64,000 bases of DNA, from NCBI RefSeq assembly GCF_000282095.2, contig NZ_AKKC02000004.1:1116001-1180000 (forward strand), in the 5' to 3' direction. Numbering within the stretch: position 1 is the stretch's first letter; every line of letters begins with the position of its first letter. A program made the position numbers and the translations under genes. Of the stretch, positions 1 to 64,000 are shown piece after piece. A model generated the notes under the pieces. That model worked only from the letters and a program-made list of their open reading frames with translations. It did not search any database and had not been told where the DNA came from. The DNA comes from Rhizobium sp. CF080 (GTDB lineage: Bacteria; Pseudomonadota; Alphaproteobacteria; Rhizobiales; Rhizobiaceae).

Positions 1-756
1 CTGGATCATGTCGGCAAGGACTTCGAGATGGACGACGGCCGCAAGGTCGTCGCCGTCGAGGATGTGCGGCTGGAAATCGGCTCCGGCGAATTCGTGGCCC
101 TGATCGGTCCCTCGGGCTGCGGCAAGAGCACGCTTCTGCGTATGCTTGCCGCGCTGGAACAACCGAGCCGCGGCCGGGTGACGGTGGATGGCAAGGCACC
201 GGAAGAACTGTCCCGCAACCACCGCCTTGGCGTCGCCTTCCAGGATCACGCGCTGCTGCCATGGCTTTCTGTCGAGGCCAATATCGCCCTGCCGTTCCGC
301 ATCGCCAACCGGTCCGTCGATCGTGCGCGCATAACCGACCTCATTTCGCTGGTCGGCCTCAAAGGGTTTGAAAAGGCGCGGCCGAGCCAGCTTTCCGGCG
401 GCATGCGCCAGCGCGTCTCGATCGCCCGCGCGCTGGTTCTCAAACCCGACGTGCTGCTCCTCGACGAACCGTTCGGCGCACTCGACGCGGTGACGCGGCG
501 GCAGATGAACCTCGAACTGCAGCGCATCTGGCAGGAGCAGCACATCTCCACCCTGCTGGTGACCCATTCGGTCGACGAGGCGCTGTTTCTCTCTGACCGC
601 GTCGTCGTCATGTCCGGCCGTCCCGGCAGCATCCTCAAGGAGGTCACGGTCCCCTTCGGCCGGCCCCGTAACCCGGAGGTCATGCGTAGCGCCGAGTTCC
701 ACGCGCTGGAAGACGAACTCACCGAAGCACTCGAACAGCGCGGGGTAGCGGCTTGA
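1..756 (+). CDS. ABC transporter ATP-binding protein, SsuB/TauB type (5' end outside window)
   Basis: Cytoplasmic ATPase of an importer of the nitrate/sulfonate/taurine family. The frame is open from base 1, and residues before the first Met (position 28) already read like the usual N-terminus (LDHVGKDFEM), so the true start lies upstream. Counting from that Met: Walker A GPSGCGKST near 27-35, signature LSGGMRQR near 122, Walker B LLLLDEPFGALD near 142 and the H-loop in LLVTHSVDEAL. The stop overlaps the TTG start of the first permease, so the genes are translationally coupled. No binding protein for this trio is visible in the window; it may lie upstream. The substrate cannot be told from sequence. 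Family assignment is secure. Confidence 0.93.
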   Translation: MDHVGKDFEMDDGRKVVAVEDVRLEIGSGEFVALIGPSGCGKSTLLRMLAALEQPSRGRVTVDGKAPEELSRNHRLGVAFQDHALLPWLSVEANIALPFRIANRSVDRARITDLISLVGLKGFEKARPSQLSGGMRQRVSIARALVLKPDVLLLDEPFGALDAVTRRQMNLELQRIWQEQHISTLLVTHSVDEALFLSDRVVVMSGRPGSILKEVTVPFGRPRNPEVMRSAEFHALEDELTEALEQRGVAA

Positions 757-1514
757 TCCGTATCTCCAGACAGCGTGCCCAGGACGTTGCATATGGCGCG
801 ATCGGCATCCTGGCCTTCCTGGCATTGTGGGAATATATCGGCGTCAATCAGCTCGCGGGCCTGACATGGCCGCCGCTGAGCACGGTGCTTGCCTATCTCT
901 TCGATCCGTCGCGGCAGGCACTTTTTACCCGGGCGATGAGCGCCAGCTTCTCGATGGTGGGCGCGGGCTATGTCGCAGGCACGCTGATTGGCGTAGTGCT
1001 GGCTTGCGTCGCGCATCTGGTTGTGCCGCTCCGGGAAGGGCTCGGGCGGTTTTCCTCCGTGGTCCATTCCATCCCATCGATCGCGCTGGCGCCGCTGTTC
1101 ATCATCCTGCTCAGCAAGGACTGGTCGGGCATGGCGATCGCCACGCTGAATGTCTATTTCATCGTCTTCATCGCCACCCAGTCGGGGCTTGCCGCAGCGA
1201 CGCGGGCACATCACAACGTCTTCACCACGCTCGGCTCCGGCCGTCTCACGCGTCTTGTCCGGCTCGAAGCGCCGGCAGCTTTACCCTCCATCGTGTCCGG
1301 GCTGAAATATGCGGTTCCCGCCGCCTTCATCGGCGCGATCATCGGAGAGTGGTTCGGAGCGACCCGCGGTCTCGGCCTGCTGATGGTCTCCGCCATGCAG
1401 AACTTCCAGATCCCGCTTCTGTGGAGCGCGGTGCTGCTGACGTCCGCCGGTTCGCTCGTCTCCTTCGGCCTGATGTCGCTTGTCGAGCGTTATGTCTATG
1501 CGAGGTATCGCTGA
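753..1514 (+). CDS. ABC transporter permease, SsuC/TauC type
   Basis: Inner-membrane permease of 253 aa (BPD_transp_1 family) with about six hydrophobic segments. The cytoplasmic coupling loop is recognisable (RLEAPAALPSIVSGLKYA), followed by the AFIGAIIGEWFG segment typical of SsuC-like proteins. The start is TTG at 753, overlapping the stop of the ATPase gene (TTGA); no better in-frame ATG is near. It is followed by a second, different permease, so the importer probably uses a heterodimeric membrane domain instead of the homodimer usual for SsuC. The transported solute is unknown. Confidence 0.9.
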   Translation: MIRISRQRAQDVAYGAIGILAFLALWEYIGVNQLAGLTWPPLSTVLAYLFDPSRQALFTRAMSASFSMVGAGYVAGTLIGVVLACVAHLVVPLREGLGRFSSVVHSIPSIALAPLFIILLSKDWSGMAIATLNVYFIVFIATQSGLAAATRAHHNVFTTLGSGRLTRLVRLEAPAALPSIVSGLKYAVPAAFIGAIIGEWFGATRGLGLLMVSAMQNFQIPLLWSAVLLTSAGSLVSFGLMSLVERYVYARYR

Positions 1515-2263
1515 TGCCCGGCCTCCTCAAATCAGCCTTCAGCCGCTATTGGGGCGTATTGCTGATCCTCATTCTCTGGCAGGCATGGGTCACGCTCGGC
1601 GAACTCAACGCCATCGTCATGCCGCAGCCGATCGATGTGGTCGTCGATCTCGTCACCAACCCCGGCATCTATCTGCAGAACGGCGTCCAGACGTTGGCGC
1701 TCGCGGCAGGCGGCCTGTTGCTCGGCATGACGCTCGGCAGTCTGATCGCCATCGCCTGCTGGTTCTCGCGGCTTGCCACCGGCATGCTGGTACCGCTGGC
1801 GATGATTTTCTCCTCGGTGCCAGTCGTGGCGCTGATACCGGTCATCGCCCGGTTGCTCGGCTACGATATCCGCACGGTGCTGGCGATCGTCGTGATCGTC
1901 TCCTTCTTTCCGGCCTTCGTCTTTACCTCCGCGGGCATGCGCGCCCTGCCGCCGGGTTCGGAAGATCTCTTCCGCGTGCTCGGCGCAACGCGAAAGTCAC
2001 GCTTCCTGCACATGGCTTTGCCGGCCGCCGTGCCTAGTTGGATGATCGCGCTGAGGCTCGCAGCACCTTCGGCGGTGCTTTCCGCCATGCTCGCGGAATT
2101 CCTGATGGGGCAGAGCGGCCTGGGTTATATGTTCCGGGCGGCGGCCGGCGATTTCGCCACCGAGCGGGCCTTCGGTACGTCGGTCATTGCCACCGCCGTT
2201 TCGGTCATCACCTTCACCCTGACGCTGCGCGCAGAACGCGCTGTCAACGAACGCTGGCGCTGA
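1514..2263 (+). CDS. second ABC transporter permease, SsuC/TauC type
   Basis: A 249-aa membrane protein of the same permease family as its upstream neighbour. The ATG at 1514 overlaps the previous stop as TGATG. Although the frame stays open far upstream, those codons are a shadow of the first permease. The coupling loop is near residues 155-175 ([20 protein letters not shown]) and is followed by the conserved [14 protein letters not shown]. Two non-identical permeases plus one ATPase suggest an ATPase homodimer under a permease heterodimer. Inference: the trio could serve the neighbouring siderophore genes, but SsuC-type permeases are not the normal partner of a FecB-type binding protein, so I leave the substrate open. 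Confidence 0.9.
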
Positions 2264-2270
2264 GGATTTC

Positions 2271-2435
2271 ATGCGAGCATATATCTTGCGGCAACTTTCC
2301 GGCGGTGAGCGCCAGCGCATTGCCATCGCGAGAGCGATCCTCAAGGACGCGCCGGTCGTGATCCTCGATGAGGCGACATCTGCGCTCGACCCCGAAAACG
2401 AGGATGATATGCCCGGCACAGGTTGGAAGTTCTGA
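2271..2435 (+). pseudogene. relic of an exporter-fold ABC transporter (C-terminal nucleotide-binding part)
   Basis: A 54-codon frame starting ATG at 2271 reads [19 protein letters not shown] and then [16 protein letters not shown], which are the signature and Walker B/D-loop of an exporter-fold (ABC-B/IrtB-like) ATPase. It then runs into unrelated residues and stops. Walker A and the whole membrane domain are missing, so this is a decayed remnant. It sits directly beside a siderophore-interacting reductase. In actinobacteria and some proteobacteria, IrtAB-type half transporters are partners of SIP reductases, so the remnant may be what is left of the cognate inner-membrane siderophore transporter. 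Confidence 0.75.
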
Positions 2436-2462
2436 TCACGCGCTCCTCCTCTCCCGCGACAA

Positions 2463-3539
2463 TTAATCCTCGATTTTGCCCTTTCGCCAGTATGAGACGA
2501 CGAGCTGCTCATCCTTTGCCAACCTCCGGTCCCGGCGAAGATGCTCGCGAATCTGCCGGAAGGCCTCGAATTCGCAGGCCGCCCAAGCATAGATTCTCTC
2601 CCCCTCGGCGGGAAATTCCAGGCTGCGGATCGCTTCGGTCAGAAGCGAGCCGGGTGCATCACCCGTCTCCTTGCGACAGAGCCAGCGAATCTCGGCGGGG
2701 ACGGATGGGGCAAGCGGCTGGATTTCCTGCCGGTCTTCGACCTCGATCAGGATCACGGCACGTGAGCCGGCCGGGAGATTTTCCGCCATGCGCGCGATCG
2801 CCGGCAGCGCCGTTTCGTCGCCAGCCAGCAGATACCAGTCGGCCTCGACCAAACCGCCGCCGCCCGGGCCGATCACACCGACCACATCGCCTTTCTTCGC
2901 CCGTTCGGCAAAGGTGGAGCCGGGGCCGGCATCGGCGTGGCGCACGAAGTCGATCTCCATCGTGCCTGCCGCAGGGTCTACGGAGCGCACGGTATATTTG
3001 CGGGCGGCAGGCCGCTTGGTCGGGTCCGGCCAGTGGATCAGCCCGTTCGGACCCACTTCAGGCCATTGCGGCTCGGCAACGTCCTCGCGCTGCAGAAGCA
3101 GGTTGAGATGCAGGGCATCGAGCGGCAGGAAGCGATGCACATCTGCGCTCTCGAAAGTGATGCGCCGCATCTTGGGCGTCAACTCGGTGATCCCGGTCAC
3201 CTGAAGTCGGCTGAAATTCGGCGGGCGCGAAATCTCTGCCCCGTCTCCCTCCCAGCGGATAGCAAGCTCCGGCTCCCCGGCGAACTCGAGAATATGCGAA
3301 GCGACGGCGAGCCGCATGAAATAGAGACCTTCGAGATCGGGCGAGATCACATTGATGACGGTCTGGGGGCCGTCGCGGGAGATACGCGCCTGCGAGCCGC
3401 CGAAGCGCAGAATGTGGTCACCGTCCTCGCGCTCATGCTTGGCATTGTGTTCCAGCAGATGGGCGCAGACCTCGGCGATGACCGCATCGGCATTCGCCAA
3501 GCGCAGCCGCGTCGAGGCTTCCAGATATGTCGCCGTCAT
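2463..3539 (-). CDS. siderophore-interacting protein (DUF2218 + FAD/NAD(P)H ferric reductase)
   Basis: Cytoplasmic flavoprotein that reduces ferric siderophores to release iron. Residues about 1-90 form a DUF2218 domain (helical start, then HILRFGGSQARI). From about 105 it is a ViuB/SIP domain with the FAD motif RKYTVRSVDP and the NAD(P)H region GPGGGGLVEADWYLLAGDE. The C-terminus VVSYWRKGKIED is typical of SIP proteins. The chosen ATG at 3539 overlaps the stop of the binding-protein gene as ATGA, giving 358 aa; the frame extends eight codons further but without support. It is the last gene of the receptor-SBP-SIP operon, so iron acquisition from a siderophore is the evident role. Confidence 0.92.
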   Translation of the reverse strand: MTATYLEASTRLRLANADAVIAEVCAHLLEHNAKHEREDGDHILRFGGSQARISRDGPQTVINVISPDLEGLYFMRLAVASHILEFAGEPELAIRWEGDGAEISRPPNFSRLQVTGITELTPKMRRITFESADVHRFLPLDALHLNLLLQREDVAEPQWPEVGPNGLIHWPDPTKRPAARKYTVRSVDPAAGTMEIDFVRHADAGPGSTFAERAKKGDVVGVIGPGGGGLVEADWYLLAGDETALPAIARMAENLPAGSRAVILIEVEDRQEIQPLAPSVPAEIRWLCRKETGDAPGSLLTEAIRSLEFPAEGERIYAWAACEFEAFRQIREHLRRDRRLAKDEQLVVSYWRKGKIED

Positions 3540-4690
3540 GGCGTCTCCCCCAATTCGATCCAAAACGTTCCTTCGAGCGGCACCGCGAGGAAGCGCTGGT
3601 TGATCTCATCAAGCGTTCCCGCCGGATCGAGGTCGGTGAAGAGTTCCGGATGAACCCATTTGGCAAAACACTCGAAGGCAAGGATGCTGAGCGCCGAAAT
3701 GGCAAGCTGATGCGAGATGCCGTAGGCGCGCTTTCCACGCACCGCAGTCAGTTCCTTGCGCACACCCTGCGAGAGTACGGCCTGAAGCGAAGCCCGTGCG
3801 CTCGCGGCATCCATGCCGCCGCCAAGCACGAGGCCGCCCTGGCCGGCAAGATGCGGCCCGCCGGTGCCGATATAGACGGGTGGATCCTCGCCGATCACCG
3901 CTTCGGGACTAAGACGCCCTTCATAGCCGGGAATGATATCAGCCCCGAGGCTCCGGCCACCGGCAAGAGTGAGATAATCGGTCAGCCGGTTGGCACCCCC
4001 CGGCACGGAACAGCATTCAGTGCCGGCAAAGGCGTCCATCAGGACGAGAGGACGCGTTTTGACAGATGCCAGCCGGTCTACGACGGCCTGGTAATGCGAA
4101 AGCATATAGGCCGAAAAGGCATCGGCTTCAGGCTCCCGGCCGAGCGCCTTGCCCAGAAGGTCGATGGAAAAGGCGATCGCTTCGGCCGGGTTGCGGGCAC
4201 TCTTGCCGGGCGCATCGAGGAAGATGGTCGGTACGCCGGCGGCTTCCAGTGCGGCTGCGATCTCCTGCCAGCCCGGATCCCAAAGGCTGACGACGAACAC
4301 GTCTGGATCGGCGCTGAGCAGGCTCTCCAAGTTGGTGTTGGACGGAACGACGCCGCCCACGACGGGGACGGCATCGATCGTGGGAAAACGCTGACGGAAG
4401 CTCTCATAGACGCCACGGTCGAGACGGCGCGGTGCTGCCCAGCCGGCAATCTTCGACACCGGATCGCGTTCGATCAGGGCAAGCTCCAGCAACAGCAGGC
4501 TCTCATTGGTGACGATGCGCTCGGCTGGTTTTGCGAGCCGCACCTGCCGGCCTGCCGCATCGCGCAGCAGGATTTCCGCTTTGCCGGTATCCGCCCAGAA
4601 GAGCGTCAGCACCAGGAGCGGAAAGAACAGGAAGCGAGCTGCCATGACGGCTGCACTGCTCGAATTCCGAAATTGCATGTTCATTACCAT
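3536..4690 (-). CDS. iron-siderophore periplasmic binding protein, FecB/TroA family
   Basis: Predicted periplasmic binding protein of 384 aa. The N-terminus carries a hydrophobic signal sequence (FLFFPLLVLTLFWADTGKAE) and no lipobox. The TroA-fold pattern is clear: PAERIVTNESLLLLELAL, then LLSADPDVFVVSLWDPG and a long helix before the C-lobe. Two starts are possible, ATG at 4690 or ATG at 4684; the second overlaps the TonB-receptor stop as TAATG. Either way it is coupled to the receptor gene. There is no FecCD permease or FecE ATPase beside it, so its membrane partner is missing or has been lost (see the ABC relic at 2271). Confidence 0.88.
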   Translation of the reverse strand: MVMNMQFRNSSSAAVMAARFLFFPLLVLTLFWADTGKAEILLRDAAGRQVRLAKPAERIVTNESLLLLELALIERDPVSKIAGWAAPRRLDRGVYESFRQRFPTIDAVPVVGGVVPSNTNLESLLSADPDVFVVSLWDPGWQEIAAALEAAGVPTIFLDAPGKSARNPAEAIAFSIDLLGKALGREPEADAFSAYMLSHYQAVVDRLASVKTRPLVLMDAFAGTECCSVPGGANRLTDYLTLAGGRSLGADIIPGYEGRLSPEAVIGEDPPVYIGTGGPHLAGQGGLVLGGGMDAASARASLQAVLSQGVRKELTAVRGKRAYGISHQLAISALSILAFECFAKWVHPELFTDLDPAGTLDEINQRFLAVPLEGTFWIELGETP

Positions 4691-6909
4691 GTGTATTTCA
4701 GGCTCGCGGTGATCGTTCTGCCTGCCCCGTAATTGCAGCTTCCGCCGGTCAGGTTGAGGCAGTGCGAGACATATTTCTCATCGAACAGGTTGGAGACGTT
4801 GACCTGCAGCTTCGTTCCCTGAAATTCCGGCTTGATGGCGCCGAAATCATAGGAGGCGCCGATATCGACGAGCGTACGAGCGGGTATGCGCAGTTCGTCC
4901 AGGTAGGTCACATCCGTCTGGTAGGCCGACATGTAACGCACGCCGGCGCTGAGCGACAGGCCCTCCACCATGCTCGGCCGGTAGTTCAGCCACAAGCTCG
5001 CTTGATGTTTCGGCAGGCGTAGCACCTCGTTGCCGACGGCCACCACATTGCTCGATTCCAGCACTTCGGAGTCCGAATAGGCGTAGGAGGCGAGCACATC
5101 GAGCTCCGGCGTCAGCTCGTACTTGCCTTCAAGCTCGATGCCGCGCACGCGCTGCTTGCCGTCCTGCGCATAACCTGCGGGACTGGCAGGCCGCGGACCG
5201 ACCGGGGTCAGCGCATTACGCAAATCGAGATTGAAGAAGGACACATTGATCATGCCGCGCCCTTCGACCGGCTCGTATTTGACGCCGACTTCGAACTGCT
5301 CGGCCTCCTGCGCTTTGAAGGGGTTGCCGGAGATATCCGTGCCCATGACGGGCAGGAAGGCGGTGGAATAGCTGACGTAGGGCGCGAGGCCATTGTCGAA
5401 GAGGTAGGTCAGACCGGCGCGCCAGGTCAGCGCCTTGTCGTCGGTCGTCACCGTCCTGTTCGACAGCCGGTTGCGGGATTCGATATCGGACATGTCATAG
5501 CGCAGTCCGAAGGTGCCGAGCCAGCCGCCAGCGCGGATCTGGTCTTGCATGTAGAGCCCCACTTGGTTCTGTGTCTGCATGCCGGAGGCCGTAACCGGCG
5601 CGACGGGGAAAACATAGCCATAGACCGGATCGAGATAATCGATGCCGGGGACGAAGGTGCCAAAGCCGGTATTGCCGAAGTTGGTGCTGGATTTGCCGTG
5701 CACATAGTCGATGCCAAACAGTGCGGTGTGATCGAAGCTGCCGGTCTCGAATTTTGCCTCCACCTGAGTGTCGACCGCGAAGCTGGAGCTCCAGTCGTCG
5801 GAAATGGCCGTCACGCGGCTGAGATCGCTTGTCGGCGGCGAGGTAACGGCAAAGGCAGGATTGACCAGAACCAGATCCATATGCTGGTCGGAGCGGCCGT
5901 AGCGCAGGTTCTGGCGCACTGTCCAGGTCTCGTCGAAGGAATGTTCGAACTCGTAGCCCGCATGATAATAATCGCGCCGGAAGCCGCCCCAACTCGGGTC
6001 GCCCAGGAAGACATCGCGTGGGATCTGTCCGTCGGGATTGGGCAGCAGCGTGCCATAGGCCGGGTAGAAGCGTGGATTGAAGACCGGGTCGTCGTGCTGA
6101 TAGTAGCCGTAGAGCGTCAGCGAGGTGTCGCCATCGGGCGACCATGTGAGGCTCGGGGCGATCATACCCTGCCGGTCGCGCTCGTGGTCAATCTGCGTGT
6201 GCATGTTGCGCGCCTGGCCGAGCAGCCGGTAGGACCATACGCCATCCTCGGTGATCGGCCCGGTCGTATCGAAGGAGGCCTGGACGCCGCCGAAACCGGA
6301 GGTGCCGATCGAGACTTCGTTGTGGGGTGTCGTCTGTGGCCTCTTGCTCACCTGGTTGACGAGGCCGCCTGGCACGGTGCGCCCGTAGAGCACCGAGGCT
6401 GGCCCCTTGATCACCTCGACCCGCTCAAGCGCATAGGGATTGATGGTCGGCGTCGAATAATTGTTCGGATCACCCGGCATCGCCAGCCCGTCGAGCCACA
6501 TCATGCCGTAGGTGTTGAAGCCGCGGATATAAAGCCAGTCGTAACGGATGTCGTAGCCATTCGATTCGGCAAAGACACCAGGGGTATACCGCAGCGACTC
6601 CGAAACCGTATTGGCGCCCTGCTCGGCGATCTGGTCACGGGTAACCACGCTGACCGCCTGGGGCGTCTCGCGCAAGGCCGTATCTGTTTTGGAAGCGGTG
6701 GTACTGCGCTTGGCGACAATGCCTTCATCCGGCCCCTTGGGTGATCCGCTTTGAATAACGATCGGCTGTAACGTCGTGTCCTGCCGCGCCTCCTGGGCAA
6801 AGACCACGACCGGCAGGGCAAACAGCGCCATTGATGTCAGAAGCAAGCCGAGCGGGCGGCTTGCTCCATCGGCACTGTCATTCTTTCCAACTCGCTTGCA
6901 CTGCCCCAC
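4684..6909 (-). CDS. TonB-dependent siderophore receptor
   Basis: Outer-membrane ferric-siderophore receptor of 741 aa, GTG start at 6909. A signal peptide (PLGLLLTSMALFALPVVVFA) is followed by a TonB-box-like QPIVIQ. The plug domain spans about 65-175 (ETPQAVSVVTRDQI, VIKGPASVLYG, GGLVNQVSKRP). The rest is a 22-strand-type beta barrel with repeated aromatic strand ends, finishing in the FDEKYVSHC loop and a C-terminal aromatic (YTW). It is most like the FhuA/FoxA/FpvA TIGR01783 group. It leads the minus-strand operon with the FecB-like and SIP genes and faces a PchR-like AraC gene across a 7-bp inverted repeat. The siderophore cannot be named. Confidence 0.95.
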   Translation of the reverse strand: MGQCKRVGKNDSADGASRPLGLLLTSMALFALPVVVFAQEARQDTTLQPIVIQSGSPKGPDEGIVAKRSTTASKTDTALRETPQAVSVVTRDQIAEQGANTVSESLRYTPGVFAESNGYDIRYDWLYIRGFNTYGMMWLDGLAMPGDPNNYSTPTINPYALERVEVIKGPASVLYGRTVPGGLVNQVSKRPQTTPHNEVSIGTSGFGGVQASFDTTGPITEDGVWSYRLLGQARNMHTQIDHERDRQGMIAPSLTWSPDGDTSLTLYGYYQHDDPVFNPRFYPAYGTLLPNPDGQIPRDVFLGDPSWGGFRRDYYHAGYEFEHSFDETWTVRQNLRYGRSDQHMDLVLVNPAFAVTSPPTSDLSRVTAISDDWSSSFAVDTQVEAKFETGSFDHTALFGIDYVHGKSSTNFGNTGFGTFVPGIDYLDPVYGYVFPVAPVTASGMQTQNQVGLYMQDQIRAGGWLGTFGLRYDMSDIESRNRLSNRTVTTDDKALTWRAGLTYLFDNGLAPYVSYSTAFLPVMGTDISGNPFKAQEAEQFEVGVKYEPVEGRGMINVSFFNLDLRNALTPVGPRPASPAGYAQDGKQRVRGIELEGKYELTPELDVLASYAYSDSEVLESSNVVAVGNEVLRLPKHQASLWLNYRPSMVEGLSLSAGVRYMSAYQTDVTYLDELRIPARTLVDIGASYDFGAIKPEFQGTKLQVNVSNLFDEKYVSHCLNLTGGSCNYGAGRTITASLKYTW

Positions 6910-6947
6910 TTTATCGCCCCATCGTCTTCACAGTCACATTTGCCTTA

Positions 6948-6970
6948 AACTTGATTTACCTTGTCAAGTT
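6948..6970. promoter_or_regulatory. inverted repeat between the TonB receptor and AraC genes (candidate operator)
   Basis: A perfect 7-bp inverted repeat, AACTTGA-N9-TCAAGTT, lies in the short divergent region. On the minus strand it contains TTGACA, which could also serve as a -35 element for the receptor operon. Its position suits a binding site for the adjacent PchR-like activator or an iron regulator. It does not obviously match the direct-repeat site usual for AraC proteins, so the cognate protein is uncertain. Confidence 0.5.
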
Positions 6971-7095
6971 AATGTAGCATTATGAAAATCGGCTGCTCGT
7001 GAGCAAGGGCTGAACTTTTGCGGAACGATGTCAGATCTTTGCCAGCCGATGAAATCGCGCGTGGATTTCAAAACCGACGGGATGCGGAAGTACGG

Positions 7096-8106
7096 ATGAA
7101 CGCAAGCCAAGACAGGGCGCAGCCCATGGCTTCACCGCGCAGGCGCTTTCGCGTACGCGATTTCCTGGAGCGCAAAGGCGTGACGCTGGAGAGCCCCGAC
7201 GACAGGCTCACCATGGAAGACACGCTGATGGAGGGCGACTTCTTCCATCAGGAACTCCGGCGTGGGCTGTTCCTGCATCTGAGCGACGCCATGGAGGCGC
7301 GCGCCTTCACCGCTTCCTCCCATGTGCAGGAGGGTCTCTCCTGCATCTTCTTTCTCGACGGCGAAGTAGGGCTGAAGATCGGTGACCGGCATTTTGCATT
7401 TGACGGATGCCGTAACGGCACGGTGGAAGGCACCGCCATCATGAGCGCTCGCCCGGACAGCTTCGAACGCCAGTCGCACGGCGCTCAGCGGCTGCGTCAT
7501 CTCGTCGTCTCCGCCTCTCCGGAATGGTTGGATCTGGAAGGACTGCAGGGGCATGCAGGCACGGGTTCCGCCCATCACCTCTTCAGCGGACATCTTGCCA
7601 GCCAGCGCTGGCGCCTCACCCCGCGGGCCATAGAGCTCGTCGGCCAACTCACCAATGCACCGGAGCTGACGCCGGCGCTACGCAATCTCTATCTGGAGGC
7701 GCGCACCATCGAACTCGTCGGAGAAGCGCTCTCAGCCCTGCTGCGCACCGATATCGACAACAAGGTCGGCGATGCGCTGACGCAGCAGGATCTGATCCGC
7801 CTCAAGCGCGCCAGAGATTTTATCGAGGCCAACCTGATGGCCGCCTTGAGCGTCGAAATGATCGGACGGGAAGCCGGCATCAATCCAAGCGGGCTGCAGC
7901 GTCTCTTCCGTCTGGCCGAAGGAATGAGCGTATTCGGCTATGTCCGTAAGCTCCGGCTGGAGCAGGCGTTCACAGCGCTGCAAGCAGGTGAGATGACCAT
8001 CCCCGAGGCAAGTCTATTCGCCGGTTATTCAAGCCCCGCCAATTTCTCCACCGCCTTCCGTCATCGCTTTGGTGTATCTCCGCGAACGACTCGCCGGGGC
8101 AAGTAA
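7096..8106 (+). CDS. AraC-family regulator, PchR-like (siderophore-responsive)
   Basis: Transcriptional activator of 336 aa. The C-terminal third holds two helix-turn-helices (LSVEMIGREAGINPSGLQRL and IPEASLFAGYSSPANFSTAF), ending in the HRFGVSPRT motif typical of AraC proteins. The N-terminal part resembles PchR-type sensors of ferric siderophores (GLFLHLSDAMEARAF, then a cupin-like stretch with FFLDGEVGLKIGD). I place the start at ATG 7096; an upstream TTG at 7018 would add 26 poorly conserved-looking residues. Divergent orientation to the TonB receptor is the usual layout for regulators that sense the incoming siderophore and activate its receptor. Confidence 0.87.
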   Translation: MNASQDRAQPMASPRRRFRVRDFLERKGVTLESPDDRLTMEDTLMEGDFFHQELRRGLFLHLSDAMEARAFTASSHVQEGLSCIFFLDGEVGLKIGDRHFAFDGCRNGTVEGTAIMSARPDSFERQSHGAQRLRHLVVSASPEWLDLEGLQGHAGTGSAHHLFSGHLASQRWRLTPRAIELVGQLTNAPELTPALRNLYLEARTIELVGEALSALLRTDIDNKVGDALTQQDLIRLKRARDFIEANLMAALSVEMIGREAGINPSGLQRLFRLAEGMSVFGYVRKLRLEQAFTALQAGEMTIPEASLFAGYSSPANFSTAFRHRFGVSPRTTRRGK

Positions 8107-8261
8107 AAAGCGTACCAAGCGCGCCCGGTTAGCAACTCGACACTTAGAAGAGGGGCCTGTGCGCGGGGCGCCAGATACACGAACAGGACACGCACCAACT
8201 GGTAGCTTCGCAGATATGGAAATCAGCGACGATACCGCAAGTGAATAACGACCGAATATCA

Positions 8262-9662
8262 CTAGCTTAAGTTCTTTGCCAAAAAACTATAAAATCGTTC
8301 ATCAACCGCGCGTGCAACGTTAAGCCTTATTCCTGATGCTATGGCATTGTTCTTGTTCAGGCAGAAAACGCTTCCCGGTGCAATGAAGATACTTTCCCTG
8401 GCGCCACGTCTGGCGAACTCTATGTCGTCGATCTGCTCGGGCAGCAGAAGGTACAGATAATATCCACCGCCATTGCCGGCAAAGACCTCACATCCCAGAA
8501 GCTTGAGCTTCTGAAGAAGCTGGATTGCCGCCCCGTCGATCCGGCTCGCCAATCGTTTTAGGTGCCTGTCATAGTGTCCCTCGACCAGCAGCCGATGGAT
8601 CAGCCGCTCGACATGGCCGGAACTGTTGACGGTGGTCAGCATCTTCAATTCGGCAAGCGCGCCGATCTGCTGACGGTTGCCGACGATGTAGCCGGCGCGA
8701 AGGCTCGCCGACAGCGTCTTGGAAAATGTCCCGACGGACATCACGCGGTTGAGCTGGTCGAGCGTGACCAGGCGGCTCGGCACGCTTGGTGCCAGATCGG
8801 CAAACGGATCGTCCTCGACGATCGTTACGTTGTGCACCGCAGCGGCATTCAACAGAGCATGTGCGACGGGCAGGCTCGTCGAGCTGCCGGTCGGATTGTG
8901 CCCGATCGATTGGGTGAAGAACAGCCGCGGGCGTTCGGCTGTCGCCTTCGCCACAAAATCGTTGACATCGGGGCCTTCCGGCGTGCGCCGGACGCCGAGC
9001 ATGCGAACCTGCGCGAGCTTGAGCTTGGCGAACAGCGGATAATAGCCGGGCTCGTCGACAAGCACGACGTCGCCAGGAGACAGGAAGGCCCGAACGATGA
9101 GATCAAGTGCGTGGTTAGCGCCGAAGGTCAGCAGGATTTCATCTTCCGAAGCCCTCAAGTGCTGGGCCGCCAGACGTTTCGATATTTCTCCCCGGAGTGC
9201 CGGGAAGCCAAGCGCCGAACCGTAGGCGTCCATACCCGCCGTATGGCCTCGTCCGAAGAAGCCGAGATGGCGTTTGATTTCCGATTCCTCGGTCCACGAC
9301 GGGGGCGGACGGCCGTCACCCACGCGGATCTCGAAATTTTCCTCGAGCTGGGCGCTCAGCAGCGACGCGATATCCACGGCCTCCGCGACATGCCGAGGGC
9401 GGCCGCTCCGATCGGCATCCTGCGGCACGCAGACCTCGAAGCCGGACCCCGGCCGCGATGTCGCGTAACCGGATGCCACAAGCCGATCATAGACTTCGAT
9501 GACCGTGTTCTTGGAGACACCGTAGCGGTCCGCCGCCTTGCGGATGGACATGAGCCGGCTTCCCACAGGAGGCTGGCCCCGCAGGATTTCGTCGGTCAGC
9601 TGCGCCGTCAGCCTGTCGACCAGAGTGCCGGGTTGCTTGAGATCGCCGTCGACCATTGCCAC
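8262..9662 (-). CDS. MocR-type GntR regulator with aminotransferase-like domain
   Basis: A 466-aa one-component regulator: GntR winged helix at about 15-80 (GSRLMSIRKAADRYGVSKNT) joined to a fold-type I aminotransferase domain. The PLP machinery is intact: HNPTGS near 255-260, EDDPFAD near 283-289, and the Schiff-base lysine K315 in SVGTFSKTLSAS. MocR proteins usually sense PLP or a PLP-amino-acid adduct. It is divergent from the HMG-CoA reductase operon, with a perfect inverted repeat between them, so it probably controls that operon and itself. Why a mevalonate-type operon would use a PLP-binding regulator is unclear; the effector may be an amino compound. Confidence 0.92.
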   Translation of the reverse strand: MAMVDGDLKQPGTLVDRLTAQLTDEILRGQPPVGSRLMSIRKAADRYGVSKNTVIEVYDRLVASGYATSRPGSGFEVCVPQDADRSGRPRHVAEAVDIASLLSAQLEENFEIRVGDGRPPPSWTEESEIKRHLGFFGRGHTAGMDAYGSALGFPALRGEISKRLAAQHLRASEDEILLTFGANHALDLIVRAFLSPGDVVLVDEPGYYPLFAKLKLAQVRMLGVRRTPEGPDVNDFVAKATAERPRLFFTQSIGHNPTGSSTSLPVAHALLNAAAVHNVTIVEDDPFADLAPSVPSRLVTLDQLNRVMSVGTFSKTLSASLRAGYIVGNRQQIGALAELKMLTTVNSSGHVERLIHRLLVEGHYDRHLKRLASRIDGAAIQLLQKLKLLGCEVFAGNGGGYYLYLLLPEQIDDIEFARRGARESIFIAPGSVFCLNKNNAIASGIRLNVARAVDERFYSFLAKNLS

Positions 9663-9678
9663 CGATACCTCCCGTATG

Positions 9679-9713
9679 GGTACAGTTTAGTGACAATTTC
9701 TATAATCTGTACC
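9679..9713. promoter_or_regulatory. candidate MocR operator between the regulator and HMG-CoA reductase
   Basis: A perfect inverted repeat GGTACAG-N21-CTGTACC fills the divergent intergenic region. A consensus -10 hexamer TATAAT (9701-9706) lies between the arms in the direction of the HMG-CoA reductase gene, but no good -35 is spaced from it, which fits an activator-dependent promoter. MocR proteins commonly bind paired half-sites in divergent regions, so this is the natural target for the protein encoded at 8262-9662. Confidence 0.6.
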
Positions 9714-9774
9714 TGTTCAACAGTATCAAAATTGCCGATCGTTGCGCAATAGAAAGAATTCATGGGAGGCGGCA

Positions 9775-11091
<1,317 letters not shown>

Positions 11092-11215
11092 GCCCGGCGA
11101 GCGGGACGACGGGTAACGGCGTGTTCCATATAGTGGGACGGGTAGCTTTTCATCTGCCGGATTTGCTGCTTTATCAAAGAGATAACGCAATGAATCCAAA
11201 TTCTGGGAGAAGCAG

Positions 11216-12457
11216 ATGGTTGATTTGAACGAATTCAGCGACTGGCCGGCCCGCCGGCCCGGCCCGCTTTCGGGTGTAACCGTCCTCGACATCACGCGCG
11301 TGGTCGCCGGCCCGTTTTGTTCGATGCTGATGGCCGATCTCGGCGCGACCGTCATCAAGGTCGAGCATCCGGACGAACCGGACTACGCACGCACCTTTCC
11401 GCCCTTCGTCAGTTCGGAGCAGGAGCAACTGAGCGCTTTTTTCACCCAGTTCAACCGCAACAAACTCGGCGTCACGCTGAACCTCAAGTCGCCCGAGGGC
11501 AAGGAACTGCTGCTCAAGCTGGTCGCCAAGGTCGATATCCTGGTCGAGAATTTCCGCCCCGGCACGATGGACAGGCTGGGCCTCGGGTTCGACGTGCTGA
11601 ATGCCATCAATCCAAGGCTTGTCTATACCGCAATCAGCGGTTACGGCCGCACCGGCCCGAATGCATCCAAACCCGCCTATGACAATACCGGGCAGGCCGC
11701 CGGCGGGCTCTGGTCGATGAACGGCTATCCGGACCGGCCGCCGGTGCGCGTCGGCACCATCATCGGCGATCTCGCCGCCTCGCTTTACGGCGCAATAGGC
11801 GCGATCGCTGCGTTGCGCGAGGCCGAACGCACGGGCAGGGGCCAGGTGGTCGACGTCTCGCAGCAGGATTCTGTCCTGACGCTCACCGAAAATGCCGTGG
11901 TGCGCTACACGACCGAGAAGGAGGTTGCTTCGCCGCTCGGTAACGACCATCCCTTCGTCCGGCCCTATGGCCAGTTCCCGTGCAAGGACGGCTACGTCTT
12001 CTTCGGCGGTTATACCGACAAGTTCTGGGCGATCACCTGCGCCATGTTCGGCGAGCCCGAAATGGCCACCGATCCGGCCATAGACACGATGGAGAAGCGC
12101 TTCGACCCGGTCGTCGCCGACACCCGGGTCAAGCCGCTGCTCGAACGGTGGTTCTCCGCCTATACCAAGGCGGAGCTGGAGGCGATGGCGGGCGACAAGG
12201 TGCCGCTCAGCGCCATCAAGACAATCGCCGAAGTGGTGGAAGATCCGCATATCGCCGCCCGCAACATGATCGTCAACGTGCCGATCGCCGGCAAGCTGAT
12301 CGGCATGTTCGGCATGCCGATCAAGCTCTCGGGCCACGAGGAAGCTCCGAACGAGAAGGCGCCCGGACCCGGCGAACACAATGCGCTCGTCTTCGAAAAG
12401 CTCGCCGGCATCGGCGCCAACGAGCTCGAAAGGCTCAAGACTGCGGGAGCGATCTGA
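11216..12457 (+). CDS. CaiB/BaiF family (class III) CoA-transferase
   Basis: A 413-aa class III CoA-transferase, which moves CoA between carboxylic acids. The N-terminal pattern GVTVLDITRVVAGPFCSMLMADLGATVIKVEHP and NLKSPEGKELLLKLVAKVDILVENFRPG are typical of the family. The Asp-containing segment YDNTGQAAGG aligns with the catalytic aspartate region. The start ATG at 11216 follows GGGAGAAGCAG. Because neighbours make and cleave HMG-CoA, a likely substrate is free 3-hydroxy-3-methylglutarate or a related dicarboxylate. The human class III enzyme SUGCT handles glutarate and HMG, which is precedent for such chemistry. The exact donor and acceptor cannot be read from sequence. Confidence 0.92.
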   Translation: MVDLNEFSDWPARRPGPLSGVTVLDITRVVAGPFCSMLMADLGATVIKVEHPDEPDYARTFPPFVSSEQEQLSAFFTQFNRNKLGVTLNLKSPEGKELLLKLVAKVDILVENFRPGTMDRLGLGFDVLNAINPRLVYTAISGYGRTGPNASKPAYDNTGQAAGGLWSMNGYPDRPPVRVGTIIGDLAASLYGAIGAIAALREAERTGRGQVVDVSQQDSVLTLTENAVVRYTTEKEVASPLGNDHPFVRPYGQFPCKDGYVFFGGYTDKFWAITCAMFGEPEMATDPAIDTMEKRFDPVVADTRVKPLLERWFSAYTKAELEAMAGDKVPLSAIKTIAEVVEDPHIAARNMIVNVPIAGKLIGMFGMPIKLSGHEEAPNEKAPGPGEHNALVFEKLAGIGANELERLKTAGAI

Positions 12458-13215
12458 TGGCGATCGATTACAGCAAGGCCGGCACCGTCGCTACCATCCG
12501 CATCAACCGGCCGGAAAAGCTCAATGCGCTGACGCTCGTCATGTATGATGACCTCGGCCGCGCCTTCGCCGAGGCCGGCCGCGACGACGGCGTGCATGTG
12601 GTGGTGTTGACTGGCGCCGGCGAACGCGCCTTTTGCGTCGGCGCTGACCTGACCGAGTCCATCCCGGCGCTTGCCGAAGGCCGCTTCGATATTTCCCACT
12701 GGGATCCGGCCCATCTGAAGATCGAGGGTTTCTACAAGCCGGTCATCAGCGCCATCCGCGGTCTCTGCCTCGGCGGCGGCTTCGAGATCATGCTGGCGAC
12801 CGACATCCGTATCGCTGCGCACGACGCGCAGTTCCAGCTGCCGGAGGCCAGCCACGGCTTCGTGCCGGCCGGTGGCACGCTGGTGCGGCTGGTGCGCCAG
12901 ATCGGTTACGCGCATGCCATGGAGATCATGCTGACGGCCGGGCGCTTCACCGCGGCCGACATGCAGGCCCGCGGCGTGGTCAATCGCCTCGTCGACGCCG
13001 ACGAGGTCGAGCCGGCGGCGCTCGAGCTCGCCGGCCGCATCGCGAAGCTCAGCACCAGCGCGGTGCAGACGATCAAGGAGGCGGCGCTGACGCTGCAGCA
13101 CCTGCCGCTCGCCGAAGCCTTCCATCGCGAGGCCGCTCTCGGCCAGCGCACGTTCGCCAGCGACGACGCCCGGCGCGGCCTTGCCGCCTTCGCCAATCGA
13201 GCGAGCCGGACGTAA
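12457..13215 (+). CDS. enoyl-CoA hydratase/isomerase family protein
   Basis: Crotonase-fold protein of 252 aa; ATG at 12457 overlaps the CoA-transferase stop as TGATG. The oxyanion-hole segments are present (AFCVGADL and RGLCLGGGFEI). Two glutamates 20 residues apart, E110 in GGGFEIML and E130 in QLPEASHG, match the Glu pair of true hydratases, so catalysis of water addition is plausible. Given HMG-CoA reductase and lyase on either side, 3-methylglutaconyl-CoA hydratase (giving HMG-CoA) is the most economical guess. Other beta-hydroxyacyl or enoyl substrates are possible. Confidence 0.9.
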   Translation: MAIDYSKAGTVATIRINRPEKLNALTLVMYDDLGRAFAEAGRDDGVHVVVLTGAGERAFCVGADLTESIPALAEGRFDISHWDPAHLKIEGFYKPVISAIRGLCLGGGFEIMLATDIRIAAHDAQFQLPEASHGFVPAGGTLVRLVRQIGYAHAMEIMLTAGRFTAADMQARGVVNRLVDADEVEPAALELAGRIAKLSTSAVQTIKEAALTLQHLPLAEAFHREAALGQRTFASDDARRGLAAFANRASRT

Positions 13216-14084
13216 TGGCCGGGATCACCCCCGATGTGACCATAGTCGAGGTCGGCCCGCGTGACGGGCTGCAAAACGAGAAGCGGATCGTGCCGACCGA
13301 GGAGAAGCTGGCGCTGATTTCGCTCCTGTGCGCGGCCAACCTGCCGCGACTGGAGATCACCGCCTTCGTTTCCCCGAAGTGGGTGCCGCAGATGGCCGAC
13401 CACGAGGCGATCCTGCGCGAGACGCCGCCGGCCGACGGATTGATCCGCTCGGTGCTCGTCCCGAATGAACGTGGCGCGCTGTCGGCGCTGGCCATCGGCG
13501 TCGAGGAACTGGCTGTCTTTACAAGTGCTTCGGAGACATTTGCGCATAAGAACATTAACTGCACGATCACCGAGAGCATCGAGCGCTTCACGCCCGTCGC
13601 CGCGCTTGCCAGACGCTGCGGCGTACGCCTACGCGGCTACGTCTCCTGTGCCGTCGAATGCCCCTATGAAGGCCCGGTTGCGCCGCGAGCCGTGGCGGAT
13701 GTCGCGGGTGCGCTTGCGGAACTCGGCTGCATCGAGATTTCACTGGCCGACACGATCGGCCGCGCCACGCCTGCCGGCGTCGACGCCATGCTCTCGTCCG
13801 TCAACGGCAGGCTGCCGCCCGGACGGCTGGCCTGCCATTTCCATGACACGTTCGGTCATGCGCTCGACAATGTCGATGTGGCGCTTGGATACGGCATTCG
13901 CGTCTTCGACAGCGCGATCGGTGGCCTTGGCGGCTGCCCCTATGCACCGGGTGCGGCCGGAAACCTCAGTACTCTGCCGCTCGTGATGCATCTTGAGAGC
14001 AGGGGCTTCTCGACCGGCACGGATATCGCAACCCTGCAGCAGGCGGAGGAGTTTGCGGCCGGTCTGCGTGGGAAACAGCCCTAG
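13215..14084 (+). CDS. mvaB: hydroxymethylglutaryl-CoA lyase
   Basis: Splits HMG-CoA into acetoacetate and acetyl-CoA. The 289-aa protein shows GPRDGLQNE at the N-terminus (metal and substrate residues), HFHDTFGHALDN in the TIM barrel, and the family signature GGLGGCPYAPGA with the active-site cysteine. The ATG at 13215 overlaps the preceding stop (TAATG). With the reductase at 9775 it forms the classic mvaA-mvaB pair for mevalonate catabolism, here enlarged by a CoA-transferase and a hydratase. Confidence 0.95.
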   Translation: MAGITPDVTIVEVGPRDGLQNEKRIVPTEEKLALISLLCAANLPRLEITAFVSPKWVPQMADHEAILRETPPADGLIRSVLVPNERGALSALAIGVEELAVFTSASETFAHKNINCTITESIERFTPVAALARRCGVRLRGYVSCAVECPYEGPVAPRAVADVAGALAELGCIEISLADTIGRATPAGVDAMLSSVNGRLPPGRLACHFHDTFGHALDNVDVALGYGIRVFDSAIGGLGGCPYAPGAAGNLSTLPLVMHLESRGFSTGTDIATLQQAEEFAAGLRGKQP

Positions 14085-14119
14085 GACCATTTTCCGGCAC
14101 AACACCATGGGAGGACAGC

Positions 14120-15352
14120 ATGCGCATGAAGCAAAAAAGGACATTGATAGGCAGCGTGATTTTTCTGACGGGGCTCGTCGCAGCCTCTGCAGCTATCGCA
14201 CAGGAGAAGAAGATAAGTGATGGTGTCGTCCGCATCGGCCTTATCGAAGATATGAGCGGGGTCTATGCCGACATTACGGGACCGGGCGCCGTCACAGCCG
14301 CGAAAATGGCTGTCGAGGAATTTGGCGAAACCGTTCTTGGAATGCCGATCGAGATCGTATCGGCCGACCATCAGAACAAGGCCGATATCGGCGGCGCAAT
14401 CGCCCGTAAATGGTTCGACGAGGAAAAGGTCGATGCCATTCTCGACGTCGCCTCGTCATCTCCTGCTCTGGCGGCGCTGGAAGTTGCCAAACAAAAGCAG
14501 AAGCTGATCGTCTTGAGCTCGCCGGGTTCGCTGCGCATCACCAACGACGCCTGCGGTCCCTATGTGATCCACTGGGCCTACGATACCTATGCGATCGCCC
14601 ACACGACCGGACAGGCATTGGTCGATCAGGGGTTCAAGAGCTGGTATTTCGTCACTGCGGACTATGCCTTCGGTCATGGGCTGGAAAAAGAGACGGGCGA
14701 CGTGATCAAGGAACGTGGTGGCCAGGCGCTGGGAAGCACGCGCCTACCGGTTGGAACAACCGACTTCGCGTCTGCGCTGCTGACCGCACAGGGCTCGGGA
14801 GCCAAGGTGGTCGCGCTCGCCAATGCCGGCGCCGATACCATCAATTCGGTAAAGCAAGCGGCGCAATTCGGACTCACCCAGGCAGGCCAGAAACTCGCGA
14901 CCCTTGGCGGTTTCATCAACGACGTGCATGGCCTCGGGCTCAACGAAGCCCAGGGACTTACGATCGTCGAAGCCAGCTACTGGGATCTGAACGACAGGAC
15001 GCGCGCGTGGTCGAAGCGCTTTTTCGACCAGCGCAAGGCGATGCCGAACATGCTCCAGACCGGTGTCTATTCGTCCGTTCTCCATTATCTCAAAGCCGTC
15101 AAGGAGGCCGGCACCGACGACACCGGGCAGGTCATGGCGAAGATGAGGGAACTGCCCGTCAACGACGTCTTCTATCGGAACGGTTCGATCCGCGAAGACG
15201 GCCGGATGATGCACGACATGTACCTGTTCGAAGTCAAGAAGCCGGCCGAGTCGAAGGCGCCCTGGGATTATTACAAGCTGCTGGCCACTATCTCCGGGGA
15301 CAAGGCATTTCAGCCGCTCTCGAAGTCGGAATGCCCGTTGGTGAAGAAATAG
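14120..15352 (+). CDS. ABC transporter substrate-binding protein, branched-chain amino acid (LivK-like) family
   Basis: Periplasmic type 1 binding protein of 410 aa. Signal peptide at about 8-28 (LIGSVIFLTGLVAASAAIAQ), then VRIGLIEDMSGVYADITGPG and VLDVASSSPALAALEVAK typical of the LivK/AmiC group. The ATG at 14120 follows GGGAGGACAGC, an excellent ribosome site. It is the last intact gene of the HMG-CoA operon, so it probably bound the carbon source of that pathway. The ATPase next to it is decayed and no LivH/LivM permeases are seen, so it is an orphan binding protein unless it works with a transporter elsewhere. Confidence 0.9.
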   Translation: MRMKQKRTLIGSVIFLTGLVAASAAIAQEKKISDGVVRIGLIEDMSGVYADITGPGAVTAAKMAVEEFGETVLGMPIEIVSADHQNKADIGGAIARKWFDEEKVDAILDVASSSPALAALEVAKQKQKLIVLSSPGSLRITNDACGPYVIHWAYDTYAIAHTTGQALVDQGFKSWYFVTADYAFGHGLEKETGDVIKERGGQALGSTRLPVGTTDFASALLTAQGSGAKVVALANAGADTINSVKQAAQFGLTQAGQKLATLGGFINDVHGLGLNEAQGLTIVEASYWDLNDRTRAWSKRFFDQRKAMPNMLQTGVYSSVLHYLKAVKEAGTDDTGQVMAKMRELPVNDVFYRNGSIREDGRMMHDMYLFEVKKPAESKAPWDYYKLLATISGDKAFQPLSKSECPLVKK

Positions 15353-15370
15353 GATGTGGGAGGGCGGGCT

Positions 15371-15401
15371 CCAGGGCTCGCCCCCGATATTGGAGCCCTG
15401 G
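15371..15401 (+). terminator. stem-loop after the LivK-like gene
   Basis: A perfect 9-bp inverted repeat, CCAGGGCTC-N13-GAGCCCTGG, begins 19 bases after the stop codon. No T-run follows, so it is more likely an mRNA-stabilising or partial-termination hairpin, as often found behind binding-protein genes, than a strong intrinsic terminator. Confidence 0.55.
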
Positions 15402-15423
15402 TCGACGTCAGGCAGGTACAACT

Positions 15424-15721
15424 ATGCAGTCAACCGATCTTACCGCGACAGCAAAACAGGAAGAGCCGCGGGTGGTATTGTCCGCCCGCGTCCTCTCGAA
15501 GAGCTTCGCGCCTTCATGGCGGTGAGACAAGTTGTTCTCGACGTCCGTCACGCGCGCGTCCATGCGCAGATCGGCCCGAACGGGCCGGCAAGACGGCTGT
15601 CTTCAACCTGCTGACAAAATTCCTGCAGCCGACGGCGGGCTCGATCACGCTTCTGGGCATGGACATCACCAGAACGCAGCCGGACAGGATCCCGCGGATG
15701 GGGCTTTTCCGCGCCGTATGA
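15424..15721 (+). pseudogene. decayed branched-chain amino acid ABC ATPase (livG-like)
   Basis: Pieces of a LivG-like ATPase occur in three different frames in the right order. ATG 15424 opens a frame with VVLSARVLSKSF. The second frame continues AFMAVRQVVLDVRHA to AQIGPNG. The third resumes at the Walker A with GKTAVFNLLTKFLQPTAGS, then LLGMDITRTQPDRI, and stops at 15721. At least two frameshifts plus a truncation remove the signature, Walker B and everything beyond. The Walker A glycine-lysine itself straddles one frameshift. This shows that the transporter once linked to the HMG-CoA operon has been lost. The stretch from here to 15916 holds nothing else I recognise. Confidence 0.85.
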
Positions 15722-15916
15722 GGGATATGGATGAGCAAAGACACGACAAAGGCGTTGACGGCGGAGCTTCAAACGGGATTAAAATCGCAGCAGCCTACGG
15801 TATGCTGTCATACAAAGTCTGTGGCGTTGTTCAAAAAGGCATATGCATCGCATCCCAGGCCGCAGGCGCAACGCGAAGCGAACTCGTCGGTGGATATTGA
15901 CAGTGGTCCAGACGCA

Positions 15917-16753
15917 ATGGTGGCGGTGGAAGAGATGAAGCAATCGGCGGTATTCTCACCGAGTGACGCGGCGCGCGCAAACCTGAACAGCCTTAGCGAA
16001 CTGCACCGTTCAGCGGATCCGATTGTCGCGCACGAGGCCTATTATCCAGCCAACATGCAGGGCAGAATGCACAGCCACGCCCGGGCCCAATTGATTTGCG
16101 CGACGACATCGGCAGTGGATGTCGCAGTGGGAGATCGGCGATGGACGCTGCAGCCGGGACATGCCGCTTGGTTGCCGGGCGGTCTCGGCCACAGCATTTC
16201 GGGCTTGGCGGCGCCGTCCGTCTTTCGCTCGCTTTATATCCGGCCGGATCTCGCTGGGAATCTGGGCGGGCAGCCGTCCGTCGTCCACCTCTCTCCCTTG
16301 CTGCGGGAACTTTTGCTGCGGCTGATCGAGATCTACAACGGCGATGGGGACCGAGGGGCCTATCCATATCTGACGGGGCTTACCCTTCACGAGATTGCGC
16401 GGGCCGAACCAAGGCCGGAGATTGCGGCACCCTTTCTTCCGACACCGCGAGACCGCCGCCTGAAACTCATATGCGATGCCCTGATGGAACAGCCCGCGGA
16501 TCGGCGGACCCTTGAAGAATGGGGCAGGGCGGCCGGCGCCAGCACGCGCACGCTCGAGCGCCTGTTTCGGGAAGAGACAGGAATGAGCTTCAACGCCTGG
16601 CGGCAGACCTGCAGAATCGCGGCGGCGATTCCCAGGATTCAGCGGGGCAACCCGATCCAGTTGGTGGCGTGGGAAGTGGGGTATGACAGCCCGAGCGCCT
16701 TTGCTGCGATTTTTCGCCGTGTGGTGGGTATCAACCCCACAGGCATGCATTAG
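15917..16753 (+). CDS. AraC-family regulator with N-terminal cupin
   Basis: Transcription factor of 278 aa from ATG 15917. The frame is open back to 15731, but the extra 62 residues look non-coding and the usual length of this class is about 260-290 aa. N-terminal cupin at about 25-110 (ANMQGRMHSHARAQLI, LQPGHAAWLPGGLGH). Two C-terminal HTHs follow (TLEEWGRAAGASTRTLERLF and IQLVAWEVGYDSPSAFAAIF), ending FRRVVGINPT. It is convergent with the oxidoreductase gene at 16766 and sits downstream of the decayed livG. Its target is unknown; the oxidoreductase and the importer at 18935 are candidates. Confidence 0.85.
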   Translation: MVAVEEMKQSAVFSPSDAARANLNSLSELHRSADPIVAHEAYYPANMQGRMHSHARAQLICATTSAVDVAVGDRRWTLQPGHAAWLPGGLGHSISGLAAPSVFRSLYIRPDLAGNLGGQPSVVHLSPLLRELLLRLIEIYNGDGDRGAYPYLTGLTLHEIARAEPRPEIAAPFLPTPRDRRLKLICDALMEQPADRRTLEEWGRAAGASTRTLERLFREETGMSFNAWRQTCRIAAAIPRIQRGNPIQLVAWEVGYDSPSAFAAIFRRVVGINPTGMH

Positions 16754-16765
16754 GGGCGTTGAGAC

Positions 16766-18739
16766 TCAACAGCCGATCACCATGTCGGTTTTCGGCACCG
16801 CTTGGCACAGCAGCACCTGCCCCTCGGCCAGGACCGGTAATTCGCCGATCGGATAATCCGCGGATCCGCTGACCAGCTTCTGGATGCAGGACTGGCAGTC
16901 GCCGTTCCGGCAGGAATACTGCACCTTGATGTCGTTGCTGAGCGCGAGGTCGAGCAGTGATCCGTTGGACGGTTTCCAGGTCAGTTCCCTGCGCGATTGT
17001 GCGAAGGTGATCTTCCGCTCGGGGCGGCCGGCGAGCTTGTCCGCCAGGCCTGCGCCTGACGACCCGAACGCCTCGAAGTGGATGTTTCCGGTATCGGCTC
17101 CGAGCGCCATCAACCCTTCCCGAAGGGAACTCATGAACTCGTCCGGCCCGCAGATATAAAAATCCGCCTCGCGTGCCGGCACGAGCCTGTCGAGCAAGGC
17201 GGCATCGATCCGCCCCCGATGATCGCCCGGTTCATCATCGACTGAGCGGGAATAGGCGGAAAACAACCGCACGCGCCCACCGGAGCGGTCCGCAAGCTGC
17301 CGGGCCTCGTCGGCGAACAGATGGTAGTCCGCGTCGCGGGCCGCGTGAACGAACCAGACGTCTCGCTCGACACACTCTGCCACGATCGTTTCCAGCATCG
17401 GCAGAAGCGGTGTTATGCCGACGCCGGCGCTGATGAGGACGACCGGCCGCTGCGGCGGGCTGTCGAACACGAAGCGTCCTGCCGGCACGCCGACATGGAT
17501 CTCGTCCCCTGCCACCAGAGTGTGAAGAAGACCCGACAGGCCGTCGTCGCTGATCTTTCGCACGGCAATGCGGATAGCCCGCTCGCCTGGCCGGCCCGAT
17601 ACCGAGTAATTGCGCCGCCTCGGCGGCTGGCAGGTATCTTGCGGCACGGCAACGGTCACGTATTGGCCGGGAAGGATTGGGCCGATCGCGGCGGAATCAC
17701 GAGGCTGCAGGACGAATGACTTCACCTCGGGATTTTCCTGGCGAGTCTCGGTTATCGTAAAACGGCGCAAGCCCGTCCAAGCGGTGAGGCGAGGCTCAGC
17801 CCAGATTTGCGAGCGGGTGAGGGCAGCCGAACAGTGGAAGAAGATCTCGTCGGGCGCGATGTCGATCGCGCGAAGCTCGTCAGCCTCGCGCGCCGGTGAC
17901 CGGTAGGGTCCGTTCATCCGCAAGGCTTCCAGGCGCCCGGGCACGGTAGCGATCACCGCGCATTCGCCCGTGCTGCGGACGCCGGCTGCTTCCGCCGGCA
18001 GCCTGAGGCGGAAGGACTGCCGGTTGGCGGTCCGGTCCGGAACGAGCGGTCCGTCGCCGACGAGATCGAGGCGGATCCCGCCTCCGGCCGTCTCGGAGGC
18101 AAGCACGATGAAGGACGCCTCATCGATAAAGGCCAGGCCGCCCGACCCGATCGCGTCATAGACCTTGGTCTGCACAAGCTCGCTCGGCCTGCCGTAGATT
18201 TCCCGGATCCCGGCCTCTGCCAGCCGGGCTTCCTCCACCGGCGGCTTCGGCACCGGCGGGCGGCCTGATTCCTTGTGCAAGGCCTTGTCGGAATGATAGT
18301 AGCCCATCATGTCGAGCGGCGGCTTGCGCTCGCTCGGATCAAGCCAGAAGCCGGCCCGCGCGAAGGCTTCGCTCTCTACGAATTCGATCGTATGCGGTGT
18401 CAGCACGATGGCGCTCATCGGCCGGTTCTGGTCGGCGGGGAATATCGATATGTCCTCCTCGCGCGTCGAGACCTGGGCACACGCCTGGATTCTCAAAAAC
18501 CGGTTGGCGCCGCGACTGAGCAGAATGAGCGCCACCTCGGGGTTGCCGAGCAGGTTGCCGATCGTATCCAGGCGACGATTGCCCATATAGTCTGGAAGAA
18601 GCAGGCGACCTTGATCGTCAGGCCACAGCACGGAAGGCTGTCCGCCGCGGGGCGATACGTCGAGCGTTCCTTCCAGGCTTCGTGATGCGATGAACAGAAG
18701 TGTGGCACGTTCGATGAAGTCGCGGGCGCCCGCATCCAT
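16766..18739 (-). CDS. fusion oxidoreductase: PNPOx-like + ferredoxin reductase-like + [2Fe-2S] ferredoxin
   Basis: A 657-aa multidomain redox protein. Residues about 1-290 form a pyridoxamine-phosphate-oxidase-like flavin split barrel (STRSLEG-like start, LLLPDYMGNRRLDTIGNLL). Residues about 320-560 form an FAD/NAD(P)H reductase module (RRRNYSVSGRPGERAIRIAV, VLISAGVGITPLLPMLETIV, DFYICGPDEFMSSL). The last 85 residues are a plant-type ferredoxin with C610, C615, C618 and C645 in C-x4-C-x2-C-x26-C order. Electrons would run NAD(P)H to flavin to 2Fe-2S; the PNPOx part may bind another flavin or act on the substrate. There is no signal peptide, so it is cytosolic. It is isolated on its strand between an AraC gene and a peptide importer. 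The substrate is unknown. Confidence 0.88.
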   Translation of the reverse strand: MDAGARDFIERATLLFIASRSLEGTLDVSPRGGQPSVLWPDDQGRLLLPDYMGNRRLDTIGNLLGNPEVALILLSRGANRFLRIQACAQVSTREEDISIFPADQNRPMSAIVLTPHTIEFVESEAFARAGFWLDPSERKPPLDMMGYYHSDKALHKESGRPPVPKPPVEEARLAEAGIREIYGRPSELVQTKVYDAIGSGGLAFIDEASFIVLASETAGGGIRLDLVGDGPLVPDRTANRQSFRLRLPAEAAGVRSTGECAVIATVPGRLEALRMNGPYRSPAREADELRAIDIAPDEIFFHCSAALTRSQIWAEPRLTAWTGLRRFTITETRQENPEVKSFVLQPRDSAAIGPILPGQYVTVAVPQDTCQPPRRRNYSVSGRPGERAIRIAVRKISDDGLSGLLHTLVAGDEIHVGVPAGRFVFDSPPQRPVVLISAGVGITPLLPMLETIVAECVERDVWFVHAARDADYHLFADEARQLADRSGGRVRLFSAYSRSVDDEPGDHRGRIDAALLDRLVPAREADFYICGPDEFMSSLREGLMALGADTGNIHFEAFGSSGAGLADKLAGRPERKITFAQSRRELTWKPSNGSLLDLALSNDIKVQYSCRNGDCQSCIQKLVSGSADYPIGELPVLAEGQVLLCQAVPKTDMVIGC

Positions 18740-18934
18740 AGCCTGTCTCCGGCTTATTATGTTGTCCGACGCATTCTATCCGTCGCCTTCACGGGGGAGG
18801 AATCTTTGACGGCCGCAAACCCGACAGATGCCGCGCCGAACACGACACGCATCTTGTTTGGATTATGGGGTGGTTGTTATGCGTTGTTCCAATGGCCAAT
18901 AAGGCTTTGGCGACGCCAAAAGGGGAACTGAACC
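18740..18934. promoter_or_regulatory. divergent intergenic region, oxidoreductase / peptide importer
   Basis: These 195 bases must hold the promoters of both the minus-strand fusion oxidoreductase and the plus-strand importer operon. I see AAAAGGGGAACTGAACC just before the importer ATG, a good ribosome site, but no convincing inverted repeat. Confidence 0.5.
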
Positions 18935-20524
18935 ATGAAAAGACGCGGCTTTAACAAGATGCTGCTGGGGGCCGGTGTCGCTCTGCCGGCCTTGAACCTT
19001 TTTCGCGACGGGGTCGCCTATGCCCAGGGCCCGTCCGGTGGGCTGACAGCGATCATCAATCCCGAGCCGCCGGTCTTGGTGCTTCCCCTCAACCAGCAGA
19101 TTCCAACCGGCACGATCGGTGGCAAGATCTACGAGAGCCTTCTCGACTACGACTTCGACCTCAAGCCGCGGCCACAGCTGGCCGAGAGCTGGGAGATATC
19201 CGAGGACGGGCTGACCTACACGTTCCACCTCGTCAAGAACGCCAAATGGCACGACGGCAAGCCGTTCACCTCCGCCGACGTGGTCTTCTCCTGCAACGTC
19301 ATGCTGAAGGAAGTGCATCCGCGCGCTCGCGGCGTCTTCGAGCGCTGCGAAAGCATCACCGCGCCCGACGACTATACCGTTGTGTTCAAACTGAAGTCTC
19401 CGTTCGGGCCATTCCTGCTTGCTTTCGAGACCAGTTCGGCGCCGATGGCTCCCAAGCACATTTACGAGGGCACCGACTACCGCAAGAATCCGACCAACGA
19501 CACCCCGATCGGCACCGGGCCATTCAAGCTCAAGGAATGGCAACGCGGCAGCTACATCCATCTGGTCGCCAACGAGGACTACTATCTCAAGGGCCAGCCG
19601 GCCCTGACGGAAATCTTCTACAAGATCATCCCGGACGGCGCCTCGCGTTCCGTGGCCATGGAAAGCGGTGAAGCGCAGCTTTCCCAGTTCGCCGACATCG
19701 AGCCCTTCGACGTGCCGCGCCTGGCGTCCATGCCCAATCTCAAGATGACCACCAAGGGCTACGAATTCTTCAGCCCGGTGCTCTGGTACGAGATGAACCT
19801 GCGCAAGAAGCCCTTCGACGATCTCCGCTTCCGCAAGGCGGTGCGGCACCTGCTCGACCCGAAGTTTATCGTCGAACGGATCAATTTCGGTCTAGGCAAG
19901 CCCGCCACGGGGCCGATCGCCTCGACGACGCGGTTCTACGATCCCAACGTCACCATCTACAAGACCGACGTGGCGGCCGCGACGGCGCTTCTGGACGAAA
20001 TGGGTCTCAAGCCGGGCGCCAACGGCGTGCGCGCCACGATCCGCTTCCTGGTGGTGCCGTTCGGCGAGATGTGGACCAGGCTTGGTGAATACTTCCGGCA
20101 GGCCTTGAAGCAAGGCGGCATCGAAGTTGTCCTCGACACGACCGATCCTGCCGGCTTCGCCGAGAAGGTTTCGAACTGGGATTTTGAAACGACGTCGAAC
20201 ATGCTCTACCAGAACGGCGATCCGGCGCTCGGCGTGGCCCGCAGCTACATCAGCTCCAACATCCGCAAGGGTGTCATGTTCACCAATACGGAAGGCTATT
20301 CGAACCCCGAGGTCGACGATCTCTTCGCTCGCGCGGCCGTGCTGACATCGGACAAGGAGCGGGCCGCGCTATACAGCAAGGTCCAGAAGATCCTCGTCGA
20401 CGATCTGCCGGTGCTATGGATGACGGAACAGCAGTTCCCGACCATCCATGATGCCCGCCTGGAAAATCTGATCGATAGCGCGATCGGCGTGAACGGGACC
20501 TTCGGACGGACGCGCTGGGCCTGA
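18935..20524 (+). CDS. dipeptide/oligopeptide-type ABC substrate-binding protein (SBP family 5), Tat signal
   Basis: Periplasmic binding protein of 529 aa. The N-terminus KRRGFNKMLLGAGVALPAL is a twin-arginine signal, so it may be exported folded. Family 5 motifs follow: LAESWEISEDGLTYTFHLV, WHDGKPFTSADVVFS and the middle-domain RFRKAVRHLLD. It begins a complete importer: two permeases, a double ATPase and then an amidase. The solute is therefore probably an amide, peptide or opine-like compound that the amidase can open. The start ATG is preceded by a clear purine-rich ribosome site. Confidence 0.93.
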   Translation: MKRRGFNKMLLGAGVALPALNLFRDGVAYAQGPSGGLTAIINPEPPVLVLPLNQQIPTGTIGGKIYESLLDYDFDLKPRPQLAESWEISEDGLTYTFHLVKNAKWHDGKPFTSADVVFSCNVMLKEVHPRARGVFERCESITAPDDYTVVFKLKSPFGPFLLAFETSSAPMAPKHIYEGTDYRKNPTNDTPIGTGPFKLKEWQRGSYIHLVANEDYYLKGQPALTEIFYKIIPDGASRSVAMESGEAQLSQFADIEPFDVPRLASMPNLKMTTKGYEFFSPVLWYEMNLRKKPFDDLRFRKAVRHLLDPKFIVERINFGLGKPATGPIASTTRFYDPNVTIYKTDVAAATALLDEMGLKPGANGVRATIRFLVVPFGEMWTRLGEYFRQALKQGGIEVVLDTTDPAGFAEKVSNWDFETTSNMLYQNGDPALGVARSYISSNIRKGVMFTNTEGYSNPEVDDLFARAAVLTSDKERAALYSKVQKILVDDLPVLWMTEQQFPTIHDARLENLIDSAIGVNGTFGRTRWA

Positions 20525-20525
20525 C

Positions 20526-21500
20526 ATGTCTTTGCGTGCCATACTCTCTCGCCTGGCGGGGATCGTCATCACGATCTTCGTCATCGCGACGATCAATTTC
20601 GTACTGGTGCGGGCCGCACCAGGCGATCCGGCAGCCGTGATCGCCGGCCAGTCCGGGGCTACAGACGAAAAATTCCTGCAGCAGGTGCGCGCCGAATACG
20701 GGCTGGACAAACCCTACCTCGTGCAGCTCGGCGCCTATCTCGGTAAGGTCGCGACCCTGGATCTGGGTTATTCCTATCGCCTGCGCCGGCCGGTCAAGGA
20801 CCTGATCGGCGAGCGGCTCGGGCCGACGCTTCTGCTGACGCTTTCAGCGTTCACGCTGTCCTTGTTGGGCGGAGTGGTTTTCGGCACGCTGGCCGGCATC
20901 CGGCATGGCAAATGGTCCGACCTCGCCATATCGCTGGTGGCGCTGGTTCTCTATGCGACACCCGTTTTCTGGCTCGGGTTGATGCTGGTTCTGCTTTTCT
21001 CGATCCAGCTCGAATGGCTGCCTGCCTTCGGTTATGTTGATATGAGGGCAGGGCGGCTTGGGACTATGGCCTACGCGCTGGATGTCCTGAAACATCTCTG
21101 CCTGCCGGCGGTGACTCTCGGGGCGATCTATATGGCCGTGTACGCCCGCCTCATGCGGTCTTCGCTGATCGAGGTGGCGGCAGAGGACTATATCAAGACC
21201 GCCCGTGCGAAGGGCCTGAAGGAAGGAGCGGTCGTGCGCGGGCATATGCTGCGCAACGCTTCGCTGCCCGTCATCACCTTTGCCGGGCTTCAGGTCGGCG
21301 CCATGATCGGCGGTGCGGTTGTCGTGGAGACGGTCTTCTCCTGGCCGGGCCTCGGCAGGCTTACCTTTGATGCCGTTACCAGCCGCGACTATCCGGTTCT
21401 GCTCGGCCTCTTCCTCGTCATGTCGATCCTGGTGATCTGCGTGAACCTTCTTACCGACCTGATCCACCGTCTGGTCGATCCTCGTCTTGCGGTCAGATGA
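20526..21500 (+). CDS. ABC permease, DppB/OppB type
   Basis: Inner-membrane permease of 324 aa, starting one base after the binding-protein stop. The N-terminal helix and ATINFVLVRAAPGDPA match the DppB class, and the coupling loop with EDYIKTARAKGLKEGAVVRG is the typical EAA region. C-terminal VVETVFSWPGLGRLTFDAV is also characteristic. It pairs with the DppC-like protein encoded immediately downstream. Confidence 0.93.
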   Translation: MSLRAILSRLAGIVITIFVIATINFVLVRAAPGDPAAVIAGQSGATDEKFLQQVRAEYGLDKPYLVQLGAYLGKVATLDLGYSYRLRRPVKDLIGERLGPTLLLTLSAFTLSLLGGVVFGTLAGIRHGKWSDLAISLVALVLYATPVFWLGLMLVLLFSIQLEWLPAFGYVDMRAGRLGTMAYALDVLKHLCLPAVTLGAIYMAVYARLMRSSLIEVAAEDYIKTARAKGLKEGAVVRGHMLRNASLPVITFAGLQVGAMIGGAVVVETVFSWPGLGRLTFDAVTSRDYPVLLGLFLVMSILVICVNLLTDLIHRLVDPRLAVR

Positions 21501-21504
21501 CACG

Positions 21505-22335
21505 ATGAACGACAGCCTTCGAACATTCCTTCGCCACCCTGCGGGCACGGTCGGCTTGGCCATTCTCGCCGTCGTCTGCGTTGCGGCGGCTCTTGCCCCG
21601 ATCCTTTATCCAGGCTCGCCCTGGGACATGGTCGGCGCGCCCCTGCGGGGACCGGGAACCCTGGGTTCGTTTCTCGGCACCGACACGATGGGGCGCGACA
21701 TCGCCTCCGGCGTCATGCATGGCGCACGTGTGTCGCTGATGATCGGTATCGCCTCCACTCTCGCGGCGCTCCTGGTGGGCGTGACGCTGGGCGCCATTGC
21801 CGGCTTTGCCGGCGAGACCATTGATTTGCTGATCGTGCGGTTCATCGAGATCTTCCAGACGATCCCGAATTTCGTCCTGGCCATTCTCCTGGTCGCGATC
21901 CTGACGCCCTCGATCTGGACGATCATCCTTGCCATCGGCCTGGTGAGCTGGCCGCCGCTGGCGCGACTGACCCGTATCCAGGTGAAGAGCATCGCCGCGC
22001 GCGAATTTGTCCAGGCCGCGCGCTGCCAGGGGCAGGGCTCTCTCTCGATCCTTCTGCGCCACGTCATTCCGAACGCAATCTCGCCGATCATCGTCACTGG
22101 CTCGATGACGGTGGCATCTGCGATCCTGATCGAAGCCGCTCTGAGCTTCATGGGCCTGGGGGATCCCAACTACATGTCCTGGGGATACATGATCGGCGCG
22201 GGACGGACGGTCATCCGCCAGGCATGGTGGGCGAGCGTCTTCCCGGGGTTGGCGATCCTGCTCACCGCCGTTGCTATCAATCTCATCGGCGAAGCGCTCA
22301 ACGACGCCCTCAATCCGAAGATCTCCCGCTCATGA
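21505..22335 (+). CDS. ABC permease, DppC/OppC type
   Basis: Second permease of the importer, 276 aa from ATG 21505, four bases after the DppB stop. An upstream TTG at 21487 is in frame but unneeded. The DppC hallmarks are present: the [20 protein letters not shown] segment, the EAA loop with [17 protein letters not shown], and [20 protein letters not shown] near the C-terminus. The stop overlaps the ATPase start (ATGA). Confidence 0.93.
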
Positions 22336-23960
22336 CGCTGCTGTCCGTACAGAATCTGTCCATTGTCCTGCCGGTGGGGGCCGACCGGTCGCACGCCGTC
22401 TCGAATGTCAGCTTCGATGTCGATGAAAACCAGATCGTCTGCCTGGTCGGTGAATCCGGTTCCGGAAAGTCGATGATTGCCCATGCGCTCCTGGGCCTCC
22501 TGCCGGCCGGGATAGAGGTCGATGCCGGTGCGCTGATGTTCCAGGGCATGGACCTGGCACGGCTGACGCCCGCACAGAAACGGGCCGTGCGCGGCGATCG
22601 GATCTCGATGATATTCCAGGAGCCGCTGACGGCTCTCAACCCGCTGAAGCGCGTCGGAGAACAGGTCGCCGAAGCCGTTCGCATCCACGCCGGCCCGATG
22701 CCGGCGAAAGCAGTGGTAGCGAAGGTGGAGGAACTGTTCGAGCAGGTCGGCCTGCCCGATCCGCCGCGCCTGCGCCGCGCCTATCCCTTCCAGCTTTCGG
22801 GCGGGCAGCGGCAGCGGGTGATGATCGCGATGGCGCTCTGCAACAATCCCAAGCTGCTGATCGCGGACGAGCCGACGACGGCGCTCGACGTGACGACGCA
22901 ACGCCAGATCCTCGACCTCATCAAGAGCCTGCAGAAGACCCACGACATGGGTGTGCTGTTCATCACCCACGATATCGGCGTGGTCGCCGACATCGCGGAC
23001 AAGGTGGTCGTCCTGCAGAAGGGCGGCATTGTTGAAAGCGGCGAGGCGAAAACTGTGCTGACGCAGCCCACCCAGCCCTATACCCGCATGCTGCTGGACG
23101 CCGTTCCGGGGCGCGGGGCCTTCCGGAAGGTCGGTCGATCGACCACGCCGGTGCTCGAGGTGCGCGGATTGCAGAAGCGTTTCGTCACGCGGCAGGGGCT
23201 CTTTGCAAAGCCGCGTGAGGTGGTTGCCGCGCGCGACGTCAGCTGTCAGCTGGCGCCCGGAGACACGCTGGCGGTGGTCGGAGAAAGCGGTTCGGGCAAA
23301 TCGACGTTGGCTCGCATCCTGCTCAGGCTGGTCGAGCCCGATGCTGGCGAGATCCTGTGGCATGGGGCGTCCGTGCGGGACATGAACCGCAAGGATCTCC
23401 GGAATTTTCGACGCAAGGTGCAGATCGTCTTTCAGGATCCCTATTCCTCGCTCGACCCGCGCCTGAAGGTGGGCGAAAGCATCTGCCGGGGACCGATGGC
23501 GTTCGGAACGAGCCGGATAGAGGCAAAACGCCTCGCGGACCGATGGCTCGAGCGCGTCGGGCTCGGCCCGCAAGCCTTCGACCGCTTCCCGCACGAATTC
23601 TCCGGCGGGCAGCGGCAGCGAATCTGCATCGCGCGGGCGCTGGCACTGCAGCCGGAAATCCTGATCGCCGACGAAGCGGTTTCCGCCCTCGACGTATCCA
23701 TCCAGGCGCAGGTGCTCGACCTGCTCAACGACCTGAAGGTCGAGATGGGCCTTGCGATGATTTTCATCACCCACGACCTGCGCGTCGCTCGGGAGATCGC
23801 CGACCGCGTGCTGGTCATGCGGCAGGGGCAGATCGAAGAGGAACGGCCGACGGAGGAGCTCTTTGAATCGCCCCGGAGCGACTACACGAAGCGGCTTCTG
23901 GACGCCGTGCCGGGCCGCTCGTTCTTTGCCGCCCGCGCCGGGCTCGGAGTGCCGGCATGA
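22332..23960 (+). CDS. double ABC ATPase, DppD-DppF fusion
   Basis: Cytoplasmic ATPase of 542 aa with two complete nucleotide-binding domains in one chain. ATG 22332 overlaps the DppC stop as ATGA. Domain 1: Walker [13 protein letters not shown] near 38, signature [15 protein letters not shown], Walker [13 protein letters not shown]. Domain 2: Walker [15 protein letters not shown] near 317, signature [15 protein letters not shown], Walker [13 protein letters not shown]. The note of interest is Ala in place of Pro after DE in the second Walker B. It powers the two permeases encoded upstream, so no separate DppF is needed. Confidence 0.94.
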
Positions 23961-24027
23961 CCGGAAAGAATGACGCGCAGATTATGACCAATGACGATCG
24001 ACAATGATGACAGACGGGAGACAGAAC

Positions 24028-25449
24028 GTGAGCACTGAACTCTGGCAATGGACCGCCGCAGAACTTGCTGCCGCCATTTCGACAGGCCGCATCAGTTCGG
24101 TCGAGGCGACTGAGAGTGCTATTGCGCGCATGGATGCCGTCAACCCGGCCATCAACGCGGTGGTCGATACCATGCCGGACGTCGCGCTTGCCGAAGCCAG
24201 GTCCGCCGACGAGGCCTTACGGAAACATGGACCGCACGGGCCGCTGCATGGTGTGCCGATGACCGTCAAAGTGAATGTCGACTATCAGGGGCGCGCGACG
24301 ACCAACGGGGTCGTCGCCAACAAGCACCACAGGGCGGAGAGCGATTCCTCTACCGTTGCCGCTTTGCGGGCGGGCGGGCTGCCGATCTTCGGTCGCACCA
24401 ATACGCCCGCCTATTCCATGCGCGCCTTCACAAGCAACGACCTGCATGGCGCGACCCTCAATCCGCATGATCCGGCGATCACCTGTGGCGGCTCGTCCGG
24501 CGGCGCCGGATCCGCGGTTGCGGCCGGCATCGGCGCGATCGCGCATGGCAACGACATCGGCGGCTCGGTCCGCCATCCCGCCTATTGCTGCGGCGTCTAT
24601 GGTCTTCGCCCGACGTCGGGTCTGGTTCCGCAGACGAGCCTGTCCATGCCTGAGCGCAAGATCGTCTCGCAACTCATGGCGGTTCAGGGCGCTCTGGCCC
24701 GTTCGGTCGAGGATCTGCGGCTGGCGATGCAGGTCATGAGCCGGCCGGACCCGAACGATATCTGGCAGGTGCCGGCGGGAGATATCTTCGGGCCTATGTC
24801 GCACAGGCCTTGCAAGGTCGCTGTAGTAGCCGAGACCGATGAGAGCCCAGTCGATCCGGAAGTCGCCGCGGCCATCCGCCAGGCGGCCGACATGCTGGCC
24901 GACGCGGGATACGAGGTTGCCGAGGTGCCGGCACCGTCGTTCCGGGAACTCGTCGACCATTGGCGCCTCATCCTCGGCAACGAGATGCGCGGCGGGCTCG
25001 GGCTGCTTATGGAGGCTCATGGCGACTGGAAGATGAAGAGGATGTTGCGGGTCCAACTCGAGGGCGTGCCGGTGATCGATACCCGCGACGGCATGCTGGA
25101 TGCGATCGCGCATCGTTCCCGCCTGGTGCGCAAATGGCAGCTTTTCCTGGAGAGCTGGCCGCTGGTGCTGACCGCCGTCAGCTGGGCAAAACCGATGGTT
25201 GATGATCTCGACGTCGCCGACGATCTTGACATCGAATGGTTCTACCAAGTTTGCGCGCCTTACATGGGCACGCCGACGATCGGTCTGCCGGGGCTGACGG
25301 TGCCGGTAGGCACCGTGCCCGGCAAGCCGATGGGCGTTCAGCTGCTGGCGACGCGCTTCGGTGATCGCCGGCTGATCGCAGCAGGTGCCGTCCTCGAACG
25401 CGCTATCGGTCGAATTGTACCAGTGGATCCCATCGCGGCCTCGGTGTGA
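24028..25449 (+). CDS. amidase (amidase signature family)
   Basis: Hydrolyses a carboxamide to acid and amine/ammonia. The Ser-cisSer-Lys triad is intact: K81 in VPMTVKVN, S156 in the GGSSGGAGS glycine-serine box, and nucleophile S180 in GNDIGGSVRHPA. I choose GTG 24028 (473 aa) because GGGAG at 24016-24020 lies seven bases before it; ATGs at 24004 and 24007 lack a ribosome site. As the last gene after a complete peptide-type importer it probably processes the imported solute. Close relatives carry names such as glutamyl-tRNA amidotransferase-like or acylamidase; specificity cannot be read. Confidence 0.92.
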   Translation: MSTELWQWTAAELAAAISTGRISSVEATESAIARMDAVNPAINAVVDTMPDVALAEARSADEALRKHGPHGPLHGVPMTVKVNVDYQGRATTNGVVANKHHRAESDSSTVAALRAGGLPIFGRTNTPAYSMRAFTSNDLHGATLNPHDPAITCGGSSGGAGSAVAAGIGAIAHGNDIGGSVRHPAYCCGVYGLRPTSGLVPQTSLSMPERKIVSQLMAVQGALARSVEDLRLAMQVMSRPDPNDIWQVPAGDIFGPMSHRPCKVAVVAETDESPVDPEVAAAIRQAADMLADAGYEVAEVPAPSFRELVDHWRLILGNEMRGGLGLLMEAHGDWKMKRMLRVQLEGVPVIDTRDGMLDAIAHRSRLVRKWQLFLESWPLVLTAVSWAKPMVDDLDVADDLDIEWFYQVCAPYMGTPTIGLPGLTVPVGTVPGKPMGVQLLATRFGDRRLIAAGAVLERAIGRIVPVDPIAASV

Positions 25450-25730
25450 GCATTAGCCGGCCGCGCGGGGGCGTGACTCAGACCCGTTGCGGCGAGGGGA
25501 TCTGCGTCCGCACCTGCGCTGCAGGACGACCGTAGATGGGAAGCGTTGAACTGGCCGACATCGGCTGAACGCCTCACAGGTGACGGCATTGCTTAACTGT
25601 CTTTCGCTGGACGCGAGCGAACTGTTCTGATATCACCACCTATCAGGGTATTACTATTCATTGTTGATCGTAAAGAGCGCGTCGAGGATGTGGCGGACGC
25701 GCGATGCCGATTGTCTTGGGGGGCAGATCA
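25450..25730. other. intergenic region before the subtilase locus
   Basis: These 281 bases hold no recognisable gene. The last part is AT-richer than the surroundings (about 25610-25680), as expected for a promoter of the subtilase gene. GGGGGG at 25718-25723 is the likely ribosome site, seven bases before the ATG at 25731. Confidence 0.5.
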
Positions 25731-27227
25731 ATGCTGAAGCAATATATTGTTCTTCCTGCACATGGGTTTAAGTCACAGACGCTGGCTCAGGCCGCGTCCC
25801 TTCGCTCGGCTATTCCACTGGCAGCGGCCGTCGGGGGCGAGGCTCCTGCGACGCGGGTTGCAATCGGCAAGGTCGATGTCATCGATTCCGTCAGTGTCGA
25901 TGGACCGAAACTCGTTGAGATGACGCCCGAGACGGAGCTTGAACTGAGGCTCGAGGAGCCCTCGCTCAAAATCGTTCCTGTCGTTACCTACGAGAAAATG
26001 CGGGTGGTATACGAGATAAAGCGAGACGCCGCGGCGGCCGTGTTTGCCGCTGCCGTTCAGGGGAGCGTCCTGAGGGTGGAAGATTTGGGAGGCAATCCCC
26101 TCGCTGATGCGCGCGTCATCGCCTTCACGAATTTCCGCACGAGAGCTGGCGATGAGGGCAGGACCGACGCGAGTGGCAACGTTCGCCTGCGCATTGCGCC
26201 CGGCACAACCCTGGAACGGGTCTATGTCTATGGGCCTCCCCACTACTGGGGTCGCTTCGAGCGGAACTTCACGCTTGCAGGCGGAGCCAGCCTGCAGCTG
26301 GAGCAGATCGACCTCACGCAGAACCTTCTGGCGCTCCGTCGGTTCAGAGGCGATCTGCCGTTGACAGCTGGCGACGGCGTTGTGGTCGGCATTGTCGACA
26401 GCGGCATCGATCCAAACCATCCGCTATTACCCAACGTGTCAGGCGGAGCCAACATGGTCCTCGATGAAACGAAGGATGACCCAGGGCAGGTTTCCGATTG
26501 GGGGCCCGCAGCTGTCGACGGAGAACATGGGACCCACGTCGCGGGCATTGTCGGAGCACGGCCGGCCGGCGGCATCGATCTTGCCGGGGTCGCGCCAGGT
26601 GTGACATTGAGAAGCTACCGGGTGTTTCCTCACAGCGGTGGCGGAGCCACGAACTATGACATCATGAACGCGATCGACAGAGCTGTTCAGGATGGCTGCC
26701 ATGTCATTAATCTTAGCCTGGGCGGCGGAACCGAGGATGAAGCGGTGCGGGCTGCGATCGGGTCGGCCTTGGATAGCGGAGTTCTGGTCGTCGCCGCAGC
26801 CGGCAATGATGGCCGAAAGCCCGTGAGCTACCCAGCTGCATTGCCTTTTTGCGTGGCGGTATCGGCTGCGGGCTGGACGGGTTCCTTTCCAACGCCTTCA
26901 TCGGAAAGCAGCGATATCGCCAAGCCGCATGGGTCCGACCAGACCTTCCTGGGTGCGTTCTCGAATTTCGGGCCGCAGATAGATCTAACCGGTCCAGGCG
27001 TCGGGGTCGTTTCTACCCTCCCGGGGGGCACGTTCGGTGCCATGAGCGGAACCTCGATGGCTAGCCCCGCGTTAGCTGGCTTCGCAGCCTATCTTTTGGC
27101 CGCGGACGCGACTATATTAGGCCTGACAGGTGCGGGCAAAAGTACCGCTCTGAGAGACAAGCTGTTCGGATCTGCGAGGCCCCTTGGCTTTGGCCGGGAC
27201 TACGAAGGCTTCGGGCTTCCAGGTTAG
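25731..27227 (+). CDS. S8 (subtilisin-like) serine peptidase with unusual N-terminal extension
   Basis: Serine endopeptidase of 498 aa. The catalytic residues are D223 (GIVDSGIDPNHP), H266 (GEHGTHVAGIVGA), oxyanion N359 (AAAGNDGRK) and S442 (SGTSMASPALAG). The first 210 residues are unlike a standard I9 prodomain. Residues about 1-110 are of unknown type, and about 110-190 look like a transthyretin/carboxypeptidase-regulatory-like beta domain (DLGGNPLADARVIAF, GRTDASGNVRLRIAPG). No signal peptide is visible. ATG 25731 has a GGGGGG ribosome site; an in-frame ATG at 25704 would add nine residues. It is followed eight bases later by an 81-aa gene and then by a tyrosinase, so maturation of a partner protein is a reasonable guess. 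Confidence 0.92.
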   Translation: MLKQYIVLPAHGFKSQTLAQAASLRSAIPLAAAVGGEAPATRVAIGKVDVIDSVSVDGPKLVEMTPETELELRLEEPSLKIVPVVTYEKMRVVYEIKRDAAAAVFAAAVQGSVLRVEDLGGNPLADARVIAFTNFRTRAGDEGRTDASGNVRLRIAPGTTLERVYVYGPPHYWGRFERNFTLAGGASLQLEQIDLTQNLLALRRFRGDLPLTAGDGVVVGIVDSGIDPNHPLLPNVSGGANMVLDETKDDPGQVSDWGPAAVDGEHGTHVAGIVGARPAGGIDLAGVAPGVTLRSYRVFPHSGGGATNYDIMNAIDRAVQDGCHVINLSLGGGTEDEAVRAAIGSALDSGVLVVAAAGNDGRKPVSYPAALPFCVAVSAAGWTGSFPTPSSESSDIAKPHGSDQTFLGAFSNFGPQIDLTGPGVGVVSTLPGGTFGAMSGTSMASPALAGFAAYLLAADATILGLTGAGKSTALRDKLFGSARPLGFGRDYEGFGLPG

Positions 27228-27234
27228 GAGGACC

Positions 27235-27480
27235 ATGAGCGATATAGTGATGCACCAGGTAATTTTGCGGAAGGAAAACGCAGCTGCGCCATCTTCAAGC
27301 GAGACCGCCGAGAGAGTCGGTCGCGCTGGCGCCGTTGTTGTTGACGAGAAGGCTTCCTCGTTACTGGTGGAAGGTGACGAAGAAACCATTCGCTCCGCCA
27401 CGCAAGGATTGACCGGATGGAAGACGATTCCGATGAAGCGTTATTCCGTACCTGATACCAGAAAGAAAATCGGCTGGTAA
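27235..27480 (+). CDS. 81-aa protein paired with the subtilase (possible propeptide-like chaperone or inhibitor)
   Basis: Small protein of 81 aa from ATG 27235, with GGAGGA at 27227-27232 overlapping the subtilase stop. I do not recognise a named family. The middle reads AGAVVVDEKASSLLVEGD, then ETIRSATQGLTGWKTI and PMKRYSVPDT. This strand-helix-strand order and length resemble a compact ferredoxin-like fold, as in I9 propeptides/inhibitors of subtilases. Because the peptidase next door lacks an obvious I9 prodomain, a separately encoded foldase or inhibitor is an attractive idea, but it is inference only. Confidence 0.75.
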   Translation: MSDIVMHQVILRKENAAAPSSSETAERVGRAGAVVVDEKASSLLVEGDEETIRSATQGLTGWKTIPMKRYSVPDTRKKIGW

Positions 27481-27564
27481 CCTACCGGCTTCTCTTTTGG
27501 AAATGGTTGATCCGGTGACGATCTGGTTGCCGGAGTGTTTATTTTTTTGCCAGTATTACTAAGC

Positions 27565-27611
27565 GCTAGTCCAGAATTTCTTTAAGAAGTATTCTCGATT
27601 GATAGACTAGC
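27565..27611. promoter_or_regulatory. nested palindromes before the tyrosinase gene
   Basis: A perfect 7-bp inverted repeat GCTAGTC-N33-GACTAGC encloses a second palindrome, TTCTTTAAGAA. The region is AT-rich and lies 83 bases upstream of the tyrosinase ATG, within a 213-base gap between the 81-aa gene and the tyrosinase. A further short hairpin (GCAGC-TTTAG-GCTGC, 27647-27661) follows. It could be an operator for an unlinked regulator or a terminator of the subtilase unit. Confidence 0.45.
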
Positions 27612-27693
27612 ACTTGCGCTACCTTCAGCTTTAAGTATATTGACGTGCAGCTTTAGGCTGCGCCTGAGCGATGGTGTCGATCGAGGGTAGGTC

Positions 27694-29283
27694 ATGTCAT
27701 TCGTTCGCCGAAACGTCTGGAAACTGCCGCCAAATGACGAAACCCTGCTGTGGTACAGCCGGGCGATAGGTAAGCTTCAGGAGCGGGACCTTTCTGACCC
27801 CACCAGCTGGTGGTCACTCGCGGCCATGCACGGTATCGACGAAGAAGTCTGGCGGGAGTTTGGTTACATCCCTGAAGGAACACCGTTGCCGAACAGCCAG
27901 CAGCTGCGAGCCCTTTGGAATCAATGCCAGCATCTCACATGGTTTTTCCTACCCTGGCATCGCGGTTATCTGGCCGCTTTCGAGGCCATCCTCCGTGACG
28001 AAATCGTCAGGCTACATGGACCGAGCGACTGGGCGCTGCCTTACTGGGATTATTCCGGCGACATCCAAAGCTTGCAACTGCCTCGATCGTTCGCACAGCC
28101 TCAGTGGCCGGACGGAAGTCAAAACTTCCTGCATGTGACCCGCAGGTATGGATCCGCCCAGGTTCCTGACGTTCAGACGCCGCTGGTCCTCGATCGAAGG
28201 GTGGTGCCGATTGGTCCGGCGCTCGGCGAGAGGTTCTTCGAAGGTTCGCCCGGGGAAGGGCCTGCCGGGTTTGGCGGTGTCAAGACCGCCTTCTGGCATG
28301 GCGATGAAGGCGAAAGTAAGTTTGGCGGCCTGGAACAACAACCCCATGGACCAGTGCATGTCTGGGTGGGTGGAGGTTTCAAAGGCAACGGGCTCAGCCA
28401 GGATCGGTTCGACCTCGGTCTCATGACCAATCCGGATACAGCAGCACTGGACCCGATTTTCTGGTTGCACCATGCGAATATCGACCGTTTGTGGAAAGTG
28501 TGGTCGCGGCAGGTACGCCGACCGAACGACGGGGACGACGTCTTTGCCGATCCGACCGATCCCGATTGGCTGAACGGGCCGAGAGACCGGCAGTTCATAA
28601 TGCCGGCAGTTGATGGTACTCTTTATACGTTCACACCGCGTGACGTTTTGGATACCGAAGCGCCGAAACTCGGATATCTGTACGATGATGACACGCGGGT
28701 TGCGGAGGCGACAGACCGGGTAGCAGTCCGTTTCGAAAGACTAGGTGTTTCGCCTCAAGTCGCATCCCAGCTTTCAGGGGGCCTTCAAATGGCACCGCCA
28801 AAATCGCCGTCCCTCGTGGGCGCAAACAGCTCGGTCGTCCGCCTCAACAGCGATGTCGTTGAGGCCAGGGTCAAATTGGACAGCGGCGAAAAGCAAAGGC
28901 TTTCGCAAACACTCTCCGTAAGCCCCGGCATTGCGCGCGAGCCGGACCGGGTCTTTCTCAACCTGGAAAATGTGAAAAGCCCGAGCGACGCGGCGATATT
29001 CTATGTTTACGTCGGTCTCCCCGACGGGGTCGATCCTGTGGACGACACGGAACATCTAGCCGGTTCATTCTCCATGTTCGGTGTGAGCAAGGCCAGCAAC
29101 CCCGCCACCTCCTCTGGCAATGGCGTCACGGCCTCCTTCGACATCACGAGTATCATCGACGCCCAGCACGCGGCTTCGGGCCTGGAAGACGAGCTATCGG
29201 TAAAGTTGGTGGCTGCTGTGCCAGGAGCCACCAGCGAGGATATCTCCATAGGACGCATAAGCATCTATCGGCAGGAACAGTGA
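27694..29283 (+). CDS. tyrosinase (type-3 copper polyphenol oxidase) with C-terminal domain
   Basis: Binuclear copper enzyme that oxidises phenols or tyrosyl residues to o-quinones; 529 aa, no signal peptide. CuA ligands: H46 (AMHGID), H80 and H89 (LTWFFLPWHRGY). CuB: H217 and H221 (PHGPVHVW), then the HH pair 258-259 in DPIFWLHHANIDRLW. C78-Q-H80 matches the Cys-x-His motif that makes a thioether bridge in fungal tyrosinases. The core ends near 300. A C-terminal region (about 395-525, with RVFLNLENVKSPSDAAIFYV) resembles the lid-like domain of plant and some bacterial polyphenol oxidases, which keeps the enzyme latent until proteolysis. A subtilase is encoded just upstream. The ribosome site is GAGGGTAGG. 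Confidence 0.94.
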   Translation: MSFVRRNVWKLPPNDETLLWYSRAIGKLQERDLSDPTSWWSLAAMHGIDEEVWREFGYIPEGTPLPNSQQLRALWNQCQHLTWFFLPWHRGYLAAFEAILRDEIVRLHGPSDWALPYWDYSGDIQSLQLPRSFAQPQWPDGSQNFLHVTRRYGSAQVPDVQTPLVLDRRVVPIGPALGERFFEGSPGEGPAGFGGVKTAFWHGDEGESKFGGLEQQPHGPVHVWVGGGFKGNGLSQDRFDLGLMTNPDTAALDPIFWLHHANIDRLWKVWSRQVRRPNDGDDVFADPTDPDWLNGPRDRQFIMPAVDGTLYTFTPRDVLDTEAPKLGYLYDDDTRVAEATDRVAVRFERLGVSPQVASQLSGGLQMAPPKSPSLVGANSSVVRLNSDVVEARVKLDSGEKQRLSQTLSVSPGIAREPDRVFLNLENVKSPSDAAIFYVYVGLPDGVDPVDDTEHLAGSFSMFGVSKASNPATSSGNGVTASFDITSIIDAQHAASGLEDELSVKLVAAVPGATSEDISIGRISIYRQEQ

Positions 29284-29284
29284 G

Positions 29285-30061
29285 ATGCGGGCGGCCACCG
29301 TCGCCTGGCTCGCACTATCGCGACAGCCACGCCCGATTCTCATTCTGACGGTGGCCGGCTGGATTCTCATGGCCAGTTCGGCGGTTGTTCCCGCAATCCC
29401 CGACTTCTGCCTGTCGACCACGACTTTTGGACAACAAGTCGCCGTAAGGGCGGAAGCGGGTTTGGCATCGATGGACCTCGTTCTTGCCGCAGGCTCGTGG
29501 CTGGCAATGCTCGTCGCAATGATGTCACCCCTGATATCAGCGCCTTTGCTGCACGTTTGGCGACAAAGCCTGGGTCGCCGCCGGTGGCGCGCCATGGGGC
29601 TATTCCTATGCGCCTACGTGTTCGTCTGGATGGTGGCCGGCGGGCTCCTGATCTCAGTCGCGGTGCTGGTGCAAGCCCTGGTGTTCGAGATCGGCGTCGC
29701 TCCAATCGTGGTCGCGGCTCTCATAACACTGTCGTGGCAAGTCACCCCATGGAAACAATTTTCCCTCAACCGCTGCCACAGACGGCCAACCCTGGCCGCT
29801 TTCGGGCTTGATGCCGAACTGGACGATCTGCGCTTTGGCTTCGTGCGTGCCTTCTGGTGTATCGGCACATGCTGGGCATTCATGCTTTGCGCACTTCTCA
29901 GCAACGGCTTGCTTCAGTGGGGCGTCATGGCAGCTGTCATGTCGGTTTCTCTATTTGAGCGCATCCGTGAACCACGACAACCTAGCTGGTTCTCCGCCTT
30001 GGGCCGGCCTTTGCTGAGCATTCCTCGAGGTCACCTGCCGATCCATCGAGGCGCGTCATGA
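29285..30061 (+). CDS. DUF2182 integral membrane protein (predicted metal-binding)
   Basis: Membrane protein of 258 aa with about six to seven hydrophobic segments, starting one base after the tyrosinase stop. The DUF2182 signature is visible: AGSWLAMLVAMMSPLISAP in an early helix, then ITLSWQVTPWKQFSLNRCHRRP and, after a loop, AFWCIGTCWAFMLCALLSN. Conserved Met, Trp, Cys and His residues are the reason such proteins are called metal-binding. Coupling to a tyrosinase suggests a role in copper supply or membrane anchoring; this is inference. Its stop overlaps the start of a 51-codon ORF. Confidence 0.88.
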   Translation: MRAATVAWLALSRQPRPILILTVAGWILMASSAVVPAIPDFCLSTTTFGQQVAVRAEAGLASMDLVLAAGSWLAMLVAMMSPLISAPLLHVWRQSLGRRRWRAMGLFLCAYVFVWMVAGGLLISVAVLVQALVFEIGVAPIVVAALITLSWQVTPWKQFSLNRCHRRPTLAAFGLDAELDDLRFGFVRAFWCIGTCWAFMLCALLSNGLLQWGVMAAVMSVSLFERIREPRQPSWFSALGRPLLSIPRGHLPIHRGAS

Positions 30062-30213
30062 TCGTCAGCACTCCCGTCTGTGATGCGCTAGATCTTCTGG
30101 ATGTGTCTGGCCCTCACGAAGTGGGACGTCGCGCGCAACCTGTGCCTCCGTGTCCGAGTACTCCGCAGGAGCCGCCGCAATGCATGTTTGATTTCAGCCG
30201 AAAAGCAATGTGA
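30058..30213 (+). CDS. 51-aa small ORF overlapping the DUF2182 stop (Pro/Cys-rich)
   Basis: An ATG at 30058 overlaps the DUF2182 stop as ATGA and opens 51 codons ending in TGA at 30211-30213. This stop lies eight bases before the next gene's ATG, so the frame exactly fills the gap. The peptide starts MIVSTPVCDALDLLDVSG and has a Pro/Cys-rich second half (QPVPPCPSTPQEPPQC) with cysteines at 8, 32 and 42. There is no signal peptide or membrane segment. Tight packing and stop-start coupling argue that it is translated. It could be a copper-binding peptide or a substrate of its neighbours, but it contains no tyrosine, so it is not an obvious tyrosinase substrate. It may also be a chance frame. 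Confidence 0.45.
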   Translation: MIVSTPVCDALDLLDVSGPHEVGRRAQPVPPCPSTPQEPPQCMFDFSRKAM

Positions 30214-30220
30214 GAGGTGG

Positions 30221-30649
30221 ATGATGACAATATCCGAACTTGTAGGAGAATGGACCTATCGCAGCTTCCGCAACGACCCGGATCCAGTCGATGGTGATCC
30301 TCAAAAGGCGCTCGATCTCTTCTTCGCGGAAGCCGAGTTTCGTTTTGAAGCGGTAACCGACACCGAGTTTAAAGGCGTTATCGACTGGGGGAGTGGTGGC
30401 CTGGACATGGCTGGCCGATTGCTGCCCGGTTCGCCTGATACCCCCGTGGCCTTCTCCATTGTCGGGACGGGCCGGCAGGGGAGCCAGACCGAGGGCTGGC
30501 AGTATGATTACAACGGTTGCGTAGCCCATCGCTGGCCAAATGGCACAAATCAGATCGCTTCGCTCGTCGGTACGGTGATCAGAGCAAAGCCGCATAATGG
30601 CGCGCCGGCTGGTTACACTGCGTCGTTCATTGCCGTTAAACGACCCTGA
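30221..30649 (+). CDS. 142-aa protein of unknown function, beta-barrel-like (tyrosinase locus)
   Basis: I do not recognise a named family. ATG 30221 (or the adjacent ATG 30224) follows GAGAGGTGG; a frame running back to 30101 is not needed. The sequence alternates short strands with turns: VGEWTYRSFRNDP, EFRFEAVTDTEFKGVIDWG, PVAFSIVGTGRQG, GWQYDYNGCVAHRWPN and ASLVGTVIRAKPH. This looks like a small lipocalin/avidin-like barrel, which often binds hydrophobic or aromatic ligands. No signal peptide is seen. Its place between DUF2182 and the multicopper oxidase suggests a part in the same phenol-oxidising system. Confidence 0.75.
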   Translation: MMTISELVGEWTYRSFRNDPDPVDGDPQKALDLFFAEAEFRFEAVTDTEFKGVIDWGSGGLDMAGRLLPGSPDTPVAFSIVGTGRQGSQTEGWQYDYNGCVAHRWPNGTNQIASLVGTVIRAKPHNGAPAGYTASFIAVKRP

Positions 30650-30720
30650 GCGACGAAAACCAACCAAAGTCCCACCGGTAAGGAAGCGGCCGGTTTCACT
30701 GTAAAAATTGGGGGCACCAA

Positions 30721-32742
30721 ATGCGAAAGCAGAACGTTGATATCGCAGGAATCTTGGCCGTGGCGGCTTTGATCTGGCCCATCGCGCAGGATGCGGCGAT
30801 GGCTCAAGATGTGGTTCGGGCCGTGGATAATCCGCGAGTCCTGCAACCGTCATCGGAACCGCGTTCAAAAGTCTTGATGAACACGCTCGAGCCGGCCGCA
30901 GGGCCTGCACGCGAAAAACTGTTGGATCTCAATATTGTCTACACGGCGAGCAAGCTCTTCAATCCAGCAACGAATAGCTACGATAAGGTCAAGCTGAGGA
31001 GCTACAACGGCACAGACGTTAGCCCGGACGTTCCTTATGTGTCTCCAACGATTGAGGCCGCGCCGGGGCACACGATCCGGATCAATCTCAACAATCAGCT
31101 TCCGGGCGAGGCGAGTTGCACAAGCGGCGGTGCTCATCCGAACGAGCCGCATTGCTTCAATGGCACTAACCTCCACGCGCACGGCCTTTGGATCAACCCC
31201 GCCGGCAATGGCGACAATGTGCTTCTGTCGATCAATCCGGGCGTGGGCTTCCAATACGAATACAACATTCCAAGCGACCATCCCGCCGGTACATACTGGT
31301 ATCACACGCACCGGCACGGCTCGACAGCTCTGCAGGTTTCAAGCGGCATGGCGGGCGCCTTGATTATCCGTGGTGACCGGCTTCCGACACACGGTCGGAG
31401 CGGCGATCTGGACGTGCTGTTGAAGCCCTTGCGTGAGCGCGTGCAGGTCTTTCAGCAGATCCAGTATGCTTGTTACGAGCCAGGCAGTCGAATCCCGAAG
31501 ACAAACCCAGACGGAACCTACCGTTGCGACGAGGGCGATACCGGCGAGATCGAGGACTATGCAATTTTCGGTCCGGGAGAGTGGCTCGCGTCGGGACGAT
31601 ACACCTCAGTCAACGGCGCGGTGCTACCGACGTTTCGCACGTCACAAGGTGAAGTGGAACGATGGAGACTAATCCACGCGGGCGTCCGCGATACAATCGC
31701 TTTGAAGTTCGTGAAAATGGCCAATGTAACGGCCTTGCCGCAAAAGCTCGATCGCGCTGCGGCCGAAAAATTCATCCACGAATCTTGCATTGGGGCGACT
31801 GTGCCTTTTCATCTGGTTGCCGCCGACGGTCTTACGATGGCGGCAGCGCAGAAGGTGGATGTCGCAACGCTTCAGCCCGGATATCGTTTCGACGGATTGG
31901 TTGCGTTTCCGGAGAGCGGAACCTATTGCGTGATCAATGCCGCCGCTACCAGAGCTGGCTCCGTCAATGGTCTCGGGCCACCGGAACGGCTTATCGGAAC
32001 GGTGGAAGTTGCGCCTGGACAGCCCTTCACCGACATCGATCGTCACTTGGTGGACACACTTTCCGCTGCAGCGACAGAGGAGATGCCGACGATCGCTGCA
32101 GCCGTCACCGCCGACCTAAACGATGGCTTGAAATTGAGCAAGTTCACGCCTCATCCGGACATTGCTGACAGCGAGGTGACGGGTCAACAGGAACTGACGT
32201 TCCAGATTGATACGAGCGGCAACCCTCCGGTATTCGGTGTATCCAACAGCTTGAACCCCGCTGAGAGACAGCCTTACGACCCTGATCGTCTCGACCGCAA
32301 GCTAGCGCTTGGTGCTGTCGAGGAATGGACTTTACAGTCGCGGCTGGCTAGTCACCCTTTCCATATCCATGTCAACCCTTTCCAAATCATCTCCATCATC
32401 GATCCCAACGGCAAGGATGTGAGCGCCTCAGATGCGATCGACAACTATAGTCCGACCGGTACCGGAGTTGAAGATCCACAGTATCGGGGGCTCAAGAACG
32501 TGTGGAAGGATACGCTTTGGATCAAAAGTCTCGCGACTCCCGGCAGCGCCGTAGGCATGTATCGGATAAAAATCCGCACCAGGTACCAACGCTATATCGG
32601 AGCCTTTGTACTTCACTGCCACATTCTCGATCACGAGGACCAGGGAATGATGCAGAACATCGCGATTGTTCTTCCGGATGGCAACGTCAACACCCTCAAT
32701 TCACCTCAGGCTGTCAACGGTCAGCAAGCCCATCGGCATTGA
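30721..32742 (+). CDS. secreted multicopper oxidase (laccase-like)
   Basis: A 673-aa blue copper oxidase with a signal peptide (GILAVAALIWPIAQDAAMAQ). All four copper motifs are intact: NLHAHGLW (about residue 150), YWYHTHRHGS (about 196), HPFHIHVNPF (about 543) and HCHILDHEDQGMM (about 637), the last giving the T1 Cys with a Met axial position. The usual substrates are phenols or aromatic amines. GGGGGCACCAA precedes the ATG. Being periplasmic, it may complete the oxidation of products made or exported by the tyrosinase unit. It is longer than typical CueO or CotA proteins, mainly through insertions in the middle domain. Confidence 0.93.
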   Translation: MRKQNVDIAGILAVAALIWPIAQDAAMAQDVVRAVDNPRVLQPSSEPRSKVLMNTLEPAAGPAREKLLDLNIVYTASKLFNPATNSYDKVKLRSYNGTDVSPDVPYVSPTIEAAPGHTIRINLNNQLPGEASCTSGGAHPNEPHCFNGTNLHAHGLWINPAGNGDNVLLSINPGVGFQYEYNIPSDHPAGTYWYHTHRHGSTALQVSSGMAGALIIRGDRLPTHGRSGDLDVLLKPLRERVQVFQQIQYACYEPGSRIPKTNPDGTYRCDEGDTGEIEDYAIFGPGEWLASGRYTSVNGAVLPTFRTSQGEVERWRLIHAGVRDTIALKFVKMANVTALPQKLDRAAAEKFIHESCIGATVPFHLVAADGLTMAAAQKVDVATLQPGYRFDGLVAFPESGTYCVINAAATRAGSVNGLGPPERLIGTVEVAPGQPFTDIDRHLVDTLSAAATEEMPTIAAAVTADLNDGLKLSKFTPHPDIADSEVTGQQELTFQIDTSGNPPVFGVSNSLNPAERQPYDPDRLDRKLALGAVEEWTLQSRLASHPFHIHVNPFQIISIIDPNGKDVSASDAIDNYSPTGTGVEDPQYRGLKNVWKDTLWIKSLATPGSAVGMYRIKIRTRYQRYIGAFVLHCHILDHEDQGMMQNIAIVLPDGNVNTLNSPQAVNGQQAHRH

Positions 32743-32938
32743 AACCTAAAGCCTGACCGTGCAGATTTGTTCTGCTGGCTGGGTTTGGCGTATGATGGAA
32801 AGCCTGTTTGCTCTTGGTGCAGCTGCAGGGCACACCAGCGCGGTCGCGACGAAGGGTGCGTGCGGTCTGCGCCTGACTGATCTTTTTCTCATGCATCCGC
32901 GCAATCACGCGACTTGGAGGACCTAAAGCATGTCGCAT

Positions 32939-33436
32939 CTATTCGGCCTCATAGCCTGCCGCTTTGAAGAAGTTTCGGCATTCTGCGACTGAGAAGAGGC
33001 TGATGATATCGCCGAGCGCCTGTGTGAGTTCATGCTGAACCGCGACTTGCGGGGCTGCCCAAGCTAAACCGGCCTGTCTCATCTGGGCGAGCAATTTTTT
33101 GCGAAAGACTTCGGCTGGCGTTCGATAGCCAAGACATCTGCGCGGTGTCGCATTGAGCCGATTGCAGATCTCGATCAGATCGGCGTCTGTGACCGACAGT
33201 GGATCGACCTCTCTCGAAAGCCATTTCCGTACCCTGCCGTTGGTGTTCTCGACCGTGCTTTTCTGCCAGGGTGATTGTGGATCGCAGAACCACGTTTGGG
33301 TGCCGATGCGGGCCTGGAGATACGGCCAGTCGGTGAACTCCGTCCCGCGGTCGAAGGTGATCGAACGGCGGGAAAGATGGGGCAGGGACTGCAGGGCTTG
33401 TATGAGGCCGTCCATAACAGGCCGGGTGCCGATCAT
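32939..33436 (-). pseudogene. IS30-family transposase fragment with foreign (IS630-like) C-terminus
   Basis: The frame contains the second half of an IS30 catalytic domain: LSRRSITFDRGTEF (second Asp), CDPQSPWQKSTVENTNG (Glu) and PRRCLGYRTPAEVF. The first catalytic Asp is missing. After the normal IS30 end the frame continues into LTQALGDIISLFSVAECRNF and FKAAGYEAE, which is the style of an IS630 transposase tail. So this is a truncated IS30 gene read into an IS630 remnant. It cannot be active. The 196 bases between the multicopper oxidase and this stop hold no gene that I recognise. Confidence 0.75.
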
Positions 33437-33663
33437 TGTTCATGGCTCACCGAGATAGGATGAGGTTCCAGCCGCATTCGGCAGGAGATCTTCTGTGGTG
33501 ACCAGCCGTGCACGATCCGCTCCCGCAGACGACGCACCTGGCGCTCACTTAGATCGAGCACATGCGTCGCCGACACCATCGTCATCCGGCCGGCAATCAC
33601 CTTCGACAAAATTTCGATCCGCTGCAGATCGCGCTCGCTCATCGCAATCAGTCCCATCCGCAA
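33433..33663 (-). pseudogene. ISNCY-like N-terminus joined to an IS30 segment
   Basis: The first 40 residues (MSERDLQRIEILSKVIAGRM from residue 8, then SATHVLDLSERQVRRL) match the N-terminal HTH of ISNCY/IS1202-type transposases. They are followed by IVHGWSPQKISCRM and ISVSHE, an IS30-type segment, and then a stop. The frame overlaps the next IS30 fragment by four bases in another phase. About a hundred residues of the IS30 middle are absent. Confidence 0.7.
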
Positions 33664-33983
33664 TCTCCCACGCCATCAAAACGCGGGGAGTGTGCCATTC
33701 CAACTTTGCAGAAACAGGACACTTCAACTTTGCGGCTACATACAATTATCGCATAAGATAGCTTATGGAACTAGAACATTCTTAAAAGATCCCGATGTTA
33801 CTATCAACATCCATCCCATCGACGCTCAGGTAGTTCGAATGGGAGTAAATCGCTCCAGGCTTCGCGCCGTCGCTCTTGCCTTCGAACAGCGACGGGCCGG
33901 TGAGCCGGTTGGTGGGGCCCAGAAGCCAGCGGACGAGCGCTTCGCCAATCGCTACTAGGAATGTTCAACGGGACTTCACCCGT
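33664..33983. other. ISNCY end and unassigned DNA
   Basis: In 33690-33745 the motif CCAACTTTGC / TCAACTTTGC occurs twice, about 24 bases apart, close to AAACAGGACA. Such repeats near the transposase start are usual for ISNCY ends, so this is probably the left end of that element. The remaining 240 bases up to the sugar kinase gene show short open stretches on both strands but no family that I recognise; they may be a gene remnant. Confidence 0.5.
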
Positions 33984-34871
33984 CTAGTGCCTATCTTCTT
34001 CCGGAGTGGAAACAAGCTTGGCGGCTGCTTCATTGGCATTGGTGATCGCTGTGGTCATCGACGATCCGGTGGCGATTTCCGCAGCCAGTACGCCGATGAA
34101 CTCGTCGCCGGCGCCATGCGTACTGGCAACTGTGATCTTGATTGCTGCCAGAGTAAATTCGTCGCCGCCGGAGTTTGCATATGCAACGCCCGCTCCGCCG
34201 GCCGTAACGATGACGTCGGGATACGAGCGCGCGAGAATACGGGCGGCGGCGAGCGCATCCTCGAGCGTCTCCACGGGAGGTACTGCAGCTAACATCTCGG
34301 CCTCGACACCATTGACGACAAGGATATCGACCAACTCCGCCAACTCCGCCGAAAGCCGCCTTGCCGGGGCCGCATTGAGAAGAACACGCCCTCCAATCTG
34401 CCTGGCAGCGTTTGCCGCGGCAACGTTGGCGGCGTCGGGGACTTCGTTCTGAAGCACAAGAACCTTCGTTTCAGCCAGCACCTCCCGTGCGGCCTCTATA
34501 TCGGTACCGCCGAGTGTCAGGTTGCTGCCGGACACGATCACCGCACCGTAGTCGCCATCCGCATCGAAAATCGCCACGCTCATTCCAGTCGGCAGCGATG
34601 AGTTGCGACGCACGAAGCGATGGTCGACATTCTTGCGCTGCAGGTTGTCCAGCAGAAAATGGCCGAAATCGTCATCCGCCACCGCGCCGATCATGGCCGT
34701 CGCAACACCGGTCCGCGCCGAAGAAACAGCCTGATTACCCCCCTTCCCGCCACTTTTCGGATGCCAGGAAGTGCCGGTCACGGTTTCCCCCTTGCGCGGC
34801 CGTGCGGGACCACTCACGGCGATGTCGTAGTGAAGGCTGCCGAACACGGCAACAAGCGGGGGTGATGTCAT
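33984..34871 (-). CDS. ribokinase-like PfkB sugar kinase
   Basis: Phosphorylates a sugar with ATP; 295 aa. PfkB features: FGSLHYDIAVSGPARPRKGE at the N-terminus, GGKGGNQAVSSARTG near 41-55, and VASTHGAGDEFIGVLAAEIA near 248-267, which holds the catalytic Asp (the usual GAGD motif). The ATG overlaps the RpiR stop as ATGA. It is the last gene of the sugar operon and acts on the imported sugar, or on the ketose made by the isomerase at 39439. The sequence is closest to ribokinases, but the sugar is not proven. Confidence 0.92.
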   Translation of the reverse strand: MTSPPLVAVFGSLHYDIAVSGPARPRKGETVTGTSWHPKSGGKGGNQAVSSARTGVATAMIGAVADDDFGHFLLDNLQRKNVDHRFVRRNSSLPTGMSVAIFDADGDYGAVIVSGSNLTLGGTDIEAAREVLAETKVLVLQNEVPDAANVAAANAARQIGGRVLLNAAPARRLSAELAELVDILVVNGVEAEMLAAVPPVETLEDALAAARILARSYPDVIVTAGGAGVAYANSGGDEFTLAAIKITVASTHGAGDEFIGVLAAEIATGSSMTTAITNANEAAAKLVSTPEEDRH

Positions 34872-35743
34872 GTGACTTTGTCTTTTCGTTTCGATGTGAC
34901 TGCGGACATGGTGCGGTCGAGATTTCGCTCCGCAGCTTCATAGTCGCGCTGTGCGACCGCCACGAAGATGGCATCGAGAATATTCAGCTGCGCAATCCGC
35001 GCCGCCGCGTTTTCTCCCATCAGCGGGGAGCCTTGTGCCGTCGAGCAGAGGACCACATCGGCTGCGTTGGCAAGCGCCGAGGAGTTATAGTTGGTGATGG
35101 CAATGGTCCTGGCGCCGTTCCGCCGTGCCAACTGGATACCTTCGATGACCGCCGTCGTATTGCCGGAATGCGAAAAGCCGATGGCTATATCGTTGTCCGA
35201 AAGAAGCGCTGCCGACATCAGCATCATGTGGGAATCATCGAACACGCTGGCGCGAACGCCGATACGTAGAAATTTGTGAGCGACATCCCGGGCAATTTGC
35301 GCAGACCCACCGACGCCATAGAAATCCCGCTGCTTGGCGCGATGGATCAGGTCCGCGGCGCGGTCGAACGCTTGCAGGTCGATAATCGCAAGTGTTTCTT
35401 CCAACGCATGGATCGATGTGCGGAATACTTTCTGGACGATTTCCTGAGAGGTATCATCGACGGACAGTTCCTGATGCATCTCAGACGTCGGCTGGCGATT
35501 ATATTGGCTGACGGCGCCCCGAAAGTCCCTGAAACCCGTGAAGCCGAGTTTTTTGGTTATCTTCACCACCATCGCCTCCGAAACCCCGGCGTCGTTGGCG
35601 ATCTCCTTGAGTGATGTCTTGTCGCTGAAACTGCGCAGCGCAAAAACCGTATCTACAACTTTTGCCTCGAGTGGTGTCAGCAGCGGCATCATCATTCTGA
35701 TGCGTGGCCCAACAGCCTTCATGTCGAAGCTTTCGGAATTCAT
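34868..35743 (-). CDS. RpiR/MurR-family regulator (HTH + SIS domain)
   Basis: Transcription factor of 291 aa. An N-terminal HTH_6 domain lies at about 10-85 (SLKEIANDAGVSEAMVVKIT). A sugar-phosphate-binding SIS domain follows at about 125-265 (FYGVGGSAQIARDVAHKFLR and DIAIGFSHSGNTTAVIEG). RpiR proteins usually repress sugar operons and respond to a phosphorylated intermediate, here probably the kinase product. Its start overlaps the permease stop (ATGA) and its stop overlaps the kinase start, so it is embedded in the operon. Confidence 0.93.
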   Translation of the reverse strand: MNSESFDMKAVGPRIRMMMPLLTPLEAKVVDTVFALRSFSDKTSLKEIANDAGVSEAMVVKITKKLGFTGFRDFRGAVSQYNRQPTSEMHQELSVDDTSQEIVQKVFRTSIHALEETLAIIDLQAFDRAADLIHRAKQRDFYGVGGSAQIARDVAHKFLRIGVRASVFDDSHMMLMSAALLSDNDIAIGFSHSGNTTAVIEGIQLARRNGARTIAITNYNSSALANAADVVLCSTAQGSPLMGENAAARIAQLNILDAIFVAVAQRDYEAAERNLDRTMSAVTSKRKDKVT

Positions 35744-36720
35744 TCTCGTCCCCTCGTTGCGCGATCGATCATCATTGCCACGAGGATTATAAGGCCGGTT
35801 GCCAGCAGTTGATAGAACGCTTGCACGTTCATCAACGTCAACCCGTTTCGCATCGTGCCCAGAATGATCGCGCCGAGGATCGTACCGACGACGCTCCCCT
35901 TTCCTCCCATCAGGGAGGCCCCGCCGATCGCTGCTGCCGCAATTGCGTCAAGTTCCCAAAGATTGCCGAGAATAGGCTCGGCGGCACCGAGGCGACCGAT
36001 CAGAATCAACGATGCCAACGCTGCGAGAGCGCCGGATATGACGTAGGCGGTTATCTTGGTGCGGGCGATCGGTACGCCCGCGACATAGGCAGCCTCTTCA
36101 TTGCCGCCCACGGCCAGTAGATATTCGCCGATTGGCGTCTTCTTCAACAGGACCCAGGTAATAACGGCGACCACGGCAACGATTACGACCGGGATCGGAA
36201 TGCCGGCAATAGTCCCGTTGAACAGGGACCGAAATCCGGCGGGAATGCCCAGGACGGGGTTGCCGCCGGTGTAAATCAGCGCGACTGCCCTGTAGGTGCT
36301 GAGCGTACCAAGCGTTACGATGAAAGGCTGGAGCCCCACATAGGCGACGAGCACGCCATTGATAAATCCACACACGACACCGACTCCGAGACCCGCCAGA
36401 ATTGCCAGCGGCACCGGTATTCCGGAGACAAGGAGCGTCGCGGTCATGACCGCCGATATCGCAGCCGTCGGACCCACGGAAAGGTCGATGCCGCCGGAAA
36501 TGATCACCAACGTCATGCCAAGCGCCAAGCACGCATTGATGCTCGACTGCTGCAGGATGTTGATCAAATTTCTCTCCGAGAGGAAACCAGGCACCAGGGT
36601 TGCAAAGAATGCGACAATGATGACGAGACCGATCAGTGTCCCGGCGTCGCGAAAGGAAAACGAAAATCGGCCGAAGCCGGATTCGGCTTTCGCAGTGTTG
36701 GCGGCGGGTGATTCAATCAT
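35740..36720 (-). CDS. sugar ABC permease, RbsC type
   Basis: Inner-membrane permease of 326 aa in the ribose/xylose/AI-2 family. Many hydrophobic helices are seen, with INACLALGMTLVIISGGIDL and SVGPTAAISAVM typical of RbsC. Near the C-terminus is the conserved AAAIGGASLMGGKGSVVGTI. It lies between the ATPase and RpiR genes, and a single permease gene suggests a homodimer. Confidence 0.93.
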   Translation of the reverse strand: MIESPAANTAKAESGFGRFSFSFRDAGTLIGLVIIVAFFATLVPGFLSERNLINILQQSSINACLALGMTLVIISGGIDLSVGPTAAISAVMTATLLVSGIPVPLAILAGLGVGVVCGFINGVLVAYVGLQPFIVTLGTLSTYRAVALIYTGGNPVLGIPAGFRSLFNGTIAGIPIPVVIVAVVAVITWVLLKKTPIGEYLLAVGGNEEAAYVAGVPIARTKITAYVISGALAALASLILIGRLGAAEPILGNLWELDAIAAAAIGGASLMGGKGSVVGTILGAIILGTMRNGLTLMNVQAFYQLLATGLIILVAMMIDRATRGRE

Positions 36721-36745
36721 GACGGGATCCTATGTCTGTTAAGGC

Positions 36746-38263
36746 TCACGAGGCCGCAGCCGCGATTCGGTCTACACCGGGAATGGCGTGCGCAACGATG
36801 GCACCTTCGGTGAGATCCGTGCGTGCGATCTCCGCTGCCAGCCGGCCATCCCGCATGACCAGGACGCGGTCGGACAGGCGGATGACTTCAGGCAGTTCGG
36901 ATGAGACCACTATGATGGAATGTCCGTCCGCGGCAAGCGCCTCGATCAGGTGATAGATTTCTGCTTTGGCACCCACGTCGATGCCGCGCGTCGGTTCGTC
37001 GAAGAGAAGGATCTGCGATTTGGCAGCCAGCCAGCGCGCGATGATCGCCTTCTGTTGGTTACCCCCGCTGAACAGGCGGATGGGCCGATCGAGCTGGAAG
37101 GGCCGCAGGTTGACGCGCCGCAGCAGATCCTGGGCCGTGTCGCGCAACCTGGATTTGCGGATAACGCCGCCCTTGGCAAAGCTGCCGAGCGAGGCGAGCG
37201 CCATGTTGTTGGTTACCGACCTGCCGGGAACGATACCCTCGCGCTTCCGTTCCTCGGGTACGAGACCGATGCCGATCGAGATGGCGGCGCGGGGATTGAC
37301 GAGATCGACCGTTTTTCCATCGACTGCAATCGTCCCGGCCGAAAGCCGATCTACCCCGGCCAAAAGCCGAAGCAGTTCCGTTCGCCCGGATCCGACGAGA
37401 CCGGCAATGCCCAGAACCTCGCCCTTGTGCAGACGAAAGGAAACGTCTCGTATCTTGGTGGCGGACGAGAGGTTGTTCGCCTCGAGTTTCACGGTGTTCG
37501 TGGCATGCGAAACGTGATCTTCCTGAAGGAGCGCGCGTCCCACCATCATGGTGATGACGTCATGATGCGACACGCTGGAGAGGTCCACGTTGCCCACAAG
37601 CCTGCCGTCGCGCATGACGCTGGCGCGCTGGCAGATCTTGAACACTTCGTCCATCTTATGCGACACATAGATGATCGCAACGCCGCTCGCCGACAATTGC
37701 GAGATGACCTCGGCCAGACGGTCGAATTCACTGGGCGTCAGGCTGGAAGTCGGCTCGTCCATGGCGATGATCTTGGCGCGATCGAGAAGCGCACGGGCGA
37801 TCTCCACGATTTGGCGTTGCGCCACCTTAAGCGAAGAAATCGGCGCCGAGGGATCGATCCCCGGATCGATCATTGCAAGAGCTTCAGCGGCGCGGCGCTC
37901 CTGTTCGCGGCGGGCCACGAGCACGCCCCCAAGGCTCGTCAACGGGTGTCCAAGGAACATGTTCTGGGCCACGCTGAGATGGCGAACCTGTTGAAGTTCC
38001 TGATGGATCATTGCGATGCCGGCAGCCCGCGAATCCATCGGAGTGCGGAACGAAACCGGCTCGCCATCCACGAATATCGAGCCGGAGGTCGGCTTGAACA
38101 CACCCGAGAGAATGCGCAACAACGTGGATTTCCCTGCACCATTCTCGCCGAGCAGGCCGTGAATCTCGCCCGGCATGACGTCAAAAGAGACATCCGAAAG
38201 CGCGCGCACGCCCGGAAACGATTTGACCATCGCTTCGAACCGAAGTCTTGGGGCATTTGTCAT
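36746..38263 (-). CDS. sugar ABC ATPase, RbsA type (two nucleotide-binding domains)
   Basis: ATPase of 505 aa with duplicated domains. The ATG at 38263 is chosen because GGGAGGACGCT lies directly upstream; the frame extends 19 codons further without support. Domain 1: GENGAGKSTLLRILSG and LKVAQRQIVEIARALL. Domain 2: degenerate Walker A GLVGSGRTELLRLLAG and FSGGNQQKAIIARWL with LLFDEPTRGID. A degenerate second Walker A is normal for RbsA-type proteins. It energises the RbsC-like permease encoded downstream. Confidence 0.93.
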   Translation of the reverse strand: MTNAPRLRFEAMVKSFPGVRALSDVSFDVMPGEIHGLLGENGAGKSTLLRILSGVFKPTSGSIFVDGEPVSFRTPMDSRAAGIAMIHQELQQVRHLSVAQNMFLGHPLTSLGGVLVARREQERRAAEALAMIDPGIDPSAPISSLKVAQRQIVEIARALLDRAKIIAMDEPTSSLTPSEFDRLAEVISQLSASGVAIIYVSHKMDEVFKICQRASVMRDGRLVGNVDLSSVSHHDVITMMVGRALLQEDHVSHATNTVKLEANNLSSATKIRDVSFRLHKGEVLGIAGLVGSGRTELLRLLAGVDRLSAGTIAVDGKTVDLVNPRAAISIGIGLVPEERKREGIVPGRSVTNNMALASLGSFAKGGVIRKSRLRDTAQDLLRRVNLRPFQLDRPIRLFSGGNQQKAIIARWLAAKSQILLFDEPTRGIDVGAKAEIYHLIEALAADGHSIIVVSSELPEVIRLSDRVLVMRDGRLAAEIARTDLTEGAIVAHAIPGVDRIAAAAS

Positions 38264-38316
38264 AGCGTCCTCCCAGGCATGAAGGATGCCGGCCAGCAGG
38301 GCCGACATCCGGCTGC

Positions 38317-39381
38317 TCACTTTGCGGCTGCGGCATCTTCCATCAACACGGCGCGCAGCTTAGAACCAGCACCCTGGTAGCGGGCAATGTTGTCGGAGGT
38401 AATCAGAGCCTGAGGGGTGGCAACGACGCGCGGCAGCTTCTGCCCCGCAACCAGACGCAAGGCCGTGTCCATGGCGACTTCGCCAGTCAGGACAGGGAAG
38501 CTGTCGACGGTACCGGTCAGGTCGCCAGCCTTGATGGATGCATAGGCGTCGGAAATGCCATCGGTCCCGAATACCGCGACTTTTCCTTGTAGGCCCGCAG
38601 CCTTTACCGCTTCGACAATGCCGAGCGCCATGCCATCGTTATTGGCATAGAAGCCGATCAGATCCGGGTGCCGTTGCAGAATGTTGGCTGCAGCGTCGTA
38701 TGACATCTGTCGGTCCCAGTTGCCGGGTACGCTGGCGACGACCTGGAATTTTCCGGAAGCACCGATCGTCGTCTTAAACCCATCCGTGCGCTGCACCGCT
38801 GCATAAACACCGGCCTGACCTTCCACGATGGCGACCTTGCCACCCCGCGGACGATGTTCGATAAACCATTTGGCCACCCGGACGCCGTTGTCACGCTGGA
38901 CGTTGCCGACATAGTGCTCGGCTTGCGGAATCACCGCATCGTTGACGTTGACGACGGGTATCTTGGAGGCCTTGGCCTGCTCCATCACCGGCTGCAGGTT
39001 GGCATCCGTCTGCGGCGAAACGAGCAGCACGTCATAGCCCTGGGTAATCAGACCTTCGGCAATCGTCAGCTGACCGAGTTGATCGCCTTCGCTCTGCGCC
39101 GCTTGGTACACAACAGGAATCTTGAGTTTCGATGCGAAGGACTTGTAGCCCTCGCCGAGCGAACGCCAATATTCGTTGGTCAACGTCTTCGAAACCGCAC
39201 CGGCCTTGGTGCCATCCGGCAGCTTTGGCAGCGGCCCGAACTTCGCCTCGACCTGCGACCAGTCGATCCGGTCCTTTTCTGTGTCCGAATTGAGCGGAGC
39301 AAGCGCCTGGGCAAAGGCCGTTCCAAAGAACAGCGCCGTGGCCAGGCTGGTCGAAATCGTCGTCCTCAGAAATCTCTTCAT
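38317..39381 (-). CDS. sugar ABC substrate-binding protein, RbsB/TorT type
   Basis: Periplasmic type 1 binding protein of 354 aa with a signal peptide (TTISTSLATALFFGTAFAQ). Features include AVSKTLTNEYWRSLGEGYKS, LITQGYDVLLVSPQTDANL, and in the C-lobe LIGFYANNDGMALGIVEAV and VAVFGTDGISDAYASIKAG, as in RbsB-like sugar receptors. A conserved-looking insertion near the mature N-terminus (DTEKDRIDWSQVEAKFGP) is longer than in RbsB. It supplies the RbsA/RbsC-like pair. Confidence 0.92.
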   Translation of the reverse strand: MKRFLRTTISTSLATALFFGTAFAQALAPLNSDTEKDRIDWSQVEAKFGPLPKLPDGTKAGAVSKTLTNEYWRSLGEGYKSFASKLKIPVVYQAAQSEGDQLGQLTIAEGLITQGYDVLLVSPQTDANLQPVMEQAKASKIPVVNVNDAVIPQAEHYVGNVQRDNGVRVAKWFIEHRPRGGKVAIVEGQAGVYAAVQRTDGFKTTIGASGKFQVVASVPGNWDRQMSYDAAANILQRHPDLIGFYANNDGMALGIVEAVKAAGLQGKVAVFGTDGISDAYASIKAGDLTGTVDSFPVLTGEVAMDTALRLVAGQKLPRVVATPQALITSDNIARYQGAGSKLRAVLMEDAAAAK

Positions 39382-39438
39382 AAGTTCCTCCCTAAGATTG
39401 AGTGGACGGGCTGCAAGGCCCGCAGGTGTAGTGTGCGT

Positions 39439-40422
39439 TCAGGCGCCCAGCATCAGTTCCTGGACGACGGACTGCGCGGAAACGGCATCCTGGAGATCGA
39501 TCGCGCCAGAAAGCCGGTTGTCCTGCTCGAGGCGATCCACGATCGTCAGCATCCGCTTGACGGTCTGGATGTTCACCTCGCATTCGTGCACCGGATCGAG
39601 CCCGGTCATATCCGGAAATGTGTCAAAGTAGATCGCGCCATCGTAACCATCCTTGCGGATCTGGCGCAGCAGTTCGATAGTTTGCTGCGCATGGACCGAA
39701 CCGACCATGAGACCGTCGTCGCGCTTCGCATAACCATCGTTGAGATGAACGCCGAGAACACGGCTATATCGCGCGATCAGCGCCGCGGCGAAGGCCGGCT
39801 GCTCATCGGCATAAAGCACGTGGGCGAAGTCAAGCGTAACGCCGAGATTCGGCATGCCGACTTCACGGATCGCCAAAAGGGTCGTGGCGCAGTCTGGCAT
39901 TAGGCTGTAGGATCGAGGTTCGTTCGGCTTGTATTCGATACTGATCTGGCACTGCGGATCATGCTCGCAAACTTCACGAATGCCGTCTATTTCGTGTTGC
40001 CACAATTTCGCATAGTCCGCCTGAAAAGCGTAGTCGAAACCATCCTGGCCGAGCCAGACAGTCATCAGGCTGGTCCCTGCTTCACGGGCAGCATCGATGC
40101 CCTTTTTCGTAAGGTCGATTGCCTCGCGCCGAACAGCCGGATCAGGATTTGTGAACGCACCGATCTTGAACGCGGGATTGGTGTAGTATCGCATTGCAAA
40201 GCCGTTGATAGAAAGCCCAGCATCCTGAATCTGACGTGCAAGTTCACGCGGGTTGCCCGAGCCATGATCCGGGTAATTCAGATCAAGATCCGTCAGGCCG
40301 TCAACCTTGGCGGCGCGTGCCACCATCTGCATCACGCTCGGCTTTCCCGTCAAATTTGGCCATTCGGCCTGGGGCTTCGACGCAAATGAGTTAAGGCGGG
40401 TAGCAAACTTTAATTGGGGCAA
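39439..40422 (-). CDS. sugar phosphate isomerase/epimerase (xylose isomerase-like TIM barrel)
   Basis: A 327-aa AP-endonuclease-2-type TIM barrel protein. Metal-binding type residues are seen in CQISIEYKPNEP (Glu), NLGVTLDFAHVLYADEQP (Asp-x-x-His) and VLGVHLNDGYAKRDD (His-x-Asp). The likely reaction is aldose-ketose isomerisation or epimerisation of the imported sugar, before phosphorylation by the PfkB kinase. It leads the operon; the gap to the binding-protein gene is 57 bases. The IS427-type element lies 128 bases upstream of its ATG. Confidence 0.88.
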   Translation of the reverse strand: MPQLKFATRLNSFASKPQAEWPNLTGKPSVMQMVARAAKVDGLTDLDLNYPDHGSGNPRELARQIQDAGLSINGFAMRYYTNPAFKIGAFTNPDPAVRREAIDLTKKGIDAAREAGTSLMTVWLGQDGFDYAFQADYAKLWQHEIDGIREVCEHDPQCQISIEYKPNEPRSYSLMPDCATTLLAIREVGMPNLGVTLDFAHVLYADEQPAFAAALIARYSRVLGVHLNDGYAKRDDGLMVGSVHAQQTIELLRQIRKDGYDGAIYFDTFPDMTGLDPVHECEVNIQTVKRMLTIVDRLEQDNRLSGAIDLQDAVSAQSVVQELMLGA

Positions 40423-40568
40423 GTCACTGAGCTCACATCTAAGGGTCTTCCCTAAACATCACACATTTATGATTATCAGTAAAGTTATGAAATGTTGTGC
40501 GGTGCAAAATTCCGTTCATCTTCTTGGGATAGCTCTACTCTGGCGGCTTAGGCTCAGGACTCGTTAAA

Positions 40569-40958
40569 TCACATCCAGAAGATGACGGCTGCAGCGATGC
40601 ATATGCTTGAGAAATAGGTGTGTGCGCAGCGGTCGTATCTGGTGTGAATCCGCCTCCAGTCCTTGAGCCTGCCGAACATGTTTTCGATCTTGTGGCGCTT
40701 TTTGTAGAGCGTCGGATCATGTGGGATGACGCTCTTGCGGTTTGCCCGAGATGGAATGCAGGCCGTGATCTTGCGTGCGGCCAAGGCGTCTCGAAACCAG
40801 TCGGCGTCATAGCCCTTGTCGGCCAATAGGGTCTTGGCCTTGGGAAAGGCGGCGAGCATTTTCGCTGCCCCTTTGTAGTCGCTCATCTGCCCTTCGCTCA
40901 GAAGCAGGATGAGCGGTCGACCATGACCATCGCAGACGGCATGCAGCTTGGAGTTCAA
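40569..40958 (-). CDS. IS5-family transposase, OrfB (catalytic part, made by -1 frameshift)
   Basis: Carries the rest of the DDE domain. In the shifted frame the join reads GRTKGGLNSKLHAVCDGHG, then LLADKGYDADWFRDAL (second Asp) and KKRHKIENMFGRLKDWRRI (the Glu in the Y/R-x-x-R-x-x-x-E-type region). It ends inside the left inverted repeat. The 129-aa frame with its own ATG at 40958 is probably not translated separately. Confidence 0.85.
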   Translation of the reverse strand: MNSKLHAVCDGHGRPLILLLSEGQMSDYKGAAKMLAAFPKAKTLLADKGYDADWFRDALAARKITACIPSRANRKSVIPHDPTLYKKRHKIENMFGRLKDWRRIHTRYDRCAHTYFSSICIAAAVIFWM

Positions 40959-41323
40959 TCCACCTTTGGTGCGTCCGATACGTCGGGGAACATCCCCTTT
41001 TTTAGCAGACTGGCTGCGGTGCGGTGGGCTTTCAAGTGGGTCGCGTCGATCATCAACTGCTCGGGCCTGCCGCGTCTAGCGGTCAGTTCGGCCAAAATCC
41101 GGTTGAACACGCCGAGCCTGCTCCAGCGGATGAAGCGGTTGTAGATCGTCTTGTGCGGGCCATATTCCTTGGGCGCGTCGCGCCACCGTAGCCCGTTGGG
41201 TAAAACGAAAATAATGCCGCTCAAAATCAGTCGATCGTCAACGCGCGGAATACCGTGGGACAGCGGGAAGTACGGCTCGATCCGACGCATCTGCGCCTCC
41301 GACAACAACAGCAAATCACTCAT
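40955..41323 (-). CDS. IS5-family transposase, OrfA
   Basis: First transposase frame, 122 aa, with the DUF4096-type N-terminal domain: LSEAQMRRIEPYFPLSHG, IFVLPNGLRWRDAPKEYG and TIYNRFIRWSRLGVF. It also carries the first catalytic Asp in QLMIDATHLKAHR. The run encoding LLKKG (A6G4 on the minus strand) allows a -1 shift into OrfB to make the full transposase. Without the shift, translation ends at 40955. Confidence 0.88.
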   Translation of the reverse strand: MSDLLLLSEAQMRRIEPYFPLSHGIPRVDDRLILSGIIFVLPNGLRWRDAPKEYGPHKTIYNRFIRWSRLGVFNRILAELTARRGRPEQLMIDATHLKAHRTAASLLKKGMFPDVSDAPKVD

Positions 41324-41580
41324 CGCAGGGCTCCTTTCGATCCGAATGAATCAAAGCCACCGCGACGCTGCAAGCTATTTAATGGCTCCTGAGCCTAGAT
41401 GGTCTCCGCTTGCTACCTGTTTCGTGTGCGCTTTTCCTGGAAAATTGGGCGCCTGGTCGGAGTGGTGGCGACCGGGAGAGGCGCCAAATCGAAAGCAGGT
41501 CGCCGTTAAGATGATTCGCTGGGAAATGGGCCGACCCACGGGCCGGAAGGCACGGGCCAGCGGATCATCGCCGCCACTAA

Positions 41581-42240
41581 CTACCGCAGTTGCACCAAGA
41601 GGGCGTCTGCGCCCTTATCTATAGCGACCTTCGAAGCTTGCAGAGCACCGAAGCTGGCGCCGATATTCATCGCGTTCGGATATTGCTTGGTGACGTATGC
41701 GGACAGCAGCCGATTGCTCGGCGCATCGTAGATCTCTACGGCGTAGATGACCGAGCCCGTCATGGAACCTTCCTTGTCGCGGGCCGCTTGAACGGCGTTG
41801 TAGATGCCGCCTCCGACGTCAAGATGCGAGAAAGGGCCAAGGACGGGGGTCGTCGTCCTGGCTCCCGTCAAGGTCAAGTGGACCCGCAAGGTGCCGGGAA
41901 CTGGTGTGCCGACCGTGGAAAAACGGGTTCTGAGCTTCTGCGTGAATTGGGACTGCATGTAACTTGCCAGAGCGCTCTTGTCCTGTTCGCTTGCCTCGCC
42001 GAACTGGTTGTCCTGGCCCCGGTACACGGAGACCGGATCGACGATGATCGTGTCGTACTGCTTCCAATCCACATCGCTTCGATAGCGGTAAGGAACGCGG
42101 CCACTGCGATCTCCGGGGTTCGGCTGGAGGTGCGACGCCGAGGCCAGACCGGCATAGACAATGGGATCGGCGGTAGCGCAGCCGGCGAGTGTCGAGCAGG
42201 CAAGTACAAGGGGAATGCTGGCTCGGGAAATGATCTTCAA
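41581..42240 (-). CDS. DUF3313 family outer-membrane lipoprotein
   Basis: Predicted lipoprotein of 219 aa. The signal sequence ends in the lipobox LAGC (Cys21), with no Asp at +2, so outer-membrane sorting is likely. The DUF3313 pattern is recognisable: YDTIIVDPVSVYRG, LASYMQSQFTQKLRTRF, LRVHLTLTGARTTTPVLGPF and IYAVEIYDAPSNRLLSAYVT. The function of the family is not established. A tandem repeat 89-108 bases upstream of its ATG is nearly the same as one upstream of the response-regulator gene, so it probably belongs to the regulon of that two-component system. Between this gene and the IS element (41396-41580) I see nothing. Confidence 0.85.
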   Translation of the reverse strand: MKIISRASIPLVLACSTLAGCATADPIVYAGLASASHLQPNPGDRSGRVPYRYRSDVDWKQYDTIIVDPVSVYRGQDNQFGEASEQDKSALASYMQSQFTQKLRTRFSTVGTPVPGTLRVHLTLTGARTTTPVLGPFSHLDVGGGIYNAVQAARDKEGSMTGSVIYAVEIYDAPSNRLLSAYVTKQYPNAMNIGASFGALQASKVAIDKGADALLVQLR

Positions 42241-42328
42241 TGTTCTGGCTCCAGCCTTGAGGAACGCCGGGAGGCGAATGTGGCTGGAACGAGTGATACC
42301 TGACCGTCAGATTGCTGTGTTTTCGATA

Positions 42329-42348
42329 ATGTTGCGAGATGTTCGCAC
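42329..42348. promoter_or_regulatory. tandem-repeat site upstream of the DUF3313 gene (candidate response-regulator box)
   Basis: Two 10-bp direct repeats in phase, ATGTTGCGAG then ATGTTCGCAC, preceded by TTTCGATA. The same arrangement (ATTCGAAA plus ATGTTGCAAG ATGTTGCAAC) stands before the response-regulator gene. OmpR-type regulators bind such 10-bp-spaced direct repeats as dimers. Confidence 0.6.
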
Positions 42349-42363
42349 CCGCATTGCCCGGTG

Positions 42364-43731
42364 TCACGACTTCACGGCATCTAAATCTGGTGCAATGACT
42401 GGTGTCGATTTCACTGACGGTAGCTGGATTTCCACGATGAGCCCGTTTGGCTTCCGATCGAGTAGCCTGAGAACACCTTTATGCCCCGTTGCGACGATGC
42501 CTTGAGCAATCGAGAGCCCAAGCCCGAAGCCGCCGCTCTTGGCGCCAGTCTGCCTGGACTCATCCACCTTGAAAAACGGCTCCAACACTTTGTCTTTGAG
42601 GTCATCCGGCAGGCCAGGGCCATCGTCGGAGACGGTGATGGTGATGCCACCCTGTTGGTGCTTCGACAGTTGGATTTCGATGTGTTGCGCGAACCGCGAC
42701 GCGTTGTCGACCAGATTGGTAATCGCTCGTGTCAAGCCTTGCGGCATACATATGTAGGTCAGCCGCCTGGGACCGACAAAGCTGACATTGACACCGGTAT
42801 CTGCGAAGTCGCTCGATATCGTTTGAAGCAAGCTGGACAGATCAACTTTGCGGAGCGGTTCTCGTTTATTGTCAAGGAAGCCCAGGCTCGCGTCGATCAG
42901 TGAGGACAACGTGCTGACGTCGGCCAGCAGGAGTTCCTTCAGCTCCGGCTCACTTGACCTCTCAATACGCATCCGCAACCTGGTGAGCGGCGTTCGCAGA
43001 TCATGGCTGATGGCTCGAAGCACGCTGGTGCGATCGCGCAGCATTGTCTGGATCCGGCTTTGCATGACATTGAGAGAGGCGGCCAGACTGCTGATTTCGG
43101 AGGCTCCCTCTGCCTTGAAGGGCTCCTCGGAATGGTCGTCCATGCTCACCCGCCTTGCGGCAACTGCAAAACGAACCAGAGGTTCGGTGATCAGCCAACT
43201 GCCAACATAGGCAAGCAATACGAGAGGAATGACAATTTTCAGGATACCGCTCGCGACGGCCGGAGCAAGCCAGACACTGCTCGGAAACCGGGGCATCTGA
43301 AACGAAAGCGCGCGGCTGTCATCGACTTTGACAATCAACACGGACGGCATGTCGGAAATACGGACGGCATTCCTCAGCGCTGTCCATATTCCGTCGTTGA
43401 TGAGATCTCGTACTCTTGAAAGGATTTCGTTGGTCGGCACTCCTGGCTGATACGCCACGGATGCCTGAGCAGGAGCACCCCGTTGCACTGAAACGCCCAG
43501 TCGCTCGGCAAAGCGAAGCGCCTCATCTTCTTCCTGAATCGTCCGGCTGCGTCCGAATTGTTCAAGGACTGTTTCCAGACGCCCGGCGAAGAGGCCGATT
43601 TCGATCCCTTTGTCATGTCTTCCATAAATGAAGGGTTCAGACACGGCGGCGACAGCAGACACCAACACGACCAGTAAAATTGCAAGGAAAAAGAGTTGCT
43701 TGCGGATCGAGGCGGTGCGTAGGCCGCTCAT
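42364..43731 (-). CDS. sensor histidine kinase, EnvZ-like
   Basis: Membrane sensor of 455 aa. A first membrane helix at about 12-31, a periplasmic sensor domain to about 158, and a second helix at about 160-180 are followed by a HAMP-type linker. HisKA carries H243 in LRAISHDLRTPLTRLRMRIE. The ATPase domain has the N-box LTRAITNLVDNASRFA, the G1 box VSDDGPGLPDD and the G2 box GGFGLGLSIAQGI. The start overlaps the response-regulator stop as ATGA, so the two are co-translated. The signal is unknown. Confidence 0.93.
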   Translation of the reverse strand: MSGLRTASIRKQLFFLAILLVVLVSAVAAVSEPFIYGRHDKGIEIGLFAGRLETVLEQFGRSRTIQEEDEALRFAERLGVSVQRGAPAQASVAYQPGVPTNEILSRVRDLINDGIWTALRNAVRISDMPSVLIVKVDDSRALSFQMPRFPSSVWLAPAVASGILKIVIPLVLLAYVGSWLITEPLVRFAVAARRVSMDDHSEEPFKAEGASEISSLAASLNVMQSRIQTMLRDRTSVLRAISHDLRTPLTRLRMRIERSSEPELKELLLADVSTLSSLIDASLGFLDNKREPLRKVDLSSLLQTISSDFADTGVNVSFVGPRRLTYICMPQGLTRAITNLVDNASRFAQHIEIQLSKHQQGGITITVSDDGPGLPDDLKDKVLEPFFKVDESRQTGAKSGGFGLGLSIAQGIVATGHKGVLRLLDRKPNGLIVEIQLPSVKSTPVIAPDLDAVKS

Positions 43732-44462
43732 GGCTGACGTTCGACCTTGGATGCGAACAGATAGCCGCCAAGACGCACCGTCTTGATGAAGGTCGGGTCC
43801 TTGAGATTGGGCTCGATCTTCTGTCTTACGCGGCTGATATGCGCATCGACGCTCCGCTCAACGGGGCCGGCTGAACCCGCGTGAGTCATAGCCAGCAGCT
43901 GTTCGCGCGTCAGCACTTTATTGGGATGGCAACAAAACGCCCACAGCAGATCAAACTCTGCCGTCGTCATCGACACCTGAGCGCCGTCAGCGTCGAACAA
44001 CTGACGGCTTCGCGGGTCGATCCTCCATCCCGAGAAGGTCATCGGCTTGAGCTCGACCTCTGGTTCACTATGATCAGAGGCCCTTCGAAGGATGTTTTTG
44101 ATACGGGCTATCAGCTCGCGCGAATTGAACGGCTTGGTTACATAGTCGTCCGCGCCCAGCTCCAGCCCGAGGATGCGATCGATATCTTCCCGCAATGCCG
44201 TCAGCATCAGGATCGGCGTCTTTCCGGAAGATCGCAGCCGCCTGCAAATGCTGAAGCCATCCTCGCCGGGCAGCATTCCGTCGAGCAGGATCAGATCAAA
44301 TCCATGCCGGGCGAGAATCCTGTCCATCTCGATCCCGTTCGTTACCGAAGCCGCCTGAAACCCGTTACCTTTGACAAGATCGACCAGCATCCCCGCAATA
44401 TCGGCGTCGTCTTCGACGATCAGAATACGGGGTTGTGGCGGTACCGCCATTTCTTGTGCCAT
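43728..44462 (-). CDS. OmpR-family response regulator
   Basis: A 244-aa regulator. Receiver domain at about 11-125 with acidic pocket IVEDDAD and phospho-acceptor D61 in LILLDGMLPGEDG, plus LGADDYVTKPF carrying the conserved Lys. The winged-helix DNA-binding domain lies at about 145-240 (LTREQLLAMTHAG, VERSVDAHISRVRQKI, KTVRLGGYLF). It is the first gene of the operon with the kinase. A tandem 10-bp repeat 77-96 bases upstream suggests autoregulation. Confidence 0.94.
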   Translation of the reverse strand: MAQEMAVPPQPRILIVEDDADIAGMLVDLVKGNGFQAASVTNGIEMDRILARHGFDLILLDGMLPGEDGFSICRRLRSSGKTPILMLTALREDIDRILGLELGADDYVTKPFNSRELIARIKNILRRASDHSEPEVELKPMTFSGWRIDPRSRQLFDADGAQVSMTTAEFDLLWAFCCHPNKVLTREQLLAMTHAGSAGPVERSVDAHISRVRQKIEPNLKDPTFIKTVRLGGYLFASKVERQP

Positions 44463-44538
44463 GATGTGTCTTGAATTCCGCCGACCACAATATCGCTATT
44501 CTAGCTTTATCCGATCTCGTGCAAACCTTTATTCGAAA

Positions 44539-44558
44539 ATGTTGCAAGATGTTGCAAC
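44539..44558. promoter_or_regulatory. tandem-repeat site upstream of the two-component operon
   Basis: ATGTTGCAAG immediately followed by ATGTTGCAAC, with ATTCGAAA just before. Over 30 bases it matches the site at 42329-42348 at about 24 positions. The placement upstream of the response-regulator ATG suits an autoregulatory OmpR-type box. Confidence 0.6.
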
Positions 44559-44603
44559 ACTTTCTTTCAGGCGGTGCCGCGTCCGTTGTTCCGCTGGCTG
44601 TAT

Positions 44604-44613
44604 TGCGTCCAAT
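44604..44613 (-). promoter_or_regulatory. ATTGGACGCA motif copy (site F)
   Basis: The 10-mer ATTGGACGCA read on the minus strand, in the gap between the hydroxyacid dehydrogenase stop and the two-component operon. It is identical to the copies at 45725-45734 and 61167-61176. It lies about 142 bases upstream of the response-regulator ATG. It is the least well placed of the set and may be incidental. Confidence 0.4.
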
Positions 44614-44727
44614 CGCCATCCGTCTCAGCCAGCTGTCTTGAGATGCCGGTTCCATCTTATCTCGATTGCCGGACCGCCATTGCACGGGGTTACATCTGGA
44701 GTCAAACCGAGGGGGCCAAGGGCCAAG

Positions 44728-45657
44728 CTAAAAAACCGGCGAGATGAGCGGTTTGCCGGAGAAATGGGCCGTCAGGTTGGCGACAACCATATCGCCTACG
44801 GCGGCCCGCGTTTCCTCCGTCCGGCTGCCTTGGTGAGGTGAAAGGACGACATTGTCGAGATCGAGAAGCGCTTCGGGCACGGCCGGCTCCTTGTCGAACA
44901 CGTCGAGCGCCGCGCCGCCGAGCTGCTTCGACACCAGCATGTCGACCAGCGCGTCCTGATCGACCATGTTGCCACGGGCCATGTTGACGAGCACGCCTTT
45001 GGGGCCGAGCGCCTCCAGGACTTCGCGGGAGATGATTCCGGTCGTCGATGCATTGCCGGGGGCGATCACCACCAGCCAGTCGGAGGCGCGCGCCATGGCG
45101 ACGACGCTTTCGAAATAGGGATAGGGCGCACCCTTCTGCTCAGCGCGGCCGTGATAGACGACGTGCATCTTCAAAGCGATGGCAAGATTGGCAATCTCCT
45201 TGCCGATGCGGCCAAGACCGAGGATGCCGAGCGTCTTTCCCTTCAGTTCCGACCAATTGCCGAAAGCCCCATCCAGCCATTTGCCGTCGCGAATGAAACG
45301 GTCGCCCTGCGGGATGCGGCGCGACAGCGCGATCATCATGCCGATCGTCAACTCCGCCACGGCGTCGGTCAGGACGCCCGGCGTGTTGGTGAGGCGGATG
45401 TTGCGCGCCTTGACGGCGGCGGCATCGACGGAATCGTAGCCGACGCCCGATACCGCGATGATCTCCAGCTTCGGCAGCTTTTCGAGAAGAGCAGCGGACA
45501 CCTTGCCGCCGGCAATGCCGCGGATTTCAGGCCCGACTTCCCGCAGCAGCGCTTCCGGGTCGGTGGCTGTGGCGAGGTTATGAACCGTGAACTGCTGCTT
45601 CAACGCATCGACGCAGCTTTTCACCTGGGGCTGGGTAATCAGGATATGGGTCGAAAT
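44728..45657 (-). CDS. D-isomer-specific 2-hydroxyacid dehydrogenase
   Basis: NAD(P)-dependent oxidoreductase acting between 2-hydroxy and 2-oxo acids, of the glyoxylate/hydroxypyruvate reductase group. The Rossmann motif TLGILGLGRIGKEIANLA, the catalytic Arg region (LVNMARGNMVDQDAL), Glu (DVFDKEPAVPEAL) and His (VLSPHQGSRTEET) are all present. The natural N-terminus (STHILITQP) begins at an ATT codon (45657-45655) with GGGAGG six bases before it. No ATG/GTG is suitable; TTG at 45687 or 45693 are alternatives lacking a good ribosome site. With ATT the product is 309 aa. A copy of the ATTGGACGCA motif lies 68-77 bases upstream, which links it to the catabolic genes. Confidence 0.9.
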   Translation of the reverse strand: MSTHILITQPQVKSCVDALKQQFTVHNLATATDPEALLREVGPEIRGIAGGKVSAALLEKLPKLEIIAVSGVGYDSVDAAAVKARNIRLTNTPGVLTDAVAELTIGMMIALSRRIPQGDRFIRDGKWLDGAFGNWSELKGKTLGILGLGRIGKEIANLAIALKMHVVYHGRAEQKGAPYPYFESVVAMARASDWLVVIAPGNASTTGIISREVLEALGPKGVLVNMARGNMVDQDALVDMLVSKQLGGAALDVFDKEPAVPEALLDLDNVVLSPHQGSRTEETRAAVGDMVVANLTAHFSGKPLISPVF

Positions 45658-45724
45658 GGTCTGCCTCCCGCCATGCGGCCGCTTCAAGGACAAGATGTCC
45701 TATTGCTAAAACGAGGCTGTCATC

Positions 45725-45734
45725 TGCGTCCAAT
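45725..45734 (-). promoter_or_regulatory. ATTGGACGCA motif (site A) before the 2-hydroxyacid dehydrogenase gene
   Basis: Minus-strand ATTGGACGCA preceded by TTAT. It is 68-77 bases upstream of the proposed ATT start, a position usual for a LysR-type recognition site. Confidence 0.55.
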
Positions 45735-45876
45735 ATAAACAGGCAGCAGACTTATTCGATATTCGCAATGATGGGCGACGGGCCGCTGCCAAGCGAAAAT
45801 GCCGGAAAGCTGGGCCTGAGCACTTCATGTCGATCAGATATATTTAAATCAGCGAATAATTTACCGGGGCATTGAT

Positions 45877-45886
45877 ATTGGACACA
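45877..45886 (+). promoter_or_regulatory. ATTGGAC motif (site B) before the MmgE/PrpD gene
   Basis: Plus-strand ATTGGACACA preceded by TGAT, one mismatch from the 10-mer. It lies 117-126 bases upstream of the MmgE/PrpD ATG. Confidence 0.5.
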
Positions 45887-46002
45887 CTCAGTTTCCGCCG
45901 GTACCTCTTTCCATCGCAACCTACATGATATTCGAGAGCGCGGCTTGTCGGTCAAGTAGCCGGACCGCCTTTTCGAACGGACAGCGACGAAAAGGGAGTA
46001 GC

Positions 46003-47481
46003 ATGTCGACAGAAGATAACATCATCTATCGCGACGCGATCGCAGAGCTCTTGGGCAAGTTCACCGCTTCCGTCTCGACGGATCTGAGCGATGCGACACG
46101 CCATGCGGCAAAGCGGGCTTTAAGCGATTCCATCGCCGTGGCACTGGGCGCCTTCGACCATCCGGCCTCTCATATCGCCCGCAAATATGTCTCGCAGTTC
46201 GCCAATCCGAACGGTAGCGTCATCTGGGGTACGTCGATGCGGGTCAACCCGGATCTGGCAGCCCTCGTCAACGGTTCGCTGCTGCGCTGTTACGATTACA
46301 ACGACTTCTTCGTTGGCCAGAAGAACAGCGGCCATCCGAGCGACATGGTCGCCGGCGTGATCGCCGCGGCCGAATGGGTCAACGCTTCGGGTGAAGAACT
46401 GCTGGGCGCGCTGGCTGTCGGCTATGAAGTCGTGGCCGCCGTGTTCGACGCGTTTTCGACCGCTCCCGGTGGCTGGGACTACACCAACCTGACACAGATC
46501 GGCGCCTGCGCCGCAATCGCCCGCGTCATCGGCCTCGATGCAACCCAGGCCCGCGAAGCTTTCGGCATGACCGTCACCTCGCATTTCGCCAGCGACGAGG
46601 TCGAGTCCTGCGAGCTCAACCGCCGCGGCGACCTGACGCTATGGAAGCGGTTCAACGGCAGCGATTCCGTGCGCAACGCGCTGCAGGCCTGCCTGCTCGC
46701 CAAGGCCGGCGTCGAAAGCGTCGTGCGCCCGTTCACGGGCAATAACGGCTTCGTCGTCAAGCTGGCCAACAAACATGACCCGCTGCCGATCCTGCAGAAG
46801 CTGCTCGGCGACGACGTCAAGCTGTCGCGCATCGCCGACACCTATATGAAGCTCTGGCCGGTCGGCTCCGTCGGCCTCAGCGCCATCCGCGCGGCACTCG
46901 AAGCTCGTGCCAAGATCTCCGACCTGTCGAAGATCAAGGAAGTCCGCGTGTTCTCCGAAGAAGGCGCCTACGACCACCTGGTCGCCATCCGCCAGGATCC
47001 GTACCATCCGATCTCGCGCGAAACCGCCGACCACTCGATGCCCTACATCGTCGGCGCTGCGGTTCTCGACGGTTATATCCAGGTCGACAGCTTCGACCTC
47101 GAAAAGGTGCTTGCACCGGACCGCCAGAAATTCATCGCCGAGAAGGTGAAGTGCGTGCCAGCACCCGAACTCGGCACCATCGCCGGCGGCAAGCTTGCCC
47201 GCGCGGCGGCCGGTTACCTGTCGCGCGTCGAGATCGAGATTGCCGACGGTACCGTCGTACATGGCGAAGCCCTGCCCTTCCCCGGCCATCCCAAGGCTCC
47301 ATTCACGGATGCCGAGATTGCCGACAAGGTTGCTGCCAACGCCCTGCCGTTTGCCGGCAAGGAGATCACCGACAAGATCGTCGCAACGCTGGCCCGCTTC
47401 GAGACGCTGGCGAACGTGCGCGAGTTCACCGATATTCTCACCTTCGACTGGAAATCCCAGAAAGTGAGTGCGGCGGCCTGA
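46003..47481 (+). CDS. MmgE/PrpD family protein
   Basis: A 492-aa member of the 2-methylcitrate dehydratase / cis-aconitate decarboxylase family, which dehydrates or decarboxylates tricarboxylic-type acids. Family stretches: ATRHAAKRALSDSIAVALGA, VIWGTSMRVNPDLAALVNGS, CYDYNDFFVGQKNSGHPSDM (the conserved D-x-x-D and H-P-S-D region) and VGLSAIRAALEA. ATG 46003 has a good ribosome site (AAAGGGAG); the frame runs open to 45925 without support. Next to a Rieske ferredoxin gene and an oxygenase, it probably handles an acid downstream of ring or side-chain oxidation. The actual substrate is unknown. Confidence 0.9.
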   Translation: MSTEDNIIYRDAIAELLGKFTASVSTDLSDATRHAAKRALSDSIAVALGAFDHPASHIARKYVSQFANPNGSVIWGTSMRVNPDLAALVNGSLLRCYDYNDFFVGQKNSGHPSDMVAGVIAAAEWVNASGEELLGALAVGYEVVAAVFDAFSTAPGGWDYTNLTQIGACAAIARVIGLDATQAREAFGMTVTSHFASDEVESCELNRRGDLTLWKRFNGSDSVRNALQACLLAKAGVESVVRPFTGNNGFVVKLANKHDPLPILQKLLGDDVKLSRIADTYMKLWPVGSVGLSAIRAALEARAKISDLSKIKEVRVFSEEGAYDHLVAIRQDPYHPISRETADHSMPYIVGAAVLDGYIQVDSFDLEKVLAPDRQKFIAEKVKCVPAPELGTIAGGKLARAAAGYLSRVEIEIADGTVVHGEALPFPGHPKAPFTDAEIADKVAANALPFAGKEITDKIVATLARFETLANVREFTDILTFDWKSQKVSAAA

Positions 47482-47551
47482 GGACGAGCTTGAGGCCTTG
47501 GCTTGAGCCGGCAGTCGCCCTAAAGCGGCTGCCGGTCTTCGAGGTAGGAAA

Positions 47552-47884
47552 ATGAGTGAAACCGGTACATTGACGAAACTCTGCGAAACCGCCGATGTCA
47601 GCGAGGATCTTCCGTTCCGCGCTGAAATCGACGGTTTCGGTTATGCGATCTTCCAGGCGGGCGACCAGTATTACGTCACCGCCGACCTCTGCTCCCACGG
47701 CCCGGGGTTCCTGTCGGACGGATTCATCGAGGGGTGCGAAGTGGAATGCCCCTTCCATCAGGGACGGTTCGATGTGCGCACCGGCCAGCCGACCGCGCCG
47801 CCCTGCGAAGTGCCGATCAAGGTCTGGACACCTGTCGTCAGCGACGAGGCAATTTTCATCGATATCAGCGCCGGTCTATCCTGA
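47552..47884 (+). CDS. Rieske [2Fe-2S] ferredoxin of an oxygenase system
   Basis: Small electron carrier of 110 aa. The Rieske ligands are C47-x-H49 (LCSHGPGF) and C66-x2-H69 (ECPFHQGRFD), with the usual turn VRTGQPTAPPCEVPIKVW after them. It would pass electrons from the flavoprotein reductase encoded at 50214 to the oxygenase encoded at 48913. It is transcribed with the MmgE/PrpD gene and overlaps the convergent LysR gene by 20 bases. Confidence 0.93.
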   Translation: MSETGTLTKLCETADVSEDLPFRAEIDGFGYAIFQAGDQYYVTADLCSHGPGFLSDGFIEGCEVECPFHQGRFDVRTGQPTAPPCEVPIKVWTPVVSDEAIFIDISAGLS

Positions 47885-48782
47885 CCGAATCCGGCAGCGG
47901 CTTCAGGCCGGCGATGAACTGGTCCCGAAGCAGGTTCGAGGTGGTCTTGTTGTGGATCATCACCACCTCGCTGTCCGTCTGCGCATCGGAGAGATGCCGC
48001 CAGACGACGTCGTGAACCATGATGCTCTGCAGCGCCTGCGGGGCGATGGTGATACCGACGCCGGCGGCCACGAGGCCGAGAATGGTCGCCGCTTCCGTCG
48101 CCTCCTGCACGATCAGCGGCGTGAACCCGGCTTCCGTGCACATGGAGAATACCTGCTCGTAGAATCCGGCACCGGTGCCGAGCGGGCGCAGCACAAAACG
48201 CTCGGCTTTCAGCCGGCCGATCGGGATCGGGCCTTCCTCGCGGCTCAACGGATGGTCGATCGGCAGGACCAGCATCAGCTTGTCGCGATGCACGGGCGTC
48301 GCCTTCAGTTTCGAGGGTAGCACGGCCTGCAGGGCCGGCCGGGTGAAGCCGATATCGATCGTGCTCAAAAGCACGTCGTCGATGATTTCGGGCGACGGCT
48401 TGATCTTCAGTTCGAGGTGCACGTCGGGCATGGCGATGCGGAAACGGCGCACCGCGGTCGTGAAGGCATTCACCAGCGGAACCGAGGTGATGAAGTTGAC
48501 CCTGAGCGTCCCCATCTCGCCGCGCGCGGCGCGCTTGGCGGTATCGATGGCACGCGCCGCCTGCATCAGCGCGAGACGCGCCTCCTGCAGGAAAAGCTCG
48601 CCGGCAGGGGTCAATTCCACCTTGCGACGGGTGCGCTTGAGGAGGAGGACACCGAGCTCGCGCTCGATCGCCTGGATCTGCAGGCTAAGCGGCGGCTGGC
48701 CGATATGGAGCCGTTCGGCGGCCCTTGTGAAGTGGAGTTCTTCAGCGACGGCGACGAAATAGCGAAATTGACGTAACTCCAC
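47865..48782 (-). CDS. LysR-family transcriptional regulator
   Basis: A 305-aa regulator. N-terminal HTH at about 1-60: MELRQFRYFVAVAEELHF and TRAAERLHIGQPPLSLQIQA. An effector-binding domain follows (ALQAVLPSKLKATPVHRDKL, GLVAAGVGITIAPQALQ). It lies divergent from the Rieske oxygenase gene, and the ATTGGAC motif (site C) sits in the shared intergenic region 38-47 bases from its own start. That is the usual place of a LysR autoregulatory site, so this is my leading candidate for the protein that reads the motif throughout 44.6-61.2 kb. Confidence 0.92.
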   Translation of the reverse strand: MELRQFRYFVAVAEELHFTRAAERLHIGQPPLSLQIQAIERELGVLLLKRTRRKVELTPAGELFLQEARLALMQAARAIDTAKRAARGEMGTLRVNFITSVPLVNAFTTAVRRFRIAMPDVHLELKIKPSPEIIDDVLLSTIDIGFTRPALQAVLPSKLKATPVHRDKLMLVLPIDHPLSREEGPIPIGRLKAERFVLRPLGTGAGFYEQVFSMCTEAGFTPLIVQEATEAATILGLVAAGVGITIAPQALQSIMVHDVVWRHLSDAQTDSEVVMIHNKTTSNLLRDQFIAGLKPLPDSVRIDRR

Positions 48783-48819
48783 TTATATCTCCAGCTCAAT
48801 CAAAAAATCCATAATTCAT

Positions 48820-48829
48820 ATTGGACGCC
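48820..48829 (+). promoter_or_regulatory. ATTGGAC motif (site C) between LysR and Rieske oxygenase genes
   Basis: ATTGGACGCC is embedded in the imperfect palindrome CATATTGGACGCCATATG (48817-48834), whose CATAT/ATATG arms are perfect. It is 84-93 bases upstream of the oxygenase ATG (48913) and 38-47 bases from the LysR ATG. Confidence 0.6.
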
Positions 48830-48912
48830 ATATGTGTTGGGGTGTCAACCTGTGTTCAGAATGGGGTCCGAATGATCACTTGGGCCTGATACAACCAAAG
48901 AGGATGGACGCC

Positions 48913-50196
48913 ATGATCACTGCCGAGCAAAACGAGTATCTGTGCCGCACAGGTCCGGGCACGCCGATGGGCAACCTGTTTCGCCGGTACTGGCTCCCCG
49001 CATTGATGGCGACCGAACTGCCCGGTCCGGACTGCGACCCGGTGCGCGTATCGCTTCTCTCCGAACGGCTGATCGCCTTCAAGGACAGCGACGGCAAGAT
49101 CGGCATGATGGACGAGTTCTGCGCCCATCGCGGCGTCTCGCTGTGGTTCGGCCGCAACGAGGAAGGCGGCCTGCGCTGCCCCTATCACGGCTGGAAATAC
49201 GACACGACGGGCCAGTGTGTCGAAGTTCCATCGGAACCGGCCTCTTCCGGCTTCTGTCAGAAGATCAAGCTCAAGTCCTACCCCTGCGTCGAGCTCGGCG
49301 GGGTGATCTGGACCTATATGGGGCCGCCGGAGGAACAGCCGGAAGTGCCGGCCTTCGAATGGACGCAAGTCGCGCCGGAGCAGCGCTATCTCTCCAAGCG
49401 CTGGCAGGAAAGCAATTACCTGCAGGCGGTGGAAGGCGGTATCGACTCCAGCCACGTCTCCTTCCTGCACAGCGGCGACCTGCATCGCGATCCGCTGCAC
49501 AAGGGCACCGACGGTTCGAAATATGCGCGCAGCACCTCGACGACCTTCGACATCCATGAATCGACCGCTGGACTGCTGATCGGCGCCCGCCGTCCGGCCG
49601 AGCCCGGCTTCCACTACTGGCGGGTCACCCAGTGGATGATGCCCTTCTACACGCTGATCCCGCCCTACAAGGGCAATGCGCTGAACGGCCATGCCTGGGT
49701 GCCGATGGACGACAACAACTGCATGGCCTGGACCATGACCTTCCATCCGACCCGGGCGCTGACACCTGCGGAACTGGACCTGATGGAGAACGGCGCCGGC
49801 GTCCACCCGACCCTGATCCCTGGCACGTTCCGCCCGACTGCCAATATCGACAACGACTACCTGATGAACCGCGAGGCGCAGCGCCAGAAGATCCACTATA
49901 GCGGCATCAAGGGCATCGCCATCCAGGACTCCTCGCTGCAGGAAAGCATGGGCGCCATCGCCGACCGTTCGCGTGAAAACCTGGTTTCGACCGACAACGC
50001 GATCATCATGGCGCGGATGCGGATGCGCAAGGCCGCCAAGGCTCTCGAAGCCGGCAAGGGCACGCCGCCCGGCCTGGAGCCGGAAACCCAGAAGGTGCGC
50101 TCCGCCTCCTTCATCCTGCCTGAGGACGGTCCCTTCAAGGAAACCGCACTCGATGCCTCCGTCGTTCGCATGGGCGAACCCTTCGTCGCCGTTTGA
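48913..50196 (+). CDS. Rieske non-heme iron oxygenase, phthalate 4,5-dioxygenase-like oxygenase subunit
   Basis: Terminal oxygenase of 427 aa of the alpha-only, phthalate-dioxygenase type. Rieske ligands are C70-x-H72 (EFCAHRGVSL) and C89-x2-H92 (RCPYHGWKYD). The mononuclear iron site has H181 and H186 in GGIDSSHVSFLHSGD, with the bridging D178. The N-terminus ITAEQNEYLCRTGPGTPMGN fits the family well, so I start at ATG 48913; ATG 48904 and an open frame to 48832 are alternatives. Substrate could be an aromatic acid, an O- or N-methyl compound or a betaine. Reductase, SDR and an unknown protein follow in the same operon. Confidence 0.93.
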   Translation: MITAEQNEYLCRTGPGTPMGNLFRRYWLPALMATELPGPDCDPVRVSLLSERLIAFKDSDGKIGMMDEFCAHRGVSLWFGRNEEGGLRCPYHGWKYDTTGQCVEVPSEPASSGFCQKIKLKSYPCVELGGVIWTYMGPPEEQPEVPAFEWTQVAPEQRYLSKRWQESNYLQAVEGGIDSSHVSFLHSGDLHRDPLHKGTDGSKYARSTSTTFDIHESTAGLLIGARRPAEPGFHYWRVTQWMMPFYTLIPPYKGNALNGHAWVPMDDNNCMAWTMTFHPTRALTPAELDLMENGAGVHPTLIPGTFRPTANIDNDYLMNREAQRQKIHYSGIKGIAIQDSSLQESMGAIADRSRENLVSTDNAIIMARMRMRKAAKALEAGKGTPPGLEPETQKVRSASFILPEDGPFKETALDASVVRMGEPFVAV

Positions 50197-50213
50197 CCGC
50201 CCGGAAAAGCACC

Positions 50214-51443
50214 ATGCAAAGCGACCGCGAAACAGTGGTGATCGTCGGCGCCGGACAGGCCGGCGCCTGGGTGGCGATCACGCTGCGCAGCCTCGATCCC
50301 GAGCGGCGGATCGTGCTGATCGGCGACGAGGCCCATCCGCCCTATGAGCGGCCGCCGCTGTCCAAGGCGATCCTGGCCGGCAAGGCCGGGATCGAAAGCG
50401 CCTATATCAAGCCGGAAACCTTCTACGCGGACAACCGCATCGAGCTGATGCTCAACCGGCGGGTTCGGCATATCAATCGCGACCGCAACAGCCTGACCCT
50501 CGATGACGGTTCGAACCTCGATTACGGAACATTGGTGCTGGCGACGGGCTGTCGGCCGCGCCCGCTTCCCGTCAAGGGAGCCGACCTGCCGCAGGTCCAT
50601 ACGCTGCGCACTATCGCGGATGTGGAAAAGATTGCCACCTGGCTGAAGCCGGGGAGCCAGGTGGTTGCCATCGGCGCCGGGTTCATCGGCCTCGAATTCG
50701 CGGCGGTCGCCATCGAGGCCGGCTGTGGAGTGACCATCGTCGATGCGGCCCCTCATGCGATGGGGCGAGTGATCGACAAGTCCGTCGCGGAAACCATCGC
50801 AGCAGGACATTCAGCCCGCGGTGTGGATTTCCGTTTTTCGGCGGCGATAGACAAGATCGAGGCAGAGGGCGAGCAGGCGGTCGTCGTGCTCGGTTCGGGT
50901 GAACGCCTTCCAGCCGACCTCGTCATCGTCGGGATCGGCGCGATACCCAATAGCGATCTTGCGGAAGCGGCCCACCTTGCCTGCGACGACGGCATCATCG
51001 TCAACGCCTTCGGCCGGACCGACGATCCGAAAATCTTCGCCGTCGGCGACGTGACGCGGCACTTCAACCCGCTGCTCGGCCGCAGCCTGCGGCTGGAAAG
51101 CTGGCAGAACGCCCAGAACCAAGGGATCGCGGTCGCCAAGGCGATTGCCGGAACAGCAACCCCTTATGCGGATCTGCCGTGGTTCTGGTCGGATCAATAT
51201 GACACCAATCTCCAGATCATCGGTGCGCCCACCACCTGGGACAGGATCATCTGGCGCGGGGAGCGCGAGAGCGGCAAGTTCACGGCGATTTATATGCACG
51301 GCGAAAAAGTCGTCGCCGGCAACAGCATGAACAATCCGCGCGACATCCGCTTCATCAAGCAACTGATCCTGAACGGCACGCCGGTCCCGGATGCGGCGCT
51401 CGCCGATCCGGCGACCAGTCTCGCCCAGCTCGCAAAAGGATAA
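50214..51443 (+). CDS. FAD-dependent ferredoxin reductase (NAD(P)H:rubredoxin/ferredoxin type)
   Basis: Flavoprotein of 409 aa that passes electrons from NAD(P)H to the Rieske ferredoxin. Motifs: VVIVGAGQAGAWVAITLR (FAD Rossmann), PYERPPLSKAIL, LVLATGCRPRPLP, VVAIGAGFIGLEFAAVAIEA (NAD site) and IFAVGDVTRHFNP. The C-terminal domain has FWSDQYDTNLQIIG, as in putidaredoxin reductase-like enzymes. ATG 50214 is preferred; a TTG at 50193 overlapping the oxygenase stop is possible. With the oxygenase and ferredoxin it completes a three-component system. Confidence 0.92.
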   Translation: MQSDRETVVIVGAGQAGAWVAITLRSLDPERRIVLIGDEAHPPYERPPLSKAILAGKAGIESAYIKPETFYADNRIELMLNRRVRHINRDRNSLTLDDGSNLDYGTLVLATGCRPRPLPVKGADLPQVHTLRTIADVEKIATWLKPGSQVVAIGAGFIGLEFAAVAIEAGCGVTIVDAAPHAMGRVIDKSVAETIAAGHSARGVDFRFSAAIDKIEAEGEQAVVVLGSGERLPADLVIVGIGAIPNSDLAEAAHLACDDGIIVNAFGRTDDPKIFAVGDVTRHFNPLLGRSLRLESWQNAQNQGIAVAKAIAGTATPYADLPWFWSDQYDTNLQIIGAPTTWDRIIWRGERESGKFTAIYMHGEKVVAGNSMNNPRDIRFIKQLILNGTPVPDAALADPATSLAQLAKG

Positions 51444-51446
51444 GCC

Positions 51447-52169
51447 ATGAACGCCATCGACATCGCCCACCTCGTCACAGCAGACCTGACCGGCCAGCGC
51501 GCGGTCGTGATCGGCGCTGGCTACGGCGTCGGCCCCGCAGTTGTCTCGGCGCTTGCCGAGGCCGGAGCCACAGTGCTGACGGATGACGCGAATGCGCCGG
51601 CCGGCGAGCATATCGCTTCCGATGGCCTGCCTGCGGATCTCATCGAAAGCTGCATCGAAAAACTCGGCGGCCTCGATATCCTTGTCGTCTCCTCCCGCCC
51701 GGTGAAGAACAAGCCGGTGCTGGACATGACGCCCGAGGAGATGCGCAGCGTCGCCGAGGAAGAAATGGTGATCCCTGCCCTGCAGATGCAGGAAGCTGCC
51801 CGCCACATGGTGAAGGCGGGCTACGGCCGCATCATCGTGTTTGCCAGCATGTCGGCAAAGACCGGCGTGCACCACGACGTCGCGCCCTATGCGGCGGCGA
51901 AAGGCGGGCTGCTCGCCTTCGCCCGCGTGCTTGCTGCCGAAACGGCAGAGCACGGCGTCACCGTCAACGGCATCGCCACCGCCCTTTTCGAGCCGCAGGT
52001 GAAGACTATGACGGAGGAGAAGCGGACGCGACTGAAGGGCGCCATTCCCGTCGGTCGGTTCGGCCGCAGCGAGGAAGCGGCGCATGCGGTCCTTTTCCTT
52101 GCCGCGCGCAATGCCGGTTTCGTCACGGGTGAATGCCTGAACCTTTCGGGCGGCCGGTTTATGGATTGA
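51447..52169 (+). CDS. short-chain dehydrogenase/reductase
   Basis: NAD(P)-dependent oxidoreductase of 240 aa, starting three bases after the reductase gene. The cofactor motif is GAGYGVGPAVVSALAEAG; catalytic Ser and Tyr-x3-Lys lie in IVFASMSAKTG and APYAAAKGGLLAFAR. The usual NNAG motif is altered to VSSRPVK. The C-terminus AGFVTGECLNLSGGRFMD is typical of the family. It probably oxidises the product of the Rieske oxygenase, for example a diol or alcohol. The substrate is not known. Confidence 0.9.
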   Translation: MNAIDIAHLVTADLTGQRAVVIGAGYGVGPAVVSALAEAGATVLTDDANAPAGEHIASDGLPADLIESCIEKLGGLDILVVSSRPVKNKPVLDMTPEEMRSVAEEEMVIPALQMQEAARHMVKAGYGRIIVFASMSAKTGVHHDVAPYAAAKGGLLAFARVLAAETAEHGVTVNGIATALFEPQVKTMTEEKRTRLKGAIPVGRFGRSEEAAHAVLFLAARNAGFVTGECLNLSGGRFMD

Positions 52170-52199
52170 GGTTTGGCGCCCTGCGCCGGGAGACTGTGG

Positions 52200-52640
52200 A
52201 TGATCGTACAAAGCTTTCTCGGCGGCCGGCCGGGGCAACGGATCGAAGACTACCGCAATTCTGAGCCGCGCTATGTCAAGGTGCTGGCGATCGGCAAAAG
52301 CGCCGAGAGCCTCATCGCCGAGTTCAACCGCAAGCGTGACAATATCCTGACGACAGGCCCGCTCGATCCGGACAGGCGCCAGCCGATGGACGAGCCGGTG
52401 AACGGCATTCGACCCAATGCGGTGATCGTCGTCTACCAGAAGGGCGAGGACGTCCGTTTCCCCTTCCAGACCGAAAGAACCGCCTCCATGCTGTCATTCG
52501 TGGTGCTTGAAGAACCGGACGCCAGATCCTACGGCGAGCCGAACAAGACGCTGATGGCGATCCAGAAGGTCGCCGATCTGTTCGTCACCACATCCGACCA
52601 GGAATTCGTCGGCGAACTCATCGAGAACCTCGCGAGCTAA
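52200..52640 (+). CDS. 146-aa protein of unknown function in the Rieske operon
   Basis: I do not recognise a family. From ATG 52200 (after GGGAGACTGTGG) the protein reads MIVQSFLGGRPGQRIEDYRN, RYVKVLAIGKSAESLIAEFN, VNGIRPNAVIVVYQKGEDVR and SMLSFVVLEEPDARSYGEPN. It is soluble, mixed alpha/beta, without a signal peptide or metal motif. It is the last gene of the oxygenase-reductase-SDR operon, so a role in the same pathway (an accessory or small enzyme) is likely, but nothing more can be said. Confidence 0.75.
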   Translation: MIVQSFLGGRPGQRIEDYRNSEPRYVKVLAIGKSAESLIAEFNRKRDNILTTGPLDPDRRQPMDEPVNGIRPNAVIVVYQKGEDVRFPFQTERTASMLSFVVLEEPDARSYGEPNKTLMAIQKVADLFVTTSDQEFVGELIENLAS

Positions 52641-52941
52641 GCGCTCATTCATTTGGGCCGATCGAGGTTTCGTCCTGGAACATATATGGAGAGACAATAA
52701 GAAGCGCAGCAATCCGTATTGGACTGGAATAAGTCCGTACCCTTAACGTGGGTATCAACAACGTCGGACAAGCCGGACAAGGCGCATCGATAAGCGTCAC
52801 GGCTCCCCGCCGACAGCCAGAAAGACAGCGGTCCGGCAGGCCAGCATGGCCAGAACGCCCGCCGCGTGCAGACAGATCAAATAAGAATAGTCCTGACAAA
52901 TGTCAGTCATGAATGTCCAACACGTTCTCGGGGAACAAAAA
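52641..52941. other. intergenic region before the second peptide-type importer
   Basis: About 300 bases without a supportable gene. Site D of the recurring motif, ATTGGACTGG, is at 52718-52727. Overlapping it is a short inverted repeat GGACT-N6-AGTCC (52721-52736). The promoter for the importer operon should lie here, roughly 200 bases before its ATG. Confidence 0.55.
52718..52727 (+). promoter_or_regulatory. ATTGGAC motif (site D) before the importer operon
   Basis: ATTGGACTGG, preceded by CCGT. The seven-base core matches the other sites; the last three bases do not. It is about 215 bases upstream of the proposed start of the binding protein. Confidence 0.45.
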
Positions 52942-54477
52942 ATGCAAGTCACCAGACGATCCGCCATGACTCTCCTGGGTGCGGGAGCTGCCTATGGCCT
53001 GCTCGGCGCACCGACGATCTGTTTCGCCCAGGCTGCCGGCAGCAGCACTTTAAGGGTCGCGCTCGACGAACTGCCGAAGCAGCTCGATCCCCTGCTCTAC
53101 CAGACCAATCCGGGCTACCGGACCATGCTCAACATCTACGACACGCTGCTGACGGTGAACTATGCCGGCGATGGCGCCCTGAAGCCGGCGCTTGCCGAAA
53201 GCTGGAAGCGTATCGATGCCCAGACGATCGAACTTGTGCTGCGCCAGGGGGTGCTCTTTCACGACGGCTCGCCCCTGACCGTCGACGACGTCGTCTTTTC
53301 GTTCAGCTTTGGCCGCATGTTCGACCCGAAGTCTCCGGGTTATGGCGTCGCCCAGCAGTTCCTCTCGACCATCAAGTCGGTCGATGCGGTCGATGCCAAG
53401 ACCGTTCGCGTCACCTCCAAGGTCGCCGACCCGGCACTGGAACTGCGCCTGACCGCCTGGGGCAGCCAGATCGTCAGCAAGAAGGCTTTCGAAGCGGCCG
53501 GAGGTTTTGCCGGTTTTGCCCGCAAGCCGGTCGGCACCGGTCCGTTCTCGGTCGGATCCCTTTCACCTGATGCCGTGAAGCTCAAGGCTTTCGCGCAATA
53601 TTGGGGCGGCAAGCCAAATATCGAGGCGCTGACCTACAGTTCCTCGCCGGAACTGTCGTCGCGTATCGCCGGGCTCGCCAGCAACGATTTCGACATCATT
53701 ACCGACGTGCCGGCCGACCAGTTCGATGCCGTCACCCGCGACAGCAGCCTTGAAATCGTCGGCGGCACGGTTGCCAGCCTGCGTATCATCAAGTTCGACA
53801 CCCGCAACGAAGTGCTGAAGGATGTCCGTGTCCGCAAGGCGCTCGGTCTTGCGGTCGATCGCCAGGCGATCGTCGATGCGCTCTGGCAGGGCAAGGTCGA
53901 CGTGCCGCACGGCCACCAGCTGCCGGCCTACGGTCCGTTCTTCGATGCGTCACGACCGGCTTACAAATACGATCCGACAGAAGCCAAGAAGCTTCTCGAC
54001 GCCGCCGGCTACAAGGGACAGCCGATCCCCTACCGCATTCGCACCGCGGCTTACGGTCCGGAACTCGCAACGGCGCAGATCGTCGTGTCGATGTGGGAGC
54101 AGATCGGCGTCAAGATCGACCTGCAGATCGTCGAAAACTTCGCGCAGATGATGGCCTATCCGGGCGTCGGCATGCGCAACGGTGTGGATCCGGTTCTGGT
54201 CAACGACCCACTCTTCGGCCTGTGGCGTTCCTACGACCGGTCGCAGAAGGACGTCTGGACCAATGAGGAGTTCTTCACGCTCGGCGACAAGCTCCAGTCG
54301 AGCATCGACCTTGGCGAGCGCAAGCAGGCCTTCGCCAAGATGATGGACATTTTCGACGCCGACCCGCCGGGCATCATCCTGCATACGATGGGTGTGTTCT
54401 ACGGCAAGAAGAAGTCCATCAAGTGGAAGCCGATCCCGTCGGTCTACATGGATTTCCGCGGAGCGTCGCTTGCCTGA
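52942..54477 (+). CDS. ABC substrate-binding protein (SBP family 5), Tat signal
   Basis: Periplasmic receptor of 511 aa for a peptide- or opine-like solute. The N-terminus QVTRRSAMTLLGAGAAYGLL is a twin-arginine signal. I start at ATG 52942 after GGGGAACAAAAA; ATG 52900 is an in-frame alternative. Family 5 motifs: LAESWKRIDAQTIELVL, FHDGSPLTVDDVVFSFSFG and RVRKALGLAVDRQAIVDALW. Gene order here is binding protein, double ATPase, then two permeases, unlike the first importer (18935-23960). It is close to Rieske and tetronate genes, so the imported compound may feed them. Confidence 0.92.
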   Translation: MQVTRRSAMTLLGAGAAYGLLGAPTICFAQAAGSSTLRVALDELPKQLDPLLYQTNPGYRTMLNIYDTLLTVNYAGDGALKPALAESWKRIDAQTIELVLRQGVLFHDGSPLTVDDVVFSFSFGRMFDPKSPGYGVAQQFLSTIKSVDAVDAKTVRVTSKVADPALELRLTAWGSQIVSKKAFEAAGGFAGFARKPVGTGPFSVGSLSPDAVKLKAFAQYWGGKPNIEALTYSSSPELSSRIAGLASNDFDIITDVPADQFDAVTRDSSLEIVGGTVASLRIIKFDTRNEVLKDVRVRKALGLAVDRQAIVDALWQGKVDVPHGHQLPAYGPFFDASRPAYKYDPTEAKKLLDAAGYKGQPIPYRIRTAAYGPELATAQIVVSMWEQIGVKIDLQIVENFAQMMAYPGVGMRNGVDPVLVNDPLFGLWRSYDRSQKDVWTNEEFFTLGDKLQSSIDLGERKQAFAKMMDIFDADPPGIILHTMGVFYGKKKSIKWKPIPSVYMDFRGASLA

Positions 54478-54604
54478 GTGCATTGCACAAAACGGATGGA
54501 TTTCCGGGTTTGTTTATGCACACATTCGAATACTGCGGCGCCCTTGGACAGAGGGCACCGCAGCGATTGCATCATGAAAGTCAATTGTCTGCAGGGTTGA
54601 ACGG

Positions 54605-56257
54605 ATGAATTCCGATAAGATTGCGGAGCGGGTCTGCCGCGTCGAGAACCTGGGCATTGCCCTTGGCGGCGACCAACCCATCCCGCTCGTCGAAGACGTG
54701 TCCTTCGAAATCGCCAAGGGCGGCTATTTCGCGCTCGTCGGCGAAAGTGGAAGCGGAAAGAGCATTACCTGTCACAGCATGATGCGGCTTCTGCCGTTCA
54801 AACCGGAATTCAAGGGCCGGATCGTCATCGACGGCCAGGACGTCTGGTCGTTGTCGAGATCGCAGTTGATCCAGTTCCGGCGCAAGTCGGTCGGCATGGT
54901 CTTCCAGGATCCGCTGGCGGCCCTCAACCCGGTCCGCACGATCGGCTCGCAGATGCTGGAGACGCTCCGGCTCTATTACCCTTCAGCCCGCGCCGACGAA
55001 TTGCGCACCCGCGCCATCGATGCGCTGAAGGGCGTGCATATCCCGATGGCCGAGCAGCGGCTCGACATCTATCCGCACCAGCTTTCCGGCGGTCTCAACC
55101 AGCGCGTCATGATCGCGCTTGCCATGCTCGGCGATCCGGCGCTGCTGATCGCCGACGAGCCGACGACTGCGCTCGACATGTCGGTGCAGGCGGAAGTGCT
55201 CGATCTGATCGACGAGATGCGGCGCAAGAACAACCTGACCGTCCTGCTGGTCACCCACGATCTCGGCATCGTCCGCGACCGGGCGACCCATATCGCCGTC
55301 ATGCACAAGGGCCGGCTGGTCGAACAGGGGCCGACGGCCGAGATCGTCAATGCGCCGAAGGCCGAATATTCCCGCGAGCTCTTCAATGCGGCGAGCGTCG
55401 AATGGCCGGACCGCGAGACGGGGAAGCTCCGCCACAACCCGCTGGCACTGACCTTCGACGACGTCAACAAGACCTTCTATTCCACCGCGCGCGACCGCAA
55501 GGCCGGGATCGGCGTGCCGGCCGCCAAGTCGATGTCGTTTACCGTCCATCGCGGCGAGATCGTTGCGCTGGTCGGCGAAAGCGGCAGCGGCAAGACGACC
55601 GCCGCCAAGATGGCGCTGGGCCTCGTCTCGCCGGACTCCGGCCGCATCACCACCCACGCCTCCGAGCAGAGCGGCTCGCCGAAACTCAACGTCCAGATGG
55701 TCTTCCAGCATCCGCGCGATTCACTCGATCCACTGATGAAGGTCGATGATCAGCTCCACGAGGTGCTGAAGGTGCACGGCTGGCGCGACGCGGCGGCCCG
55801 CAAGGCCCATATCGCCCAGATCACCCAGGATGTCGGGCTCGGCGCGCATGTGCTCGAACGGCGGCCGACCTATCTCAGCGGCGGCGAGGCGCAGCGCGTC
55901 GTCATCGCCCGCGCGCTTCTTTTGAAACCCGACGTGCTGATCGCCGACGAACCGCTTTCGGCGGTCGACGTGCGGATCCAGAAGCACATTCTCGAATGTT
56001 TCCAGCGGCTGCGCGAACGCCTCGGCATCGCCATCCTGCTGATCACTCACGATCTGCGCGTCGTCTTCGAGATCGCCGACCAGGTTGTCGTGCTGCGCAA
56101 TGGCGAGGTGATCGAGGACATCCCGGTGTCGCTGTTCACCGATGGCAAACGCCACGAATATACGCAGATGCTGATCGACGCCATGCCTGGCAAGACGGCC
56201 GTCCAGGTTCACCAAATCGAACCCCATGGCGCCGTCGCCACCAACGGGAGGATCTGA
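54605..56257 (+). CDS. double ABC ATPase, DppD-DppF fusion (second importer)
   Basis: Cytoplasmic ATPase of 550 aa with two domains. Domain 1: [34 protein letters not shown] and [14 protein letters not shown]. Domain 2: GESGSGKTTAAKMALGLV, LSGGEAQRVVIARALL and VLIADEPLSAVD. The signature LSGGLNQR of domain 1 lacks the usual Q before R, which is a common variation in this family. It follows the binding protein after 127 bases and is immediately upstream of the permease genes. Confidence 0.93.
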   Translation: MNSDKIAERVCRVENLGIALGGDQPIPLVEDVSFEIAKGGYFALVGESGSGKSITCHSMMRLLPFKPEFKGRIVIDGQDVWSLSRSQLIQFRRKSVGMVFQDPLAALNPVRTIGSQMLETLRLYYPSARADELRTRAIDALKGVHIPMAEQRLDIYPHQLSGGLNQRVMIALAMLGDPALLIADEPTTALDMSVQAEVLDLIDEMRRKNNLTVLLVTHDLGIVRDRATHIAVMHKGRLVEQGPTAEIVNAPKAEYSRELFNAASVEWPDRETGKLRHNPLALTFDDVNKTFYSTARDRKAGIGVPAAKSMSFTVHRGEIVALVGESGSGKTTAAKMALGLVSPDSGRITTHASEQSGSPKLNVQMVFQHPRDSLDPLMKVDDQLHEVLKVHGWRDAAARKAHIAQITQDVGLGAHVLERRPTYLSGGEAQRVVIARALLLKPDVLIADEPLSAVDVRIQKHILECFQRLRERLGIAILLITHDLRVVFEIADQVVVLRNGEVIEDIPVSLFTDGKRHEYTQMLIDAMPGKTAVQVHQIEPHGAVATNGRI

Positions 56258-56259
56258 CC

Positions 56260-57183
56260 ATGCTGCTCCTCACTCGCCTGCTGCGCGCGGTGGTGTCTCT
56301 CTGGGTGATCGTCACGCTTGTCTTCGTGGCGCTACGCGCCACCGGCGACCCGATTCTGGCGATCTTCAATCCGGACGATACGACCCAGGCGGCGCTCGAT
56401 GCCTATCGCGAGCAATGGGGTTATACCGGCACGATCCTGCAGCAGTATTTCACCTATGTGAACAACGTCTTCCACGGCGCCTTCGGCATTTCCAACATGA
56501 GCAACCGGGACGCGCTCTCGGTGGTGCTGGAACGCCTGCCGGCGACCCTGCAGCTGGTCGGCTGCAGCGCCGTGGTGATGATCGTCGTCGGGGTGCCGGT
56601 CGGGGCGCTCGCCGCGATCGACAATGGCGGACGGCTCGACCGGACGATCATGTCGCTGTCGACGGTCGGTTTCGCGCTCCCCAACTTCGTGCTTGGGCTG
56701 GCGCTGATCCTGCTGCTGTCGGTCAACCTGCGCCTCCTGCCGTCGAACGGCTACGGCTCGTGGCAGAACCTGATCATGCCGGTGCTGACGATCGGCCTGG
56801 CGAAAGCTGCGATCTTCACCCGCTTCGTGCGCTCGGCCGTGCTCGATGCCCTGCGGCTCAGCTGCGTCACCTCGGCGCGAGCGCGCGGGCTCGGCGAATT
56901 CCAGATCTTTCTCCACCACGTGATCCCGAACGCGATGCTGCCGCTCGTGACCATCACGCCTCTCCTGGTCGGCAGCATGATCGCTGCCGGTTCGGTGGTG
57001 GAATCGGTCTTCGGCTGGCCCGGTGTCGGCCGGCTGATCGTCGATTCCGTCGCCCAGCGCGATCTGGCGGTGCTGCAGGTGATCATCATGATGGTCGCCT
57101 TCCTGATGATCGCCACCAACCTCATCGTCGATCTGGCCTATGCAAAGCTCGATCCGCGCACCGCACTTGCCCATAACAACTGA
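56260..57183 (+). CDS. ABC permease, DppB type (second importer)
   Basis: Inner-membrane permease of 307 aa. ATG 56260 follows GGGAGGATCTGACC; the open frame upstream is a shadow of the ATPase gene. DppB-type features: LRATGDPILAIFNPDDTTQA, EAA-loop residues around LRLSCVTSARARGLGEFQIF, and VVESVFGWPGVGRLIVDSV. It pairs with the DppC-like protein encoded next. Confidence 0.92.
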   Translation: MLLLTRLLRAVVSLWVIVTLVFVALRATGDPILAIFNPDDTTQAALDAYREQWGYTGTILQQYFTYVNNVFHGAFGISNMSNRDALSVVLERLPATLQLVGCSAVVMIVVGVPVGALAAIDNGGRLDRTIMSLSTVGFALPNFVLGLALILLLSVNLRLLPSNGYGSWQNLIMPVLTIGLAKAAIFTRFVRSAVLDALRLSCVTSARARGLGEFQIFLHHVIPNAMLPLVTITPLLVGSMIAAGSVVESVFGWPGVGRLIVDSVAQRDLAVLQVIIMMVAFLMIATNLIVDLAYAKLDPRTALAHNN

Positions 57184-57195
57184 CCGGAGGCCGCC

Positions 57196-58050
57196 ATGTC
57201 CGTCGTCGCTTCAGAAAAACCGGCCCGCCGCTTTCCGGGAATGCCGCTCGCGGCGCAGATTTCGATCCTCTGGCTCGTCGTCTGTCTGTCGCTGATCATC
57301 ATCGTGCCCTTCCTGCCTGGCGTCAGCGAAACCAAGGTGAACCTGCTGACGCGCCTGAAGCCGCCTGTCGGCTTCGGCGGCACCTGGGCACATTTCCTTG
57401 GCACCGACGACCTCGGTCGCGACATCTTCCTGCGGCTCGTGGCGTCGCTGCGCACCAGCCTGGCGCTGGCGCTCGGCGCTACCATCATCTCCGCCTTCAT
57501 CGGTACGACGCTCGGCATCCTTGCCGCGCACTTCCGCGGCTGGGTCGATCAGCTGATCGTCGCCGCCGTCGATGCCCAGGCCTCGGTGCCGTTCATCATC
57601 GTCTCGCTGACGCTGACCGCTTTCTTCGGCAACAACATCTTCCTGTTCATCTTCATTCTCGGCATGTTCGGCTGGGAGCGTTTTGCCCGCCTGTCGCGCG
57701 CCATGACGCTCGCATCCCGCGGCCGCGGTTATGTGCTGGCAATGAACACGCTCGGCTTTCCCTGGCCGCGCATCTACCTGCGCCACGTGCTGCCAAACAT
57801 CGCCAGCACGCTGCTCGTCACCGCCACCATCAACTTCCCGGAAGTCATCCTGCTCGAAACCTCGCTGAGCTTCCTCGGCCTCGGCATCCAGCCGCCGATG
57901 AGCAGCCTCGGCAACATGCTCGGTTTCGGCCGTTCCTATCTGCTGACCGGCTGGTGGATCGCCGTGGTGCCGGGGATCACCATCTTCCTCTGCACGCTGA
58001 CGGTCAGCATCATCGGCGACTGGGCGCGCAACGTCATCGGCAGAGCGTAG
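57196..58050 (+). CDS. ABC permease, DppC type (second importer)
   Basis: Second permease, 284 aa, with GTDDLGRDIFLRLVASLRTS, the coupling loop MNTLGFPWPRIYLRHVLPN and the C-terminal LLETSLSFLGLGIQPPMSS. It starts 12 bases after the DppB stop and is preceded by GGAGGCC. It is the last gene of the importer; the DJ-1-like gene follows after 42 bases and may be co-transcribed. Confidence 0.92.
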   Translation: MSVVASEKPARRFPGMPLAAQISILWLVVCLSLIIIVPFLPGVSETKVNLLTRLKPPVGFGGTWAHFLGTDDLGRDIFLRLVASLRTSLALALGATIISAFIGTTLGILAAHFRGWVDQLIVAAVDAQASVPFIIVSLTLTAFFGNNIFLFIFILGMFGWERFARLSRAMTLASRGRGYVLAMNTLGFPWPRIYLRHVLPNIASTLLVTATINFPEVILLETSLSFLGLGIQPPMSSLGNMLGFGRSYLLTGWWIAVVPGITIFLCTLTVSIIGDWARNVIGRA

Positions 58051-58092
58051 GCAAACTCCTCCTGTGGATAGGCCATCTGTCGCCAGATACAG

Positions 58093-58839
58093 ATGCTCAA
58101 CAGCATCGTTTGGAGGGAGCACCCCTTGTCCGAGGATATATCGGTTCGTCATATCGGCTTCGTCCTGTTTCCGGGACTGACCCAGCTTGACTTGACGGGA
58201 CCTTGGGAGGTCCTGACGCGACTTCCGAATACGGTTTGCCATCTGCTGAGCAACGATCTTGCTCCCGTTCGCAGCGCCAGCGGAGGGTTGAGCATTCTTC
58301 CGACGCTGACCTATGCCGAGTGCGGCAGGCTTGACATCGCGGTCGTACCGGGCGGCGCGAGCAATCTGGATGCGATGGAGAACGATCGCCTTCTTTCGTT
58401 CCTGCGCGATATCGAACCCGATTGCCAGTTCATGACAGCCGTCTGCACCGGCACTCTGGTCCTGGCAGCGGCGGGGCTCCTTGAGGGCTACGAATGCACC
58501 ACGCACTGGTCGGCGCTGCATCGTCTTTCAGCCTACGGTGCCAGGCCGATAGACCGGCGGGTCGTATTCGACAGAGAGCGAGTGACGGGAGGCGGGGTCA
58601 CGGCCGGAATCGACTTCGGGCCTGAGCTGGTTGCGAGGCTCGCGGGAGAAAACATCGCCCGCAGGATCCAGCTGCAGATGGAATATGAGCCGGAGCCTCC
58701 GTATTCCGGCTCTCCAGCAACCGCCGACATCGCGACGCTCAATGCATTGCGGCAGGTGCCGCCGGCGATCGCCCAGCGGATACAGGAAGTCGATGCTGCC
58801 GCCATCGCCAGGCTGTCACAGAAATCCGAGCGTCCGTGA
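58093..58839 (+). CDS. DJ-1/PfpI family protein, isonitrile hydratase-like
   Basis: A 248-aa member of the DJ-1/PfpI superfamily. The nucleophile elbow cysteine is in FMTAVCTGTLVLAAAGLLEG, and ECTTHWSALHRLSAYGA and RVTGGGVTAGIDFGPELVAR match the isonitrile hydratase (cyclohexyl isocyanide hydratase) branch. It lacks the C-terminal HTH of AraC-type relatives. Isonitrile hydratases convert an isocyanide to an N-substituted formamide. An alternative is a general amidase- or glyoxalase-like DJ-1 protein. It ends 52 bases before a convergent gene. Confidence 0.85.
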   Translation: MLNSIVWREHPLSEDISVRHIGFVLFPGLTQLDLTGPWEVLTRLPNTVCHLLSNDLAPVRSASGGLSILPTLTYAECGRLDIAVVPGGASNLDAMENDRLLSFLRDIEPDCQFMTAVCTGTLVLAAAGLLEGYECTTHWSALHRLSAYGARPIDRRVVFDRERVTGGGVTAGIDFGPELVARLAGENIARRIQLQMEYEPEPPYSGSPATADIATLNALRQVPPAIAQRIQEVDAAAIARLSQKSERP

Positions 58840-58891
58840 TAACAGGAAAACGGCGCCTTCTGTCTTTTCCGGAGCCGGGGATGGCGAGGCC

Positions 58892-59554
58892 TTACCCCTC
58901 GATCAGTTCCCGCATGCGGATGACCGCGGCACCAGGTGCACTCAGCACCGGAATGCTGACCCGCTGCCGGACCGCTTCTGCGGCCTGCGACGTCGAGAAA
59001 TGAGCCAGCATGATCGTGTCGACGTCGGCGAGTTCTGGTGCCCGCTCGGCGATCAGCCGGTTGTGGGTCGCCGCGTCGCCGGCCTTGAGTGCCGTCATCG
59101 CATCGGCGACGAGAATGGTCCTCAAACTCGCCGGCGAGCCGACCTCGGCGGTGTATTCGTCGAATTCGTCGGTCATCGTTCCGACCGAAGGACCGAAGCT
59201 GGCGATCATGCCGATCCGCTTGCCTTTGGCGACGGCCGCGTGAAACATCGCCTCGTTCGGCTTCAGCACCGGTACCGGCAGTTCCGTAGCCATCCTCTCG
59301 ATCGCCGGGCCGAAGGCCGAGCAGGTGACGAGGATACCGTCGGCACCGGTCGAATGCCCGTAACGGCCGAGATTGACGAAACGGTCGATCATCGCCTCGG
59401 TCAGCTCGGGTTCGCGCGCGCGGTCCGGGCTCAAAGAGTCATCCAGGAGATTGACGAGTTCGGCCTCCGGCCAGAGCTCCTTGAAGGCTGCCTGGACGGG
59501 CTGCATAGCAACGGGCGTCGCGTGGAGCAGGACGATGCGGGGTCTGGCGGGCAT
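58892..59554 (-). CDS. Asp/Glu racemase superfamily protein lacking the second catalytic Cys
   Basis: A 220-aa protein of the Asp/Glu/hydantoin racemase and maleate isomerase superfamily. C78 in ILVTCSAFGPAIER is the usual first catalytic cysteine. At the second cysteine position the sequence is IMLAHFSTSQAAEA, with Ala-His in place of Cys. A two-base racemase reaction is therefore unlikely; a one-cysteine isomerase, lyase or decarboxylase is more plausible. It is the last gene of a minus-strand operon behind RraA-like and ModA-like genes. Confidence 0.85.
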   Translation of the reverse strand: MPARPRIVLLHATPVAMQPVQAAFKELWPEAELVNLLDDSLSPDRAREPELTEAMIDRFVNLGRYGHSTGADGILVTCSAFGPAIERMATELPVPVLKPNEAMFHAAVAKGKRIGMIASFGPSVGTMTDEFDEYTAEVGSPASLRTILVADAMTALKAGDAATHNRLIAERAPELADVDTIMLAHFSTSQAAEAVRQRVSIPVLSAPGAAVIRMRELIEG

Positions 59555-59572
59555 GGGGTTCTCGCGTCTCTG

Positions 59573-60286
59573 TCAAAATCGGGGTTCGAGGCCGGCCGCC
59601 TCATAGGCCTTGCGGGCAGACGGTGTATAGAGCTGGTCGAGAAACCGCCCGGCGGCTTGCCGATCAGCCGCGTCGGCAAACACCGCCACGCTGAAATCCG
59701 TCGTCGCCTCGAGTTCGGCCGGAAAGGCGCCGACAAGATCGGTGCCCGGCACTGCGAGCAGTTCGCTCACCTGCTGGATAGCAAGCCCCACCTCCCCGGT
59801 CACAAGCCTTTCCGCCGTCAGGCCGGCATTGACCACCAGGGCCTTCGCCCTGATCTCTTCGCCGATGCCGAAATCGTCGATCATCTTTTCGAAGAAAATG
59901 CCGCTGGCGCCGGTGCGCGAATAGACGAGCGTCGGCGCCTCGATCAGCGTTCGGCGCAGCGCCTCGGCCGAGGAGATATCTGGCTTCGGAGCGCCTGCCA
60001 GCACGGCGACACCGACGGAGGCCTGCGCCAAGGGTCGGCGCGAGGCGTTGTCGAGAAGGCCCTTCGCCTGCAATTCGTCGATCGCCCAGTCGATCGCTAC
60101 GATCGCATCGGCCTTTTCGCCTTCGCCAATGCGGCGCATCAGGCCGACCGTCGGATCCCAGATCATCCGCGCCGCGCCGCCGGTCTTTTCGAATTCCGGC
60201 ATGATCGTCTCATCGACGATCGCCCGCAGGATGAGTGCGCTCATGACGGAGACGGGCGCGGGCTTGGTGTCGACGGCAGCGGACAT
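59573..60286 (-). CDS. ModA-like substrate-binding-fold protein without signal peptide
   Basis: A 237-aa protein with the type II periplasmic-binding fold, closest in style to molybdate-binding ModA (SALILRAIVDETIMPEFEKT, SVGVAVLAGAPKPDISSAEA, IYTPSAR-like C-terminus, LVVNAGLTAERLVTGEVGLA). There is no signal peptide, and the ATG at 60286 lies 11 bases after the RraA-like stop, so a hidden leader is not possible unless it overlaps that gene. It is thus likely cytoplasmic and not a transporter receptor. Its role next to RraA- and racemase-like enzymes is unknown; ligand sequestration or sensing is conceivable. Confidence 0.8.
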   Translation of the reverse strand: MSAAVDTKPAPVSVMSALILRAIVDETIMPEFEKTGGAARMIWDPTVGLMRRIGEGEKADAIVAIDWAIDELQAKGLLDNASRRPLAQASVGVAVLAGAPKPDISSAEALRRTLIEAPTLVYSRTGASGIFFEKMIDDFGIGEEIRAKALVVNAGLTAERLVTGEVGLAIQQVSELLAVPGTDLVGAFPAELEATTDFSVAVFADAADRQAAGRFLDQLYTPSARKAYEAAGLEPRF

Positions 60287-60296
60287 GGTTTCGACC

Positions 60297-60980
60297 TCAG
60301 AGGTATTCGACAGAGTACTCGATCTTGGCGAGGCAGTCATCGATCCAGCGGCGGTCGACGGTGCCGTTGCGGACCCGTTCGCGCTGCGCATTTTCGCCGG
60401 CAAGGCGCTTGGCGGCGGGGCCATAGACGATTTCGGTTTCGTCGTAGGGAATGCACATCAGGCCGTCGTCGTCGCCGATCATCAGGTCGCCGGGCTCGAT
60501 CACCATGCCGTTGATGGCGATCGGCACATTGATTTCGCCCGGGCCGTCATGCAGCGGGCCGCGATGGGTGACGCCGGCCGCAAAGACTGGGAACGTGTGG
60601 TTCTTGACGTGCCCGTAATCGCGGATCGCGCCGTAGATCACCACGCCGGCAATGCCGCGGGTCTCGGCATGGGTCAGCATCATCTCGCCGACGATCGCAT
60701 TGGTGAGATCGCCGCCCGCATCGACGACGATGATATCGCCCGGTATCGCCGTATCGATCGCCTTGTGGACGAAGAGATTGTCGCCCGGACGCGTCTTCAC
60801 CGTGAAAGCCGATCCTGCTAGCACTTTTCCGCCGCCATGCATCGGCCGCAGTGCCGCGCCGCCGGCTGCCAGCCGGGACATCGAATCGCTGATGACCGCC
60901 GCGGGGATGGTGCGGAACTTGTCGACCGTTTCCGGCGAAACGCGTCGCTTGGGCTGCTGAAACACTCTCAAAGTCGTCAT
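60297..60980 (-). CDS. RraA-like aldolase/decarboxylase family protein
   Basis: A 227-aa RraA-fold protein. The metal/substrate motif GVVIYGAIRDYGHV with Arg-Asp is present, as is DIIVVDAGGDLTNAIVGEMM and PGDLMIGDDDGLMCIPYDE. Enzymes of this family act as 4-hydroxy-4-methyl-2-oxoglutarate aldolases or oxaloacetate decarboxylases; RNase E inhibition is limited to a subset. ATG 60980 has GGAGCG seven bases upstream; the frame extends further without support. It leads the three-gene minus-strand operon and is divergent from the tetronate genes, with motif site E between them. Confidence 0.87.
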   Translation of the reverse strand: MTTLRVFQQPKRRVSPETVDKFRTIPAAVISDSMSRLAAGGAALRPMHGGGKVLAGSAFTVKTRPGDNLFVHKAIDTAIPGDIIVVDAGGDLTNAIVGEMMLTHAETRGIAGVVIYGAIRDYGHVKNHTFPVFAAGVTHRGPLHDGPGEINVPIAINGMVIEPGDLMIGDDDGLMCIPYDETEIVYGPAAKRLAGENAQRERVRNGTVDRRWIDDCLAKIEYSVEYL

Positions 60981-61166
60981 CACGCGCTCCTGTGGCGGCG
61001 GCCGATCGCCCGCCGGTTCAATGTAAGTTTTACCAGACAATAGGAGGCATGGGGCCGGTTCGGCCAATTCAAAGTGATCGGCGTCTTATTCGTTCACCCG
61101 CATAAAAGACGGCTAGTTTTATCCCGCAAATAATATGTCAATCGAATAAATGGCGAGGATGTTGCA

Positions 61167-61176
61167 ATTGGACGCA
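61167..61176 (+). promoter_or_regulatory. ATTGGACGCA motif (site E) between the RraA-like and OtnI genes
   Basis: Exact ATTGGACGCA, preceded by TGCA, 51-60 bases upstream of the OtnI-like GTG start and about 190 bases from the RraA-like ATG. It is in the only intergenic space between the two divergent operons (60981-61226). Confidence 0.55.
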
Positions 61177-61226
61177 GGCGCCGCCTATCGTTACTCCTGA
61201 GGCTAGGGGAACCGAGGATACCGCCT

Positions 61227-62024
61227 GTGCTGAAATTCAATGCCAACCTGACGCAGCTCTATACCGAGCATGACTTTCTCGATCGCTTCGAAGCGGCGGC
61301 GGCGGATGGGTTCAAGGGCGTCGAATACCGTGCCGCCTATCATATCCCCAAGGACGTGCTTGCCGACTGCCTGAGGAGGAACGGTCTGCAGCAGGTGCTG
61401 TTCAACCTTCCGCTCGGTAACTGGGATGCCGGCGAGCGCGGCATCGCCTGCCTCCCGGGGCGCGCGGAAGAGTTTCGTGACGGGCTGGAAACGGCTGTCG
61501 AATACGCCAAGGCGCTCGGCGGCTGGCAGCTCAATTGCCTTGCCGGTCTGAAGCCCGCCGGCGTGTCGGATGAAGAAGCCGACGAGACGCTTTGCGGCAA
61601 TCTGCGCTATGCGGCCGAGCGGTTCGCAAAGGACGGCATCAAGCTTCTCTTGGAAATCCTCAACCAGCGCGACACGCCGGGCTGCGTCGTCTCGAGCATC
61701 GCCAAATACGAGGAGATCGCCAGGCGTGTCGGCTCGGACAATCTCTTCCTGCAATATGATTTCTATCACCTGCAGGTCATGGAAGGCGATCTCGTGCGCA
61801 ATTTCGAACGGCTGCAGCCGCGCATCGCCCACGTCCAGGTCGCCGACAATCCCGGCCGCCACGAACCGGGCACCGGCGAGATCAACTACCCCTTCATTTT
61901 CTCGACGCTTGAAAGACTGGGTTATGACGGCTGGATCGGCTGCGAATACGTGCCGAAGGGCCGGACCAGTGACGGGCTCGGTTGGATGCGGCCATTCGTG
62001 CTGCAGCCGGAAAGGACCGCCTGA
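61227..62024 (+). CDS. otnI: hydroxypyruvate isomerase family, 2-oxo-tetronate isomerase-like
   Basis: TIM-barrel isomerase of 265 aa, GTG start at 61227. Typical Hyi/OtnI residues: LKFNANLTQLYTEHDFLDRF, LLLEILNQRDTPG (Glu and the substrate loop), FLQYDFYHLQVMEGD (Asp-x-x-His), HVQVADNPGRHEPGTGEINY and WIGCEYVPKG. In the four-carbon acid sugar pathway it converts 2-oxo-tetronate to 3-oxo-tetronate. Its stop overlaps the OtnK start (TGATG), and OtnC follows, which supports this over hydroxypyruvate isomerase proper. Confidence 0.88.
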   Translation: MLKFNANLTQLYTEHDFLDRFEAAAADGFKGVEYRAAYHIPKDVLADCLRRNGLQQVLFNLPLGNWDAGERGIACLPGRAEEFRDGLETAVEYAKALGGWQLNCLAGLKPAGVSDEEADETLCGNLRYAAERFAKDGIKLLLEILNQRDTPGCVVSSIAKYEEIARRVGSDNLFLQYDFYHLQVMEGDLVRNFERLQPRIAHVQVADNPGRHEPGTGEINYPFIFSTLERLGYDGWIGCEYVPKGRTSDGLGWMRPFVLQPERTA

Positions 62025-63286
62025 TGCTGCTTGGAGCCGTGGCCGACGATCTGACCGGTGCCACCGATCTGGCCCTGATGCTGGCGCGCGAGGGAATGCG
62101 CACCATCCAGGTGGTCGGTGTTCCGGATGAAGACCTCGATATCGGCGATGCGGATGCCATCGTCGTCGCGCTGAAGTCGCGGACCATTGCGGCGGCCGAC
62201 GCCGTCGCCCAGTCGCTTGCCGCGGCCGAATGGCTGATCGCCGGCGGTGCGGAACAGATCATCTTCAAATATTGCTCGACCTTCGACTCGACGCCCGAAG
62301 GCAATATCGGCCCGGTTCTCGACGCGCTGCAGGCAAGGCTTGCCGCACCGCTCACCATCGCCTGCCCGGCCTTTCCCGCCAACGGGCGCTCGGTCTACCA
62401 GGGCCACCTTTTCTTCGGCGACATGCTGCTCTCCGACAGCCCGATGAAGGACCATCCGCTGACACCGATGAGCGATTCCAACCTCGTGCGGGTTCTCGCA
62501 GCGCAGTCTAGATCGAGCGTCGGGCTGGTGCCGTTCAAAACGGTTGATCGCGGCGCGGCGGTGATCCGTGCCGCCTTCGACAAGGCGATAGATGACGGCC
62601 ACCGTGCCGTTATCGTCGATGCGTTGACCGACAGTCATCTTCGGGTGATCGGAGAGGCCTTGGCCGACATGAGGCTAGTCACCGGCGGCTCGGGCATCGC
62701 GCTTGGCCTGCCCGAGAATTTTCGCAAGGCCGGCAAGCTGCGCGCGGCCTCCGGCACCGCCGCGTTCCAAGTTCCAGCGGGCCGCGGGGTCGTCCTTGCC
62801 GGCTCCTGTTCGGCGGCAACACGGCGGCAGGTCGTAGCCGCGATAGCCAGCGGCGTCCCGGCCTACAAGATCGATCCGCTGTCGATCGCTTCGGGGAAGA
62901 TTACTGCTCAGGCGGTGGTCGAATGGATCAGGTCCGTCCCGGAGCCCTTGCCGCTCGTCTATTCCAGCGCCGACCCAAGCGAGGTAAGCGCGGCTCAGGA
63001 AGCACTCGGCAGGCAGGCAGCCGGCGAGATTGTCGAGGAACTGCTCGGCCTTGTGGCCGCCGAACTGCGCGCCCAAGGTTTTCATCGTTTCATCGTCGCC
63101 GGCGGGGAAACGTCCGGTGCCGTCGTCAACGCGCTCGGCGTTCCCGCCTTGCGGATCGGGCCGGAAATCGATCCCGGCGTGCCGTGGACGGTGAGTGTCG
63201 GCAGCCAACCCGTTGCACTGGCACTCAAGTCCGGCAATTTCGGCGCCGACGATTTTTTCCTCAAGGCCTGGAACCTGGTGGCATGA
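62024..63286 (+). CDS. otnK: four-carbon acid sugar kinase (DUF1537), 3-oxo-tetronate kinase-like
   Basis: A 420-aa DUF1537 kinase. The N-terminal domain begins LLGAVADDLTGATDLALMLA, the hallmark of the family, and IIFKYCSTFDSTPEGNIGPV follows. The nucleotide-binding C-terminal domain has VVLAGSCSAATRRQV and FIVAGGETSGAVVNALGV. It phosphorylates 3-oxo-tetronate at C4 using ATP. ATG 62024 overlaps the OtnI stop and its own stop overlaps the OtnC start, so the three are tightly coupled. Confidence 0.93.
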   Translation: MLLGAVADDLTGATDLALMLAREGMRTIQVVGVPDEDLDIGDADAIVVALKSRTIAAADAVAQSLAAAEWLIAGGAEQIIFKYCSTFDSTPEGNIGPVLDALQARLAAPLTIACPAFPANGRSVYQGHLFFGDMLLSDSPMKDHPLTPMSDSNLVRVLAAQSRSSVGLVPFKTVDRGAAVIRAAFDKAIDDGHRAVIVDALTDSHLRVIGEALADMRLVTGGSGIALGLPENFRKAGKLRAASGTAAFQVPAGRGVVLAGSCSAATRRQVVAAIASGVPAYKIDPLSIASGKITAQAVVEWIRSVPEPLPLVYSSADPSEVSAAQEALGRQAAGEIVEELLGLVAAELRAQGFHRFIVAGGETSGAVVNALGVPALRIGPEIDPGVPWTVSVGSQPVALALKSGNFGADDFFLKAWNLVA

Positions 63287-63951
63287 CGGCAATCCTTTCC
63301 GAAGAAACCAGGCTGCGCGACCAGATCGTCGCCGTGGGCAAGTCGCTGTTCGACCGCGGCCTCACCTTCGGCTCGACGGGCAATATCAGCGCGCGGCTTT
63401 CGAGGGGCGAAATCCTGATGACGCCCACCAATGCCTCGCTCGGCGGCCTTGAACCGCAACGTCTGTCACGCTTCTCGGCCGAAGGCGTCTGGCAGGATGG
63501 CGACAAGCCGACCAAGGAAGCTTTCCTGCATCAATGCATGTATTGCAAACGAACGATGAGCGGTGCGGTCGTTCATCTCCATTCGACCCATGCGGTGGCC
63601 GTCAGCATCCTCGACGACATCGACCCCGCAGACGTGCTGCCGCCGCTGACGGCCTACTACGTCATGCGCGTGGGCAGGCTCCCGCTGGTGCCCTATTATC
63701 CGCCCGGCGACGAGGCTTTGGCTGAGGCGGTGGCCGAAAAAGCGACCGACAGCCATGCCGTGCTGCTTGCCAATCACGGCCCGGTGGTCGCCGGCAAGAC
63801 GCTTCTCGATGCGCAATACGCGACCGAAGAACTGGAGGAGACGGCCAAGCTCTTCCTGCTTCTCCACGGGAGAAACATCCGCCCGCTGACGTCGACGCAG
63901 GCCGCAACGCTCCGCGGTTCGACCCCACCTGAGGTTCAACCTCGCCGCTGA
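63283..63951 (+). CDS. otnC: class II aldolase family, 3-oxo-tetronate 4-phosphate decarboxylase-like
   Basis: A 222-aa class II aldolase/adducin-fold enzyme. Zinc ligands are seen in VVHLHSTHAVAV (two His) and in the later VLLANHGPVVAGK (His), with the active-site Glu near KPTKEAFLHQ. The phosphate-binding GSTGNISARL is at the N-terminus. In the OtnK pathway it decarboxylates 3-oxo-tetronate 4-phosphate to dihydroxyacetone phosphate. ATG 63283 overlaps the kinase stop (ATGA). No further gene is seen in the last 49 bases. Confidence 0.92.
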   Translation: MTAILSEETRLRDQIVAVGKSLFDRGLTFGSTGNISARLSRGEILMTPTNASLGGLEPQRLSRFSAEGVWQDGDKPTKEAFLHQCMYCKRTMSGAVVHLHSTHAVAVSILDDIDPADVLPPLTAYYVMRVGRLPLVPYYPPGDEALAEAVAEKATDSHAVLLANHGPVVAGKTLLDAQYATEELEETAKLFLLLHGRNIRPLTSTQAATLRGSTPPEVQPRR

Positions 63952-64000
63952 GCGAGGGGCTGGTGCAGGGGAGACAGGCCAACCGGCTTTGTTTTAAGCA

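What the first reader, a model, noticed from the sequence alone, without database searches (positions are those of the whole stretch)
25731..32742. Subtilase, small partner, tyrosinase, DUF2182, small ORF, barrel protein and laccase in one block
Seen: six or seven same-strand genes with intact catalytic residues in the subtilase, the tyrosinase and the multicopper oxidase, plus three proteins of no known function. The tyrosinase has a polyphenol-oxidase-like C-terminal domain, which in known latent enzymes is removed by proteolysis, and a protease is encoded just upstream. Known: DUF2182 proteins are predicted metal-binding membrane proteins. Inference: a self-contained phenol- or tyrosyl-oxidising system with its own activating protease, copper handling and a periplasmic second oxidase. 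It might make a melanin-like or quinone-crosslinked product, or detoxify plant phenolics.
Basis: partly seen in the sequence, partly recalled or inferred. Interest (0 to 1): 0.75.

Follow-up and report, generated by a model that had tools for sequence, protein, structure and literature searches.

The report
Protease-coupled latent tyrosinase gene block
A soil bacterium carries a self-blocked tyrosinase (a pigment- and quinone-making enzyme) next to a protease, and relatives of this tyrosinase repeatedly sit beside unrelated kinds of proteases, which suggests that bacteria may switch on a toxic or pigment-forming oxidase by cutting it, much as insects do with prophenoloxidase.

Summary
Window 25731-32742 holds an S8 protease, an 81-aa partner, a tyrosinase with a C-terminal lid, a DUF2182 protein, a dead DJ-1/PfpI fragment, a 142-aa beta-barrel protein and a multicopper oxidase. 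DUF2182 is PpoB2, a known tyrosinase copper chaperone. The tyrosinase models at pLDDT 91 and aligns over both domains with latent polyphenol oxidases. Oxidase and barrel protein match the mcoA-hypothetical-mepA melanin cluster of Sinorhizobium meliloti.

Proteases recur beside this tyrosinase family: in 6 of 6 family genomes that hold it (own included) and in 21 of 73 dereplicated loci. They are unrelated (S8, trypsin, caspase/CHAT, thermolysin-like) and switch within tyrosinase clades. Conversely, the S8 (76-81% identical) with its small partner elsewhere precedes a trypsin-endonuclease fusion of a described conflict system, and one relative's tyrosinase leads a row of trypsin, ATPase and nuclease genes.

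Best reading: a protease-triggered latent tyrosinase, working like prophenoloxidase, probably in conflict or damage response. Coupling is supported by comparison only; cleavage, toxicity and defence are inferred. Against it: 52 of 73 loci showed no protease, the closest solved relative cleaves itself, and my protease profiles were seeded near tyrosinases.

The parts
25731..27227 (+). S8 (subtilase) protease, 498 aa, intact triad, no evident signal peptide (by eye)
   Evidence: PF00082 155.7 bits, residues 214-465; motifs; PADLOC 'subtilase' E 2.3e-37
27235..27480 (+). 81-aa small partner, found directly after this S8
   Evidence: No Pfam family (one search scanned the longer 98-aa ORF). Homologues directly after the S8 in L018, L092, L131, L132, L133, L134; a 91-aa distant form in L009/L017
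27694..29283 (+). Latent-type tyrosinase: catalytic domain about 1-335, linker about 331-372, DUF7868 lid about 373-529
29285..30061 (+). PpoB2/DUF2182 membrane protein, predicted tyrosinase copper chaperone
   Evidence: PF09948 81.8 bits; homologue in 90 of 92 loci, 89 of 92 in one same-strand cluster just downstream; PpoB2 copper transfer, PMC2855505
30058..30213 (+). Remnant of a DJ-1/PfpI gene (51 codons: start and end kept, middle lost)
   Evidence: Same place as intact DJ-1/PfpI in L092 (PF01965), L022-L024 and L132; remnant read
30221..30649 (+). 142-aa beta-barrel protein, recurrent tyrosinase partner
   Evidence: Present in 12 of 92 loci and 13 of 101, window included; AF2 pLDDT 87.6, 8 strands; 35% identical to the hypothetical protein between mcoA and mepA of S. 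meliloti GR4
30721..32742 (+). Multicopper oxidase, McoA-like, with an N-terminal signal-like sequence (by eye)
   Evidence: Cu-oxidase_2/_3; 52% identical over 668 aa to S. meliloti GR4 McoA; four copper motifs

Best explanation
The core (S8, 81-aa partner, tyrosinase, PpoB2) is a protease-triggered latent tyrosinase. PpoB2 loads copper into the tyrosinase (shown for Marinomonas PpoB2; inferred here). The tyrosinase stays in the cytoplasm, held latent by its DUF7868 lid (lid shown by homology and model; latency inferred). When an unknown signal releases the S8 protease from its prodomain and/or the 81-aa partner (inferred), it cuts the linker or lid and the tyrosinase makes o-quinones and melanin. 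These would poison or seal the cell or its surroundings, and the barrel protein and McoA-like oxidase would extend polymer formation in the periplasm (a melanin role is shown for McoA and MepA of S. meliloti). The proteases and neighbours in relatives are those of bacterial conflict systems, so the likeliest purpose is a defence or damage response working like the insect prophenoloxidase cascade, with tyrosinase in the slot that a NucA-type nuclease fills elsewhere.
For: (1) Lid and fold; in the closest solved relative, HcTyr1 (8B74), lid loss gives about 10-fold more activity (PMC11609597, passages). (2) Unrelated proteases next to the same family: S8, Trypsin_2, caspase C14 + CHAT, caspase-like GHG/DAC proteins (plasmid relatives are annotated caspase family), M4, M36/M4-like, M43. 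6 of 6 genomes, own included; 21 of 73 representatives. (3) S8 within 3.5 kb versus 3.5-10 kb: 11 against 1 loci, one-sided binomial p 2.5e-4. S8 genes number 0-6 in each of 16 genomes or records and 3 in the own 7 Mb genome. (4) Class switches inside supported clades: window/L018 S8 with L019 gluzincin-like; caspase-like, gluzincin-like and S8 in one clade; caspase+CHAT with trypsin (100). (5) Effector exchange: S8+81aa followed by Trypsin_2-Endonuclease_NS in CIAT894 and a Ti plasmid. (6) L015: tyrosinase, PpoB2, trypsin, AAA/NACHT-like, trypsin/nuclease on one strand; by ORF calls the last four overlap and 6 bases part tyrosinase from PpoB2. (7) In R. hidalgonense the S8+81aa pair stands beside a paralogous tyrosinase-PpoB2 pair while the tyrosinase that followed it is a fragment. 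(8) Two Paludibacterium loci encode catalytic domain and lid as separate ORFs.
Against: 52 of 73 representatives show no protease by my searches within 3.5 kb, so a neighbouring protease is not needed for the family. HcTyr1 sheds its lid without a protease. Protease profiles were seeded from proteins close to tyrosinases, which favours the inner zone. Pfam gave no peptidase match for L019, L034, L011 or L113; those rest on similarity to L016 or L014 and on motifs. L116 has an S8 beside a distant tyrosinase in which my DUF7868 search found no lid. Protease labels are also clustered on the tree (17 changes against 23.1 shuffled), so not every switch is independent. Some proteases are on the opposite strand (L009, L016, L017, L019, L091). 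In the window 213 bases part the 81-aa gene from the tyrosinase. No sensor gene (STAND, CHAT, TIR) was recognised among the block genes. Linkers showed no shared motif by protease class. The McoA/MepA precedent is copper-induced melanin.
Confidence: 0.5

Rival explanations
1. An ordinary copper-dependent melanin or phenol-oxidation cluster: tyrosinase with chaperone, barrel protein and McoA-like oxidase make melanin for stress protection, and the protease is only a housekeeping maturation enzyme.
For: McoA and MepA make melanin in S. meliloti GR4 and the double mutant is more sensitive to Myxococcus (PMC7010606). Window oxidase 52% identical to McoA. mcoA-hypothetical-mepA order (L137). Natural oxidase-tyrosinase fusion in L088. 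52 of 73 loci without a detected protease.
Against: The window tyrosinase is a different class from MepA (29% over the core). It does not explain replacement by unrelated proteases, or the same S8+81aa pair beside a nuclease.
Confidence: 0.27
2. Island hitch-hiking: tyrosinase and protease or conflict genes are independent passengers of variable rhizobial islands and plasmids.
For: Patchy distribution: 1 of 57 genomes of the genus (the own one) has this tyrosinase at E 1e-40. Lower GC in the block, 0.58 against 0.63 and 0.61 in the flanks. IS remnants at 32939-33663. Damaged copies. A gene matching the TmtA defence model, or its relative, near two of the blocks.
Against: Enrichment falls off beyond 3.5 kb in the same loci, with the seeding bias stated. 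Overlapping gene row in L015. Short S8-81aa spacing kept, and the same pair re-used with another tyrosinase.
Confidence: 0.15
3. The 81-aa protein is a substrate: the S8 trims it and the tyrosinase oxidises its invariant tyrosine, giving a modified peptide or quinone cofactor.
For: Invariant GW and Y near the end of the small partners. The S8 has sub-cut-off likeness to QhpE and PatA/PatG maturation proteases. The barrel protein resembles a domain of quinohemoprotein amine dehydrogenase.
Against: The 81-aa gene follows the S8 also where no tyrosinase is annotated. Most tyrosinase loci lack it (found in 3 of 92).
Confidence: 0.06

Closest known systems
HcTyr1, tyrosinase of Hahella sp. CCB-MM4 (PDB 8B74)
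   Different: Lid lost slowly without a protease (passages); window relatives repeatedly sit beside proteases
PpoB1-PpoB2 operon of Marinomonas mediterranea (PMC2855505, passages)
   Same: Tyrosinase followed by a PF09948/COG5486 protein
   Different: The passages read name no protease; here S8 and 81-aa genes precede
mcoA-hypothetical-mepA melanin cluster of S. meliloti GR4 (PMC7010606)
   Same: Homologous oxidase (52%) and 142-aa protein (35%) next to a tyrosinase
   Different: MepA is a different tyrosinase class; no protease or PpoB2 among the annotated genes of L137
System 3 of Kaur et al. 2020 (trypsin/S8 peptidases with NucA nuclease; PMC7159879 section 32)
   Same: The S8+81aa pair occurs with Trypsin_2-Endonuclease_NS in L133/L134; L015 joins such genes to tyrosinase-PpoB2
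   Different: The window block has no NucA or trypsin; 'tyrosinase' occurs 0 times in that paper's main text
Insect prophenoloxidase cascade (recalled; abstract start of PMC4700666 seen in the listing)
   Same: A latent copper phenoloxidase switched on by activation of a proenzyme
   Different: Animal prophenoloxidase belongs to the arthropod hemocyanin family (recalled), so the likeness is in working, not descent

Membership tests
Latent polyphenol oxidase / tyrosinase (type-3 copper) | Six copper-binding histidines | tested here: met
   H46, H80, H89, H218, H222 and H259/H260 invariant in 11 and in 53 rows
Latent polyphenol oxidase / tyrosinase (type-3 copper) | C-terminal shielding domain | tested here: met
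   PF25271 138.6 bits; alignment across both domains to 8b74, 6els, 4z11, 4oua_B
Latent polyphenol oxidase / tyrosinase (type-3 copper) | Low activity until the lid is removed | not testable with these tools
   Needs enzyme assays
PpoB2 copper chaperone (PF09948, COG5486) | Family match and place after a tyrosinase | tested here: met
   81.8 bits against 28.7; start codon one base after the tyrosinase stop codon (29283/29285)
PpoB2 copper chaperone (PF09948, COG5486) | Copper transfer to tyrosinase | not testable with these tools
   Reported for Marinomonas
System 3 conflict system (Kaur et al. 2020) | NucA endonuclease plus trypsin-like peptidase | tested here: not met
   No such domain in the block genes; met in relatives L015, L133, L084
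mcoA-mepA melanin cluster | McoA-type oxidase and adjacent barrel protein | tested here: met
   52% over 668 aa and 35% over 142 aa
mcoA-mepA melanin cluster | MepA-type tyrosinase | tested here: not met
   29% over 246 aligned positions of the core only
S8 subtilase | D-H-S triad and S8 profile | tested here: met
Inhibitor I9 / subtilisin propeptide (for the 81-aa protein) | Similarity to a subtilisin propeptide | tested here: inconclusive
   hhalign of A3 against the S8 N-terminus gave probability 0.1 on shallow alignments

The most novel reading that the evidence does not exclude
Bacteria have their own prophenoloxidase-type immune cascade. In it a latent tyrosinase is the toxic effector of protease-triggered conflict systems, is exchangeable with NucA-type nucleases, and has been paired independently with subtilases, trypsins, caspases/CHAT and thermolysin-like proteases.
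Probability: 0.35. Interest if true: 0.87.

Novelty: new variant of a known kind. Interest (0 to 1): 0.72.

Why it matters
Lid-bearing bacterial tyrosinases are known, but what removes the lid in the cell looks largely open from the passages I read (HcTyr1 does it slowly by itself; for vsTyr it is 'likely' proteolytic). Repeated pairing with unrelated proteases gives that question testable enzyme-substrate pairs. The exchange with a nuclease effector would make phenol oxidation, with its toxic quinones, a chemistry of bacterial conflict systems; I saw no mention of that in the listings and papers searched. It would also be a functional parallel to melanisation immunity of insects.

Tried and rejected
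Phage origin: no tyrosinase homologue in 50,697 phage records; in viral contigs 93 stretches matched a pattern and none was confirmed.

Allelic exchange in R. phaseoli: the nuclease in NZ_CP013578 lies at a similar coordinate to the M4-tyrosinase genes of NZ_CP013550, but the annotated neighbours differ, so I do not take it as the same site.

81-aa protein as I9 inhibitor: profile comparison gave nothing. The PDB matches to clostridial toxin repeats cover a short GW..I....Y repeat and I take them as chance.

Linker motif by protease class: none clear. The arginine-rich linker beside trypsin in L015 is one case.

Lid-less tyrosinase control: PF00264 in 199 genomes of the order gave only 5 with a match at E 1e-10, too few for a control.

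Class-wide search for the S8: 1 of 289 genomes at E 1e-60, the own one. Whole block in plasmids by megablast: no record with most of it; the listed rows match the IS pieces. H99 (Variovorax, S8 41%) has no tyrosinase annotated nearby.

Rows dropped before counts: L112_10741_11295 (S8) and L014_71_601 (S1), judged antisense artefacts. L001-L006 (short copies of later loci) and L098-L111 (short search fragments) were left out of the 101 loci. 73 representatives of 101 loci (70% identity) were used, and 77 rows. One search kept 80 of 297 confirmed matches, so 217 were not seen. Second-round E-values are inflated because members helped to build the profiles. L091 was named but its genome was not held, so it was not searched. 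One query (L050:4000-4300) was an arbitrary stretch and says nothing.
Full report
Observation. The window lies in a 7.05 Mb genome (G000, contig C13) whose flanking genes match Rhizobium and relatives best. The block is real and in the stated place. Order and spacing: S8 25731-27227; 81 aa 27235-27480; 213 bases; tyrosinase 27694-29283; DUF2182 29285-30061; a 51-codon ORF 30058-30213; 142 aa 30221-30649; multicopper oxidase 30721-32742. Motifs of the S8 triad, the type-3 copper site and the four oxidase copper motifs are intact. Block GC is 0.58 against 0.63 and 0.61 outside. IS30/ISNCY transposase pieces follow at 32939-33663. The amidase on the left has near full-length matches in 3 of the 39 other genomes of the genus searched, while the tyrosinase is in 1 of 57 genomes of the genus at E 1e-40, the own one. 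In Rhizobium sp. CC-CFT758 the amidase is followed by other genes. The block therefore looks acquired.

Conservation of the order. L018 (Rhizobiales bacterium AFS066641) keeps S8-81aa-tyrosinase-DUF2182; its tyrosinase is 65% and its S8 76% identical. R. leguminosarum 9B keeps S8-81aa-tyrosinase-DUF2182-DJ-1-142aa, with the oxidase alongside on the other strand; its tyrosinase has an internal deletion. R. hidalgonense FH14 keeps S8-81aa, a tyrosinase fragment, DJ-1, 142aa and oxidase, and a different, intact tyrosinase-DUF2182 pair (39% identical) stands directly before the S8. A distant tyrosinase in G572 (L116) again has 142aa before it, S8 after it and an oxidase on the other strand, but no DUF2182 and no DUF7868 match. 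An oxidase-142aa-tyrosinase-DUF2182 order is found in an Acidobacteriaceae contig (L065). In L088 an oxidase and a tyrosinase are fused in one 1052-aa protein beside a window-type tyrosinase-DUF2182 pair.

Proteases. Six of 247 genomes of the family hold the tyrosinase at E 1e-20, and all six, own included, have a protease gene near it: S8 in G000, G184 and G195, caspase C14 and CHAT in G235, Trypsin_2 in G231, and a weak but above-cut-off M36 match in G004 (23.7 bits against 23.3). Others: M4 in R. phaseoli, M43 and an M4 fragment in R. ruizarguesonis, M4 in L050, caspase-like proteins with GHG and DAC motifs directly after DUF2182 in L011, L113 and L114 (Pfam gave no caspase hit for L011 and L113, but plasmid relatives are annotated caspase family), another S8 group in L035, L037 and L040, S8 and trypsin in L012, and gluzincin-like proteins in L019 and L034, known only by similarity to the L016 protein and by HExxH...HEAF. 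After dereplication 21 of 73 loci have at least one within 3.5 kb. There are 22 such genes in 487 kb close by against 7 in 760 kb at 3.5-10 kb (one-sided binomial p 6e-5); for S8 alone 11 against 1 loci (p 2.5e-4). The profiles were seeded with nearby proteins, so this favours the near zone; 52 of 73 loci had none. A yardstick free of that seeding: Pfam S8 matches number 0 to 6 in 16 genomes or records (chosen mostly because of a nearby protease), and in two genomes (those of L040 and L092) the only S8 match lies in the tyrosinase locus. On the tyrosinase tree (77 rows, quick method) the class switches within supported groups: window and L018 (S8) with L019 (gluzincin-like), support 100; three caspase-like, one gluzincin-like, two S8 and one unlabelled row, support 98; caspase+CHAT with trypsin, support 100. 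Seventeen changes are needed for all labels, against a shuffled mean of 23.1, so the labels are also clustered.

Effector exchange. In plasmids, 12 records hold an S8 like the window's at E 1e-30, 7 of them at 76% identity or more. I opened 4 of these 7. One has the damaged tyrosinase block and one only an oxidase. Two have the 81-aa gene followed by a protein annotated DNA/RNA non-specific endonuclease; Pfam shows Trypsin_2 plus Endonuclease_NS in the first, and the second is 73% identical to it. In the three other Agrobacterium records the nuclease homologue lies directly beyond the S8 by coordinates. The nuclease-linked S8 of CIAT894 is 81% identical to the window's, as close as the tyrosinase-linked ones at 76-82%; the S8 tree is too weakly supported to order them. 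The Ti plasmid locus also holds CHAT, a second S8 and a TIR protein. Kaur et al. 2020 describe trypsin, NucA, sometimes S8, EAD1 and STAND components as System 3 and propose activation by a proteolytic cascade (PMC7159879, section 32). In G231 (L015) the genes tyrosinase, DUF2182, trypsin, AAA/NACHT-like ATPase (AAA_16 and NPHP3_N above, NACHT below cut-off) and trypsin-nuclease follow on one strand, the last four overlapping end to end by ORF calls. L084 has trypsin-nuclease and trypsin genes, one with a sub-cut-off EAD1 match, on the opposite strand within 10 kb. The gene beside the R. leguminosarum block matches the PADLOC TmtA model at E 0, and a relative lies beside the R. hidalgonense block.

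Reading. Swapping of non-homologous proteases around one latent enzyme, and swapping of the enzyme for a nuclease behind one S8 pair, are best explained if the protease acts on the effector. Typical of the window-type family: the lid, a variable linker (24-54 residues in the rows shown) and PpoB2. Inferred: cut site, trigger, role of the 81-aa protein (inhibitor or chaperone of the S8), toxicity, and use in defence. The tyrosinase and S8 begin without a signal sequence by eye, and the oxidase begins with one. Ordinary melanin formation remains the main rival.

Novelty. Full-text searches for tyrosinase with caspase and conflict systems (0 papers), with subtilisin, gene cluster or DUF2182 (15 of 2,030 listed), with caspase-like, NACHT and anti-phage (6 listed), for conflict systems with subtilisin, trypsin and NACHT (1 paper) and with defence terms (12 of 226 listed) showed no paper on a tyrosinase in such systems; for I saw only these capped listings. 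The two conflict-system papers PMC7159879 and PMC8195603 contain no 'tyrosinase', 'phenol' or 'melanin' in the main text. The library lacks most subscription journals. The parts are known kinds and the combination appears new, hence 'new variant of a known kind'.

Noticed in passing
L088 13014-16169 (-): A 1052-aa natural fusion of a multicopper oxidase (178-553) and a tyrosinase domain (640-831) next to a window-type tyrosinase-DUF2182 pair.
   Followed up: partly
L057 1458-3107 and L060 10001-11533: In two Paludibacterium loci the catalytic domain and the DUF7868 lid are separate neighbouring ORFs.
   Followed up: partly
L010 9439-9954, L077 12403-12840, L096 12441-12941: An extra stand-alone DUF7868-like gene follows DUF2182 (Pfam run on the L096 one only).
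   Followed up: partly
L136 1-7556 (M. huakuii plasmid): Oxidase, tyrosinase, two LodA/GoxA-type CTQ oxidases, 142-aa homologue and FAD oxidoreductase in one row: the barrel protein may serve quinone enzymes more widely.
   Followed up: no
L132 2095-23006 (R. leguminosarum 9B plasmid): Three tyrosinase genes, two S8 + small-protein pairs and a gene matching the PADLOC TmtA model within about 21 kb.
   Followed up: partly
L034 6455-9535: A 1026-aa protein joins a PLD-like domain to an M4/M36-like stretch upstream of a tyrosinase; a PLD-like gene also precedes tyrosinase in a Pseudomonas clade.
   Followed up: partly
window 32939-33663 (-): Pieces of IS30/ISNCY-type transposase directly after the oxidase, a possible relic of how the block arrived or was trimmed.
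   Followed up: no
L142 4294-10785: Caspase, a PLD-like protein with a stretch similar to the trypsin part of the nuclease fusion, and trypsin in a row on a Mesorhizobium plasmid, another mix of the same parts.
   Followed up: no
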